Origin: Blastochloris sp.
GTDB taxonomy: Bacteria > Verrucomicrobiota > Verrucomicrobiia > Methylacidiphilales > JAAUTS01
Assembly (NCBI GenBank): GCA_012031345.1
Contig: JAAUTS010000003.1
Coordinates: 1 to 49,355, forward strand
Length of the DNA: 49,355 nucleotides
Direction of reading: 5' to 3'
In this document: in pieces, positions 1 to 49,355 of the stretch
Position numbering within the stretch: position 1 is the first letter of the stretch
How the letters are laid out: each line of letters opens with the position of its first letter
Program-made: the position numbers and the translations under genes
The notes under the pieces: generated by a model
What the model saw: only the letters and a program-made list of their open reading frames with translations
Databases searched by the model: none
What the model was told of the DNA's origin: nothing

Positions 1-644
1 GTGCTCATGGCTCCGGTGGCCACATGTTTTATCGTCGTGGTGAGGGTGGAGAGGTGCTTTCCTGTTATCCGGCCTGCAGGGCAGTCGGGGCGTATGCGGG
101 CCTGCCAGAGGATCTCGTCGGCCATCCAGTTGCCGATGCCGGGGAAACGTTCCTGCATGAGCAGGACGGCCTTGAGGGGGCTGCGGGCTCGTCGCCGGAG
201 AAAAGCGGCCAGGTCGTTTTCTGAGAGTTTGGGGTCAAGGAGGGAGGGCGGTAGTTGCTGCCACCAGTCGGGAGGGCTGGAGCTGGGGTGGAAGCGGATT
301 TGTCCGAAAAGGCGGGGATCGGAAAAGACCAGGGAGTGTTTGGACTGGGCGAGAACCAGGTGGTCATGGGGTCCGGGCTTGAAGTCGGGAGGCTGGACGG
401 AGAGGGAGCCTGTCATGCCCAGATGAATGCCCAGCCAGGCTGAGGGTTGGAATTGAAAAAGCATCCATTTGCCGGAGCAGAAGGATTGGAGGAGGCGGGT
501 CCGGGACAATTTTTCTTTCAGGAGATCGGTCTGGGTTTTCTTGAAAATACGACGGTCGGCGTGGAGGTGAACGTCCAGAATCCGCTGTCCCAGGCCGGGG
601 TTCCATTGTTTGCGGTAGAATTCGACTTCGGCCAATTCAGGCAT
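1..644 (-). CDS. mutM: Fpg/Nei-type DNA glycosylase, 3' end cut by window edge
   Basis: Base-excision-repair glycosylase/AP lyase for oxidised bases. The minus-strand reading from 644 is open to the window edge (214 codons) but is missing from the ORF track. It starts MPELAEVEFYRKQWNPGLG, matching the family's MPELPEVE start, in which Pro2 (the catalytic nucleophile after Met removal) and Glu3 are kept. A GKW lysine, the HLGMTG strand and an H2TH region with PGIGNWMADEILWQARIRP are all seen. The zinc-finger C-terminus would lie outside the window. The PEVE proline is Ala here, and GIGNWMADEI is closer to the Fpg-like side branches than to canonical MutM, so the exact substrate is uncertain. 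It is transcribed away from the next gene at 775. Confidence 0.88.
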   Translation of the reverse strand, partial: MPELAEVEFYRKQWNPGLGQRILDVHLHADRRIFKKTQTDLLKEKLSRTRLLQSFCSGKWMLFQFQPSAWLGIHLGMTGSLSVQPPDFKPGPHDHLVLAQSKHSLVFSDPRLFGQIRFHPSSSPPDWWQQLPPSLLDPKLSENDLAAFLRRRARSPLKAVLLMQERFPGIGNWMADEILWQARIRPDCPAGRITGKHLSTLTTTIKHVATGAMS

Positions 645-733
645 AAGACCTTTCAAAAAAGAGGGGGGATTGATGGAAAACCATTGCCAAGCATAAGCTA
701 AAGTCTAGGTTGTAATAAGCAAGGCACAGGAAG

Positions 734-750
734 CAGGGATTGGTTCCCTG
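734..750 (+). terminator. Small hairpin followed by T-run in leader of the 775 gene
   Basis: A perfect inverted repeat, CAGGGA-ttggt-TCCCTG, is followed by ACTTTTTC about 25 bases before the next start codon. It resembles a weak intrinsic terminator or attenuator, or a 5' mRNA hairpin. Only the sequence shape supports this. Confidence 0.3.
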
Positions 751-774
751 ACTTTTTCGGGAGAGACTATAGGT

Positions 775-1158
775 ATGAAATTTACAGATGTGCCCACCTT
801 GGCCAAGTTCGAGAAACATGCGCTGGCCAATCCTGAGTGCAGGATCACCCAACACAGCTTTGAGACGGTTCGACAAATCATAGAACAAGTCCATGTCCCG
901 TCGGATGCCGGGTTCAATGTGCATGAGACTTCGGCGATCTTAAATCTGAAGGAGCGTTGCATGGCGGTGGAGAAATCCACTCGTATCATTTGGGCCTGTG
1001 CCTGTGCGACGGATCATGTCAGTCCGCCGAAGTGGGACTTTATCCCTGACTATCAATCCGCGCTGGAGTATTTCCAGGGTTTGACGGATTTGGAATTGAT
1101 GGCGGAGACCAAGGAACATCGCATCACCTGGGAGCAGGTGATTCGGATGCGGGCTTGA
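775..1158 (+). CDS. Hypothetical protein (127 aa)
   Basis: I do not recognise this family. The start ATG follows a good ribosome-binding site (GGGAGA about 9 bases upstream). The protein is soluble, with no signal peptide or membrane segment. It has three cysteines in the middle (ERCMA and WACACATDH) and an acidic, aromatic C-terminal half (PKWDFIPDYQSALEYFQGL). CACATDH could bind metal, but a single cluster is not enough to claim it. It stands alone between the divergent glycosylase gene and the convergent kinase gene. Confidence 0.6.
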   Translation: MKFTDVPTLAKFEKHALANPECRITQHSFETVRQIIEQVHVPSDAGFNVHETSAILNLKERCMAVEKSTRIIWACACATDHVSPPKWDFIPDYQSALEYFQGLTDLELMAETKEHRITWEQVIRMRA

Positions 1159-1196
1159 ACGGAGAGTTGGGTGCTCGGTTGGGTGGTGACCGGGGA

Positions 1197-2591
1197 TCAG
1201 AGGGGAAGTTCGATTCGGAAGCTGCTGCCCCGCCCCAGTTCACTGCGGACGCTGACTTTACCTTCATGGGCGTGGATGATGGCTTGAACCAGGCTGAGCC
1301 CCAGACCCAGGCCGCGTTTGTTTCGGCTTTTGTCGCCCCGATACAGTCGTTCCCAAATCCGGGGTAAATCCGTGCCTGCGATTCCCTGACCGGAGTCGCT
1401 GATTTCCAAGACAGCATGGTGATCCTCGGACCAGGCTTTAATATGGATGGTTTGTCCGGAGGAACCGTATTTGATGGCGTTGTCCACGAGGTTGGCCAGA
1501 GCTTGGCGCAGGCGGCTGGAATCGCCGATGATGCGGAGCGATTCGGGAATTTCCGTTTGAAAGGTCATTTGAGCTTCTTCTGCGACCAAGGCATAGAGTT
1601 CGGTCACATCCCGGACCAGGTCGGCGAGCTGGAGGGGTTCGCGTTGGAGTTGCATCACGCCGCTGCGGGCTTCGGCCAAGTCCATGAGGAGGTCGAGGAT
1701 GTGTTGAATTTTTTCCGCCTCTTCCAAGCAGTCTGCCAGGGCTTCGCGCGCTTCTTCAGGACGGGTGGGTTTGCTGCGCTGCAGGGCGGTTTCCGCCGAG
1801 CCGCGCAGACGGGTGATGGGGGTTCGTAAATCATGGGCGACGTTATCGAGGGCATCGTGCATGGTTCGGATGAGACGTTCGTTGGTGTCGAGCATCCGGT
1901 TGAACTGGGTGACCAGGGTGGAAATGTCATCGTGACCTGGCCGCGAAGGGACGCGCGCGGAGAGGTCGCCTTGTTCGATGATGGTGCGGGCGGTGGCGGA
2001 CAGTTTGTGAAGGGGGCGCAGGGCGCGGTTGGAAAAAAAGGCACCGCAGAAACAGGCCAGGGCCAGAGTGGGGAGGGAGGCGAGAAGGAAGGTGCGGCGG
2101 AATTGGTGGAGGAGGTCATGGGTTTGGCTGGGGTGGCAGCCCATTTGAAAAAGGGTTCCGGCGGGATCCCGAACGCTGAGAATGATCCAGGAGCGGGGGC
2201 CCAGGCTGTGATAGAGGGAGGGCAGTTGCACTCCTGGTTGGAGGGAGAGTGCATCGATTTCTCTGGCTTCGAGTGAGCCGGGCAGTTCAGCGTTGAGAAT
2301 GAAGAGGCTCTGCCGGGAGCCGTCGTCGATGCGGAGAAAGCCGGGTTTGGGCGAGGCTTGGGGGTCGCTTTGTAAGCGGGTTTGGACCGCCCGCAAGCCA
2401 CCTTGGGCATGCCAGAGTTGAATTTCTTCAAGTAGAAGTTGTTGGCTGCGGGCTTCCCGGTTGAAGAGGGAGTTGGCGATGAGATGATAGGCCAGCAGAA
2501 AGAGAAGGGCGGTGCAGAGGATGAGAAGACCAGCATACCAGAGGGTGAGCTTGGTGCCGAAGCTGGGGGAAAACTTGAAGAGGCTACTCAC
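1197..2591 (-). CDS. Sensor histidine kinase, CusS/OmpR-partner type (464 aa)
   Basis: Membrane sensor kinase. Order: N-terminal transmembrane segment (LTLWYAGLLILCTALLFLLAY), periplasmic sensor of about 140 residues, second membrane segment (TFLLASLPTLALACFCGAFF), HAMP (NRALRPLHKLSATARTI), HisKA with phospho-acceptor His in NVAHDLRTPITRLRG (about residue 251), then HATPase_c with DNAIKYGSSG (N box), SDSGQGI (G1) and GLGLGLSLV (G2). The length and layout match heavy-metal-type sensor kinases such as CusS, but the ligand cannot be read from the sequence. It starts with GTG inside the end of the response-regulator gene (8-base overlap, GTGAGTAG), so the two are translationally coupled. Confidence 0.92.
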   Translation of the reverse strand: MSSLFKFSPSFGTKLTLWYAGLLILCTALLFLLAYHLIANSLFNREARSQQLLLEEIQLWHAQGGLRAVQTRLQSDPQASPKPGFLRIDDGSRQSLFILNAELPGSLEAREIDALSLQPGVQLPSLYHSLGPRSWIILSVRDPAGTLFQMGCHPSQTHDLLHQFRRTFLLASLPTLALACFCGAFFSNRALRPLHKLSATARTIIEQGDLSARVPSRPGHDDISTLVTQFNRMLDTNERLIRTMHDALDNVAHDLRTPITRLRGSAETALQRSKPTRPEEAREALADCLEEAEKIQHILDLLMDLAEARSGVMQLQREPLQLADLVRDVTELYALVAEEAQMTFQTEIPESLRIIGDSSRLRQALANLVDNAIKYGSSGQTIHIKAWSEDHHAVLEISDSGQGIAGTDLPRIWERLYRGDKSRNKRGLGLGLSLVQAIIHAHEGKVSVRSELGRGSSFRIELPL

Positions 2592-3258
2592 GGCGCAAAA
2601 CGTAGCCCATGCCGCGGACAGTGTGGATCAGTTTGGGGGAGAAATCTTTGTCGATTTTGTTGCGTAAACGACAGACCAGAACATCCACGACATTGGTTTG
2701 CGGATCAAAATTGTAGTCATAGACCTGTTCGAGGATGGTGGTTTTGGTGACGATGTGTTCGGCGTTGCGCAGCAGATAGTCGAGCAGGGAAAATTCCTTG
2801 GCTTGAAGATGGATTTTGGTGCCGTGCCGGCTGACTTCACGTTTGAGGAGATCCACCTTCAAGTCGGCATAGGTCAGTTGGGAAATTTCGGAACTGCCGG
2901 AGCTGCGACGGATGAGGGAGTGGAGCCGGGCCAGAAGTTCGGAGAAAGCGAAGGGTTTGACCATGTAGTCATCACCCCCGGCCTGGAGGCCTCGGACGCG
3001 ATCATCCACGCTGCGTTTGGCACTGAGAATGAGCACCGGGGTGGTGATACGGCTGCTGCGCATGCGTTCGATCAGAGCCAGTCCATCCAAACCGGGCAGC
3101 ATGAGATCGAGAACGGCGGCGTCGTAACTTTCGGTCAGGGCCAGGTGCAGGCCATCGGTTCCGTTGGTGGCGGTGTCGGCGTTGAACCCGGATTCTTTCA
3201 GGCCCTTGGACAAAAAGGAGGCGATTTTGGGGTCGTCTTCAACGATCAATACACGCAT
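2584..3258 (-). CDS. OmpR-family response regulator
   Basis: DNA-binding response regulator, partner of the overlapping kinase. The N-terminal receiver has acidic pocket EDD (MRVLIVEDDPK), phospho-acceptor Asp in DAAVLDLMLPGLDG, Thr/Ser in ILSAKRS and Lys in MVKPF. The C-terminal winged helix is of the Trans_reg_C type (ending HTVRGMGYVLRRE). I chose the start at 3258 (MRVLIVEDD) because the track's 3294 start only adds a poorly conserved extension. Likely controls metal or envelope-stress genes by family analogy; no target genes are adjacent. Confidence 0.92.
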   Translation of the reverse strand: MRVLIVEDDPKIASFLSKGLKESGFNADTATNGTDGLHLALTESYDAAVLDLMLPGLDGLALIERMRSSRITTPVLILSAKRSVDDRVRGLQAGGDDYMVKPFAFSELLARLHSLIRRSSGSSEISQLTYADLKVDLLKREVSRHGTKIHLQAKEFSLLDYLLRNAEHIVTKTTILEQVYDYNFDPQTNVVDVLVCRLRNKIDKDFSPKLIHTVRGMGYVLRRE

Positions 3259-3381
3259 GGGATGAAGGTTAACTGAAGGCTGGCGTGCTGCCAAGGCGAA
3301 GCTGGGCGGGGGGGCTTGGTGTTTCTGGGCAAGGCCCTAGAGAAGTTGATGAGTTAGATAGCTGATTCGGGTGCAGAAATG

Positions 3382-3917
3382 TTAGGACTTTGATTTGGGT
3401 TTATCTTTGTTTTTCTTGTGGGCCTCGACGGCTTTTTTTACATCATTGCCGCCTTTGCTATCCTCAAACAGGAGTTGATCCCCCTGGGTGACTTCGACCA
3501 CGAAGCCCTCATATTCAGTTCCAGCCCGCCAACGAGTGGAGCCGGTGGAGGTTTGTGTGCTGGTGAAGGTGACCTTACCCAACTCAAAGGTTTTGTTTTC
3601 CTGGGCGGGACAGGACAGGTCCTTGACTTCGATGACCTCCATAACTTTGAGGGGAGTGTCTTTTTCCCAGTCCAGTGGGGCACCGACCACAAAAATTTTC
3701 ACCGTCAGATTCTTGACTTCCTCCGTGGACAAGTTGCCTGTGGTGAGACTGAATGATAGGTCTCCGAGGTTTGTTTGCCATCACCATACTTACTCTCCTT
3801 GATTCGTTCTTTATCGGATTCTTTTTCCGCCTTGAAGGTGTAGGAGAGGGAGGGTTGGGCGGAGAGAGGATGCGACAGGGCGGTAAACACGAAAAACAGG
3901 GTCAGCAAGGTTTTCAT
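3382..3917 (-). CDS. Secreted protein of unknown function, frameshifted
   Basis: The ORF track splits one gene in two. The first part (start 3917) begins with a clear signal peptide, MKTLLTLFFVFTALSHPLSAQP, followed by SLSYTFKAEKESDKERIKESKYGDGKQTS. The second part continues in another frame as GDLSFSLTTGNLSTEEVKNLTVKIFVVG and ends in a Lys-rich tail (AHKKNKDKPKSKS). A one-base loss near 3755 (around ACCTCGGAGAC) would join them. The mature protein looks like a beta-rich exported domain of about 150 residues. Function not recognised. The indel is probably a sequence error, as in many genes here. Confidence 0.65.
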
Positions 3918-4028
3918 GTTATTGATAAAAGCATGAATTTAAGGTGGTGACACGTCAAAAAGAGGGGAGTCCATGCAAGGCACGGCGTCAGTCAGCAGAA
4001 GGGACGTGACAGAGGGATTGCTTGTGGC

Positions 4029-5076
4029 ATGTATCAGGGGATGGAGAAAACCAAGACGGTCCGAGCCTTGAAGCCCCAACAGCAACACACTTTGGGAGAT
4101 TATGTTTTGGAGATAGCGTGGATGGGGAAAAGTGGGGTGGTGGCGGTGGGGACGGCGGGGGGTGGTTTGTGTTGGTGGGATGCGGGTCAGGCGATGATGA
4201 ATTCCACCATACCTGTGCATGAGGCGGGCTTGAGTGTGATGCGGGTGAATGAAGCGGGGGATTGCCTGGCGACAGGAGGGCAGGATGGGATGTTGAAGCT
4301 TTGGGGGCTGGGAGAAGACAAGCCGCGCTGGGAGAGATCCCTTGGCAAAGCCTGGGTGGAGAAAATGGCCTGGGGCGGAATCGATGGAGGGATCTTGGCG
4401 GTGGGCTGTGGGAAGCAGCTCAGTTTTTTCAACAAGGAGGGAAGGGAGCAGCGACCTGGGGTGCTTTTGGACTCGAGCATCAGCGGCTTGGCTTGGAACC
4501 CGTCGGGGTCGGAGTTGTTGGTTGCGAGTTATGGGGGGTTGCAGGTTTTCGGGGTAAAAAGGCACCCCCCAATGTTTGCGACAGTATCCTTGGAAGGGTG
4601 CCTTTTGGTGTTGTGCCTGGAGTCCCGATGGGAAATGGGTGGCCGGGGCCACGCAGGAGAAGGCGGTGCATATCTGGGAGGCGGAACGGGCGGAGCATCT
4701 GCACATGCCGGGTTATCCAGCTAAAGTGAAAGCCATGGGCTGGACGCAGGATGGGCAGTGGTTGATCACCGCTGCGGGGGCGGATTTGCTGCTATGGGAT
4801 TGTTCCGGGGCGGGGCCCTGCGGACGTCAGCCCAAGTTGCAGGCTGTTCATGCGGTCGGGATTGAGTTTTCTGTCATTCAAAAAACGGGACATCTTTTTG
4901 CCACGGGGGATGAGGAAGGGCGTTTGATTCTTTGGGATGCGGGTTTGGAGGGTGACGCGGGGCTGATGGCGGTTTATCCGGGTCAGCCGAGTCAGGGGCT
5001 GAGTGCGGCGGCTTGGTCTCCCGATGGGATCAGGCTGGCGGTGGGTCAGACGGATGGTGGGTTGCTACTTTTTTGA
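4029..5076 (+). CDS. WD40-repeat beta-propeller protein, frameshifted
   Basis: The two overlapping frames (4029-~4560 and ~4576-5076) together encode a row of WD40 blades: TGGQDGMLKLWG, WNPSGSELLVASYGGLQVFG, WSPDGKWVAGATQEKAVHIWE, WTQDGQWLITAAGADLLLWD, TGDEEGRLILWD and WSPDGIRLAVGQTDGGLLLF. The frame changes at the C6 run in GGCACCCCCCAATG; removing one C joins the blades. WD40 propellers are protein-interaction scaffolds. No signal peptide or catalytic domain is visible, so the protein is probably cytoplasmic with an unknown partner. It ends 12 bases before a MITE-like repeat. Confidence 0.8.
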
Positions 5077-5087
5077 TCCCGGCATGC

Positions 5088-5256
5088 CTTAGAAGCTGTC
5101 TAAAAAGTGGCTTAAGGAAACTTTCTGCGAAAAATTCCTTTCTGCGTTGTTGCTCCTCAGTTGCGTATCCTTGTGGATATGGGCCTTCGTCGCTCCTAGC
5201 CGGATGAAATTTTCTCTTGAAATTTTACCTCGCCTACTTTCTAGACAGCTTCTTAG
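5088..5256. mobile_element. MITE-like palindromic element (169 bp)
   Basis: A non-coding block has terminal inverted repeats: the left end CTTAGAAGCTGTCTAAAAAGTGG matches the reverse complement of the right end, CTAAGAAGCTGTCTAGAAAGTAG, at 20 of 23 positions. The centre contains a further hairpin (GCGTATCCTTGTGGATATGGGC). No coding capacity and no obvious target-site duplication were seen. It sits directly between the WD40 gene and murA. The form is that of a miniature inverted-repeat element; the parental transposase is not in the window. Confidence 0.6.
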
Positions 5257-5370
5257 CCGGAACCATGTAGTTGAAATCTTGTTTCTGAGAGGAGCGCGGG
5301 CTTCCCACCTGCTAAGCTGGTCATCTTGCCTGGCTTTTTGGGATTCACTCATCGGAGATTGAAATAAGAG

Positions 5371-5410
5371 CCTTGGGCGAGACGCCCAAGGCAGCGGGCA
5401 GGATGCCCGC
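5371..5410. repeat. REP-like double hairpin
   Basis: Two GC-rich hairpins stand back to back: CCTTGGGC-GAGAC-GCCCAAGG and GCGGGCA-GGA-TGCCCGC, followed by GCTAC. Such palindromic extragenic units are often repeated many times in a genome; only one copy is seen here. It may also act as an mRNA barrier upstream of murA. Together with the MITE it fills most of the 470-base gap between the WD40 gene and murA. Confidence 0.5.
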
Positions 5411-5545
5411 GCTACTTCCCTGCTGCATAATTCCGGCTTAGGGCAAGAGGCATAACTTTGGATCATCCTCCAAAATTTTGCATGTTCAGGCTCAGGAATG
5501 GGGCTTTCTGTTGACCCTGTGGGGCTTTCATGGTCGGATGTTCGC

Positions 5546-6851
5546 ATGGTTGAGCACGGGCCGAAGGACAGTTTTAAAATTCAGGGACGTCACCCTTTGT
5601 CGGGGGTGATTCGTCCGCAAGGCAACAAGAATGAGGCCATGCCGCTGCTGGCCGCCGCCTGCCTGACGGACGAGCCGGTGCAGTTGACGAACGTGCCTCA
5701 TATTGAAGATGTTTTTTGATGCAGGAAATTCTGCGTAAATTGGGCGTGTCGTGCAGGTGCAGACGGAGGGGGATGAGGAGACGGTGACGATTCAAGCAAC
5801 GAAGAAGCCGGCACATGCGCTGCCCCTGGAGTTGAGCAGTCGTCTGCGCGGGTCGGTGACTTTTGCCGGGCCGTTGTTGGCGCGATGTGGGAAGGTGTTC
5901 CTGCCCCGTCCGGGGGGGGATCGGATTGGGCGCCGTCGGCTGGACACGCATATGTTGGCCTTGGAGGCACTGGGGGCGAAGATCAAGGAAAGCCGCGAAG
6001 GATTTGAGTTGAAGGCGAAGCAGTTGAAGGGGGCGGATATTTTGTTGGATGAGGCCTCGGTGACGGGCACGGAGAATGCCGTGTGTGCGGCGGTCTTGGC
6101 TCAGGGGACGACGCTGATCCGCAATGCAGCCAGTGAACCCCACGTGCAGGGGTTATGTCGTCTGCTGGTGAAGATGGGGGCGAAGATCGAGGGAATCGGG
6201 TCGAATATTTTGCAGATTCAGGGGGTGAAGAAATTACATGGCACACAGTTCAGGGTGAGTCCGGATTATTTGGAGGTGGGCAGTTTTATTTCGTTGGCGG
6301 CGGTGACGCGTGGGGAGGTGTTGATTCAGGATGCGGACATCCCGAATTTGCGAATGATCCGGATGGTGTTTTCCCGTTTGGGAATTCAGACGGTGGAGCA
6401 GGGGCGGGATTTGTTGGTTCCCGCCAAGCAAAAGCTACGCATCCAGATGGACTTAGGCGGGGCGATTCCGAAGATTGAAGATGCGCCCTGGCCGGCGTTC
6501 CCGGCGGACATGACTTCAGTGGCACTGGTCACAGCCACGCAGTGCCGGGGAACAATTTTGGTGCATGAGAAGATGTTTGAGTCGCGTTTGTATTTCACGG
6601 ATCCGCTGATTACGATGGGGGCGAGGATTGTGCTTTGTGATCCGCACCGGGCGGTGGTGATCGGACCGGAGCGACTGCGGGGTTCGCGTCTGGTCAGTCC
6701 AGACATCCGGGCGGGGATGGCGATGTTGATAGCAGCCCTTTGCGCGGAGGGAGAGTCGGAGATTCAAAATATTGTGCAAATCGACCGTGGATTCAGCCGG
6801 ATTGATGAGCGTCTGCGCAGTCTGGGGGCGCGCATTCAGAGGCAGAGTTGA
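5546..6851 (+). CDS. murA: UDP-GlcNAc 1-carboxyvinyltransferase with Asp in place of catalytic Cys; two frameshifts
   Basis: First committed step of peptidoglycan synthesis (enolpyruvyl transfer from PEP to UDP-GlcNAc). The N-terminal part carries [26 protein letters not shown] (substrate-binding Lys-Asn) and [10 protein letters not shown]. The main part runs from [10 protein letters not shown] to the end. The catalytic loop, normally PGGCAIG, reads [16 protein letters not shown], so the Cys is Asp (about residue 125), as in Chlamydia and Mycobacterium enzymes that resist fosfomycin. Two one-base losses break the frame: a T in GATGTTTTTTGATG (~5708) and a G in GTGTCGTGCAGG (~5748). Restoring them gives [20 protein letters not shown] used ATG 5546 as start; no strong ribosome site is seen. 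Confidence 0.9.
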
Positions 6852-6880
6852 GGGTGGGGATAACACCGGGGTTAATGCTG

Positions 6881-9436
6881 ATGAAACAGGGCTTGCTGTA
6901 TTTGTTCGCGCTCGGTCTGGGAGGCTTGTCCGCAGCGGAGATCCAACCCAGCACAGGATATTTGACCGGTGTCGCGCCCGCCTGGGTGGAGACGCGGGAG
7001 GTTCCCGCCCTGGATGTGGCGAGGGAGACGAGCCAGGGATCGATCCATTATTTGTTGGTGGATGAGCAGAGTCATGCGGGCGAGGAGACGGAGTTTTATC
7101 ATTACGCCTACAAGGTGTTGACCGAGGCGGGACTGGAGGAGGCGGCATCGATCAGCCTGAGTTTTGATCCGAGTTATCAGACCCTGACGTATCATCGCCT
7201 GCGTAGGTATCGGGATGGGGAGTGGAAAGATCTGTTGGGGGAGACGGAGATGCAGGTGTTGCAGCGGGAAAAGGACATGGAATCCAGCCTGCTGGATGGA
7301 AGTTTGACCGTGAGCTGCAATTTAAAAGATATACGGGTGGGGGATGTGTTGGATTACAGTTTCAGCCGGAAGGGGGCTCATCCTCTGCTCAAAGGTAAAT
7401 TTGTTGATTCCAACAGTCTGAGTTGGGGTGTGCCGGTGGAGGAGATGTTCATCCGGGTGCTGATGCCCAAGGCGCGCAAGCTGCAAGGGCGTTTTTATCT
7501 GGATGCGGGCCAGATGGAAGTCAAGGAGTTGGAGGATGTGGTGGAGTATCGTGTCCAGAGGGCAAAAGTCCCGGCGGTGCTTTCGGAGAAAGATGTGCCG
7601 TCCTGGGTGGATCAATATGCCTGGGTGCAGTGGTCGGAGTTTGGAGCCTGGAGCGAGGTGGTGGAATGGGCCTTGCCGCTGTATCCCGAGGTGACGGAGT
7701 TGTCGGACGACCTGAAAGCCAAGGTGGAACTGCTGGCCCGGGAGACTTTGGAAGAGGTTAGGGTTTTGAAGGCGCTGCAAATGGCCCAGGCGGAAATCCG
7801 CTATTTGGGCATTCATCTGGGGGTGGGCAGTCATCGCCCCAACCCGCCGGATTTGGTCTTGTCGCGTCGCTTTGGGGATTGCAAGGACAAGACGCAGCTT
7901 TTGGTGACCGTGTTGAGGGCGTTGGGGATCAAAGCGTATCCGGCTTTGGTTGATACGGATGACCGGCGATCCATCACGACGCGGCTGCCTTCACCCTACT
8001 GTTTTGATCACGTGATCACGCTGGTGGTGCTGGAAGATGGCACGGAGCTTTGGCTGGACCCGACGCGACGCCCGCAATACGGGAAACTGCGGGAGTTGTA
8101 TGTGGGCAACTATGAGCGGGCCTTGGTGATCAAGCCGGGGGAGACGGAATTGAGAACTTACGAACCGCGTCCGGCCTCGCTGCCCCGAACCACGGTGAAT
8201 GAGGAGTTCAGCGTGGGCAGACCGGAGGCGCTGAGTGGTTTGAGCGTGCATACGGTGTATGAGGGATTGGCAGCGGAGTATGCGCGCAATAATTTTGCGC
8301 AACGCTCCGAGACGGAGGCTCAGAAATATGCCACGGAGTATTACGGAAAAATTTTCCCCAAGATCAAGTCAGTCGCGGCGATCCGGGTTCAGGATGACAA
8401 GGAGCGCAACCGGGTGGAGGTCTGGGAAAGTTATGAAATAACCGAGTTATGGGAAACGCAAAAGGAAGGAGGCTGGTCCCTGGAGTTTTATCCCTATGAA
8501 ATCAAGGATCAACTGACGGAGACCGGGAGTTTGGACCGACGTATGCCTCTGGATTTGAATTATCCGGAACATTTTATGGTCAACACCAAGGTCACACTTT
8601 TTGAGCCCTGGAATCTGACCCCGGAGCGGGTGGATTTAAAGACCCGCCATGTGCGATACGAGCATGAAATTGCGATCAAGAGCAACGTCATCACCATGAC
8701 TTACGATTACGAGTCGGTTTCTCCCTTCGTGGAGTTGAAGGATTTGGTGAATTATCATGACACTCTGAAACAAGTGAAGGATTCGCTTGGTTATACCCTG
8801 ACCTATAATCCCTCGCTGGAAACTGTCAAAAAGGTAACGGCGATGGATCAGGTGAATTTTCTGATGGTGCTGGTGACGTTGGCCTGCCTGTTTTTGTTTG
8901 GCTTGGCCGGGTTGTTGTTTTGGTTTTTAAGCAAACTCAATCCCCCGCGCCCGAAAAATTTGCAGGATGCGGATTTGGAAGGTTTGGGAGGTTGGTTGAT
9001 TCTCGTGGCGGTGGGACTTTTTCTAAGGCCAGTGACGTTGGTATCGGGCTTTTTCTCCGATCTCGGTCTGGTTTATAACATGGAGCGGTGGGCCGCTCTG
9101 ACTTCACCCGAGGGGGGAGCTTATCATCCCATGTTTGCGCCGCTTCTTTATTTTGAAGTGGTGGCCAATCTGTTTCTCATCATGTTGGGATTGTTGCTAA
9201 TTCTGTTATTTTTCACCAAACGGGCGAGTTTCCCCTGGGTGTTTATCCTGATGTTGGCGCTCCTGCCCTTGGTGCATGTGTTGGATTTTGTGTTGAGCCA
9301 GAACATTCCAGCGGTGGCGAGTCAGAACAGGGAGGCTCAATTTTCCATGACACTCTGGCAGAATTTTGCCCAGGCTGCGATTTGGATTCCCTACGCGTTG
9401 AAATCACGACGGGTGCGGGTTACGTTTCGTTATTAA
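6881..9436 (+). CDS. DUF3857/transglutaminase-like membrane protein with C-terminal DUF2569-like domain (~850 aa)
   Basis: Large exported protein in one intact frame. Signal peptide MKQGLLYLFALGLGGLSAAEI, then a DUF3857 region (beta-rich, with SCNLKDIRVGDVLDYSFSRKG), then a transglutaminase core with Cys in RRFGDCKDKTQLLVTVLRALGI, His in CFDHVITLVVLEDG and Asp in LWLDPT, which together form the papain-like triad. A DUF3858-like stretch follows. The C-terminus has about four membrane helices beginning VNFLMVLVTLACLFLFGLAGLLF, with LEGLGGWLILVAVGLF typical of DUF2569. Proteins of this family are probably periplasmic peptidase/cross-linking enzymes; the substrate is unknown. I chose ATG 6881; ATG 6875 is the alternative. 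Confidence 0.85.
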   Translation: MKQGLLYLFALGLGGLSAAEIQPSTGYLTGVAPAWVETREVPALDVARETSQGSIHYLLVDEQSHAGEETEFYHYAYKVLTEAGLEEAASISLSFDPSYQTLTYHRLRRYRDGEWKDLLGETEMQVLQREKDMESSLLDGSLTVSCNLKDIRVGDVLDYSFSRKGAHPLLKGKFVDSNSLSWGVPVEEMFIRVLMPKARKLQGRFYLDAGQMEVKELEDVVEYRVQRAKVPAVLSEKDVPSWVDQYAWVQWSEFGAWSEVVEWALPLYPEVTELSDDLKAKVELLARETLEEVRVLKALQMAQAEIRYLGIHLGVGSHRPNPPDLVLSRRFGDCKDKTQLLVTVLRALGIKAYPALVDTDDRRSITTRLPSPYCFDHVITLVVLEDGTELWLDPTRRPQYGKLRELYVGNYERALVIKPGETELRTYEPRPASLPRTTVNEEFSVGRPEALSGLSVHTVYEGLAAEYARNNFAQRSETEAQKYATEYYGKIFPKIKSVAAIRVQDDKERNRVEVWESYEITELWETQKEGGWSLEFYPYEIKDQLTETGSLDRRMPLDLNYPEHFMVNTKVTLFEPWNLTPERVDLKTRHVRYEHEIAIKSNVITMTYDYESVSPFVELKDLVNYHDTLKQVKDSLGYTLTYNPSLETVKKVTAMDQVNFLMVLVTLACLFLFGLAGLLFWFLSKLNPPRPKNLQDADLEGLGGWLILVAVGLFLRPVTLVSGFFSDLGLVYNMERWAALTSPEGGAYHPMFAPLLYFEVVANLFLIMLGLLLILLFFTKRASFPWVFILMLALLPLVHVLDFVLSQNIPAVASQNREAQFSMTLWQNFAQAAIWIPYALKSRRVRVTFRY

Positions 9437-9459
9437 ACAAACTTAGGGAATACTTATCA

Positions 9460-10068
9460 ATGAAACTACTGGAATATACGGGCGGTTTGGCGGAGACGAA
9501 TGCTTACCTGGTGGAGACGGCTGAGGGCTGGCTTTTGGTGGATGCGCCGGAAGGGGTGCTGGATTTTGTCAGGGAACGAAAGATCAGGGTAGCGGCGCTG
9601 GTATTGACCCACGGGCATTGGGATCATATCTGGGATGCGGCGGATCTGGTGGCTTGGGCGCAGTGCCCCGTGTATTATCATCAGGACGACGAGTTGCTGA
9701 TTACCCGGCCGGAATTGATGAGGGACTTTGGTCTCCCGGTGGATTTGAAGCCGGTGCAGGCCACGCAGTTTTTGAAAGGGGGAGAGGAGGTGGATCTGGT
9801 GGGGAAGAGGTTCCGCATTCTGCATGTGCCGGGGCATTGTCCGGGCAGCATCTGTTTATATCAGCAGGAAGAAAAAACGATCTTTGGGGGAGATGTTCTT
9901 TTTGCGGGGGGAGTGGGCCGCTGGGATTTGCCGGGAGGTTCGAGGGAGTTGTTGATCGAGGGGATCCACAACAAGCTGATGGTTCTGCCGGATGAGGTCA
10001 TCGTCTATCCTGGACATGGTCCTGCCACCAGCATAGGGCAGGAGCGACGGGAGAATCCGTATCTTTAG
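9460..10068 (+). CDS. Metallo-beta-lactamase-fold hydrolase (glyoxalase II-like, 202 aa)
   Basis: Compact MBL-fold hydrolase with all metal ligands visible: LTHGHWDHIWDA (HxHxDH motif), HVPGHCPGSICLY (third His), IFGGDVLF (bridging Asp) and VYPGHGPATSI (last His). The length and the PGHGP end fit the YcbL/glyoxalase-II-like thioesterase group. Probably cleaves a thioester or related small molecule in the cytoplasm. The true start is ATG 9460 (MKLLEYTGGLAETNAYLV), 23 bases after the preceding stop. The track's start at 9382 overlaps the transmembrane gene and is unlikely. Confidence 0.88.
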   Translation: MKLLEYTGGLAETNAYLVETAEGWLLVDAPEGVLDFVRERKIRVAALVLTHGHWDHIWDAADLVAWAQCPVYYHQDDELLITRPELMRDFGLPVDLKPVQATQFLKGGEEVDLVGKRFRILHVPGHCPGSICLYQQEEKTIFGGDVLFAGGVGRWDLPGGSRELLIEGIHNKLMVLPDEVIVYPGHGPATSIGQERRENPYL

Positions 10069-10407
10069 TATGCGGTGCGTTTGCCCAGGCATCCCTGAGC
10101 AGGAAGTCAGGTCCTTTTTTAAAGAGCAGCCAGGTAGCGAGACAACCCACGGTGAAGGCAACCAGACCTGCCAGGCCGACGATCATGTGGGTGATGTCCC
10201 AGCCCCGGTAAACGGTGTGGGTGATGAAGACCAGCATGAGCAAGAGGCCTGGCAGCCAGCAGAGGAGGAGGAAGGTCAGGAGGCAGATGATTTTTCGTGA
10301 AGGGGCAGGGGACCGGGGCGTGCCTCCAAACGTTGAAGATGGGATGAGACCGAACCCGCGTAGGTGCTGGTGGTCAGAGCGGAATCGGTTTCCGGATTTT
10401 GTGACAT
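9998..10407 (-). CDS. Small two-helix membrane protein, frameshifted
   Basis: From ATG 10407 one frame reads MSQNPETDSALTTSTYAGSVSSHLQRLEARPGPLPLHEK. The membrane helices IICLLTFLLLCWLPGLLLMLVFITH and HMIVGLAGLVAFTVGCLATWLLFKKG follow in the neighbouring frame. Adding one A to GAAAAATCATC (~10298) joins them. The end overlaps the tail of the convergent MBL gene, so a further indel near the 3' end and an earlier stop (for example ...LLRDCLGKRTAY) are possible. Function not recognised. Confidence 0.55.
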
Positions 10408-10466
10408 GGCTCAGTCTGGGAGTTTTAAAGTTTTCAAACAATAAGAAAGCAGGATGACTTCGTTTT

Positions 10467-11507
10467 TTAAGTGGGGAGTTCGGAGGGCTGGGTGGAAGGG
10501 TCGGAAATACCACAGGCAGCACGCCAACGGTCCAAGGTCATCATGTTGCCCAAGCTGTCGTCGAGGGGAACTTCCGGCACACTGCGAAGGCCGGCGTGGA
10601 GGGCACGGGCGAAGGCGTCGGCTTCCAGGCTGAAGAGCCAATCCCTGGTGTTTTGTTCGATGCGTTGATCTGATTTTCCTGTCCGATGCAGGGTGAACCC
10701 GGTTTTACCGCCTTTGCTGGCGGGCACCCAGCAGTCCCGGGCTTGAATCCAACCTGTGCTGCCATAAATTTCGACACCGTTGATTTGGTCGAGTTGCACC
10801 CCACAGGAAAGCTGGGCCTGGATGCGGCCGGGAAACTCCAGCAAGGCGGAGGCCCAGCCATCGACCCCGGTCTCCAGCCAAGCGGCTGAGCCGGAAAGCT
10901 TCAGCGGATCGGCATAGGGCAGACCCAGGGCTACTCCGGCGAGCCAACGGCTGAGGGTAGTGGTGTAACAACCAACATCCAGGATGCCGCCGCCGCCAAG
11001 TTCCCGATTGAAGAGGCGACTCGCGGGATCGAAGCCGGCATTGAAACTGAAGGTGGCCTTGATCAGGCGCAGCTCCCCCAGGCTGCCCAGACGGACTTCG
11101 TTGGCGATGGCTTTCATCAGGGGATGACAACGCACCATGAAGGCTTCCATCAAGAGGACGTTATGGCGACGGGCGGCTTCGGCGGCCAGCAGGGCTTGTT
11201 GATAGTTCATGGTCAGCGGTTTTTCGCAAAGAATATGTTTTCCTGCCTGGGCCGCCTTGATGATCCATTCCGCGTGTTGAGGGTGCGGGGTGGAAATGTA
11301 AATGGCATCGACGCTTGGATCGGCCAGCAGAGCTTCGTAGCTACTGTGGGCCTGGGGAATTTTAAATTCGCGGGCAAAGGCTGAGGCGGAGTCGGCGTTG
11401 CGGCTGCCCACGGCGCGAAGTTGGCCTGTGCGTGAGCGTTGGACGCCTTCGGCAAAGGCTCGTGCGATTCGACCAGTGGCCAGAAGTCCCCATTGAAGCA
11501 GTTTCAT
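10467..11507 (-). CDS. Gfo/Idh/MocA family oxidoreductase
   Basis: NAD(P)-dependent dehydrogenase acting on a sugar or diol. It has a Rossmann start (LLQWGLLATGRIARAFAEGV, with G-x-x-x-x-G-R-I-A), then YISTPHPQHAEWIIKAAQAGKHILCEKPLTMN with the family's EKP lysine, and a substrate-side GGGILDVGCYTTTLSRWLAG containing the expected D-x-G-x-Y. The C-terminal alpha/beta domain is complete. It resembles the dihydrodiol-dehydrogenase-like branch, but the substrate cannot be assigned. I used ATG 11507 (MKLLQWG) as start rather than 11522. It is divergent from glgA with 133 bases between. Confidence 0.85.
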   Translation of the reverse strand: MKLLQWGLLATGRIARAFAEGVQRSRTGQLRAVGSRNADSASAFAREFKIPQAHSSYEALLADPSVDAIYISTPHPQHAEWIIKAAQAGKHILCEKPLTMNYQQALLAAEAARRHNVLLMEAFMVRCHPLMKAIANEVRLGSLGELRLIKATFSFNAGFDPASRLFNRELGGGGILDVGCYTTTLSRWLAGVALGLPYADPLKLSGSAAWLETGVDGWASALLEFPGRIQAQLSCGVQLDQINGVEIYGSTGWIQARDCWVPASKGGKTGFTLHRTGKSDQRIEQNTRDWLFSLEADAFARALHAGLRSVPEVPLDDSLGNMMTLDRWRAACGISDPSTQPSELPT

Positions 11508-11640
11508 GTCCGAGTGAAGCATGAGGAGCGGAAAGAATACAAATCAAAGTGGAGCTGTCGGGGTGCGGGGGAAAAGTTTGGGTTGTCGGGAGGGGCGATG
11601 TTCCTGTATGCAGTGGGCTGCGGGTTGCGCTTGCCAGCTT

Positions 11641-13076
11641 ATGAATATTCTTTTTGCCAGCAGTGAGATGACGCCTTATGCCAAGACAGGGGGCTTGGGG
11701 GATGTGTTGGCGGCATTACCAGCGGCGTTGCGGGGGGCGGGGCACAGTGTTTCGGTGGTGTTGCCGCTTTATGCGGATTTAAGAAGAGCGCTGCCGGGAT
11801 TGAAGCCGAGTGAGTTGGTGTTGAAGGTGGGGATTGGGCCGTTGAAGTTTCAGTCGCGGGTTGGAACGGGGTGGCGGGAATGGGGTGAGTTTGTTTGCGG
11901 TGGAGAGGGATGAATATTTTGACCGGAGCCATTTGTATGGCGGGGCGGGCGGGGATTATTTTGACAACGCGTCGCGTTTTATTTTTTTCTCAAAGCTGGT
12001 GGTGGAATTGGCCAGGTATGTGGAGCCGCGACCGCAGGTGATCCATGTCAATGACTGGCAAACAGCACTGGTGCCTGCGCTGGTGCGGGAGGCGAAGCTG
12101 CCCTATCGCACGGTGTTGACGGTGCATAATCTGGCCTATCAAGGGGTGTTTCCGGGATATGACTTTGCTTTGACGAATTTGCCGGGGAGTTGGTTTCAGG
12201 CGGGGGGGCTGGAGTTTTACGGGAGAATCAATTTATTAAAGTCGGGTTTATTGGCGGCGGATGAGGTGACGACGGTGAGCCCGAGTTATGCGGGGGAAAT
12301 TTTGACGGAGGCCTATGGGTGTGGTTTGGAGGGAATTTTACGCGAGCGGGCGGGGGAGGGAAAGCTGAGCGGGATTTTGAACGGGATTGACGTGCAGGTA
12401 TGGAATCCGCAGGCGGACACGTGGATTGAGAAGGGCTACGATGCGGAGAGTTTGAAGAACAAGAAGGCCTGCAAAAAAGCGTTGCTGGCGGAACTGGGCT
12501 GGAAGAAGGCGGGCTCGGATCCTTTGGCGGGCTGCATTTCGCGTCTGGTGGCACAGAAGGGGATGGATTTGGTTTTGGAGTTGATGCCGAGGTTGTTGAA
12601 GCAGGGGCTACGTTTTGTTTTGTTGAGGTTCGGGGGAAGCGAGGTTGGAGCAGGCTTTTTTTGAAATTGGCGGAGGAGCATCCGGATCAGGTGGCGGTGC
12701 GGATTGGTTTTGATGAGGGATTGGCGCATCGGATTGAGGCGGGCTCGGATCTTTTTTTTGATGCCTTCCCTGTTTGAGCCTTGCGGGTTGAATCAGATGT
12801 ATAGCCAGAGGTATGGGACGATTCCGGTGGTGCATGGGGTGGGGGGATTGAAGGATTCGGTCGAGCCCTGGAATGGGAGAAAAAGAACGGGGGACAGGGT
12901 TTGTGTTTGAGCGGGGCACGGCGGATGCTTTAGGGAAGCAAGTGCAGGCGGCGCTAAAATTGATGGAAAACGAGAAGGCCTGGGACAAGATCCGACAGAA
13001 TGCGATGGGGCGCGATTTTTCCTGGGAACGGGCGGTGCCGGAGTATGAGGCGGTGTATGAACGGAGTCTGCGCTGA
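11641..13076 (+). CDS. glgA: Glycogen synthase (GT5), several frameshifts
   Basis: Adds glucosyl units from ADP-glucose to glycogen. It starts [27 protein letters not shown] with the K-T-G-G-L donor-binding motif. It continues [91 protein letters not shown] and [15 protein letters not shown], ending ERSLR. At least four indels split it (around 11855, 12630, 12660-12760 and 12875). One is an extra T in the T8 run before GATGCCTTCCC and another an extra G in AATGGGAGAAAA. Every family motif survives across the frames, so the gene is probably intact in nature. First gene of a glucan operon. Confidence 0.85.
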
Positions 13077-13133
13077 GCGAGACGGATTTTTTTTAAAAGC
13101 GAGAAATGAAGATGAGCCAACAAGGAGAATTTT

Positions 13134-14161
13134 GTGCCGGAAATACGTAAGGACCCAGTAACAGGAAGGTGGGTGGTGTTCAGCCCGGAACGGTTGCAGC
13201 GCCCGAATCAATTTGAGTGTGCGGAAACGGGGGAGGCGGCGGCGGACCCGTTTTTAGCGGGGAACGAAGGATTTACACCGCCGGAAGTGTATGCGGTGCG
13301 TGAGGCCGGGAGCCAGCCCAACACGCCGGGTTGGAAGGTGCGGGTGGTGCCGAACCGTTTTCCGGCCTTGCGGGTGGAGGGGGATTTGAACAAGGAAGCG
13401 GTGGGTTTTTATGACAAGATGAACGGGTGGGGGCGCATGAGGTGGTGGTGGAAACGCCGGAGCCGAATCTGGCGTTGGAGGAGCAGCCTCTGAGCAACAT
13501 TGTGGAGGTGTTGAAAGCGTTCCGGGCGCGGAGTTTGGATTTGATGAAGGATGGGCGTTTCAAGTATTTGATGATTTTCAAAAATGTGGGGGCCCAGGCC
13601 GGGGCTTCGCAGCGTCATGCCCACTCCCAAATCATCGCGCTACCTGTGATTCCGCTGGCGTTGAAGGAAAAGCTGAATCCGTGCCGGGAGTATTTTGTGG
13701 AGAAGGACCGCAACCTGTATGAGGACATTCTACGCAATGAGATCAAGGAGGAGGAGCGGATGGTGTATGAGAATGCGGGGTATGGGGTGATGTGCCCCTT
13801 TGCCAGTCGCTTTCCCTTTGAGGTGGTGTTGATGCCCAAGCAGCAGCGGGCGGACTTCCATGCCTGCAAGGATCATGATCTGGTGTTGCTGGCGGATGCG
13901 TTGAAGCATGTGTTGATGGCGTATCGGCAGGGTTTGAATGTGCCGAGTTACAATCTGGTGTTGCATACGGCACCGATCCGGCATGGGAAGCAGACGCGGT
14001 GGCATACGCTGGATTTTGATTTTCGTTGGCACATTGAGATTCTGCCGAGGATGTCCGGGATTGCGGGGTTTGAGTTTGGGACGGGGTTCCATATCAATCC
14101 GGTGTTGCCGGAAGAAGCGGCGCGATTTTTGCGGGAAGTGAACGCGGGAGTGAACGAGTGA
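13134..14161 (+). CDS. galT: Galactose-1-phosphate uridylyltransferase-like protein, one frameshift
   Basis: HIT-superfamily nucleotidyltransferase. Start GTG 13134 follows AAGGAG at good spacing. The N-terminal half reads MPEIRKDPVTGRWVVFSPERLQRP and VRVVPNRFPALR. The active-site region is KNVGAQAGASQRHAHSQIIALPVIP with the H-x-H nucleophile site. The C-terminal half has WHIEILPRMSGIAGFEFGTGFHINPVLPEEAA. A single G is missing at 13425 (AACGGGTGGGGG should give NGVGAHEVVVETPEP). In this glycogen operon the enzyme may act on ADP-glucose rather than in the Leloir pathway; that is inference. Spacing to the next gene is 16 bases. Confidence 0.85.
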
Positions 14162-14177
14162 AGGTTGAAAGGAAGCC

Positions 14178-16341
14178 ATGTTGAACGTTGTTTATTTGTG
14201 GCACATGCATCAGCCGTATTATGTCGATCCGTTAACGCGGACGGCGATGATGCCCTGGGTGCGTCTTCATGCGGTGCGTGGGTATCTGGACATGATCGAT
14301 GTGGTGTTGCACTACCCGGAGCTGCGGGTGAGCTTCAACTTTACTCCGGTCTTGGTGCAGCAGTTGTTGGAGTTCAACCGGAATGAGGTGACGGACAAGT
14401 GGGGGGAGTTGACGCGGCGTCCGGCGGAGGCCTTGAACGCGGTGGAGAAGGGGGAGATTTTGGAAAATTTCTTCAAGATCAACTGGTCCACGCTGATCGA
14501 GCCGTTTCCGCGTTATCGTGAGTTGCTGGAGTTGCGCGGGCGGGAGTGGAACGTGAGAACCTTGCAGGAGAGTGTGGGTCATTTCACGGCGCAGGATTAT
14601 CTGGATTTGCAGGTGTGGTTCAACCTGGCCTGGTGCGGGTTCTCGGCCTTCAAGCGTTACCCGGAGCTGGGGGTGTTGCGGGAGAAGGGGCGGGGGTTCA
14701 CGGAGGAGGAGAAGAATCGGGTGATGGATATTCATCTGGAGATCATGGGTTTGGTGCTGGGGTTGTATCGGCAGGCGCAGGAGGATCGGCGGGTGGAGAT
14801 CACCACCACGCCGTTTTTTCATCCCATCATGCCTTTGGTTTATAACACGAAGTTGGCGGAGCGTTGTATGCCGGGGCGGGAGTTGCCGCCGGAGTTTTCC
14901 GCGCCGGAGGATGTGCGGGCGCATTTGTTGGCTTCGCAAAAATTACATACGGAGGTGTTTGGGCGTCCGGCCCGAGGTTTGTGGCCTTCAGAGGGATCGG
15001 TGGCGCCGGAGTTGATGCCCTTGTTCAAGGAGGCGGGGATTGAGTATTTTTGCACGGATGAAGAGGTGTTGTTCCGTAGTCTGAGTCAGGACCCGGTGCA
15101 TGGGAATCGGCGGGTGGATCATCTGGAGTTGTTTCAGCCCTGGGTTTCCGAGTATGGCGGGGCGCGGGTGGGGGCCTTGTTCCGGGAGCGGCCCTTGTCG
15201 GATTTTGTGGGGTTCAATGCGGCGCGGAACACGGCGAAGGATGGGGCGGATTATCTGGTTTACCATTGGAGCACATTGCGGGGATTGTGCCGGGGGGCCA
15301 GGGCATGGTGCTGCTGGCGCTGGACGGGGAGAATGCGTGGGAGGCCTTTGCGGATGGAGGGGAGGGTTTTCTTCATGCGATGTATCAGGGAATCCTGGGC
15401 AGTCCGAAGTTAAAGACGCGGCGTTTGGGGATTTGTTTGATGAGGTGAAGGAGGCACCGGTGTTGCAGCATTTGCACACAGGTTCCTGGATTCGGGGGGA
15501 TTTTGATATTTGGATCGGGGACGCGGAGGAGAACCGGGGTTGGGAATGGCTGGGTAAGACGCGGGCCTTTTTGGTGGAGCAGCAGGCGGGGGGACGGCAT
15601 GGGGCGGAGGTGTTGGAGAGGGCCTGGAAAGAGATTTATGCGGCGGAGGGCAGTGATTGGTTTTGGTGGTATGGGCCTGATTTTCAGACGGACAGTGACG
15701 TGTTGTTTGATGCACTTTTCCGCAAGCATTTGCAGAATGTGTATCATTTGTTAGGGATCGAGCCGCCGCAGTATCTGGGGGTGCCGATCCGGACGCGGGG
15801 TCTGAGTGTTCCTTACACCAAACCTTCCGCCTACATTGATCCGCAGATTGATGGAAGGAACACGGGTTATTTTGACTGGTTGGGGGCGGGGGTATTTGAT
15901 GTCAAGACGCAGCAAACGGCGATGTTCCAATCCAACCGGGTCTGTCGTGAGATCCGTTTCGGAATCAATGAGAAGCAGTTTGTGCTGCGCTTTGATTACG
16001 CGAAGACGGGGCCGGAGAAGATCCACATCGCCTTTTGCAAGCCGGCGGATGGGCGGGTGGTCTTGACGCGGAAGGGTGAGGGGTATGAGGGCGTGCTGGA
16101 GACGAGTCAGGATGCCTTGAATTATGAAATGGTGGACGGGGTGTTGCGGGTGGCCTGTCACACGCAGATTGAAGTGGGGGTGCCGTTGGCGTCACTGGGC
16201 TTCAAGAAAGATGGGGAACCGATTGCGTTTATGGTGCAGGTGTTTCATGGCGGGGTGGAGACGGAGCGGTATCCGGAGAGGGGTTTGATCGAGTTTGACG
16301 GACCGTCGGAGCGGTTTGAGCTTTCGAATTGGTTGGTTTAA
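14178..16341 (+). CDS. GH57 glucanase (COG1449-like alpha-amylase/pullulanase type), two frameshifts
   Basis: Alpha-glucan hydrolase or transferase with a seven-stranded barrel. Conserved GH57 regions are visible: VVYLWHMHQPYY (region 1), ITTTPFFHPIMPLV, RGLWPSEGSVAPEL with the nucleophile Glu (region 3), and MVLLALDGENAWEAF with the acid Asp (region 4). A beta-rich C-terminal part of about 200 residues ends VFHGGVETERYPERGLIEFDG, as in amylopullulanase-type proteins. Two one-base losses split the gene: a T in TACCATTGGAGC (~15265) and a G in AAGACGCGGCGTTTG (~15420). The protein is about 720 residues after repair, with no signal peptide, so it acts inside the cell, probably on stored glycogen. 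Confidence 0.85.
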
Positions 16342-16467
16342 ATCAATGATTCATTTTGAATATTTAACGGGAAAAACAGGTGCCACGCTTTCCGGACGTT
16401 GTGCGAGGTTGCGGGATCACCGAGCGTTGAGCTGTGGGCGGGTCTGTTCAAGTGGTGGGTGGGAATC

Positions 16468-18545
16468 ATGAAAAAAGTCAAATTACATCTGGTGTGGCAT
16501 CATCACCAGCCAGTGGGGAATTTGTTGGAAGTGTTGGAGGAGTGTTATGAGCGTTGTTATTGGCCGCTGTTGCAGGTGATGGCGCGACATCCGCGTCTGC
16601 GTTTTAATTTATCGTATTCCGGGCCGTTGTTGTTGTTTTTCAAGGAGAGGCACCCGGAGTTTTTGAAGTTGTTAGGTGAGATGGCTTCGGAGGGGCGGCT
16701 GGAGTTGTTATCGGGGGGATTTTACGAGCCGATCCTGGCGGAGTTGTCGGAGGAGGATCGAGTGGGGCAGTTGGATGTGATGAACCAGTGGTTGCGGGAT
16801 GAGTTGGAGCTGCGTCCGGGTGGGGCTTGGCTGGCGGAGTCGGTCTGGGAGCAGTCTCTGGCTTCGACCCTGCGTTCGGTGGGCTTGGAATACACAATTT
16901 TGGAAGGGGACCGTTTTTTGCAGGCGGGGGTGCCGGAGGCGGAGTTGCAGGGGTATCAGGTGACGGAACATTTGGGCAAGGTGTTGAAGGTGTTGCCGAG
17001 CGACATTCATTTGTTTCGGTTGATGCCGTATCATCCGGTAGATGAGGTGATGGCCTATCTGCGAAGAGTGGCGAATCGTGGGGGATGTCCGACCCTGACC
17101 TTTGCGGACAGTGCGGAGCGCTGGGGTTTGTGGCCGGGGGCTCAGGAGAAGGTGTTGCAGTCGGGCTATGTGGAGGAATTGTTCCAGAGACTGGAAGCGG
17201 CGGCGGACTGGGCGCCGACGCGCTTGATCGGGGAGACTCTGGAGCAGGAGGAGAGTCGCGGGCGTTGTTATATCCCGGCAGGTCCGAGTCTGGAGATGGG
17301 GGCTTGGTCGTTGCCGGAGGAGAGTCGGAGACAGTTCGTGAGTGGTCGTCAGAATTTACAACAGCGTCATGATGCGGGGCGCTTTATTCCGTTTTACCGG
17401 GCGGGGTTCGTGGGGGGGATTCCGGCGAAGATATACGGAGTCGAATTTGATGGAGAAGAAGGGTCTGTGGTTGCAGCGGTGGATGCATGAGGAGAATCTG
17501 GAGGATTCGGAGGTGAGGCAATTGTTGTGGCAGGCGCAGTGCAACACGGCGTATTGGCATGGGAGTTCGGGGGGGATTTATCTGCCGCATTTGAGGGAGG
17601 CGATCTGGGCGCGTTTGTTGCAGGCCCAGGAGGCGTTGTCGGAGATGTTGGACGGGTTCAAGGAGGAGATTGAAGATTTGGATGCGGATGGGCGGGAGGA
17701 AGTGGTGGTGCATAACCAGGAGTTTAGTTATGGCATCGCTCCAGCGCAGGGTGGGGTGTGTTATGAGTGGAGTTTGTTGCCGCCCAAGGTGAATTTGGGG
17801 AACACGTTGACCCGGCGTTTGGAGTCGGGTTGGGATCAGGAGGAGGAGAAGGGGGCGGAACGCAGACAGGTTTTGGATGGGCAGGAGCGGCATATTTTTA
17901 TGGATCGTTTTCTGGAACGGCATGTGAGCACGGAGGAGTTGGCGGAGGGACGTTACCGGGAGTTGGGGGATTTTGCGGGTCAGCCTTACAAGCTGGTGCA
18001 GACGGTGAAGCGGGCGGAGAGTTATGAGGTGACCTTGGAGCGTTTGGGTGCGGTGTGGGTGGGGAATGCCGCCCAGCCGGTGCATCTGACTAAGCGATAT
18101 CGCTGGTCCACGGATCTGCGTTGTTTGCAGGTGAGTTGGGTGTTGAAGAATGTTTCTCCGATTCCCTTTGCAACGGTGCTGGCGACGGAATTGAATCTGG
18201 GTCTGCCGGTGGGTCCGGGGGAGGGGCGGACTTATCGATTGTCGGGGCTGGAGGAGAGGCGGCGGGGTTTGGCGGAGCTTTGGTATGAGGGGCAGGCCGG
18301 GGGGGCTGGGGATTGAGTCGGAGGTGGGAGGTTTTGGGCTGGAGCTGAAAACGGAGAAGGCGGCGAGCTGGTGGGCGTATCCGGTGTATTCGAATCCGGG
18401 GATGGATACGGGGGCCGGGCAGGTGCGCCAGGGTTGCTGTTTGGTGGTGGGATGGTGGGTGGATTTGGCGGTGAATGGGGAAGTGAGTCAGCAGTTGGAT
18501 CTGGAAGTGATCGGAATGCGGGAGAAAAGAATTGAATCCGAGTAA
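16468..18545 (+). CDS. GH57 4-alpha-glucanotransferase/alpha-amylase with DUF1925/DUF1926-like tail, frameshifted
   Basis: A second, different GH57 enzyme: MKKVKLHLVWHHHQPVGNLLE (region 1), GGAWLAESVWEQSLA with the nucleophile Glu, and LTFADSAERWGLWPG with the acid Asp. Beyond the barrel, FTGRGSWGGFRRRYTESNLMEKKGLWL and a beta-sandwich (AQGGVCYEWSLLPPKVNLGNTL) match the middle and C-terminal domains of GH57 glucanotransferases. Frames shift near 17330-17375 (at least one base lost) and at the G7 run near 18300 (one G extra), after which it ends LGIESEVGGFGLELKTEKAASWW...RIESE. Start ATG 16468 is 126 bases after the previous gene. Probably remodels maltodextrins or glycogen in the cytoplasm. 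Confidence 0.85.
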
Positions 18546-18569
18546 ATCATGAGTAGCTTGTTTGGAGCT

Positions 18570-19007
18570 ATGAACACCCACTTCCGTCCCGCCTTAATCC
18601 TTCTCGCCGCATCATTTCTGGGGATCGGATGTGCATCGCAGGACAGCGGATATTACGCTTCGGATCAGTCCATTCCTCCTTACACGGCGCCCGATGGACA
18701 AGTGCCGCCGCCGGATCCGAACGCGCAGCAACCTTCCCCCAATGAAGTGGCGGCGCAACCTTCGAGCAGCACGCCCAGCTACACCCAGCGGCCAGTGACC
18801 AGCGAACCGCGGCCCTGGGACGCAAGCACCCGGCCGACGACTTCATCCACTACGGCCAAATATCCGGTGGCGGTTCCGGTCAAGGGGAAGAAGGGGCAGG
18901 TCACCAGTCCTTACGCGCAGTATGCGGGGCCGGTCAGTGTGGAGGGGTTGCCTCCCGGTTCCCAAGCCAAGTGTCCTTACACGGGTAAAATTTTCATCGT
19001 GCCCTGA
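18570..19007 (+). CDS. Pro/Ser/Thr-rich lipoprotein
   Basis: Signal peptide MNTHFRPALILLAASFLGIGCAS with a lipobox ending in Cys (GIG-C), so it should be lipid-anchored. The following ~90 residues are low-complexity linker rich in Pro, Ser, Thr and Gln. The C-terminus is more ordered: VTSPYAQYAGPVSVEGLPPGSQAKCPYTGKIFIVP. That compact PPGSQAKCPYTGKIF ending looks conserved and may be the functional part. I chose ATG 18570 because it begins the signal peptide; the track start 18549 is upstream. Function unknown. Confidence 0.72.
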   Translation: MNTHFRPALILLAASFLGIGCASQDSGYYASDQSIPPYTAPDGQVPPPDPNAQQPSPNEVAAQPSSSTPSYTQRPVTSEPRPWDASTRPTTSSTTAKYPVAVPVKGKKGQVTSPYAQYAGPVSVEGLPPGSQAKCPYTGKIFIVP

Positions 19008-19077
19008 ACAGGGAACACGGGAACCCGCTGAAGAACCCAAGCACCCCCAAGGAAAGGGGTTCCGTTCCTCATCATTT

Positions 19078-19558
19078 ATGGATGCGATACTTAAAATTCT
19101 GGAAGAAAACGCCCTGGCCTCACCCGAGCACATTGGGCAGCGTTTGAACCGTCCGGCGGAAGAAGTGCGACGGGCAATCAAGCAGATGGAAGAGGACAAG
19201 ATCATCCTGGCTTACAAGGCGATTGTGGATGATGAAAAGGCGGACCGCAATCTGGTGCGGGCGGTGATTGAGGTCAAGATCACGCCAGAGCGGGAAGGGG
19301 GCTTTGACCGGATCGCGGCGCGTATTGCCCGCTTTGACGAGGTGAAGTCCTGTTATCTGATGAGTGGGGCTTATGACTTGCTCGTGGTGGTGGAGGGGGA
19401 TGACTTGAAGAAGGCGGCGGCCTTTTGTTTCACAAAAGCTTTCGACCATTGAAGGAGTGGTGGGAACCTCCACTCATTTCATGCTGAAGCCATACAAAGA
19501 GCAGGGCACACTTTACGCTCAGGAAAGTTTTGAAGAGAGACTGAAGGTGAGTCCCTGA
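19078..19558 (+). CDS. Lrp/AsnC-family regulator, one frameshift
   Basis: Transcription regulator with an N-terminal winged helix (MDAILKILEENALASPEHIGQRLNRPAEEVRRAIKQMEEDKIILAYKAIVD) and an RAM/AsnC ligand domain (VRAVIEVKITPEREGGFDRIAARIARFDEVKSCYLMSGAYDLLVVVEG). The frame breaks at GCCTTTTGTTTC (~19425); removing one T gives AAFVSQKLSTIEGVVGTSTHFMLKPYKEQG and a normal ending. Start ATG 19078; the track ORF from 18922 overlaps the lipoprotein. The stop is five bases before the aminotransferase start, so it probably regulates, and is cotranscribed with, that gene in response to an amino acid. Confidence 0.85.
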
Positions 19559-19563
19559 GTGTC

Positions 19564-20751
19564 ATGATGGTGCAGAATTCAGCGCGCAGTTACATAGCCG
19601 ATCATGTCCGGGATATTCCCCGGTCGGGTATTCGTGATTTTTTTGAAATCGTTCAATCCATGCGGGACGTGATCTCGCTGGGCATTGGGGAGCCGGACTT
19701 TGTCACGCCTTGGCATATCCGGGAGGCGGCGATTTATGCGTTGGAGCGGGGGAAGACGGGTTACACTTCGAATTTGGGATCTCCGTCTCTGCGGCGGGAG
19801 ATTGCCCGGCATGTGGAGGAGCATTTTGGGGTGAAGTATGATGCGTTGAGCGAGGTGATCGTGGCGGTGGGTGTTTCGGAAGCTTTGGACATTGCGTTAC
19901 GCGCCATTTTGAATCCAGGGGACGAGGTGATTTATCATGAGCCTTGTTATGTTTCCTACAGTCCAAGCATCGCACTGGCGCATGGGAAGGCGGTAGCGGT
20001 CAGGACGCGGGCGGAGGATGGGTTTTCGTTGAAAGCGGAGGATGTGGCGGCGGTGATCACGCCGCGGACCAAGGCGCTGATGTTGAATTTTCCGACCAAT
20101 CCCACCGGAGCAGTTCTGCCCAGAGCGGAGCAGAAGAAGATCGCCGCGCTTTGTCAGGAACATGATCTGGTGGTGTTGACGGATGAGATTTACTCCGACC
20201 TGACCTATGCGCGGGATCACGAGAGCATCGCGTCCCTGCCGGGGATGAAGGAGCGGACGATCTTTCTGCACGGTTTTAGCAAGGCCTATGCCATGACGGG
20301 ATTCCGCATCGGCTATGCCTGTGCGCCAGCGGGTTTGACGGAAGCGATGATGCGGATTCACCAGTATTCCATGTTGTGTGCCTCAATCATCAGTCAAGAG
20401 GCGGCCTTGGAGGCGTTGAAGAACGGGCAGGCTGCGGCGGATACGATGCGTGAGCAGTATGAGCAGAGGAGAAACTTTTTGACCAAAGCCTTTCAGGACA
20501 TGGGACTGGGTTGTGCCCTGCCGAAGGGGGCATTTTATCTTTTTGTGGACATACGCGCCACGGGGCTGAGCAGTCGGGAGTTCGCGCTCAAGTTGTTAGA
20601 GGAGGAGAAAGTGGCGGTGGTGCCGGGGATGCCTTTGGCCGGGGGTGAGGGTTTTGTGCGTTGCAGTTACGCCACAGCGATGGATCAGATCGAAATCGCG
20701 GCGGAGCGGATGGCGGGTTTTGTGCGACGGGTTCAAGGACGGGCTTCATGA
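19564..20751 (+). CDS. Class I/II PLP-dependent aminotransferase (395 aa)
   Basis: Fold-type I aminotransferase, intact. It has MRDVISLGIGEPDFVTPWHI (N-terminal substrate region), GVSEALDIALRAILNPGDEVIYHEPCYVSY, LMLNFPTNPTGAVLP, VLTDEIYSDLTYA (Asp to the pyridine nitrogen) and HGFSKAYAMTGFRIGYACAP with the Schiff-base Lys (about residue 240). The C-terminal FVRCSYATAMDQIEIAAERM carries the carboxylate-binding Arg. The sequence fits aspartate/aromatic/alanine-type enzymes encoded next to Lrp/AsnC regulators; the exact amino acid is not determined. Confidence 0.9.
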   Translation: MMVQNSARSYIADHVRDIPRSGIRDFFEIVQSMRDVISLGIGEPDFVTPWHIREAAIYALERGKTGYTSNLGSPSLRREIARHVEEHFGVKYDALSEVIVAVGVSEALDIALRAILNPGDEVIYHEPCYVSYSPSIALAHGKAVAVRTRAEDGFSLKAEDVAAVITPRTKALMLNFPTNPTGAVLPRAEQKKIAALCQEHDLVVLTDEIYSDLTYARDHESIASLPGMKERTIFLHGFSKAYAMTGFRIGYACAPAGLTEAMMRIHQYSMLCASIISQEAALEALKNGQAAADTMREQYEQRRNFLTKAFQDMGLGCALPKGAFYLFVDIRATGLSSREFALKLLEEEKVAVVPGMPLAGGEGFVRCSYATAMDQIEIAAERMAGFVRRVQGRAS

Positions 20752-20794
20752 CGGAGTTGAGGGAGTCGGGGCCGGTGAACGAATAACTCAAATT

Positions 20795-22371
20795 ATGATT
20801 TACGACGCCGCCATCATCGGAGCAGGGCACAATGGGCTGGTCTGTGCGGCTTACCTGGCCAAGGCGGGCTTGAAGGTGCTGGTGCTGGAGCGGCGGGCTG
20901 AGATTGGGGGGGCGGTTTGCACGCGGGGGGATTTGATTCCCGGTTATAAAATCGATGTGGGCTCTTCGGTGCATATTATGGTGCATTTGACTCCGATTCT
21001 GGAGGAGTTGGAGTTGTGTTCGCGCTTTGGGTTGGAGTATATCGAGATGGATCCCTGGGCGTATTATCCGGTGCTGGGCACGGACCGGGGAATTGCTTTT
21101 CACCGGGATGTGGAAAAAACCTGTGCGAGTATCGCGGCGTTTTCTCCGAAGGATGCAGAGACCTATCGGCGTTTTGTGGCGCATTGGGGTGAGTTGAATG
21201 AAGGGGTGTTTGAGACTTTTTTGCAGGCGCCGACGCCGGGTCGGATTTTCTGGACCATGCTCAAGCGGAACCTGACCCAGGGGAAGAGCCGGAAGTTGTG
21301 GTCGTCGTTGGATACGGTGCGGCAATTGATGGCGCCCTATGGTCAGGTGGTGGAGGAGACTTTTGAAAACGAGCATGTGAAGACGGCACTGCTCTGGCTT
21401 TCGGCCCAGTCCGGTCCGGGACCGCAGGAGGTGGCGGCCGGAGACATGCTGGGTTGGAATGCCATGATTCATCGCAGTGGGGCGAAACGGGCCCGGGGCG
21501 GGTCGGGGGAGTTGAGTGTGGCTTTGGGCCGATGCCTGGAAGCTTATGGGGCTGAGATCCGCACGGAGGCCGAGGTGGCTTGGTTGAAGCAGGGGGCCGG
21601 GGGTTGGGAAATTCAGGCGGGAGAGGAAAGGTTTCAGGCCCGGAAGGTGGTGGCGGCCTGTCATGTGCAGACTTTGTTCGGCAAACTCTTGCAGGGCGGA
21701 CCGGAGGAATTGAAGAAGAGGGTGAGCAAGCTCCGGGTGGGGAATGGATTCGGAATGATCGTGCGGCACGCGGTGGAAGATCTGCCGATTTATACCTCGG
21801 AAGAATCTTCGAAGGAGCAGGCCCCGGCAGTGAGGGATTATCATAGTTCCATGCAGTTGCTTTGTCCGAGTGAGGCTTATTTGAACAGTTCGCATCGGGA
21901 CTTTTCGGCAGGGCTGCCTCCGCGGGAGCCTTCGGTGGTGGCGATGACATTTTCCGCGCTGGACCCGAGCCTGGCGCCGGAGGGCAAACACACCTTGTTC
22001 ACCTGGGGGCAGTATCATCCCTATGAGCTGAGCAATGGGGAGAGTTGGGACGCGATCCGGGAGCGGGAGGCGGACAAGTTGTATGATTTGGTTTGTCGTT
22101 ATGCGCCGAACATGCGGGGGAAGATGCTGGATCGTTACATTCAGACGCCATTGGATATTGAGCGGATGCATGGGTTGCTGCGGGCCAATGTGATGCACCT
22201 GGAGATGAGCATTGATCAGATGTTTTTTTCCGACCCCTGCCGGAGTTGGCGGCTTATAAAACGCCGATGAAAGGGTTGTATTTGACGGGGGCGAGCACGC
22301 ATCCGGGGGGTGGGGTTTTCGGGGCAAGCGGCTATAATACGGCGCGGGTGGTTTTGGGGGATCCCCGCTGA
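20795..22371 (+). CDS. Phytoene-desaturase-like FAD oxidoreductase, one frameshift near the end
   Basis: Flavin amine-oxidase/CrtI-type protein. N-terminal dinucleotide site [32 protein letters not shown] followed by [23 protein letters not shown], then [25 protein letters not shown]. The last FAD motif lies past a frameshift: [32 protein letters not shown]. One T is missing from the T7 run in CAGATGTTTTTTTCCGACC (~22222), which otherwise stops the ORF early. Start ATG 20795 ([11 protein letters not shown]). The closest group is carotenoid-desaturase-like proteins of the COG1233 type, often not true carotenoid enzymes; no crtB or other carotenoid gene is nearby. Confidence 0.83.
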
Positions 22372-22483
22372 GGTTTCGTCCTGGAGCTTTTGGGGAAGGG
22401 GCGAAGTGTTCTGTGGTTTAGCTGGTTGGGGTCTGAGAACTGGTTTTGACGTCTGCCGGGGCCGGGGGTTAGGATAAGCGGGT

Positions 22484-22942
22484 ATGCCAGCAGAAACCAT
22501 GAGGTCGGAGAAATCGGAGCCGGTGAAACAGTTTTCGGTCTTTACGGAAAACAAGGTGGGGCGATTGCATGAGATCATTCGGCTTTTGAATGAGCGGAGC
22601 ATCCATGCGGTGGCATTGACGATTTTGGACACGACGGATTCTTCCATTCACCGGATGATTGTGGATGACCCGGATGAGGCGCGGCAATTGTTGTTGGAGC
22701 ATGGCATCACCTTTTCCGAGACCAACATGTTGGTGGTGGAGTTGGAGGCGACGACAGATTTGATCAAGGTGTTGTCCGCGCTGTTGGAGACAGAGATCAA
22801 CATTCATTACTGTTACCCTTTTATTTATCGACCCCATGAGCGTTCCGCGCTGGCTTTGCATCTGGAGGATCCGGAGTTGGCGGCGCAGTCCTTGGGGCGT
22901 TATGGATTCAAGATCTTGGGGCAACGGGATATTTCGCGTTGA
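22484..22942 (+). CDS. ACT-domain protein (152 aa)
   Basis: Small amino-acid-sensing type protein: KQFSVFTENKVGRLHEIIRLLNERSIHAVALTILDTTDSSIHRMIVDDPDEAR is a typical ACT fold, followed by a second related half (TNMLVVELEATTDLIKVLSALLETEINIHYCYPF). No enzyme domain is attached. It resembles free-standing ACT proteins that regulate amino-acid enzymes. It is not clearly linked to neighbours and lies convergent to the response regulator gene at 22962. Confidence 0.8.
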   Translation: MPAETMRSEKSEPVKQFSVFTENKVGRLHEIIRLLNERSIHAVALTILDTTDSSIHRMIVDDPDEARQLLLEHGITFSETNMLVVELEATTDLIKVLSALLETEINIHYCYPFIYRPHERSALALHLEDPELAAQSLGRYGFKILGQRDISR

Positions 22943-22961
22943 GTCGGGCTGGGAATGTTTT

Positions 22962-23666
22962 TTAAGCAGAGCGGATGTTGTGGCGGACGGTGCTGAGGAG
23001 GGTCTTGAGTTCGCAGGGTTTGCGTAGGAAGGCGTTCATGCCAAGCTCCGGCCATTGTTCGGCCAGGTTGACTTCGCTGTAACCACTGGTCATGACGATG
23101 GGCATGCCGGGATCAATTTGGCGCATGACTTTGAAGGCTTCCAGTCCGTTGAGACGGGGCATGGTCATGTCCATGAAGACCAGGTGAATGGTCTGATGTT
23201 TTTCACGAAAGAGGGTGAGGGCTTCCTCTCCATTGCTGGCCAGGAGCACTTGATAGCCGTAGTGAGTCAGAACGCGACGGAGCATTTCGCGCATGTCCTC
23301 TTCGTCGTCGATAAGGAATACGGTGCCGGACCCGTGCCAGTCCTCGGGGGATGTTGAGGGAGGGGGAGAGGGTTCGGTTTTTTCCTGGAGTTGGAGACTC
23401 TTGTTGTTTTGGTAGAGGGTGGCGAGAAGATCGAGAGCTTTGCGGGTGGCCTGGCAAAATTCCTCCACGCTGGGACGGGCTTTGGCGTGGCTGGGCAGAT
23501 CGAGCAGGGCCATGTGGGCCTGGCCCTGGGCCACGGCCAGGGCCCCATTGAGGTCATGCAGGGTTTGGCTTTCGATGCCGGAAGGGACGGTGCGGGCTTG
23601 TTCCAGTTGAATCTGCAAAAGACGGAGTTGCTCCTCGAGCTGGGCAATGCGTTGGGCGTCGGTCAC
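22962..23666 (-). CDS. Response regulator with N-terminal coiled coil and His-box-like helix (234 aa)
   Basis: The C-terminal half is a complete receiver domain: GTVFLIDDEEDMREMLRRVL (acidic pair), HLVFMDMTMPRLNG (phospho-Asp), VMTSGYSE and FLRKPCE (Lys). The N-terminal half starts with a coiled coil (QRIAQLEEQLRLLQIQLEQAR) and then LHDLNGALAVAQGQAHMALLDLP, which looks like the dimerisation/phospho-acceptor helix of a histidine kinase, but no ATPase domain follows. It may be a phosphotransfer-receiver hybrid; that is inference. No output DNA-binding domain is present. Confidence 0.8.
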   Translation of the reverse strand: MTDAQRIAQLEEQLRLLQIQLEQARTVPSGIESQTLHDLNGALAVAQGQAHMALLDLPSHAKARPSVEEFCQATRKALDLLATLYQNNKSLQLQEKTEPSPPPSTSPEDWHGSGTVFLIDDEEDMREMLRRVLTHYGYQVLLASNGEEALTLFREKHQTIHLVFMDMTMPRLNGLEAFKVMRQIDPGMPIVMTSGYSEVNLAEQWPELGMNAFLRKPCELKTLLSTVRHNIRSA

Positions 23667-23781
23667 AGGAACAAGGTTCGCCCAAGCCCGGACCAGAGCA
23701 AGAGAAAGCTGACAAGTCGTTCACAAGGGGGGGTGGCTCAATTCGAGGCAGAGCGGGAGTTTTTTTGAGAGAGAGTCGTTT

Positions 23782-24228
23782 TTATCGAAGAGGAATGATG
23801 TTGAGACCTTTCAGTCCAAACAGGGGAGCGGCGGCGAGGAGGTGTTGGTCGTTGGAGTAAATTTCCTTAAAACCATGGTGCGCGGCGCAGGCGAGGTGGA
23901 GGGCATCGGAGGCGCGCAGGAAAATGTGGGCAGGGGCGCACTGATAAATGGATTCCACCAAGGCAACAATATCCTTGGTAATGGGAAGCCAGCGCAGTGC
24001 ACCGAGATGTGTTTCCATTTCCAACTGCGCTAGCATCTCTTTGAGGTGTTCTTGGGTTCCGCTTTTTTCACGCATCTTGCGATGACAGGCAGAAGCGAAC
24101 TCCGCTCGTCCGTGGAGGGCACTCACCACGCAATCCATCGTTGCGGCACAGGCTCGCACCTCGGTAGTGCCGTATTCTACGCAATGCACCTTGAAGAGGT
24201 AGGTCGAGTCGAAATAGGCTTCTTTCAA
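23782..24228 (-). CDS. vapC: PIN-domain toxin, VapC-like
   Basis: RNase toxin of a type II toxin-antitoxin pair. It begins MKEAYFDSTYLFKVHCVEYG with the first acidic Asp and Ser/Thr of PIN nucleases. The middle has HGRAEFASACHR (Glu), and the C-terminal part has FLRASDALHLACAAHHGFKEIYSNDQHLLAAAPLFGLKGLNI, where ASDALHLA and SNDQHL hold the remaining acidic residues. The length of 148 aa is usual. It overlaps the antitoxin stop by four bases (ATGA), the normal coupled order antitoxin-toxin. Which RNA it cuts cannot be read from the sequence. Confidence 0.85.
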   Translation of the reverse strand: MKEAYFDSTYLFKVHCVEYGTTEVRACAATMDCVVSALHGRAEFASACHRKMREKSGTQEHLKEMLAQLEMETHLGALRWLPITKDIVALVESIYQCAPAHIFLRASDALHLACAAHHGFKEIYSNDQHLLAAAPLFGLKGLNIIPLR

Positions 24229-24491
24229 CGCTCGTCCCGATCCTCAGAAATGATTTGTGTGGAGTCGGTGCCACCGGAGAAAGCTCCAGCCTTCAGAGCG
24301 GCTTCATAGCCCGGACGTAGCTGGCGATTCGCCCAGTAGGAGACCTTGGGCGCAGTGGGGGCGGGTGATTTCTCCGCTAGCTCATGTTGCAAGCCTCTCA
24401 GGAGCAGGTCTTTCAATGTGGAACCTTCCTCCACAGCACGAATTTTAGCTTGTTTGTAGAGCGGTTCAGGAATATCCAGCGTGGTTCTCAT
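24225..24491 (-). CDS. vapB: Ribbon-helix-helix-type antitoxin, VapB-like
   Basis: Cognate antitoxin of the PIN toxin. MRTTLDIPEPLYKQAKIRAVEEGSTLKDLLLRGLQHEL is a short beta strand plus two helices, as in Arc/MetJ-type DNA-binding domains. The C-terminal ~45 residues (YWANRQLRPGYEAALKAGAFSGGTDSTQIISEDRDER) would be the flexible toxin-binding tail. The final DSTQIISEDRDER resembles the active-site-blocking tails of VapB proteins. It probably represses its own promoter through the inverted repeat just upstream. Confidence 0.82.
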   Translation of the reverse strand: MRTTLDIPEPLYKQAKIRAVEEGSTLKDLLLRGLQHELAEKSPAPTAPKVSYWANRQLRPGYEAALKAGAFSGGTDSTQIISEDRDER

Positions 24492-24986
24492 TAATCCATA
24501 TTCGCATATTTATGGAAATACGTCAAATATGACACCGAAATGTTAATAGTCTTGAAGGCAGAGGTGGCTCGATGAGGAGAGGCTTTTTTAAACCGCAAAG
24601 ACGCGAGGGGCGCGAAGGATTTTTGGTAATTTCTGAGTTATCATTTCGAGTTGAAGATGGGGAAGGGCTGGAGAATCGTTGAGTTTCGGGTTCTGAGTTC
24701 CTAGTTTCGGGTTGAAGGACATGGAAAGAAATGTACAGTCGGAACTCGCGACTTCAGCTTCTTTCATCAATGTCCTCCGCACCCCCGCCTCCGGCGCTCT
24801 CCTCACCTGTGTCGGAACTAAGGCAGATCCTGCGCGCTTAAGACAAGGAAAGGATTAGGCAGCATTCACCGCAATGACAGATTCTTGGCAGGCTCAATGG
24901 GTGGGGCGTTACGTGCGGGGGGTGTGCTTGGTCGTGTTGGCCCAAAGGCCACCACATCCCCTGCATTGGATGGTGCTGATTGTTTT
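24492..24986. other. Intergenic stretch between vapBC and the CBASS operon
   Basis: About 500 bases with no convincing gene. It holds the vapB upstream repeat, then AACCGCAAAGACGCGAGGGGCGCGAAGG. The last 16 bases of that, GCGAGGGGCGCGAAGG at 24603-24618, recur at 47164-47179. A redundant GAGTTTCGGGTTCTGAGTTCCTAGTTTCGGGTT stretch and a GC-rich CCTCCGCACCCCCGCCTCCGGCGCTC block follow. These look like dispersed intergenic repeats. A 44-codon plus-strand ORF near 24870-25005 has no visible family features. Confidence 0.5.
24505..24531. promoter_or_regulatory. Inverted repeat upstream of vapBC, candidate operator
   Basis: CATATTT-N13-AAATATG lies 13 bases upstream of the antitoxin start. Symmetric sites in this position are the usual target of VapB-VapC autorepression. 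Only symmetry and position support the call. Confidence 0.45.
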
Positions 24987-25632
24987 TTATAAAATCGTGC
25001 TGTGATGGCTTTGAAACCAAGAGCGATTTGCTAGCTTACGGAAATCTTGGATTTTGTTATTAAAATCACATTTCCCCAAACGCTTGCCACAACCACAGGG
25101 ACATGTCTGTTTATTTGCCAAACGCTTTTTCATGGCCAAAATTTTTAGCGCATCACGAGCCTGCTGTTGGTTTTTTAGTGAAAAAATATCAATGTAATCG
25201 TCTAGTATTCCGTTATCACCATGATCTAACTCATTAAAAATGAGCTTTCCACCTTCTCTAAGTTTTTTGAAATGGCGAAAAGATAAGGAATTAAACAGAG
25301 TTCAGTAAATCCGAGAACGTCTGGCTTACTTTGAATTTTTAAAAGCAATCGAAGCGGCGAACCAAGACAAAGCGTTCCATCAGGATTTACATGAAATCCC
25401 CCTGTTCTAGGGATGCGTCCTCCTATTTCCAAAACTCGCGGCAACTCTTTAGGAAAATCAATAGGAATAGAAATCTGTAGATTGAAGCTATCCTTACTTT
25501 AAACGTTTGATGGGAAGCCTCAAATTCAAATTCTCCGACAATCCTTATCAGACAAACCTCTGTCGGCCTGATAGCCATCAGCGGATAATCTGAAAGAAAT
25601 TCCTTCAGTCCTGGCGCCTGATCGAAGGCCAT
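24987..25632 (-). CDS. CBASS E2-like conjugating enzyme with C-terminal Cys cluster, two frameshifts
   Basis: Reconstructed protein of about 215 aa. The N-terminal part reads MAFDQAPGLKEFLSDYPLMAI...VGEFEFEA, then DSFNLQISIPIDFPKELPRVLEIGGRIPR. The E2 active site is FHVNPDGTLCLGSPLRLLLKI, with the catalytic Cys in the His...Asn-x-Asp-Gly-x-x-Cys-Leu-Gly context of prokaryotic E2s. It ends DALKILAMKKRLANKQTCPCGCGKRLGKC, a SEC-C-like zinc-binding cluster. Two single A residues are missing (AAAGTAAGG ~25500 and TTCAAAAAACTTAG ~25262). No E1 or JAB protease is adjacent, so this matches the E2-only 'type II short' CBASS layout, where the E2 tunes the cyclase. It starts four bases after the CD-NTase stop. 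Confidence 0.82.
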
Positions 25633-25635
25633 TTT

Positions 25636-26837
25636 TCATTCCTTCATCCAAGGTTTGGGCGGTGTTTCGGTGATAACATGGCTCTTCGTCTTGGAAATGA
25701 TATTTATCTCCGCTTCATCAAATGCCCTCTTTATCATGTTGTCATCGAGATTAATCCCAAATTTGGCACTGGCTTGCTTTACGACGGATTCAGGGTTGGC
25801 GGACCTCTCGATCAAACCAAAATCTGTTTGAGCTTGTTCAAGCCACGCCTTAAAGTTGCCCTCTAGATTCAAATGGGAATATTTTTGATCATGCCATTTG
25901 TCGGCAAAATCTTCCGCTGGATTAACAGGATTAGGCACACGAGGCTTACTTGGCAGAACGTATTTGCTCATGTCTGTTAAAATACGCCTGAGCGAATCTT
26001 CAACCGAATTTTCTCCCTGATAGGCCGCTGCCGATAATGTTGTTAATATGATGGAGATCGGCTTTCGATCTGGATTATTTTTGAACATGACATCCCGATG
26101 CCGTTTAAGGATTTGGATGCACTGCTGGAGAGGAGATTTCCACTTCCAAGCCGGGAGGTCGTCCATCTTGGCTACTTTGGCCTCAAATGCGCGTTTCTCC
26201 AGAAGCTGCCCAGCCAATCTAAGCCTTGATTCAAACCATAGTGCATATCCTTCCGAATTGCTGATGCGCCAGTCACCACTGATGATGCGGTAATCAGGAT
26301 GCCGATTGTCCGTGATTGCTCCGGCATGTTTTGCCACCTTCCCGGCCAAAAAGTCAGATGTTCCCTGCTTGATCATCGACTCTTGCAGGAAAGTGATCTG
26401 ATTCCCATCCTGAGGAATCGAAGGAACCACATCCATGTGGAAACTTAGCTCGTCCGCATATGCCAAGCGCCAGCATCTGTGCATTTCCTCAAGCCTCTCT
26501 TCGATTTTCCGGGCAACGCGATATGCTTCAAGATCTTTGCCAACCAGCTTTTTTAGGAATTCCTGAGTATGCGAAGCCTTTGTGATGCCCGACCGCAACC
26601 GACATCCAAGATCCAAATCGTATGATTCATTCGGATTCAACGGACGAATAACCGTTCCCAATCGAAAAGACCCCTGTGGATAAATATGTGGTGAATATTT
26701 GCTGCTCTCGGATTTGGGGTTCTCAAACCATTCCCCGAGATTTTGGTATCGGGTTTCGGCTTTTCATACGCGCTGGGCGGAATTTCCAATGCTTCTGCAA
26801 TGGCTTCCGTTACTTTATTTGTGATGTTAGTGTTCAT
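25636..26837 (-). CDS. CD-NTase (cGAS/DncV-like nucleotidyltransferase), one frameshift
   Basis: The signal-making enzyme of CBASS. After adding one A in TATGAAAAGCCG (~26766), the N-terminus reads YEKAETRYQNLGEWFENPKSES and YSPHIYPQGSFRLGTVIRPLNPN. It contains the G-S polymerase motif (QGSFRLGT), the D-x-D metal site (ESYDLDLGCRL) and the third Asp in FHMDVVPSIPQ, so the whole catalytic triad is present. Length about 400 aa, normal for the family. The remainder (SPLQQCIQILKRHRDVMF, SVEDSLRRILTDM) is the helical C-terminal lobe. The start overlaps the capV stop by four bases. The product nucleotide and clade cannot be decided by eye. Confidence 0.88.
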
Positions 26838-27795
26838 AAATTGTATAGGTTGTAGCTAGGCGTGTAAGGGACTGCTTTATGGTCAAAGAACCCTTTGTCC
26901 ATGAGATCAGACGATTGATGTCGCCATTGAGCATCTGCCAAGGCAAGGAGTTCATGACTGAGTTTATCCAACTTGAAGTCTCCGGCTGCCACCTTCGGGT
27001 TGATTTCGTGGTAGCGATCCTTGCCGAGAAGATGAGTTACCATTCCTGACGCAGATTGGGATTGTCCCCGCATCATAAAATTGATGAGAGGCCCCGCCAT
27101 GGCAGCTTTTCCTCCAGCAGTTTTAATTTTCTCTATGGAATAGATTTCATCCGTTGTCCCAATTCGTAGTGCTGCGATATTTTTTGATCTTGGCCCAGAT
27201 ATCCCAAACCTTCAGCCACGGCAAGCATGACAGGATTATTTGACCATATCCCCCCATCAACAAGTTCCAAGCCGGAATCTTTGACGTGGGGAGTAAAGTA
27301 TGTGGGAGCAGCACTTGTGGCCAATGCAACATGAACCGCGAGCTCCTTAAAATCAGTTTGTAGGCGTTTGTGATGAGGGGTTTTGAAAATGTGGATTCCC
27401 TCAAATTTCGGGTCAAACGCAGGTATCAGCAGGCGAGTTTTGCTTTCGCCAAGTTTCCTACTCTCCAGAAGCTCTTCCAACGCTTTGTGGAGTCCTTCAC
27501 TGGAATATTTGACATCAATCCAGTGTTTGGCATCTCCAAGGAGCGAAGATGGAAAAATTTGTTCCCCCTTGGACAAATAGAGTTCCATGATCTGGGCCGC
27601 GCTAAATCCAAGCCCAAGTCCGATGGCAATGATGCCACCCGTGCTGGTCCCTGCGATCAGATCAAAGTGATCAACAACGCGGGTATTTCGTTCGGCTTCC
27701 CATTTGGCAAGCAGTGCTATAGAAAAAAGTCCCTTAAGACCACCACCATCAAGAGAAAGAATTTGAAACCGGGATGTTTCCGTCGCAATATGCAT
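26834..27795 (-). CDS. capV: CapV patatin-like phospholipase, CBASS effector, one frameshift
   Basis: Membrane-degrading effector activated by cyclic nucleotides. It has FQILSLDGGGLKGLFSIALLAKWE (oxyanion D-G-G-G-x-K/R-G), LIAGTSTGGIIAIGLGLG (nucleophile Ser in G-x-S-x-G) and LELVDGGIWSNNPVMLAVAEG (catalytic Asp in D-G-G). One A is missing from GATCAAAAAATATCG (~27180). With it the protein continues NIAALRIGTTDEIYSIEKIKTAGGKAAMAGPLINFMM to a normal end at 26834, about 320 aa in total. A promoter and operator-like site lie just upstream. Encoded directly before the CD-NTase, as expected for an effector-cyclase pair. Confidence 0.9.
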
Positions 27796-27804
27796 AATGC
27801 AGGC

Positions 27805-27833
27805 ACTGTAAGCAGCGAAAGCTTACGGTGCAA
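27805..27833 (-). promoter_or_regulatory. Candidate capV promoter with embedded operator
   Basis: On the minus strand, TTGCAC, a 17-base spacer and TACAGT form a plausible sigma-70 promoter ending about ten bases before the capV start. The spacer holds an inverted repeat (GTAAGC-N7-GCTTAC, 27808-27826) whose right half overlaps the -10. The 14-mer GTAAGCTTTCGCTG (27813-27826) matches 12 of 14 bases with the site in front of capH. A repressor bound here would block RNA polymerase. Confidence 0.55.
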
Positions 27834-27840
27834 GCATTTT

Positions 27841-28545
27841 TTATAAATCTACTTGTTTTGTTGGGGGGAATATCTCAGTGAGCCGAATTCTGGCCACTAC
27901 GGGATTAACATCGAACGTTTCTGCCAAATGCTGTTCGGCTTTTTGGCGCTTCGAGCCAGGAAGCTTGGGCCCATATTGGCTTTCTTCTAGAAATGAGGAT
28001 ATGGCCTTTCTAAATAAACTCTTGGGAAGCAAAAGTCCACTAATCGCCCTGTTGGCTTGCCATTCCCACCATTTGCCGTTGTAAACTGGTGTGCCAGATA
28101 CCGGGGAAATATCCGAGGTCCTACAAAGAAATTTAGGACTACCTTTATGAGAAGGGTCTTGGGGACCGAATAAACTGGGCGTGGAATCTTCTATAAAAAG
28201 CTTGGGATGAAGCAAGCCATGTCCCCCTTCATGAGCCAATGTAGAGCGCACTCGACGTTCAGCAGTGGCAGTTCCTTCATGTTCAATTCTGGAAGAAATA
28301 AGAAAACCCGTCACCGCGCCTTTGCTGTTGAAGATCGCAGAACCCATAATCCCATCTCCCAAATCGGGATAATCCACTACGACTTGAAAATATTTCTCGA
28401 GAAAAAGGTCCACTTTGATGGGCTCTGGATTTTCAGGAAGGAGTTTGACCTGACGCAAGGCGTCACAGCAAATATCATCAATTTCGGAGACTTCATATTG
28501 GAGTCTCAGAGGATAGGGACCTTCACGCGTGCGAAATTCCTTCAC
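27841..28545 (-). CDS. capP: CapP-like ImmA/IrrE metallopeptidase, CBASS regulator (234 aa)
   Basis: Zinc peptidase with the H-E-x-x-H motif in RSTLAHEGGHGLLHPKLF and a downstream acidic ligand helix WWEWQANRAISGLLLPKSLF, as in ImmA/IrrE (COG2856) proteins. The C-terminal part (AEQHLAETFDVNPVVARIRLTEI) is a helical DNA-binding-like or substrate domain. Its gene overlaps the HTH gene capH by four bases and precedes capV. In known CBASS operons with this pair, CapP cleaves the repressor CapH after sensing DNA damage, releasing the operon. The same role here follows from family and position. Confidence 0.85.
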   Translation of the reverse strand: MKEFRTREGPYPLRLQYEVSEIDDICCDALRQVKLLPENPEPIKVDLFLEKYFQVVVDYPDLGDGIMGSAIFNSKGAVTGFLISSRIEHEGTATAERRVRSTLAHEGGHGLLHPKLFIEDSTPSLFGPQDPSHKGSPKFLCRTSDISPVSGTPVYNGKWWEWQANRAISGLLLPKSLFRKAISSFLEESQYGPKLPGSKRQKAEQHLAETFDVNPVVARIRLTEIFPPTKQVDL

Positions 28546-28883
28546 TTGCCTTTTTGCTTAGAAACGATTTTTTGAATTTCTTCTAGAGAAAGTTCGCTTT
28601 GAAGGATAGACCGAAAAGCCAGTCCTGCTTTAGGATCAGCGAACATCATATTGCGGATTGCTTCGGCCTCATCACGGAAATCATATTGTTTTAATTCTTC
28701 AGCCGGAACCCCGATTTCTTTGGCTAAAAATTCCAGTTTATCAGCGGAAGGGAATCGCCGACCTAGTTCGATGTCGGAAAGGAACGCTCCCGACACCCCG
28801 ATCCTCTTTGCAAGCTCGCGCAGAGAGATATTTTTTTCTTCACGCAATTGTCGAAGTTTTGAACCGAATGATATTTTGTCCAC
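28542..28883 (-). CDS. capH: CapH-like HTH repressor of the CBASS operon (113 aa)
   Basis: Xre-type helix-turn-helix protein: FGSKLRQLREEKNISLRELAKRIGVSGAFLSDIELGRRFPSADKLEFLAKEIGV fills the first ~65 residues. A C-terminal tail (DEAEAIRNMMFADPKAGLAFRSILQSELSLEEIQKIVSKQKGK) would form the dimerisation part and contain the peptidase cleavage region. GTG start at 28883. It overlaps capP by four bases. An operator-like palindrome lies directly against its start, pointing to autorepression. Confidence 0.85.
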   Translation of the reverse strand: MDKISFGSKLRQLREEKNISLRELAKRIGVSGAFLSDIELGRRFPSADKLEFLAKEIGVPAEELKQYDFRDEAEAIRNMMFADPKAGLAFRSILQSELSLEEIQKIVSKQKGK

Positions 28884-28896
28884 AACGTAAGCTTAC
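28883..28896. promoter_or_regulatory. Operator-like palindrome at capH start
   Basis: GTAAGCTTAC (28887-28896) is a perfect 10-base palindrome. The 14-mer CAACGTAAGCTTAC on the plus strand matches CAGCGAAAGCTTAC upstream of capV at 12 of 14 positions. It lies next to the capH start codon in the 103-base divergent region shared with the type III R remnant gene. A weak promoter TTGCTG-N17-TACTCT is seen on the minus strand just upstream. Candidate CapH binding site. Confidence 0.55.
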
Positions 28897-28986
28897 ACTC
28901 GGAGTCGCCTTTTGTCCAGAGTAGTGTCTAAGGCTTCAAACAGCAATTTTCTTTGCGATGAACCGCAAATGAAATAGTTTCGTCTC

Positions 28987-29451
28987 GTGTCGCATTCAAA
29001 AAAACTAAAATCCTCAGCTGTTTATAAGCCAGATGGCTCGGATGTGAAGCGTTTTCTCTTCACTGGCGTCACAAAGGGGCTTTTCGGTGAGGTGGCATTT
29101 GATTCTGGTCCAGAGCGCGACTTGGCCGTCGTCATGGAGGATGACAGCAAGGTGTTGAAGTGGTTACGACCTTCGCTTAACCAACTCCCTATTTTCTATC
29201 GGGGCCGGTTCTACAATGTGGATTTTGTTGTCGAGACAGAGACCACGAAGTTCCTGATCGAAGTGAAAGCGCGAAACTCACTCGCTGAAGGTGATGTCCG
29301 GGAGAAGGCCAAGTCCGCCATCCGGTGGTGCGAAGTTGCATCAGGCGTAGAGAAAGGTAAGAAATGGGATTATCGTTTGATTCCTGACGATGCCGTGAAG
29401 CGGACAAGTGATTTTCATTTCATTATTGGGCAAGCTGTAACCGTTATTTAA
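28987..29451 (+). CDS. C-terminal nuclease part of a type III restriction enzyme R subunit (remnant or stand-alone)
   Basis: A 154-aa ORF matching only the extreme C-terminus of Res subunits. It carries DSGPERDLAVVMEDDSKVLKWLRPSLNQLPIFYRGRFYNVDFVVETETTKFLIEVKARN, with D...E-x-K of a PD-(D/E)xK nuclease, then KAKSAIRWCEVAS and YRLIPDDAV. The helicase region of about 700 or more residues that normally precedes it is absent. An in-frame stop lies 10 bases before the GTG start, so it is truncated at the junction with the CBASS operon. No Mod methylase is present. It could still be expressed as a small nuclease at the head of the following operon, whose first gene begins 16 bases downstream. Confidence 0.75.
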   Translation: MSHSKKLKSSAVYKPDGSDVKRFLFTGVTKGLFGEVAFDSGPERDLAVVMEDDSKVLKWLRPSLNQLPIFYRGRFYNVDFVVETETTKFLIEVKARNSLAEGDVREKAKSAIRWCEVASGVEKGKKWDYRLIPDDAVKRTSDFHFIIGQAVTVI

Positions 29452-29466
29452 TCAAGGAAATCAATT

Positions 29467-30211
29467 ATGGCACAACTTCGACATTTGACCCGAGCACCCA
29501 TCACCGAGGCGGTTATTGATCTGCGCAGCCGCTTGGATTCCGGTTTTGATGTGAATCAATTCCGAGTTTTGAAGGATGGTGTGGGCTATGAAGACCCTAA
29601 AGAAATCAACGTGTTCGAGTTTGGCATGCATCTACAGCCTGGGAAATCGCCGGAAAGTCATCAGGTGAATCATGGTGTCATCGGATGGCGCTTTACCTCA
29701 AAAGATGGCAAACAGGTGGTTCAGTTCCGTAAAGATGGCTTCACCTTTAGTCGGCTGGCCCCTTACACGCATTGGGATGAGGTCTTTGCTGAAGCTTCAC
29801 GACTTTATCGTCTCTATGCGGAAGTTGCAGCCCCGGAGGAAGTCACCCGGCCGGCTGTGCGCTACATCAATCGCCTGCTTTTTCCTGAAGCGGAGGTGGG
29901 TGATTTTAGCCCTTTTCTGGCCGCACCCCCGGTTTTCCCTCGCGGAGAGAAGGTCTTTCTTACGGGCTTTTTGAACCAGATTCAGGTGCAGGATCCGGAT
30001 TCCCTGATCTGTGCCACGATCATTCAGACGGTGCAAAATGGCGCGACAGAGCCGGGTCAAGTTCCCGTTATCCTTGATCTGGATGTTTATGATGCACGAT
30101 CCTGCCCGCCTACTCCTGAGGTTGTGTTGCCCCGTTTTGCCGCTTTACGGGAAGCAAAAATAGGTATTTTTTGGAAGTATTACGGATAAAGCCGCTGATC
30201 TTTTTGTATGA
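29467..30211 (+). CDS. TIGR04255-family protein, frameshift near the end
   Basis: Start MAQLRHLTRAPITEAVIDLRSRL and the body (WRFTSKDGKQVVQFRKDGFTFSRLAPYTHWDEVFAEASRLYRLY, RPAVRYINRLLFPE) match the TIGR04255 family, whose function is unknown. The normal C-terminus is restored if two bases are added near 30160 (AAAAATAGGTATTTTTT), giving FFGSITDKAADLFV and a stop overlapping the next start codon (ATGA at 30208). First of three tightly coupled genes that I think recur together in other genomes. No catalytic motif is visible. Confidence 0.75.
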
Positions 30212-30699
30212 CAACCACTCTGATGTATCGCCCGCTTTTTAATAGGAATGATTATTCACCGAGTTACGCCACCAGCAATGAAGCGCAGGGCGTTCTGGAT
30301 CAGATTCGTGAATGGCTGGAATCGGCCTCCCGTGCCCGGACTTTATATGGACAGGCTCTGGAGGAATTGACCGACACCTTTCTGGACTGCCGTAAGGAGG
30401 ATTGGGACGGCTACAATGCACTCCCGGTTGAGGATGATGCGTTCTTGCGGACGAAGGCACTGCTTTCACGTTTGATGAATCGTTTTCCTGCGCCCACCGC
30501 CAGCGCCACACCGCATGGTTCGCTGACTTTGGAATGGATCGTCAACCCTCGCCGCCGCTTGATGGTCAGTGTGGGAAATGACGAGCAAATTGCCTATGCC
30601 GGGGTGTTTGGCACGGAAACGGTGCAGGGCGTGGCCAATTTTGTCCGCGACGTGCCCCAAGAAATCACGCATCAACTCGCCCGCCTTTATTACGCATGA
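30208..30699 (+). CDS. Conserved-looking hypothetical protein with DWDGYNA motif (163 aa)
   Basis: Second gene of the TIGR04255 triad, overlapping both neighbours by four bases (ATGA). The middle has TFLDCRKEDWDGYNALPVEDDAFLRTKALLSRLMNRFP; the W-D-G-Y-x-A-x-P core is the recognisable part. The C-terminal half is beta-rich (LTLEWIVNPRRRLMVSVGNDEQIAYAGVFG). No signal peptide or membrane segment. Function unknown; the coupling suggests a stable complex with its neighbours. Confidence 0.72.
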   Translation: MTTTLMYRPLFNRNDYSPSYATSNEAQGVLDQIREWLESASRARTLYGQALEELTDTFLDCRKEDWDGYNALPVEDDAFLRTKALLSRLMNRFPAPTASATPHGSLTLEWIVNPRRRLMVSVGNDEQIAYAGVFGTETVQGVANFVRDVPQEITHQLARLYYA

Positions 30700-31178
30700 C
30701 GACAGAGGGGGTTGAGTCTGTGCGGGATCATGAGCCGCTGGCCCGTTACATTCTCACCGCGAGTTTTCTCTACAAAGATAATCGAGCGGGAACACCTCTG
30801 CGCCCTAATTCCTGGATACCTCATCCATCAGTAGAATTGTCAGTTTTCCGAATTGAAGGATGGCAGGAAGAACAAGTAATAGCCCAAGGCGAGAAAGTGG
30901 CATCCGAACGCGAAGCAAAACATCGCAATAAAATCCTTGGAGAGGGCAAAGAATATCCGGAAGACAAGACGACTTTTCGTTATCACGGGAGAGGTGAGAT
31001 TATTGCCCGAGAGGTGCGATCAGTTGGACTGGAGGTGCTTCCCAAGGAACCTCCTCCCCGACATGCGGATGTTGTCAATTGGCCTCCACTAACGGGTAAT
31101 AAAAAGCATGACGAGTCCAGTCAGATGGCCTTTGCGATGAAGTTGAATGCAAAAGCCCATTTTATTGCGGCAGCTTGA
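30696..31178 (+). CDS. Hypothetical protein, third gene of the TIGR04255 triad (160 aa)
   Basis: The start codon overlaps the preceding stop (ATGA). Notable segments: LARYILTASFLYKDNRAGTPLRPNSWIPHPSVELSVFRIEGW near the N-terminus, and PPPRHADVVNWPPLTGNKKHDESSQMAFAMKLNAKAHFI at the C-terminus. The PPRHADVVNWP motif looks like a conserved functional site. No known enzyme family recognised, soluble. Ends the operon; nothing is coded in the next ~190 bases until the tRNA fragment. Confidence 0.7.
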   Translation: MTTEGVESVRDHEPLARYILTASFLYKDNRAGTPLRPNSWIPHPSVELSVFRIEGWQEEQVIAQGEKVASEREAKHRNKILGEGKEYPEDKTTFRYHGRGEIIAREVRSVGLEVLPKEPPPRHADVVNWPPLTGNKKHDESSQMAFAMKLNAKAHFIAAA

Positions 31179-31320
31179 CACGTTTTTGTTTTATTTAGGT
31201 GTTCAGTCAAGTTTCCCTCTGCAAGCCAAGGACATACAGAAAAAGCGCGAGCTGGATCAGCCTTTGTTCCGAAAGGCTCTTCCAGAGGATGGTGGTAGTG
31301 CGTTCGATTGGTATGACCAA

Positions 31321-31376
31321 TCGGGCTGCAGGGATTTGAACCCTGGACCTTCCCGATCCGGGATCGGGACGCGCTA
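31321..31376 (-). pseudogene. tRNA-Pro 3' fragment
   Basis: On the minus strand this reads TAGCGCGTCCCGATCCCGGATCGGGAAGGTCCAGGG and then TTCAAATCCCTGCAGCCCGA. The T arm and acceptor 3' strand are identical to the intact tRNA-Pro at 31630, while the anticodon arm is replaced by a different palindrome and the 5' part is missing. Its first three bases (TAG) are the stop codon of the GIY-YIG gene. No CCA follows. Confidence 0.75.
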
Positions 31377-31622
31377 AGAAGTTCCTTCAATGAGCTTTTC
31401 AATGGCCACCTTTGATTTCCATTTTTTGATTTGTCGTTCACGATGACCAGCGGCTTGGCGGTTTGGAAAGACTTCAAGGTGAACACAGATCCACGGAATA
31501 TAGGCTTTGGTAGAGGAATTTCTGCCGTTTTGGTGTTGCCAATAACGACGGATCAAGTCATCGGTGCTCCCTATGTAGTAGCGTCCAGTTCGCGTGGATT
31601 TGAGGATATAACAAAAACACAT
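31374..31622 (-). CDS. GIY-YIG nuclease domain protein (82 aa) abutting tRNA-Pro
   Basis: MCFCYILKSTRTGRYYIGSTDDLIRRYWQHQNG shows the family's Y-I-L...Y-I-G strands and the Arg helix, and the C-terminal AAGHRERQIKKWKSKVAIEKLIEG includes the catalytic Glu region of UPF0213/GIY-YIG single-domain proteins. It starts seven bases after the encoded CCA end of tRNA-Pro, with no ribosome-binding site, and its stop codon opens a tRNA fragment. The track extends the ORF upstream through the tRNA, which is an artefact. Likely a DNA endonuclease; it may be mobile between tRNA sites. Confidence 0.8.
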   Translation of the reverse strand: MCFCYILKSTRTGRYYIGSTDDLIRRYWQHQNGRNSSTKAYIPWICVHLEVFPNRQAAGHRERQIKKWKSKVAIEKLIEGTS

Positions 31623-31629
31623 AAGAACG

Positions 31630-31706
31630 TGGTCGGGCTGCAGGGATTTGAACCCTGGACCTCTTGCACCCGAGACAAGCGCGCTACCAAACTGCGCTAC
31701 AGCCCG
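31630..31706 (-). tRNA. tRNA-Pro (anticodon CGG), CCA encoded
   Basis: All arms pair. Acceptor CGGGCTG/CAGCCCG with discriminator A and encoded CCA; D arm GCGC-AGTTTGGTA-GCGC; anticodon arm CTTGT-CTCGGGT-GCAAG with T33 and anticodon CGG; variable AGGTC; T arm CAGGG-TTCAAAT-CCCTG. It reads codon CCG. This is the only intact tRNA in the window. Confidence 0.93.
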
Positions 31707-31729
31707 CAAAAATCTACCGACCAAAATCC

Positions 31730-31816
31730 TGGACCTTCCCGATCACGCCTAAGGCTGGCATCGGGACGCGCTACCAAACTCCGACCTGTGTCGCGAGCAG
31801 GCTGCGCTACAGCCCG
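31730..31816 (-). pseudogene. Degenerate tRNA-Pro-like copy with D-loop insertion
   Basis: Minus strand: CGGGCTGTAGCGCAG and TTTGGTAGCGCG match the 5' part of tRNA-Pro but are separated by about 23 extra bases (CCTGCTCGCGACACAGGTCGGAG). The anticodon arm is replaced by a TCCCGAT...ATCGGGA palindrome like the one in the 31321 fragment. The sequence loses similarity after GGTCCAGG. The upstream flank (GCAAAAAT) is shared with the intact gene, so this looks like a tandem duplicate that was rewritten. Confidence 0.65.
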
Positions 31817-32048
31817 CAAAAATGTTGACCAGGACCCGGTTTGGGAAGCGGTTGTGATCAGAAAGTGATGGTGCTGGAAATGTGGGTGGAGGGCAAGAGG
31901 ATTTGTGTGGGTGTGGGATCGACAAATCCATGAAAAAAAAGAACCGGGCTTGTCACACAAATGCCATGTCAAGGTGACAGGATCTTTTCCAATTGTACGC
32001 CAATCAGCCACGCATTCCATTGAATCTTGTCCTCGATTGTTACATGCT

Positions 32049-35000
32049 ATGAGTTCAAGTTTAGAAACGTCCCCGCCCGAAATCATGGAAAAGAAACGTA
32101 AGTCCATGAGCGAAGAGGTTTTCGCTCAGGAAAGTTCCCGCAAAGCCAAGGTCTTCAGTTCGGCTTTTGATGAGCGTTTTGCGGAGGGGGTGAACATTGA
32201 TTGGCTCGATCTTTTGGACAATTCGGCGCATTTCCCCTCCCATTTTAACCTGGAGCAGGTACAGAATTATTTCCGACAGCAGCAGGATTTGAAGTTTGCG
32301 GCGGTGTTGGATGGGGAGACGATTGTGGGGCTTTGCTCGGAACGGCGCATCAGCCGGGTGTTGAGTATGCGTGGCGGTCTGGGCTTTGCCGTTTATGCGC
32401 GGAATCATGTGATCCGGCACATTGACCGGACGGAGTTGCGGATCAAGCGTGGGGAGCCAGTGCGGGACGTGCTGAACCGGGTGATGGCGCGAGGGGACAA
32501 CTTTTTTGACGACGTGATTTTGACGGATGAACAGGGAAAGTTTCTGGGGTTGATCAACGCGCGGAGTTTAATGTTGTTGCAGCACCGGATCAGTCACTTG
32601 CAGTTGGATCAGTTGACAGATCTGACGGGTGAGTTGAATAGCAACAACATTGAGTTGGAAAAGGCGCGTGACATCGCCGTGCAGGCGGCGGAGTCGAAGT
32701 CGGCCTTTTTGGCCAACATGAGTCATGAAATCCGCACGCCCTTGAACGGGATTTTGGGGATGATCAAAATCCTGATGCGGACCGCGTTGACAGTGGATCA
32801 GCGGCGTTTTGCCACGACGGTATTGAATTCGGCCAACGCGTTGTTGACGATTTTGAATGACATCTTGGATTTCTCAAAGATCGAAGCGGGCAAGATGACC
32901 TTTGAGTCGATCAATTACGACATGTCGGATGTGGTGGAGGAAGTGGTGCAACTGCTGACGGAGCGTGCGCGGGAGAAGAAGATTGAATTGTTTGCCTGGG
33001 TGGATCCCCGGCGTGTGCACCAAGATTATATCGGATCCGACGCGGGTGCGTCAGGTGATCCTGAACCTGGCCACGAACGCGATCAAGTTTACGGAGAAGG
33101 GTGAGGTGGTGGTGCGGGTGAGTTCGACCTTTGAGACGGCGACGCATATTCGGTTGAAGCTGGCCGTTTCGGATACGGGGATCGGAATTTCCAAGGAGGC
33201 GCAGGCTCGTTTGTTCGGAGCCTTCGAGCAGGCGGATCAATCGACGAGTCGGCGTTACGGTGGAACGGGTCTGGGTTTGGCCATTTCGAAGAGGATCGTG
33301 GCCTTGATGGGAGGACAGATCGGGTTGGAGAGCGAGTTGGGCAAGGGTTCGACGTTCTGGTTTGAGATTGAAGTGCCCAAGCAGGAGATGGCGGCAGTGG
33401 AGGTCAAGGCGGTAGAGGAGGAGCCTGAGACGGATTTCTGGGGCTTGCGTATTTTGGTGGTGAACGAGAGCGAGTCCTTCACTTCATATATTGGTCACCA
33501 TTTGCAGCGGTGGAACACGGTGTTCCGCATTGCCAAGAGCGGCAAGGAGGCGCTGGAGATGAGTCGTCGCCAAGCGGAGCGGGGATCGAGTTTCGAGTTT
33601 GTGGTGTTGGATTATCGCTTGCCTGACATGGACGGGTTGCAACTGGCGGAGAAGTTGAGTCACCCTGATTTTGGGCCGAAGCCGGGTATGGTATTATTCA
33701 CTTCTTTCCAGGAGGAGGTGCCGGCGGACAAGGCGCGCGAGGCGGGAATTTTGAGTTTGTTGACCAAGCCGATCAAGCCGACGGAGTTGAGGCAGGCGAT
33801 TTTGAGGGCGCGCACGGGCAACCTGCGTCCCTTGGATTTGCAGGCCACGGCGCGGCGTGAGACCTTGAAGGTGGTGGAGGAGGTGGCGACGGTTCCTCCG
33901 ATGTCCTTGTTGTTAGTGGAGGACAGTCCGGTCAACCAAGAGGTGGCCATTCTGTTGTTGGAGGGCTGGAATCATCAGATCGAGACGGCAGAGAACGGCT
34001 TGGTGGCTTTGGAGAAATTAAGACAAAAAACGTATGATTGTGTTTTGATGGATTGTCAGATGCCGGAGATGGATGGGTATGAGGCCACGCGGGCGATTCG
34101 GAAGGTGGAGACGGGGACTTTGGATACTGAGGTTTTTATTGTGGCCATGACGGCTAATGCGATGCCGGGAGATCGTGAGAGGTGTCTGGAAACGGGCATG
34201 AATGATTATGTGGGCAAGCCGATTGAGGAGAGGGATTTGGTGCGGGCCCTGGGCAAGGCGGTGGAAAACATCAGCAAGCGCGGCAGGACTCTACAGTTGA
34301 CCGGGGTGACACCTGTGGTGGTATCGGCTTCCGAAGGTGTTGCTACGGCGGCGGTGAAGTCTGTTCAAGCAGCTCCGGCTCCGATTCAGGTTAGGCAGGA
34401 TTCTGTGGAGACGGAGGAAGAGGAGGATGAACCTTATTTCCCGGAGCGTTTGGTGAATTTGTTTATCTCGGAGACGCGGGCACGGATTCAGGATTTGAAC
34501 AAGGCGGTGGAGGACAAGGATACGGACAAGGTGAGCCGGAGCCTGCATACGATCAAGGGCACGGCCGGGAATTTTAAGGCAAAAAAACTTTTCAATCTGG
34601 CCAAGGAATTGGAAGTCTTGAATACAGGGTCCGGCTTGGAAGCTTTAAGTCCGCGTTTGCCGGAGATGACCCGTTTGTTTGAGGAGATTGCTTTGAAGCT
34701 GCAATCTCACGGCAAGGCCAAGGCAGGAAGTTTGGCCGAGGTCGGAGAATTGATTTCGCAGAAGGAAACGGCCAAGGCGGAGGAGGCGGTGCCTCAAAAT
34801 GGTACTCACGGAGTGCAGGAAGTAGCCGACGATGAAGAGCCTTATTTCCCGGCCCGTCTGGTGAATCTTTTCATTTCAGAAACAGAAATGCGTCTGGGTG
34901 AATTGAAAGAGTCGCTCAATCATGAGGACGTATCCACCTTGTCGCGATGTCTCCATACGATCAAAGGCACGGCGGGAAACTTCCACGCCAAGCGTCTTTA

Positions 35001-35127
35001 TTTGGTGACCAGTGAAATGGAGTTGGCGCTGAAAGAGGGGAATTTGGGGGAGGTGCGGAATCGCCTGCCGCAGATGGAAGAAGCTTTTTCCGAAGCCCGC
35101 AATCAACTGAGACCGAGTCAATCCTGA
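32049..35127 (+). CDS. Hybrid histidine kinase with two receivers and tandem HPt domains, one frameshift
   Basis: About 1025 aa after repair. Order: CBS-like/unknown sensor (residues ~60-190), HisKA with His in AFLANMSHEIRTPLNGILGM (~225), HATPase_c (NAIKFTEKGEVVV, SDTGIGIS, GTGLGLAISKRI), receiver 1 (ILVVNESESF, FVVLDYRLPDMDG; its acidic pair is NE rather than DD), receiver 2 (LLLVEDSPVNQEVA, CVLMDCQMPEMDG, KPI), then two HPt modules, each introduced by EPYFPxRLVNLFISET and carrying SLHTIKGTAGNF / CLHTIKGTAGNF. The frame breaks at GATCCCCGGCG (~33008): one C extra; the repaired join is AWVDPGVCTKIISDPTRVRQ. No membrane helix is evident. Followed immediately by another signalling gene. Confidence 0.87.
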
Positions 35128-35128
35128 T

Positions 35129-36568
35129 ATGACCAAGAATCCTGATCTCAAGTTTAAGGAAGAAACCCCAGTCTTTCTTTATGATGGAGGGAAGCAGATG
35201 GGGCCGATGCCATTTAGAGAGGCTCGTCAGGTTTGGGAATCGGGCAAGTTGTCGGCAGAGGCTTTTTTTTGGGCCGGGGGAATGAAGGATTGGCTGCCGA
35301 TGGAAGGAATTTTTCAAAGGGAGGAAGAGAATCCCGTTCCTTTGGAAAAGATCAAAACGGTGCCGGGTAACGTCAAGCAGGCCATCGCTGCCGTGCAAAC
35401 CGGACAGAAGTTGACGGAAAAGCCGGAGGTTGGCCCGGTGCCGAAAACGGGAGGTCAGGCTGCGGTTAAGGAGTCGGCTGTGCCTCAGAGAGTGGAGGTA
35501 AAGAAAGCAGAAGCAAGCGTGGTGCCGAAGCCGCCGACTGTGTCTCTGGACAAGACGGTCAAGACGGGAAAGGTTGAGCCGGAGAGGAAGATGGTTCCGA
35601 AGGTGGAAGCACCACAGCCGAAAGTGGTGGCAGAGCGCAAGCACCGGGTTTTGGTGGTGGATGACGACATGCTGGTGCGGGAGATGATAGGGGATTTGTT
35701 GGATCAACAGGGGATTCTTTGGGACAAGGCGGAAGACATGCTGCCCGCACGCAAGTTGTTGGAACAAAAAGGACTTTCTCATTATGATGCGGTGGTGACG
35801 GATTATCAAACCCCGGGAGGTTCCGGAGTGGATCTGGTGCGCTGGATCAAGCAGCGGGAAAATGCGTTGCAGGTTTTGTTGTTGACGGCCAAGGATGACA
35901 AGGAAGTGGTGAAGTCGGGGTTACGAGCCGGGGTGATGGATTTTTTGGACAAACCCGTTCGGCGGAAGAGTTTCCTGCCTTCGATCAGTCAGGCCATCAC
36001 GCAGACTTCCCAACTCAGGGAGGAGCGTGCGGCGTATCTGGAATTGATCCGTTTGAAGCTGGCGGGACGCGGGGGTGCAGCGGAGAATCTGATGACGCAA
36101 CTGGTGCATCGCGAGAGCAGCGTCGGGGGGTTGTTGTCGAAGTTAGAGACCGTTATGAAGTATTCCGAGGAGTTGGAGAAAAAAAATGCGGAGGTCTTCC
36201 CTGGTTCGAATGTGTATGTTTCGGAGATGCCGTTCCAAGGGCAGATTTCCGATCTGAGTTTGCTGGACCTGGCGCAGCTTCTTTCGCAATCAGGTAAGAC
36301 TGGGGAGCTTCAGGTTTTGGGCGCGACCAAGATTCATCTGGGCAGCATTTATTTCGATGAGGGGCGCCTGACCCATGCCGAAGTGCGTGAGGGGGCGAAG
36401 GAGACGGGGCATGAGGCGCTGGTCAAACTGATGAGCTTGAATACGGGTTATTTTTGTTTCCAATATGGCAAGGTCACGGTTGAAGCCAGTTTGTTTGATG
36501 ACCCGACCTCCCTACTGTTGGCAGTGAGTGCCGAGATGGATGAAGGCAGCAAGGCAATCGCGGCTTGA
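35129..36568 (+). CDS. GYF_2 - receiver - DUF4388 signalling protein (479 aa)
   Basis: Three-part protein. N-terminal GYF_2/DUF4339-like domain (VFLYDGGKQMGPMPFREARQVWESGKLSAEAFFWAGGMKDWLPM). A Lys/Pro/Val-rich linker. A receiver from ~171 (HRVLVVDDDMLVREMIGD, phospho-Asp in DAVVTDYQTPGGSG, LLLTAKDD, LDKPVRR). C-terminal DUF4388/PATAN domain (FQGQISDLSLLDLAQLLSQSGKTGELQVLG...GSIYFDEGRLTHAEV). DUF4388 response regulators are linked to motility, exopolysaccharide and development in other bacteria. Starts one base after the kinase stop, so it is a likely phosphorelay partner. Confidence 0.85.
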   Translation: MTKNPDLKFKEETPVFLYDGGKQMGPMPFREARQVWESGKLSAEAFFWAGGMKDWLPMEGIFQREEENPVPLEKIKTVPGNVKQAIAAVQTGQKLTEKPEVGPVPKTGGQAAVKESAVPQRVEVKKAEASVVPKPPTVSLDKTVKTGKVEPERKMVPKVEAPQPKVVAERKHRVLVVDDDMLVREMIGDLLDQQGILWDKAEDMLPARKLLEQKGLSHYDAVVTDYQTPGGSGVDLVRWIKQRENALQVLLLTAKDDKEVVKSGLRAGVMDFLDKPVRRKSFLPSISQAITQTSQLREERAAYLELIRLKLAGRGGAAENLMTQLVHRESSVGGLLSKLETVMKYSEELEKKNAEVFPGSNVYVSEMPFQGQISDLSLLDLAQLLSQSGKTGELQVLGATKIHLGSIYFDEGRLTHAEVREGAKETGHEALVKLMSLNTGYFCFQYGKVTVEASLFDDPTSLLLAVSAEMDEGSKAIAA

Positions 36569-36636
36569 CCCTGCTTCGGCAGTCGCTAACCAATTTCCAG
36601 ACAAACGAACAACCCCCCTACAGAACTTGAACATTT

Positions 36637-37011
36637 ATGAGCAAAATATTGATTATTGAAGATTCCGAAACGGTCCGAGCGCAAATGGAGATGATGCTGA
36701 ATGAAGGAGGACATCTTTGTGTGACGGTAGAAAATGGACGGGAAGCTCTGGAGGTTTTGAGCAGGGAAGCGGACTTTGATTTGATCATCACCGACATCTT
36801 TATGCCGGAGATGGATGGGATTGAAACGATTGAAAAGATCACTCAAAAATTCCCCGGGAAGCGGATCATCGCGGTGTCGGCGGGGGGTATGGGGATGTCG
36901 GGTGCGGGTATGTTGGAGATTGCGACGGGTCTGGGTGCTTTGGCTGTGCTGAACAAGCCCTTTGCCTCGGATGATTTCAAGAGAACGGTGGAAGAGGCCC
37001 TGGCGGCTTAG
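36637..37011 (+). CDS. CheY-like single-domain response regulator (124 aa)
   Basis: Complete receiver: KILIIEDSETVRAQMEMML (acidic pair), FDLIITDIFMPEMDGIETI (phospho-Asp), IIAVSAGG (Ser) and VLNKPFASDDF (Lys). The GGMGMSGAGMLEIATGLG insertion between the Ser and Lys strands is Gly/Met-rich and slightly unusual. No output domain. Third gene of the phosphorelay locus and a probable end acceptor or shuttle from the HPt domains of the hybrid kinase. Confidence 0.9.
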   Translation: MSKILIIEDSETVRAQMEMMLNEGGHLCVTVENGREALEVLSREADFDLIITDIFMPEMDGIETIEKITQKFPGKRIIAVSAGGMGMSGAGMLEIATGLGALAVLNKPFASDDFKRTVEEALAA

Positions 37012-37171
37012 GCGTATCAATTGCAAAGGATTTTGGGTTGCCAGTGTTTTCCAGGTGGCGAAGGGCAATTTGAACTTTAATTGGAAGATGAATTAGGGGT
37101 GTCTCCAATAATTGTTACAATAACACAAAACCGCGATTGATCATGGGGGTGTATTCGGACATTGTCCGAAT

Positions 37172-38064
37172 ATGACATCCAACAGCATTCAAACATGGAT
37201 AAAGATCAAGGGACTTCGCAAAGATCGGAGCCTGTTTCCGCTACCAAGGCTTCTCCCCACCCTGGGCATGATGCTGTTGTTGGGACATCCTGAGTTCTCA
37301 CAGGCCCAGATTTTGACCAGTGCCGGGCCTTTTGATTTCGAGTCTGGTACGGCTGGGTCTAATCAGTTTACAGACAACTTCCGTAACATCGGGCCCACAG
37401 GCGAAACTGCTGTGGGACAGACTAATCCCACGACCGGGGAACCGGGCAATGACTATGCATTTTCATCCGCCACCTCCGCAGCAGCGGTGACGAGCCTCCT
37501 CTTTGATACCAGTCCAATCTCTGGAGTATTGGATCCCACCTTCGCGGGGTCGCTCACCATCACTCTGGATATCAGCGGGGTACAGGCGGATTCCTCTTTC
37601 GGGATTCAGTTGCTAGACGGTGGTTCTACTAACAATCTGTTGGCACTGTTCAATCTCGATAACAGTGGAACAACTGATCGAATCCGTTTTTTCGGGACGG
37701 CACTGTTACGGCGGGGTCGGCTGGGACACAAATTGGAACAACCATGGATGGTTCCTCGGGCTTGAACGTCTCCACGGATGTTTCGCCCGTTTTCAGCACT
37801 CTGACAGTGAACTATACGCCGGGGAGTAGCAACGACACGCTGCTTTCGTTAAGTATGGGCACGCTCAACCACAGCGTTATCATTGCCAATAGCGAAGCTA
37901 TTGCCAATCCTCGTATTGCAATTAGACTCTTTGATCCCAGCACCACAGCGGGTTCGGTCAAGTTCGACAATTTCAGCGTCATCCCTGAGCCCTCGACCTA
38001 TGTCATGCTGTTGTTGGGATTCGTCTTGTTGCTTGTCCTGCGTCGTCGCAGGATTTCAGCTTAA
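37172..38064 (+). CDS. PEP-CTERM sorted secreted protein, one frameshift
   Basis: Export signal (LLPTLGMMLLLGHPEFSQAQI), a beta-rich extracellular body (SLTITLDISGVQADSSFGIQLLDGG), and a C-terminal sorting signal VIPEPSTYVMLLLGFVLLLVLRRRR (Pro-Glu-Pro, hydrophobic helix, Arg cluster). That tail is the exosortase recognition signal, so the protein should be processed at the inner membrane and delivered to the surface or matrix. One G is missing in GGGACGGCACTGTTACG (~37702); with it the join is TVTAGSAGTQIGTTMDGSSG. Function of the body unknown; no exosortase gene in the window. Confidence 0.82.
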
Positions 38065-38109
38065 CAGCGGGGGGGCTTTTCCAAGAGGTCTTTGTTGGTC
38101 GGCATCGGC

Positions 38110-39093
38110 TTATGTATTCCTCTGAACCCATGTTCCCTGCGTAAGGACGGTTTTCACCCGTGGGCTTGGGCCTTTTTCGAAGCGATGGAGTTGGGCGGTG
38201 AGCAGATCCACGGCGTTGCTTCCGATGTCTTCCGCCAAGGAATCGATACCCATTGCGAGGAAGGGTGGTTTGAGGTGTAGTGAGGCAAAGGCTGTTTCTT
38301 TTGGGAAACAGGGGAGATCAGTTCTCTCGCTTTTTTCTGTGAGAATCACATCGGGTTGTTGTCGTGATAGCCACTTTTGCCAGGAACCCGAGCTTGACCG
38401 ATCTAAGTCATAAAAGAGTTTCACAGCGGAGCCGGGTCCCTGCGGATGCATCACCAAAAACGCGGCCAGCCAAGCATCCTGCATCCGGCGCACGGATCTT
38501 CCTGAACAAGCCAGTCCAATGCGTTGGTAGCCGAGTCTGCCCAGCCTTTTCATGGCGGTCAGGGCATTCGCGTAGTGATGGCTCAGAGCCCTGTGGTAGG
38601 GTGCCTTCCAGTAAGCCCAGCCAGTGAGGACGATGGAGAAACGACACCAGCTAGGACTGATGTGCGCCGTGGTCGCCCGGATAGGCGGACTAAAAATCAC
38701 TCCCTGAACGCCACGAGCCTCCAGCATCCGACGTAGCGCTCCTTCCTTGCTTCTTCCGACGTCGGCTTGAAGAGCTTCCAGACGGAATCCCAGGTGTTCC
38801 GCCCGGTGTTGGGCACCACTTAGCATCCGGCCGTCATAACTCGCCGGAGGCCGGTAGGTGGAATCAAGAGAAATCCAGGCCAGAGTCTCACGTTCTGCCA
38901 AGCCTTTGCGCCGCTGACTAAGATAGCCAGCTAGGCGTTGGATCTGCGGGTCTGATTGATAGCCCAGCCCTTGGGCGACCCGCCGCACCTTTTCCGCCAA
39001 TTTCAGACTGACGTGCGGATGGTTGCGCAGGACGCGGGAAACCGTCATGGCCGAGACCCCGGCCAGGGTGGCGATACGACGCAAGCTGGACAC
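38110..39093 (-). CDS. LacI-family transcription regulator (327 aa)
   Basis: HTH SLRRIATLAGVSAMTVSRVLRNHPHVSLKLAEKVRRVAQGLGYQSDP is a classic LacI domain, followed by a periplasmic-binding-protein-like sensor (WISLDSTYRPPASYDGRMLSGAQHRAEHLGFRLEALQ, RLGRLGYQRIGLACSGR). GTG start. The minor-groove hinge helix is replaced by QIQRLAGYLSQRRKG, the form seen in many Verrucomicrobial LacI paralogues. The effector is probably a sugar, not identifiable. Divergent from the other LacI gene with a 257-base region between them. Confidence 0.85.
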   Translation of the reverse strand: MSSLRRIATLAGVSAMTVSRVLRNHPHVSLKLAEKVRRVAQGLGYQSDPQIQRLAGYLSQRRKGLAERETLAWISLDSTYRPPASYDGRMLSGAQHRAEHLGFRLEALQADVGRSKEGALRRMLEARGVQGVIFSPPIRATTAHISPSWCRFSIVLTGWAYWKAPYHRALSHHYANALTAMKRLGRLGYQRIGLACSGRSVRRMQDAWLAAFLVMHPQGPGSAVKLFYDLDRSSSGSWQKWLSRQQPDVILTEKSERTDLPCFPKETAFASLHLKPPFLAMGIDSLAEDIGSNAVDLLTAQLHRFEKGPSPRVKTVLTQGTWVQRNT

Positions 39094-39350
39094 CTCACTA
39101 AACTGATTTATAGGTCTGTGGAAAACAACTCCAAATCAGAGCAAATGAATTCAAACATGGGAGAAGAAGGTGCGCCTTGTCTTCCTAGGTGGGAATTTGA
39201 GGCGATAATTGTGGATGCTCAGCCTGACGGACCGTCGTTGTTTGCCTCGCACTCGCGCCTTGTCATCAGCCTAAAGTTCAGTCGGTCAGTATATTCTACC
39301 TAGATGCTTGGACTACTAAGCTGGAATCAAATCCAGCTTGACAGAATGGG

Positions 39351-40445
39351 GTGCCGGACCAAATCTTGGACAAAGTGGCAGTGCAACCGCAAAGTAAGAG
39401 GCCCAAACGCCGATCCGGTAGATTATCAGAGATGGTGACAACGATGGACATTGCCCGTTTAAGTGGGGTGTCCCAGCCTGTGGTGAGCAAGGTGCTGCAT
39501 GGTGGGGCCAACAACGTGCGGGTGGGAGTGGCCACGCGGGAGAGGATCATACGGATTGCGGCGGAACAGGGGTATCGCACCAATCTGGCGGCCAAAGCGA
39601 TGCGGACGGGGCGTTTCGGGGCAGTCACTCTGGTCATGAGCACCACGCGGAGTCGCAGTATTTTACCGATGGAGTTGTTGGACTCGATCATGAATGCCTT
39701 GGCGCAGAAAGACATGCATTTGATCCTGGCCCGTTTCCCGGATGAGGAGTTGGTGAACGAGGGCTTTTTACCCAGGATGTTGAGTTCCTGGATGTCGGAT
39801 GGGCTGTTAATCAACTACAATGCACAGATCCCCCAGAAGATGGTGGAGCTGATCGAGCGGCACAAGATTCCCTCGGTCTGGCTAAATTCCAAGCAATCCC
39901 ACGATGCGATTTTTCCTGACGATGTGCAGGGGGGGCGTTTGGCCACGGAGCATTTGATAGGTTTGGGGCATCGACGCATTGCTTTTTTGAATTACACCGG
40001 CTGGGATCATAGCAGTGCGGAGGATCGGTATCAGGGTTATATGGAGGCGATGAAGGCGGCGCGGCTGGAGCCTTTATTATGGAAGACGATGGGTTTACCG
40101 CCGCGCTCGGAGGTATCCTATTCCTGTCGCAAGCTCCAGGAGCAGGGCTGTCCCACGGCGGTGGTGGGTTATGTCGATAACGAACCCTGGTATGTGCTGG
40201 AGGCCTGTCGGCAACTGGGAATTCGGGTTCCGGAAGAGCTGTCGATTTTAGGTTTCAATGATCGGGAATTGTTTCACCATGGCCAGGAAATCAGCACCAT
40301 GATTGTGCCTGAGAAGGAAATCGGGGAAATGGCGGTGGAAACGCTGATTCAGCGAATCGAGCGGGGGCCTCTGGAAAGTGCGAGTCGAGGGATTCCTTAT
40401 CGCAACACGTTGAAAGCCAGCACGATAGGTAACTGCCGGGACTGA
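39351..40445 (+). CDS. LacI-family transcription regulator (364 aa or slightly shorter)
   Basis: HTH VTTMDIARLSGVSQPVVSKVLHGGANNVRVGVATRERIIRIAAEQGYRTNLAAKAMRTGRFG, then a type I PBP-like ligand domain (GLLINYNAQIPQKMVELIERHKIPSVWLNS, GGRLATEHLIGLGHRRIAFLNY, LSILGFNDRELFHHGQEISTM). GTG 39351 gives an N-terminal basic extension; ATG 39432 (MVTTMDIARLSG) is an equally good start. It stands 99 bases before the Verru_Chthon cassette on the same strand and may control it. Confidence 0.85.
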   Translation: MPDQILDKVAVQPQSKRPKRRSGRLSEMVTTMDIARLSGVSQPVVSKVLHGGANNVRVGVATRERIIRIAAEQGYRTNLAAKAMRTGRFGAVTLVMSTTRSRSILPMELLDSIMNALAQKDMHLILARFPDEELVNEGFLPRMLSSWMSDGLLINYNAQIPQKMVELIERHKIPSVWLNSKQSHDAIFPDDVQGGRLATEHLIGLGHRRIAFLNYTGWDHSSAEDRYQGYMEAMKAARLEPLLWKTMGLPPRSEVSYSCRKLQEQGCPTAVVGYVDNEPWYVLEACRQLGIRVPEELSILGFNDRELFHHGQEISTMIVPEKEIGEMAVETLIQRIERGPLESASRGIPYRNTLKASTIGNCRD

Positions 40446-40544
40446 GGCTGGGTTGGCAATTAGTATCAAACACTAAAATCGAAAATCTGGCTTGATTTCT
40501 TACGTATTATCAACTATATAGTATTTACATTGTCAGGAGATTCT

Positions 40545-40997
40545 ATGAACAATTTAAACAGTTTCAGCCGCCAGCAACGCAGAGGATTTAGTTTGATTGA
40601 AGTTACGATGTCTCTTGGGATTATATCAATTGGGATGATGGCACTGGTAGCTATGCTGCCATTGGGACTGAAGGCGTTCAAGTCTTCGGTGGACATGACT
40701 TTACAGGCCCAGATTGCTCAATCGATTTTGAATCAAGCCCAGCAGATCAAATTCAGTAATTTGGGTGACTTGGATGGCACGTTTTATTTTGATGCTGAGG
40801 GGGCCTTGCTGCCTAACAAGACAGGAGCAGCCTTTGAGACTGAGGTTGCATTCCCCGAGACAAGGACAAGGGTTCCTTCCAACAACGGCAGGGAAGAGCT
40901 GGAGCCGCTGACCACGATAAGCATTACAATCAAGCCCATGACTTCGCCTGAGCGGTCGAAAACACTCAACCTCTTCATCGCCGATGTGGGACTTTAA
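40545..40997 (+). CDS. Verru_Chthon cassette protein B (prepilin-like)
   Basis: Type IV-like pseudopilin. RRGFSLIEVTMSLGIISIGMMALVAMLPLGLKAF has the prepilin cleavage site (G|FSLIE with Glu5) and the N-terminal hydrophobic helix. The short globular domain (EAEGALLPNK-type region, LEPLTTISITIKPM) follows. Start ATG 40545 is preceded by AGGAGA; the track start at 40530 is upstream of it. The family (TIGR02598-type) is known mainly from Verrucomicrobia and occurs in four-gene cassettes of unknown role. It overlaps the next gene by 14 bases. Confidence 0.85.
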   Translation: MNNLNSFSRQQRRGFSLIEVTMSLGIISIGMMALVAMLPLGLKAFKSSVDMTLQAQIAQSILNQAQQIKFSNLGDLDGTFYFDAEGALLPNKTGAAFETEVAFPETRTRVPSNNGREELEPLTTISITIKPMTSPERSKTLNLFIADVGL

Positions 40998-42078
40998 GTT
41001 GTGTAGGTTACGAAACGCGGGCACTGGCTTCAGTCTAATTGAAGTCATGGTGTCCGTGTCGTTGCTGGCCCTGATCATGACTTTGGTCTTTCAAGTCATC
41101 AGTGCGACGAGTGATGTGTGGCAAAAGACGAGCAAGAAGGTTTCGTCGTTTCAGGAATCGCGGGCGGCCTTTGAATCCTTGACACGCAAAGCGAGCCAGG
41201 CAGTCCTAAATCCTTATTGGGACTATGATCCGCCCTTATCCACACCCGGATCCGTGCCGAGTCGTTATCTAAGGCAATCGGAGCTGCATTTTATTTCAGG
41301 TCAGGGAAATGTTCCTGGTGGGGTCTTGGAAGGGGTAAGTCGGGAGGGCAGCCGTTGAAGACGGTGGGGCACAGCATTTGTTTCAGGCCATGCTGGGCTA
41401 TTCGCAGCCTGAAGCCACTTTGGCAGATGCGGATGTGCCTTTGAGCAATTTGTTAAATGCCTGCACCTTTTATGTGGAATATAATGATGCCCTGGCAAAG
41501 TATCCGCAATTTATTCAGAATCTCCTTTCGGGACAAAAGAAGAGTGGGTATCGACTGATGGAGTTGTGGCAACCTTCTGAGGAGTTGCAGGTCTATGCCA
41601 CGACACTTGCACAGATGAAGACTGCACCAGCCAAGGCATATGACTGGTTCCGTGTGCCCTTAGCCGACCCCAAGGTGCCCGTGCATGTCTTAGCCGAAAA
41701 TGTGATCATGTTGGTGATCTGGCCGCGACGGGTTGAAAAGACCGGGGCGCAATTAACGGATGATTATAACTACGATAGCCGGGCTTATCTTCAGGACCCC
41801 GCCGCGACTCTCAGTGCCAATCAACTGCCTCCCGTGTTGGAAGTGACCATGGTGGCCTTGGCGCAAAGCTCGGCACAACGGATGGAAGATGAATACGGAA
41901 GCAAGGGCCTGGTGCCGCCTCCTTTGGAGAAGGTAAATTGTTTGTAAAATCAACCCAGACTGATTTCGACCAGGATCTCAAAGAGTTAGAGGATTTTTTT
42001 ATTGGAAAAACGCTACGAGTATCGGGTGTTTCGCACCAGCATCGCGATACGTCAAGCCAAGTGGAGTGAGGATTTATG
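40984..42078 (+). CDS. Verru_Chthon cassette protein C (prepilin-like), several frameshifts
   Basis: N-terminus GTGFSLIEVMVSVSLLALIMTLVFQVISATSDVW is a prepilin signal and helix. The body continues in other frames: HLFQAMLGYSQPEATLADADV, FYVEYNDALAKYP, NVIMLVIWPRRVEKTG, LPPVLEVTMVALAQSSAQRMEDEYG, then FVKSTQTDFDQDLKELEDFFIGKTLRYEYRVFRTSIAIRQAKWSEDL. At least three indels (~41340, ~41930, ~42012) split it in the ORF track. The final TGA overlaps the ATG of the next gene. Matches the third, GspJ-sized member of the cassette (TIGR02599-type). Confidence 0.82.
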
Positions 42079-45000
42079 AATCACGAGCAGAAAAACAAAA
42101 AAATATTTGTGAGAGGGCTGAAGCTTGCGGATCGAAAACAGAAGGGGGCGGCTCTGATCATTGTCTTGGGTTGTCTGGTATTGATGGCGGTGATGACTTT
42201 GGCTTTTTTGGCCATGGTCAAGAATGACTCCACAGCCTCCAGTGCCTATGCGGGGGGCAGTTCCGCACGTCTTCTGGCGGATTCCGCCATGAACCTGGTG
42301 ATAGGGCAAATCAAAGATGCTTCGGAAAGGTCGGATGAGGCGTGGATCTCACAGCCAGGTTTGATTCGGACCTATGACACGGAAGGTAAGATGGTTCGGG
42401 CCTATAAGTTGTATTCGAGTCCGCAGATGATCGCGGAAGGAGAGAACTCCTTTGATCCATCATCCCCCACGCATGGGGATGTTCCTGTCAATAATTGGGC
42501 AGACCGGATTCATGAGTATGTGGATTTGAACAGTCCGGTGCAAACGGCGCAGGGTTTTTTGCACTACCCGATCGTGAGCCCGGAGGCGGAAACGGTGGCC
42601 AAGGTGGAGGGATTCGACATCAATCTTCCGTCGGCTTGGGGGGCCAAGGAAAAAAACAATGCAGCGGCGATGCCTGTGCGTTGGCTGTATGTTTTGAAAG
42701 ACGGAACCTTGGCGGCGGGAGTAACTGAGGGGGCGGCTAGTTTGAATCAAGTAAAGATTACGGGTGCCGGAGTGAACAATCCGCCTGTGGCCCGACTTGC
42801 GTTCTGGGCGGACGATGAGAGCGCCAAGATCAACATCAACACGGCGGCGGAAGGGACCTTTCATGATTCGCCGATTGCGAACACATATCCACGGGGAGAG
42901 GGAATACGTGAGGTGGCGGGAGCTACGCAAGGGTATCCACGAGATCCGAGTAAAGTGGACCCAGAAAAAGCGATGTATGATCTGGACTTAAGTTATTATC
43001 AACCCGCCCAGAAAGAGTATCAAAGATATCCGGGTCATCCTGCCACTACGTCACTATCCACAGTATTATATGAAACCATTAGACAAGCCACAGGTTTAAG
43101 CAAAAGAGAGGATATTCTGGATCAACTCTATCTGATGACGCCTAGATACAATGGTGGAGCAGGTTCTTCGCGTTCAGGGACCGTGAGGCCCGGAAGAACC
43201 TCCACCTTTAGCCCGGGAGACCGTCGGTTGTATGCGTCTTTGGATGAGTTTATTTTTCAACCTGAAATCGATGTAAGTTCAGAAAAAAGAATTGAAAACA
43301 AGCTGGCTATGGAGGGGGAGCGTAGGGAAGTGTTGGACCAGATCAAATTTTTCATGACAGCGGTGAGCAAATCACCCGAGCAGACATTATTCAACACGCC
43401 CAGGATGTCGATTTGGCCCATCCATAATCAGCAATCCAAACGAACCACCTTTGACAAGATGATTCAATTCTGTAGTGAACTTGTTGATGGGGCTGGCAAC
43501 AAGAAAAATTTCGGTTTTCTGCGCCAAAATCCGCTGAGCATGACAGAGGACTGGAATCTGGGACGAAATGTGAATAATTATCAATATCTTCAGTCGATGA
43601 CATCCCGGGCTATTCCTGGATTTACGACATCCACCTTTCAAAGTAAGTGGGGCGTGGTGGAGCGAGATCAAATTTTGACCCAGATTGTGGATTACATTCG
43701 CTGCACAAATCTGTTGGATGACAGCATGAAAAATTCAAGTTTTTATTATACCAGGAAAACGAATGAGGAAGTTGGTGTGGTGTTGCCTTTGGAGCCTCGG
43801 TCCGGTCCTGGAGTTGGGACCAAGGGATTTGGTCGTTATATGACAATAAGTGAATTGTGTTTAGCTGCTACGGCAATTGAAAATGTGGGAACTACGGATG
43901 TCAGAGTTCAATTTGCTTTAGTTCCAGAATTTTTCTCCACAGCGATTGGTCATCCTCAATTGGCTTACCGCTTTAGAATGGAGTTCAATGGCTTAAGTGA
44001 CTTCCGCGTTCTTACGTCAACAGTTTTCCCTTCGAATACACACACGATTCGATCTTTAAACGGGTTGATTAATGGTGATTCCATCAACGAAAACAGTTAC
44101 AATGGAGGCAGTCTTGGCTACAGATGGTATGTGAAGAAAGGTCTTCCCCGAAATCCAGACCAAATCTTCCCAGTTGGTGAATTGGTTTTGAGCAAAGGTG
44201 CCGTTTTACAAATATCCGGCAAGGTTGATGTTGAACTTTGGTATGATTTACCCTCAGGAGGCTCAGTTCTGGTCCAGAAGGGTGAATTCGTTTTTCCTTC
44301 AGTTGGACTCACTCTACCGACACGGTCAGTTCCTGGTGTAAGCCAAGGATTCCAGGTTAGCAACACGGTGGATCCGGGTGGTCGTCTCGAACCTGCCTTT
44401 TTTTTAAGGGATAGCACGGGCGACAAAGAGTGGGCGCGAAGTCTTGTTCCTAGCATGAGCAGGGTGAATAGTGACTATCGGATTACCTCGGTCGTTCGTT
44501 CAGATGAAGATCTTGGTGATCTTTTTGAAAAACATCCATGGTGGAATGACTCCAACAGGTTGGTTCACAGTCTTAGGCCCGGCCAGACTGAACAGGCCAA
44601 CGTTCCGAAGTTAGCCAGAGTTGGCAAGTTGAGCGATGGGTTAACAGCGGTAAGCCAGTTTGAAGAGCCTGACATTGTCCAACCTTTTCCTGCGGCCAAT
44701 GATACTGGTGTGAGGAACAGCTTGGGGAAAACGGGTGACTGGACTTCGGCTGTGGGTCAGTTTGGAGACGGGGCCTTGATTGATCGTGCCGATGAGGGTG
44801 AGGCTCCGACGCGAGGCAGTCGGGTGCCGTATTTCGGTCACATTTACTCCAACCGTGATGGTGTCACTGTGGAGCAGGAGGGAACATATTTTAGTCCGAA
44901 CAGGTTGATCCCGTCCCCCATCACCTTTGGATCTCTTCCGACGGGAGCCAAGCGAGGGTTGCCATGGCAGACTTTGTTATTCCGGCCCAATAAGCCTTAT

Positions 45001-45810
45001 TTACCGGGAGAGGGCGACCACCCCGGTGCGGTAACGCCGCCGGATCATTTGCTCTTGGATTTATTTTGGATGCCAGTGGTAGAGCCATATGCCATCAGTG
45101 AGCCTTTTTCAACCGCGGGTAAAATCAATCTGAATACTCAGATGGTTCCTTTTAGCTATATCAAGAGGGACACAGGATTGCGCGCTGTTTTGAAATCGGT
45201 CATGGTGACGGCGCTGAATCCCTTTGAAACAATCAGTTCGGAGTTTGGGGGTGGGTCGTTCCAGTTTTACACCAGATACAAGCTTCCATTTGAGGGTAGC
45301 AAGACGGTAGGTTCTGGGGTTTTGATTCGTCACCCGTTGAATTTGGATGCAACCCTTAAGTATTTTGAAGAGAGAATTACAAACAACGAGCCATTCATTT
45401 CCGCTTCGGAAATATGCACTGTTCCCTTGGTTCCTACAACGGCAGTGACGAGCACAGCCGTTCCGACGGTATCAGGGAATGAGGCCGCGCTGACCGCCTT
45501 CTGGCAAGATAGGGTGAAGCTTACGGGGGATAATTTGATTGAGCGTCCCTACTCTATGATCTACCCGAGAGTCACCACCAAGTCGAATACCTATCAGGTG
45601 CATGTGCGGTCCCAGCTCCTGAATGCAAAAAGTGTGGGGGGTGAGGTGTTTCAGATGGGAACACAAACGGCGCAGGGTGAATTCCGAGGTTCCTTTGTGA
45701 TTGAACGTTATTTGGATCCGAATACGCAGACTTTTGATGAATCGGACCCGAATGCCGTCCTGGGGCCCTATCGTTTCCGGGTCATTTCCAGCAAGCAGGT
45801 GGCACTGTGA
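42076..45810 (+). CDS. Verru_Chthon cassette protein A (giant GspK-like protein, 1244 aa)
   Basis: Intact. N-terminus RKQKGAALIIVLGCLVLMAVMTLAFLAMVKNDSTASSAYAGGSSARLLADSAMNLVIGQI resembles the GspK/PilX-type pseudopilin start (G-A-A-L-I without Glu5). Two segments, SAKININTAAEGTF (~residue 255) and STAGKINLNTQMVPFSYI (~1015), resemble the K-I-N-(L/V)-N-T signature of GspK. The long middle part has no recognised domain. Probably an exported component capping a pseudopilus-like fibre; family function is unknown (TIGR02600-type). Overlaps both neighbours by three or four bases. Confidence 0.85.
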   Translation: MNHEQKNKKIFVRGLKLADRKQKGAALIIVLGCLVLMAVMTLAFLAMVKNDSTASSAYAGGSSARLLADSAMNLVIGQIKDASERSDEAWISQPGLIRTYDTEGKMVRAYKLYSSPQMIAEGENSFDPSSPTHGDVPVNNWADRIHEYVDLNSPVQTAQGFLHYPIVSPEAETVAKVEGFDINLPSAWGAKEKNNAAAMPVRWLYVLKDGTLAAGVTEGAASLNQVKITGAGVNNPPVARLAFWADDESAKININTAAEGTFHDSPIANTYPRGEGIREVAGATQGYPRDPSKVDPEKAMYDLDLSYYQPAQKEYQRYPGHPATTSLSTVLYETIRQATGLSKREDILDQLYLMTPRYNGGAGSSRSGTVRPGRTSTFSPGDRRLYASLDEFIFQPEIDVSSEKRIENKLAMEGERREVLDQIKFFMTAVSKSPEQTLFNTPRMSIWPIHNQQSKRTTFDKMIQFCSELVDGAGNKKNFGFLRQNPLSMTEDWNLGRNVNNYQYLQSMTSRAIPGFTTSTFQSKWGVVERDQILTQIVDYIRCTNLLDDSMKNSSFYYTRKTNEEVGVVLPLEPRSGPGVGTKGFGRYMTISELCLAATAIENVGTTDVRVQFALVPEFFSTAIGHPQLAYRFRMEFNGLSDFRVLTSTVFPSNTHTIRSLNGLINGDSINENSYNGGSLGYRWYVKKGLPRNPDQIFPVGELVLSKGAVLQISGKVDVELWYDLPSGGSVLVQKGEFVFPSVGLTLPTRSVPGVSQGFQVSNTVDPGGRLEPAFFLRDSTGDKEWARSLVPSMSRVNSDYRITSVVRSDEDLGDLFEKHPWWNDSNRLVHSLRPGQTEQANVPKLARVGKLSDGLTAVSQFEEPDIVQPFPAANDTGVRNSLGKTGDWTSAVGQFGDGALIDRADEGEAPTRGSRVPYFGHIYSNRDGVTVEQEGTYFSPNRLIPSPITFGSLPTGAKRGLPWQTLLFRPNKPYLPGEGDHPGAVTPPDHLLLDLFWMPVVEPYAISEPFSTAGKINLNTQMVPFSYIKRDTGLRAVLKSVMVTALNPFETISSEFGGGSFQFYTRYKLPFEGSKTVGSGVLIRHPLNLDATLKYFEERITNNEPFISASEICTVPLVPTTAVTSTAVPTVSGNEAALTAFWQDRVKLTGDNLIERPYSMIYPRVTTKSNTYQVHVRSQLLNAKSVGGEVFQMGTQTAQGEFRGSFVIERYLDPNTQTFDESDPNAVLGPYRFRVISSKQVAL

Positions 45811-46439
45811 TGTCCGCACTTATAAAAACGGGATTCAGGTCTTTGCGCGTGATTCGCGGGTTTACTTTGGTGGAGTTGCTGGTGGTGATCGCGATTGTGG
45901 CGGTCATTTTTGCACTGGCAGTTTCTGCATTGAATAATGTGGGACGTAGCTCTGCCCTCAATGGTGCCAAGTCCACCCTTTCCTCATATTTGGAGGGAGC
46001 ACGTCTCAAAGCGTTGACCGAGAGTCGAACGGTGGAGCTAAGGTTTTATAAAATACCAGGTCAAAGCACTGCCGACTCGGCTTACCAAGCGATGCAACTC
46101 TGGGATCCTTTACAGGATCAGCCGTTGGATGCTGTCAAAATCCTGCCAACTTCCGTAGTTATGGTGGAAGATCCCAAGTTTTCCTCCCTGCTTAGCAATG
46201 AAAATCCAAATGGGGGGAAGCATACCCTGGCTGGCGTGGGGCAGGTGGACTACAAAGCCTTTCGAATTCAGAGCAATGGCTCGACAAACTTATCCACAAC
46301 GGGAACCAGCAGTGACGATGCCTGGTTCTTTTCTGCCAAGTTGAAAAACACACCCGAGTTTGCAGATCGTCCAGCGGACAATTTTGTGACCTTTACCGTT
46401 GATCCAGTGAACAGTCGGGTCAGCATCTTTCAGCCCTGA
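45807..46439 (+). CDS. Verru_Chthon cassette protein D (GspH-like prepilin)
   Basis: RGFTLVELLVVIAIVAVIFALAVSALNNVGRSSALNGAKSTLSSYLEGARLKALTESRTVELRFYKIPG is a canonical prepilin start plus the helix and first strands of GspH-type minor pseudopilins. Length 210 aa. It starts four bases inside protein A (ATGA), completing the B-C-A-D cassette (TIGR02596-type). The peptidase (PilD) and secretion ATPase that would process and assemble it are not in the window. Confidence 0.87.
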   Translation: MMSALIKTGFRSLRVIRGFTLVELLVVIAIVAVIFALAVSALNNVGRSSALNGAKSTLSSYLEGARLKALTESRTVELRFYKIPGQSTADSAYQAMQLWDPLQDQPLDAVKILPTSVVMVEDPKFSSLLSNENPNGGKHTLAGVGQVDYKAFRIQSNGSTNLSTTGTSSDDAWFFSAKLKNTPEFADRPADNFVTFTVDPVNSRVSIFQP

Positions 46440-46486
46440 GAAAAGCTGCGGGGAATGGAATTTCAAGTCTTGGTCAACGCCAGGGT

Positions 46487-46516
46487 AAAAAAGCCCCGGC
46501 TTTGTGGGCCGGGGCT
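46487..46516 (-). terminator. Rho-independent terminator of the Hsp20 gene
   Basis: AGCCCCGGC-tttgtgg-GCCGGGGCT (46492-46516), a 9-bp perfect stem, is followed on the minus strand by TTTTTT. It sits just past the Hsp20 stop. On the plus strand it may also stop transcription from the Verru_Chthon cassette, although without a T-run on that side. Confidence 0.85.
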
Positions 46517-46533
46517 CGAGGAGGGGCTGAGTT

Positions 46534-46956
46534 TTAGTTCAGCTTGATTTGGATTTCTCTGGGTTTGACTTCCTCCCGCTTGGGCAGGGTGATGCTGAGG
46601 ATGCCGTCTTCCACCCGCGCACTGATCTTTTCGGGATCGACCTGCTCGGGGAGGTTGATGGCACGTTCCACCGTGCTTTCCGCGTTTTCATCCTTCCAGG
46701 ATTTCCGGCGACCTTGGATGGTCAGGACCTGGTCCACCACGTTCAACTTCAAGTCCTCGCGACGGAATCCGGGAACTTCCACTTGGAGGTAGAAGTTGTC
46801 CTTGTCCTCGCGGCTATCGAAGCTGAGGTGGAGGTTGGAGTGGAGGGGTTGAGGCCACGCGAAGAAGGGGTCGAATCCATCGAAGAGGGATTCGAGTCCA
46901 TTTCGGTTCGGGCGGCATACGGCGTTGTTGGGTTGAGTATAACGAATGAGTTTCAT
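46534..46956 (-). CDS. Small heat-shock protein Hsp20 (140 aa)
   Basis: ATP-independent chaperone. The start at 46956 (MKLIRYTQPNN) follows GGAGA; the track's longer start is unsupported. The N-terminus has the aromatic, flexible part (LFDGFDPFFAWPQPLHSN), the alpha-crystallin domain runs NFYLQVEVPGFRREDLKLNVVDQVLTIQGRRK, and the end VEDGILSITLPKREEVKPREIQI has the strand 9 with L-x-I/L-P and the C-terminal I-x-I motif (IQIKLN). Likely heat-induced, but I see no clear heat-shock promoter. Followed by a strong terminator. Confidence 0.92.
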   Translation of the reverse strand: MKLIRYTQPNNAVCRPNRNGLESLFDGFDPFFAWPQPLHSNLHLSFDSREDKDNFYLQVEVPGFRREDLKLNVVDQVLTIQGRRKSWKDENAESTVERAINLPEQVDPEKISARVEDGILSITLPKREEVKPREIQIKLN

Positions 46957-47163
46957 AGGTTGGTTCTCCTTTCTAATCCTAGCTCTGCATAAGAAATGCC
47001 AGAATTTGAAAAGGATAAGTGCCTCATAACCAAGGGGATAGGGAATGAGTAAGCATGACGTTAAGCGACAGGTTGACACAATTCAGTGCAGTCCATTCTA
47101 AAGTATGCCATTATGACTCTATTCAAAGCCAAAGCATGGAGACTGGCACGAATCGAGAGAAGC

Positions 47164-47179
47164 GCGAGGGGCGCGAAGG
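47164..47179. repeat. 16-base dispersed repeat GCGAGGGGCGCGAAGG
   Basis: The same 16 bases occur at 24603-24618, in both cases in non-coding DNA. It is part of the 261-base gap between the small basic protein and Hsp20, in which I see no gene. Confidence 0.45.
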
Positions 47180-47217
47180 TGGATTGGGTAGGGTCGCCTG
47201 CCCGAGTGCGGGGAGGA

Positions 47218-47313
47218 TTAAGCCTTTTGGGGGGCTTTGGTGGCGTCTTTTTTGCGTTTGAGTTGGCGGAGACGACGACGACGTTTGATGACTGCGTTGG
47301 ATTGTTGACCCAT
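47218..47313 (-). CDS. Very small basic protein (31 aa), not in the ORF track
   Basis: Minus-strand ATG 47313 to TAA 47218 encodes MGQQSNAVIKRRRRLRQLKRKK followed by DATKAPQKA. Thirteen of 31 residues are Lys or Arg, in one amphipathic helix. The codon use is clean and a stop follows. Short Arg/Lys peptides of this shape are found as ribosome- or nucleic-acid-associated proteins in the Planctomycetes-Verrucomicrobia-Chlamydiae group, so I infer a similar role. It was below the track's length limit. Confidence 0.6.
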   Translation of the reverse strand: MGQQSNAVIKRRRRLRQLKRKKDATKAPQKA

Positions 47314-47416
47314 AAGGTTGAGATTAAACATCAATAGTCTGGCCTTGGTCAAGAAAAGAAGGAGTTTTGAGTTTAAACGTTGCTTGCACTGTGTTCTTTG
47401 TGCCCTCAGTGGTAAA

Positions 47417-48926
47417 TCATTTGAGGCGTTCGAGTTCGGAAATGCCGAAGTTTTTTTGGAGTTCGGGGGTTTCGATGGAAACCTGAAGCGGGTCGAGGTA
47501 GATGGTGCCGGGGTCGTCTTCGAAGTCGATACGGTCGAGGGGGCCTTGGCGGGCGATCAGGCCTTGGTTGATGTCGGCCAGGCTTTTGATTTCGACGCCG
47601 TTGACTTGGCGGACGATGTTTCCGGCCAGACGCTCGTAGCTGAGGGTGCCGTCGGTGGGTAGGACCTGGACCGACCAGGATGATGCGACGGGATTCTCCG
47701 GGGAAGAGTTCTTCCTGGAAGGCGTCGTAATAGACGAGCTTTTGTGGGGCGGTGGAAACCCAGTCGTTGCCGAAGGTTTTCAAGAGGGTGCGCGAGAGTT
47801 CGAGAAAGACCAGGCCGCCGTAAACGAGGTAGCGGGGCGGCTCGTCGTAGGAGTAGGGGGGGCTGATGTAGTCGGAGGCATTTTTCCGGGAAAGGGTGAC
47901 TTGGACATCGAGAGGCTTGCCTTGGCGCTGGAGGTTGAGCTTGAGAACATCTCCCACGTAATGTTGTCCGGCGATGAGATGTTCCAAGGAGAGGCGACCG
48001 TGGGTTTTGTCCGGGTAATTGCCGTCCTGATCCACCCGAATGCCGTTGATGGAGAGGAGGACATCGCCCACTTGAAGGCCGGCCTGGGCGCCGGGGCCGT
48101 CCGGGAGAACGCGGTTGATAAAGATGCCGCCCTGTTCGGGAGTGACTCCGACGTAGTTTTGGAGTTGGGGATCACGGAGGTTGAAGAAGCCGAGGCCGAT
48201 GCGGGGGAATCCCTGGTAGTTGCCGTCGGCGGCATCCTTGAGGAAATGTTCGATGACGGGAGCGGCGATGACGGCGGCGTTTTGGTTGCGGCTGTCGTAA
48301 CGGAAGAGGAGGCCGACCAAGTTCCCGTTTTGCACTGCGGGGAGGGTGGCGGCGCTGTCGCGGTATTGGAGGGAGAGGTTGAGACGATAGACGAGGTAAC
48401 GTCCGAGACCTTCCGGGTAGGGGCCAACTTCCACGGTGTTGATGCGTCCGGTGCTGCGGGCCAGGGCGTCGTTATCTTCAAGTTGCCAGATTTCCAAGCT
48501 GTCGCCGGCTTTGGCGGTGGTGCTTAATTCCAAGGGGCGGGTGTCCTGGAAAAAGGTGGGAGCATCTTCCGGGTTGACGCGGAGCAGGGCGAGGTTGGTT
48601 TCGTAGTCAATGACATCGACGTAAGCGGTGGTTTTGGTGCTGGTGACGGGTTTTTCCAATTCGATGAAGTTGGCGTGGGCGACCATTTCCGCTGTGACGA
48701 GGATGCGCTGGCCGGACAGCACGGTGCCGATGGCGCGGCGGGTGAAGGGGGGGCGTTTGAGCCAGGGGCGGACGGGGTCAACGATCTGGCAGGTGGCATT
48801 GACGCGGACGATGGATGGGTGGTCGGTGCTGGGGCTGGTGGTTTTGGGGTCGGAGGGTGAGCAGGCGTGGAAGAAGTTGAGGCAGGCCAGGAGGAGAAGG
48901 ATGGGGGCGAGGGAGGGGATTTTCAT
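47417..48926 (-). CDS. PDZ-domain lipoprotein related to S1C/DegP proteins, one frameshift
   Basis: Lipoprotein signal MKIPSLAPILLLLACLNFFHAC, then a trypsin-like/S1C-derived domain (AIGTVLSGQRILVTAEMVAHANFIELEK, LALLRVNPEDAP) in which the usual H-D-S catalytic residues are not visible. A PDZ domain follows (PDGPGAQAGLQVGDVLLSINGIRV), then a second beta/PDZ part. An extra C at GTCGGTCCAGG (~47666) breaks the frame. Repaired, it continues GQVLPTDGTLSYERLAGNIVRQVNGVEIKSLADI and ends FGISELERLK. Probably a protease-dead, envelope-anchored quality-control or scaffold protein. Paired with the PDZ gene upstream (48987). Confidence 0.8.
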
Positions 48927-48986
48927 AAGGACAGGAAGAGTCAGAGTATCAAAGAAGTCAGAATAGGTGAAGGGTGAGGGCGGGGG

Positions 48987-49355
48987 TCAGAGATTACCGA
49001 GGTAACGATCCTCCCGGATGTTGTAGCGTTGCAGGATGCGGGGCTGGGCTTCTTTGAGTTTGGCGGCTTCGAGAACGATGGGGCGCCCCTCTCCTTCGAG
49101 GGTGATGAGGGTGCGGTCTCCGGGTTGGGCCAGGGCTTCTGCCAAGTCGGCCATGGTTTTGATTTCGCGGTCGTTTACTTTTTCAACCACGGACTGGCGT
49201 AGGCCAGAGAGGTAGGTGTTGATGGGATCGGCCAGGACATCACTGAGAATGACAATCTCCGGGCGTTTTGAGGAAGACGGCGTCGCTCAGGTAGGTGTCG
49301 AAGAGATAGCGGATACGGAAGTTGGGGGTGCCGTAGGCGTTGATGAAATTGCGAG
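48987..49355 (-). CDS. PDZ-type protein, C-terminal part; 5' end outside window, one frameshift
   Basis: The end of a protein similar in layout to its downstream neighbour: RNFINAYGTPNFRIRYLFDTYLSDAVFL, then (after removing one A in CTCAAAACGCCC, ~49268) RPEIVILSDVLADPINTYLSGLRQSVVEKVNDREIKTMADLAEAL and a beta end LEGEGRPIVLEAAKL. VVEKVNDREIKTMADL is the PDZ ligand-loop region. Sixty bases separate it from the next PDZ gene, so the two probably form an operon. The protease or sensor part lies beyond the window. Confidence 0.72.

Follow-up and report, generated by a model that had tools for sequence, protein, structure and literature searches.

CBASS E2 enzymes that work without an E1 are already known, as are the PADLOC and RefSeq family entries and the public SEC-C annotation referred to below. 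A lone E2 of Serratia marcescens reportedly acts on the CBASS cGAS/CdnG without an E1. SmCdnG, which is present in the PDB (8hsb, 407 residues), is presumably the cyclase of that study. A table in PMC12135389 lists Y405 of a prokaryotic cGAS as an E2-dependent site that promotes activation. The Cap2-type E1-E2 CBASS and the 6A operon (E2-E1-JAB/MBL; row 6a of PMC1779556) resemble the locus described here in having conjugation enzymes beside a CD-NTase or an MBL protein. The type II-short CBASS (PDLC00859 family) shares its gene order, full-length E2 profile, DncV-like cyclase and patatin/SAVED effectors. From this family the locus differs in nothing essential; it is a frameshifted member. It lies in a stretch of 49,355 nucleotides, analysed as a whole and called the window here, and comprises the following genes:

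28542..28883, minus strand: HTH regulator, CapH-like (PADLOC capH, 2.4e-11; Pfam HTH_19, 2.1e-15)
27841..28545, minus strand: ImmA/IrrE-type peptidase, CapP-like regulator (PADLOC capP, 5.1e-10)
26834..27795, minus strand: patatin phospholipase effector, CapV-like, frameshifted near 27100-27133 (NCBIfam NF041079 CBASS lipase, 7.2e-65, above the cut-off)
25636..26837, minus strand: DncV-like CD-NTase (cGAS-like), frameshifted near 26750 (Pfam PF21654, 1.5e-8; PADLOC cyclase, 3.1e-96)
25639..25656, minus strand: KPWMKE, the C-terminal [KR]P[WY] tag of the CD-NTase, a proposed E2 processing/conjugation site (sequence comparison)
24987..25632, minus strand: CBASS lone E2 gene with two apparent frameshifts, near 25490 and near 25262 (PADLOC PDLC00859 on the joined frames)

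The genes follow one another in this order on the minus strand. With a CD-NTase beside an E2 and an effector, and neither E1 nor JAB in the operon, the locus is a type II-short CBASS. A preliminary description of this DNA had called the E2 lone, and the assembly (86.8% complete) agrees: it yielded no JAB gene, and its sole ThiF/E1-type gene sits on another contig (C72). The operon adjoins the gene of a PIN-domain protein (23782-24491, minus strand), which follows a small gene for a probable antitoxin. A short ORF (28987-29451), oriented divergently to the CBASS regulators, weakly matches TnsA-like/NERD nuclease domains. A tandem arrangement of CD-NTases was seen elsewhere (L020:1132-6636), with patatin and cyclase followed by SAVED, cyclase and E2-SEC-C.

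The motifs of the E2 gene, the last two of which overlap, are the following:

25361..25393, minus strand: HVNPDGTLCLG, E2 active site with the catalytic Cys (His and Cys invariant in 25 diverse relatives)
25218..25235, minus strand: NELDHG, second invariant His motif (E-L-x-H-G) of this E2 family (conservation in relatives)
25109-25068, minus strand: tail motif QTCPCGCGKRLGKC, encoded by the E2 tail segment
25065..25103, minus strand: SEC-C-type knuckle CPCGCGKRLGKCD, ligand-swapped, with Cys at position 5 and no His/Cys after the last Cys (profile and motif comparison)

The active site and QTCPCGCGKRLGKC are read in different frames, so the fusion of core and tail needs a frame change near 25262. 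This change falls at a run of A residues. The preliminary description had placed the Cys cluster in the same protein as the E2 core, provided that the frame repair at this point was right. The tail segment alone matched the PADLOC E2 profile PDLC00859 with E = 3.2e-38 (profile positions 124-214 of 221). The frames, joined at the protein level for searches only, matched it with 3.1e-78 over residues 5-211, covering 207 of 213 residues. About 40 relatives carry core and tail within a single open frame. The tail match and these intact relatives exclude a wrong repair, and the Cys cluster belongs to the E2.

Among the PADLOC profiles, the window E2 falls in the PDLC00859/872/871/865 group. Pfam and NCBIfam scans of the protein assigned no family, with no Pfam match at E<=1. 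A PDB search with the single sequence returned a weak YchJ match and nothing else meaningful, so a profile of relatives was needed. The profile, built from eight relatives, matched eukaryotic E2 structures in the PDB. An AlphaFold2 model of the relative L018 had a mean pLDDT of 88.8 (94-97 in the tail/knuckle blocks), and Foldseek placed it with UFC1-type E2s at a probability of 1.00, but with weak E-values (~1e-3). These matches and the model agree with a UBC fold carrying an active-site Cys. Across the 25 diverse E2s, the active-site His and Cys, a second His and Gly in the E-L-x-H-G region and three knuckle Cys residues were invariant; the knuckle Cys residues are thus as invariant as the catalytic one. 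Judged by sequence, the window E2 is of the long class, with a predicted UBC core, a helical extension bearing E-L-x-H-G, and an integral C-terminal SEC-C zinc knuckle.

The SEC-C-like character of the tail, as suggested in the preliminary description, was borne out. The eight-relative profile matched the C-terminal zinc structures of SecA (1ozb, 1sx0 and 1tm6) and the YchJ zinc structure, and RefSeq already names four plasmid relatives SEC-C proteins. The alignment to Pfam SEC-C (PF02810) proposed there gave a divided result: four of the eight relatives matched, but the window protein did not, and the Vibrio relative L010 was also missed. The window E2 shares the C-x-C-x8-C spacing of SecA and YchJ. 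It differs in the fourth ligand, which in its clade is the Cys at position 5 and not a His/Cys after the last Cys. In SecA and most other relatives the motif reads CPCGS-x6-C-H, and canonical members in general have CPCGS-x6-C-H or -C; in the window clade it is CPCGC-x6-C, after which almost any residue may stand (CPCGC-x6-C-D in the window). CPCGCGKRLGKCD therefore has the three shared Cys residues of the PF02810 pattern CxC-x8-C[HC], with the fourth ligand moved. This swap lets the window clade escape the Pfam model. It also explains why a large clade of such E2s is labeled "hypothetical protein", as the nearest plasmid relatives are.

The two alternative fourth ligands almost never coincide. 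Of the 53 distinct motifs, the His/Cys following the last Cys is the sole alternative in 29 and the position-5 Cys in 22, so that exactly one of the two is present in 51. The E2 of L034 carries both (CPCGCQRNLSQCC) and may be an intermediate; that of L083 carries neither (CYCGSGVSMKKCN), possibly a loss. Mapped onto an E2-core tree, the position-5 trait required one change. Repeated covariation of the two positions is ruled out by this single change, and the near-perfect exclusivity reflects one ligand relocation kept across a deep clade. The one-or-other pattern supports a predicted four-ligand metal site.

How common the fusion is had been left open. To keep the tail from biasing the result, we queried the species-genome collection with the core of the E2 alone (A1). 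The search yielded 44 loci, and one of them (L058) ends at a contig edge, leaving 43 assessable. A SEC-C tail was found in 40 of the 43 (39 with C-x-C...C in frame, and L025 after a frame change), although several of the 44 loci are near-identical marine copies and the independent lineages are fewer than the count. The tail is absent in L059-L061. The fusion is the rule, standard for the long E2 class; the SEC-C idea was right but describes an ordinary feature. In viral contigs, the single-sequence E2 query gave no match, the profile A7 gave one locus, and queries with the partner proteins found none.

Immediately upstream of E2-SEC-C, the encoded proteins vary in their C-terminal tails, but almost all of them finish with [K/R]P[W/Y] and 1-9 further residues. 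The motif occurred in 45 of 53 distinct partner ends and in none of 466 other ORF ends from the same loci; for P[WYH] the figures were 51/53 and 12/466. The CD-NTase partners are mutually homologous and are not independent counts, so the stronger evidence for the tag comes from non-homologous partners. Loci obtained after the rule had been noticed also fit (KPWRN in L114, KPWRH in L115, and KPWRK in L103). We also surveyed 200 Pseudomonadota genomes starting from the cyclase: two cyclases lie beside E2-SEC-C and end in SPWSSWG and KPWRK. The other ten DncV-like cyclases end in Ala/Gly, one of them with a short extension. Downstream of most of these ten, an unrelated E2-like ORF starts, as in Cap2, in stretches too short to show an E1 part. 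PDB 9woo is a solved cyclic GMP-AMP synthase with essentially the L010-type cyclase sequence, including the SSDPKPWFK end. The tail-less E2s of L059-L061 and the degenerate-tail E2 of L003 still adjoin a PW-tagged cyclase. These loci weaken the knuckle as a requirement for the tag and indicate that the tag does not depend on it.

Three partners are not CD-NTases, each kind being represented by one case. The partner in L017 is a Pycsar cyclase (PycC, 2.3e-116) ending in RPWLKRS, that in L012 is an MBL protein related to the 6A-MBL system ending in KPWQRG, and that in L006 is a ThsB-like TIR protein (8.9e-65) with a C-terminal extension of ~45 residues ending in RPHCNVRSNP. The partner gene overlaps the E2 gene by ~8-20 bases in each case. 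As controls, PycC homologues without an E2 have no tag, TIR homologues without an E2 end at the domain boundary, and MBL homologues (~44% identity) beside E2-E1-JAB end in PMG, PMGGQ or PMGTEHE. The MBL ends suggest that, in 6A systems, it is the MBL protein itself that becomes conjugated. We lean slightly toward regarding E2-SEC-C with a C-terminal [K/R]P[W/Y/H]-x(1-9) tag as a portable E1-independent conjugation module, which would serve CD-NTases, a Pycsar cyclase, a ThsB-like TIR and a 6A-like MBL; the MBL tag would switch between PMG (E1 route) and KPW (E1-less route) with the adjoining conjugation enzyme. A search for further MBL-type partners in 198 Bacteroidota genomes found only distant MBLs. 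The L017 operon (L017:3434-5555, Chryseobacterium plasmid pA2BH1) consists of a Pycsar effector, PycC and SEC-C E2, and the L006 operon (L006:269-2073) of a 2TM protein (PDC-M50A), the ThsB-like TIR (PDC-M50B) and SEC-C E2. The two kinds of 6A-like MBL end are found in L012:3881-5618 (KPWQRG, lone E2-SEC-C) and in L065-L067 (PMG(x), E2-E1-JAB).

The E1-linked systems differ from the present one in these ends: Cap2-type and 6A partners end in Gly/Ala or PMG, whereas partners of the lone E2-SEC-C end in [KR]P[WY]x. The Serratia CBASS shares with it a lone E2 beside a cyclase that has an aromatic residue a few positions before its end. The plasmid homologues of SmCdnG are distinct from the window type, having E2s of 146-163 aa without SEC-C and cyclase ends that read NTFFGR, NNFFGK, NTYFGD and NRFYGD and not [KR]P[WY]. 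The window locus has neither the short E2 (PDLC00863/864 group) nor the aromatic-Gly-x cyclase end of the Serratia type. SmCdnG-type cyclases whose short E2 neighbor bears a W.GGG motif and lacks SEC-C (L109, L110, L112 and L113) form a second E1-less tag class; the L109 E2 matches the 864/863/876 PADLOC profiles. A further SmCdnG homologue (L111) ends in GRLG beside an E1-E2-like frame. Two E1-less classes thus seem to use an aromatic residue close to the C-terminus, and only one of them has SEC-C. Since the Serratia-type E2s lack the knuckle, it is not what enables E1-independence, which, on these sequences, does not seem to need one.

With a probability of about 0.6, we read the window gene as the lone long-class E2-SEC-C of a type II-short CBASS that processes the tag of the adjoining cyclase and conjugates the cyclase without an E1. 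The active-site Cys would act on the tag (KPW|MKE in the window), and the residues after the aromatic would be cut off. The new C-terminus of the cyclase would be carried on the E2 as a thioester and then passed to a lysine. Conjugation would tune the cyclase output, and with it patatin activation, as has been reported for the E2 of Serratia. We infer these steps for the window by analogy, since the E2-only enzyme that has been characterised probably belongs to the short class lacking SEC-C. For the knuckle, our best guess is a structural or substrate-positioning role: its zinc site would be structural, giving the E2 its shape on the side that faces the substrate, and would not be an address for the ribosome or nucleic acid.

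The knuckle could have a more direct part and grip the basic-Pro-aromatic tail of the partner, presenting it to the active site. Knuckle and tag occur together in nearly all loci, over four partner folds, and the knuckle lies within the confidently folded tail of the L018 model; PW-tagged cyclases beside E2s with no knuckle or a degenerate one speak against such a grip, which we regard as a tentative idea on the unlikely side. The preliminary description had offered the tail as an address for the ribosome, nucleic acid or a protein partner, or as a substitute for the E1-recognition surface. In SecA, the SEC-C motif contacts proteins and the ribosome, and a SecB-like partner would fit the same idea. 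The gene context shows no such partners and has the tagged neighbor as its constant associate. With E1-less E2s of the Serratia type also lacking a knuckle, the proposal found no support and appears very improbable. Alternatively, no conjugation might occur: the tag would serve as a docking peptide, and the E2 would regulate the adjoining enzyme non-covalently. The 1-9 residues after the aromatic are unconserved in sequence, and there is no Gly/Ala end as in E1-dependent systems, both of which would suit docking. We nevertheless consider it unlikely, given the invariance of the active-site Cys and its His in the 25 diverse sequences and the entry in the PMC12135389 table, according to which a related E1-less E2 conjugates cGAS at an aromatic near the C-terminus.

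The frame changes bear on the window copy itself. All three core genes read as frameshifted, so this copy may be non-functional as it stands. A dead, decaying CBASS with true mutations would account for the clustering, over 2.7 kb, of two frame changes in the E2 with those in the cyclase and the patatin. The same kind of split, however, affects rpoB of the same assembly, which is divided into two overlapping frames (G000:C101:2095-5843), and a phytoene dehydrogenase-like gene in the window (20645-22371). All motif residues are kept in the window copy, and decay seems quite improbable. The E2 frame changes are probably sequence errors in an assembly that carries indel errors, because one falls at the A run and the cyclase, patatin and rpoB are also split.

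In the literature searched, we met no paper joining SEC-C with CBASS and did not meet the phrase "type II-short CBASS". The same search, partial in its coverage and so compatible with a prior description, returned none of the ligand swap, of the [KR]P[WY] tag, or of the tag on Pycsar, TIR and MBL partners. A conserved tag that predicts the substrate makes the question of how an E2 can work without an E1 directly testable in many systems. If the tag is also read on Pycsar cyclases, TIR and MBL proteins, conjugation would be a general control layer of bacterial signalling immunity and not a peculiarity of CBASS.

Follow-up and report, generated by a model that had tools for sequence, protein, structure and literature searches.

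Repressors of the XRE family that are released by a protease and act at more than one promoter include DdrO of the PprI/IrrE-DdrO pair in Deinococcus and ImmR of the ImmA-ImmR pair in ICEBs1. The CapH/CapP module reportedly has its founding paper in Lau et al. (EMBO J, 2022). CapS is another regulator of immune operons. ChIP-seq, FP, and EMSA show that it binds one palindrome at the regulator genes and another at the promoter from which the downstream immune operon is read; the palindrome close to its own gene is narrow, and the one ahead of the cargo is wide (PMC13373217).

The regulatory and CBASS genes of the locus

The window (the whole stretch of DNA analysed, 49,355 nucleotides) has an XRE-type HTH gene followed directly by an M78/IrrE-type metallopeptidase gene, which is the arrangement of the CapH/CapP module. 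The two regulator genes encode the XRE HTH protein and the metallopeptidase and are not the GHKL kinase and STAS-wHTH repressor of CapK+CapS. A patatin effector, a cyclase, and an E2-like gene lie in one operon, which is the content of a short type II CBASS system, and the related locus L020 has the same order. The genes are listed below.

capH, 28542..28883, minus strand: 113 aa, Cro/CI-type (XRE) HTH repressor, start codon GTG at 28883
capP, 27841..28545, minus strand: 234 aa, IrrE/PprI-like metallopeptidase with HEGGH
capV part 1, 27133..27795, minus strand: patatin-like phospholipase effector, ATG at 27795 (Pfam Patatin E 2e-28; PADLOC effector E 2e-76)
capV part 2, 26834..27100, minus strand, different frame: C-terminal part, from the PADLOC effector model and comparison with CapV of L020
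CD-NTase (cyclase) main part, 25636..26661, minus strand: PADLOC cyclase E 3e-96; Pfam DncV-like E 1.5e-8
E2-like protein, 24990..25632, minus strand, three frames: PADLOC E2 E 4e-23 for one piece; comparison with E2 of L020

CapH matches Pfam HTH_19 (E 2e-15) and the PADLOC capH model (42.6 bits, a score similar to those from other HTH models), and its AlphaFold model is entirely helical (pLDDT 89). CapP matches the PADLOC capP model at E 5e-10 (37 bits), and HEGGH is kept in an alignment of its relatives. A CapP profile had no match among PDB sequences. The structure nearest to the CapP AlphaFold model (pLDDT 85.6) is PprI with ssDNA (8sln, E 2.6e-4), and the model also matches Thauera CapP (7t5t, E 1.9e-3).

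Intact reading frames for the CBASS genes were not found in this assembly. The capV frame is broken near 27140-27170 and continues in a second frame, the N-terminal part of the CD-NTase lies in another frame (approximately 26661-26837), and E2 is spread over three. An unrelated oxidoreductase gene at approximately 22,240 is also frameshifted, so the breaks in capV, the cyclase, and E2 (25226-27170) are probably assembly indels and not signs of a decaying system; the capH and capP frames are unbroken. At its end, the E2 reading has a CPCGCGKRLGKC motif (25090-25130, minus strand), a possible zinc-binding SEC-C-like tail. A divergent gene at 28987-29451 (plus strand) matches the C-terminal part of a type III restriction enzyme (PADLOC E 8e-21) and looks like a remnant of another defence system.

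Two related sites in the window

A sequence-only reading of this DNA had pointed to a shared operator-like 14-mer in front of capH and capV. Both copies are present, CAACGTAAGCTTAC at 28883-28896 and CAGCGAAAGCTTAC at 27813-27826, and they are identical at 12 of 14 positions. The 3.18-Mb genome contains exact matches to GTAAGCTTWCGYTG at two places only, both in this locus. Each 14-mer was said to contain a palindrome; this is true of the capH copy, which includes GTAAGCTTAC, but the capV copy has one half only (GCTTAC/GTAAGC), with its partner outside at 27808-27813. A match of at least 12 of 14 between the two upstream regions occurs in 1.2% of dinucleotide shuffles. The 14-mer by itself is thus only modestly unlikely. 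The case gains its strength from the dyad described below and its conservation.

The contiguous 14-mer was rejected as a conserved element. Its TTWCGYTG positions are mostly spacer and are not kept in relatives, and only 5 of 30 loci share a 12/14 match between both regions, with about one expected. Judged from the sequence comparisons, the real motif is the dyad TGTNNGC-N7 (or N8)-GCNNACA, with half-site TGTNNGC. The window has the following sites.

Cargo-side operator (predicted), 27808..27826, minus strand: GTAAGC-TTTCGCT-GCTTAC, perfect dyad, 0 mismatches
capH-side operator core (predicted), 28887..28896, minus strand: GTAAGCTTAC

The cargo-side dyad is the sole exact match in the 3.18-Mb genome, and its arms extend to 27803-27831 (GCACcGTAAGC...GCTTACaGTGC). 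Approximately 1.07 kb away, the capH-side site is ambiguous and can be read in two ways, as a narrow palindrome or as a degenerate wide dyad. In the wide register (28877-28897) it is TGTAAGC-TTACGTT-GTGGACA, which has one mismatch to TGTNNGC-N7-GCNNACA and runs into the GTG start. The GTAAGCTTAC core is found at the same place in L021-L023, L036, L052, and L109. Both in the window (28881-28895) and in relatives, the operator reaches into the capH start codon.

Promoter anatomy

Promoter-like elements accompany both sites.

capH promoter (putative), 28890..28918, minus strand: TGGACA (28918-28913), 17 nt, TAAGCT (28895-28890)
Internal capV promoter (putative), 27805..27833, minus strand: TTGCAC (27833-27828), 17 nt, TACAGT (27810-27805)

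At capH, GTAAGCTTAC overlaps TAAGCT, which stands six bases before the GTG start. Elements of the form TTGACA-17/18-TANGCT are located 5-9 nt (mostly 6) upstream of the capH start codon in L027, L028, L030, L031, L034-L036, L039, L049, and L052. Promoter elements this close to the start codon, as seen in many loci, predict a leaderless capH message and place the right half of the operator over the -10. The window transcript is predicted to start at approximately the GTG itself.

Ahead of capV, TTGCAC and TACAGT do lie around the site with 17 bases between them, as had been claimed, and the dyad is seated in this space with its right half over the -10. The claimed overlap with the -10 therefore exists, but the overlapping part is the right half of the dyad and not the 14-mer. 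The internal start is predicted near 27798, approximately 3 nt upstream of the capV ATG at 27795. Similar elements frame the dyad in relatives (TTGACT-16-TACAGT/TACACT in L020-L022 and TTGACA-17-TACACT in L037), and in these the cargo start codon is approximately 6-8 nt past the -10. The registers of the two sites differ: the distance from the beginning of the dyad to the -10 is approximately 11-12 nt at capH, compared with 17 nt at the cargo. A generic sigma-70 promoter scan called neither of the two window promoters because their -10 hexamers are poor; that both are active is what we infer from position and composition. A T-run within approximately 30 bases after the capP stop, ahead of the dyad, is present in L027, L035, L039, L041, L049, L055, L058, L059, and L066, and it might terminate the regulator transcript.

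Conservation among capH-capP loci

CapP relatives were sought in 388 Verrucomicrobiota genomes, and 47 further loci came from a genome-wide scan. The loci are from Verrucomicrobiota, Pseudomonadota, Gemmatimonadota, Acidobacteriota, Nitrospirota, Chloroflexota, and others; many are on MAG contigs, and single taxon labels may be wrong. The first two relatives looked at had dyads at capH and behind capP. For the forward test, the motif GTAAGC-N7-GCTTAC was taken from the window only, with up to two mismatches allowed. Among 43 other loci, it was found behind capP in 21 (0.17 expected from shuffles) and at capH in 13 (0.10 expected), and three control regions had 0 of 43 each. A spacer of eight was allowed later, after relatives had been seen, and a representative set of 30 loci was used with mutual CapP identity below 70%, close relatives having been removed by hand from 70% clusters. 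In this N7/N8 test, 24 of the 30 representatives had the dyad behind capP (0.18 expected) and 13 had it at capH (0.33 expected), while the three control regions again had none (0/30 each). A clear cargo-side site is missing from six representatives, and a strong capH-side site from about half of them.

The half-site consensus from 34 cargo-side sites is T-G-T-(A/T)-(A/C)-G-C, with T3, G6, and C7 in 68/68 half-sites and G2 in 66/68; the site score that picked these 34 favours consensus letters, so the letter counts are partly built in, which is not the case for the counts obtained with the window-derived motif. Conservation next to orthologous capH and capV had been named as a check on the sequence-only reading. 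What is conserved, in front of the cargo and at capH with empty control regions, is the dyad; the 14-mer is not the conserved form. The proposal that CapH represses two promoters gains support from conservation of the dyad at both places and from the matching spacers described below. A site pair distributed over many phyla looks like a portable safety switch rather than a coincidence.

Loci of the PADLOC type of capH-capP in Pseudomonadota had no shared motif at the two places (1/23, with 1 expected), so the two-site rule covers a subclade. Given this result and the score of only 37 bits to the capP model, the window CapH/CapP clade is, by sequence, distinct from the PADLOC-type clade.

Spacer agreement and site strength

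The capH-side and cargo-side sites of a locus have equal spacers (7/7 or 8/8) in 20 of the 21 loci in which both score at least 9 (Fisher p=3e-4), and the exception is L032, where the two spacers tie. This agreement fits one dimer geometry per CapH, with one CapH dimer reading both sites. In L109 the spacers probably differ, being 8 at the cargo and 7 at capH by eye.

In a separate clade (L053, L054, L056, L057, and L061-L063), the capH site has a 6-bp spacer and an internal site is missing. The cargo of L053, L056, and L057 starts 18-19 bp after capP, and a single site is kept at capH, which fits an internal operator being present only where there is an internal promoter. The recognition-helix region of CapH is altered in the 6-bp clade (APHVRDVE in place of APFLSDVE).

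By a site-quality score that was designed after the sites had been seen, the cargo-side dyad is the better of the two in 21 representatives, the poorer in 7, and equal in 3 (p=0.013). This asymmetry fits tight control of a toxic cargo together with looser autoregulation of the sensor, and it is an indirect hint at the steady sensor level that the sequence-only reading had proposed.

Reverse searches and cargo genes

The exact pattern TGTAAGC-N7/8-GCTTACA occurs once in the 388 Verrucomicrobiota genomes. The single occurrence is approximately 22 bp behind a CapH homologue, with no CapP between, and ahead of multiubiquitin/E2-type genes, which were named by their likeness to the cargo of L023. 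L109:1113-1522 (G013 C1) encodes a CapH homologue with both sites and without CapP before multiubiquitin/E2-type cargo; it is possibly a CapH-only version or served by a protease encoded elsewhere. In a second phylum (396 genomes), the exact motif had six sites; a single one is behind capP, and the five elsewhere are compatible with chance. Reverse searches of viral contigs gave zero and one matches, the one match being beside no capP. The loose pattern TGTNNGC-N7-GCNNACA was tried and rejected as a genome-wide regulon finder; its reversed control turns up at about the same frequency, and a match therefore has meaning only beside capH/capP.

Cargo behind the internal site includes CapV/cyclase/E2, other patatins, CD-NTase, SAVED-HNH, multiubiquitin/E2, KAP NTPase, HNH, and DUF2188 proteins. 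Because the site precedes unrelated cargo types, the operator goes with the regulator and not with the cargo.

Alternative explanations

Accidental likeness of two short sequences has the 12/14 shuffle frequency given above in its favour, and it is refuted by the dyad in 24 of 30 independent loci with empty controls and likewise by the 43-locus test; we give it practically no weight. Alternatively, the inverted repeat behind capP could act in the RNA, as a terminator or attenuator hairpin, and resemble the capH site by accident. It could form an 11-pair stem with a 7-nt loop directly after the stop codon, and the plus strand scores terminator-like. However, no T-run follows in the operon direction. 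The two variable positions pair perfectly in just 17 of the 34 sites, whereas TGT and GC hardly vary in either half, as in protein half-sites. The same half-sites also lie over the -10 at capH, where no transcribed stem would form, and a hairpin is very improbable. The genes are co-directional, and looping is possible over the approximately 1.07 kb between the sites; a single promoter ahead of capH could thus serve the operon, with the cargo-side dyad a secondary or looping site at which CapH joins both or forms a roadblock. L053-type loci do run from one promoter, but these loci, which have no gap between capP and cargo, have no internal site, and in several relatives the cargo-side dyad is enclosed by TTGACT-16-TACAGT-type elements, the start codon following approximately 6-8 nt past the -10. 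This arrangement is improbable for the window.

CapH may instead have two binding modes of different cooperativity, using the narrow palindrome GTAAGCTTAC at capH and a wide palindrome ahead of the cargo. Two such modes are published for CapS, which binds TTAA half-sites at 1-bp and 10-bp spacing (PMC13373217). The palindrome is intact at capH in the window and in the six other loci that share the core. Its conservation is explained by its TAAGCT half, which doubles as the -10. In L027, L028, L031, L034, L035, and L042, the capH-side site is a clear wide dyad, and the wide reading in L023, L036, and L052 has the 8-bp spacer of the cargo site. With wide capH-side dyads in many loci, the narrow palindrome is not favoured as a general mode, and we regard two modes as unlikely.

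Proposed mechanism

The reading that we prefer, and hold to be very probable, is that CapH autoregulates capH-capP through a weaker operator and silences the toxic cargo through a stronger one, with cleavage by CapP releasing both. A CapH dimer would read the 21-bp dyad TGTNNGC-N7-GCNNACA. At the capP-capV junction, the perfect dyad would fill the space between the -35 and -10 of the internal promoter, where bound CapH would exclude RNA polymerase and keep CapV, the cyclase, and E2 silent. The less perfect copy over the -10 of the capH-capP promoter would give weaker autoregulation, leaving regulator and protease present with the cargo off. By analogy with published CapH/CapP work, activated CapP (the trigger is single-stranded DNA in studied relatives) would cleave CapH, and both promoters would open, with the larger change at that of the cargo.

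A broader proposal, to which we give even chances, is that capH-capP-operator is a portable cassette, with one dimer geometry (spacer 6, 7, or 8) common to two graded operators, leaderless regulator messages, and an internal operator that marks the joint for cargo swapping. If true, the genes swapped at the joint would include CBASS, ubiquitin-like, SAVED-HNH, and unknown ones, and the operator could serve in searches for new cargo, including CapH-only versions such as L109. Because the dyad is at the regulator/cargo joint whatever the cargo, it can help to find and delimit unknown defence genes behind capH-capP. A guess from a single locus would become a testable regulatory code for an entire clade of defence regulators, made up of half-site, spacer, and promoter register, and this code would offer an account of how a cell keeps its sensor made while a self-killing effector is off.

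Comparison with known systems

A literature search found no paper describing a consensus for the CapH operator or an internal promoter under CapH control; the founding 2022 paper was outside this search and may contain part of it, and the novelty of the two-operator CapH design is provisional. With the CapH+CapP module, the window shares an HTH repressor gene and then an IrrE/PprI-type protease gene beside a CBASS operon, and the CapP fold matches Thauera 7t5t. It differs in its shorter CapP (234 aa, with only 37 bits to the PADLOC capP model) and in its site pair, since the sampled PADLOC-type loci have no shared motif at the two places. PprI/IrrE-DdrO and ImmA-ImmR differ in having their own operators and targets and are not a portable cassette before defence cargo. 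CapK+CapS shares the two-site layout with the window and is the closest published design, although it uses unrelated proteins (a STAS-wHTH regulator with a GHKL kinase), an unrelated half-site (TTAA), and release by phosphorylation rather than proteolysis (PMC13373217).
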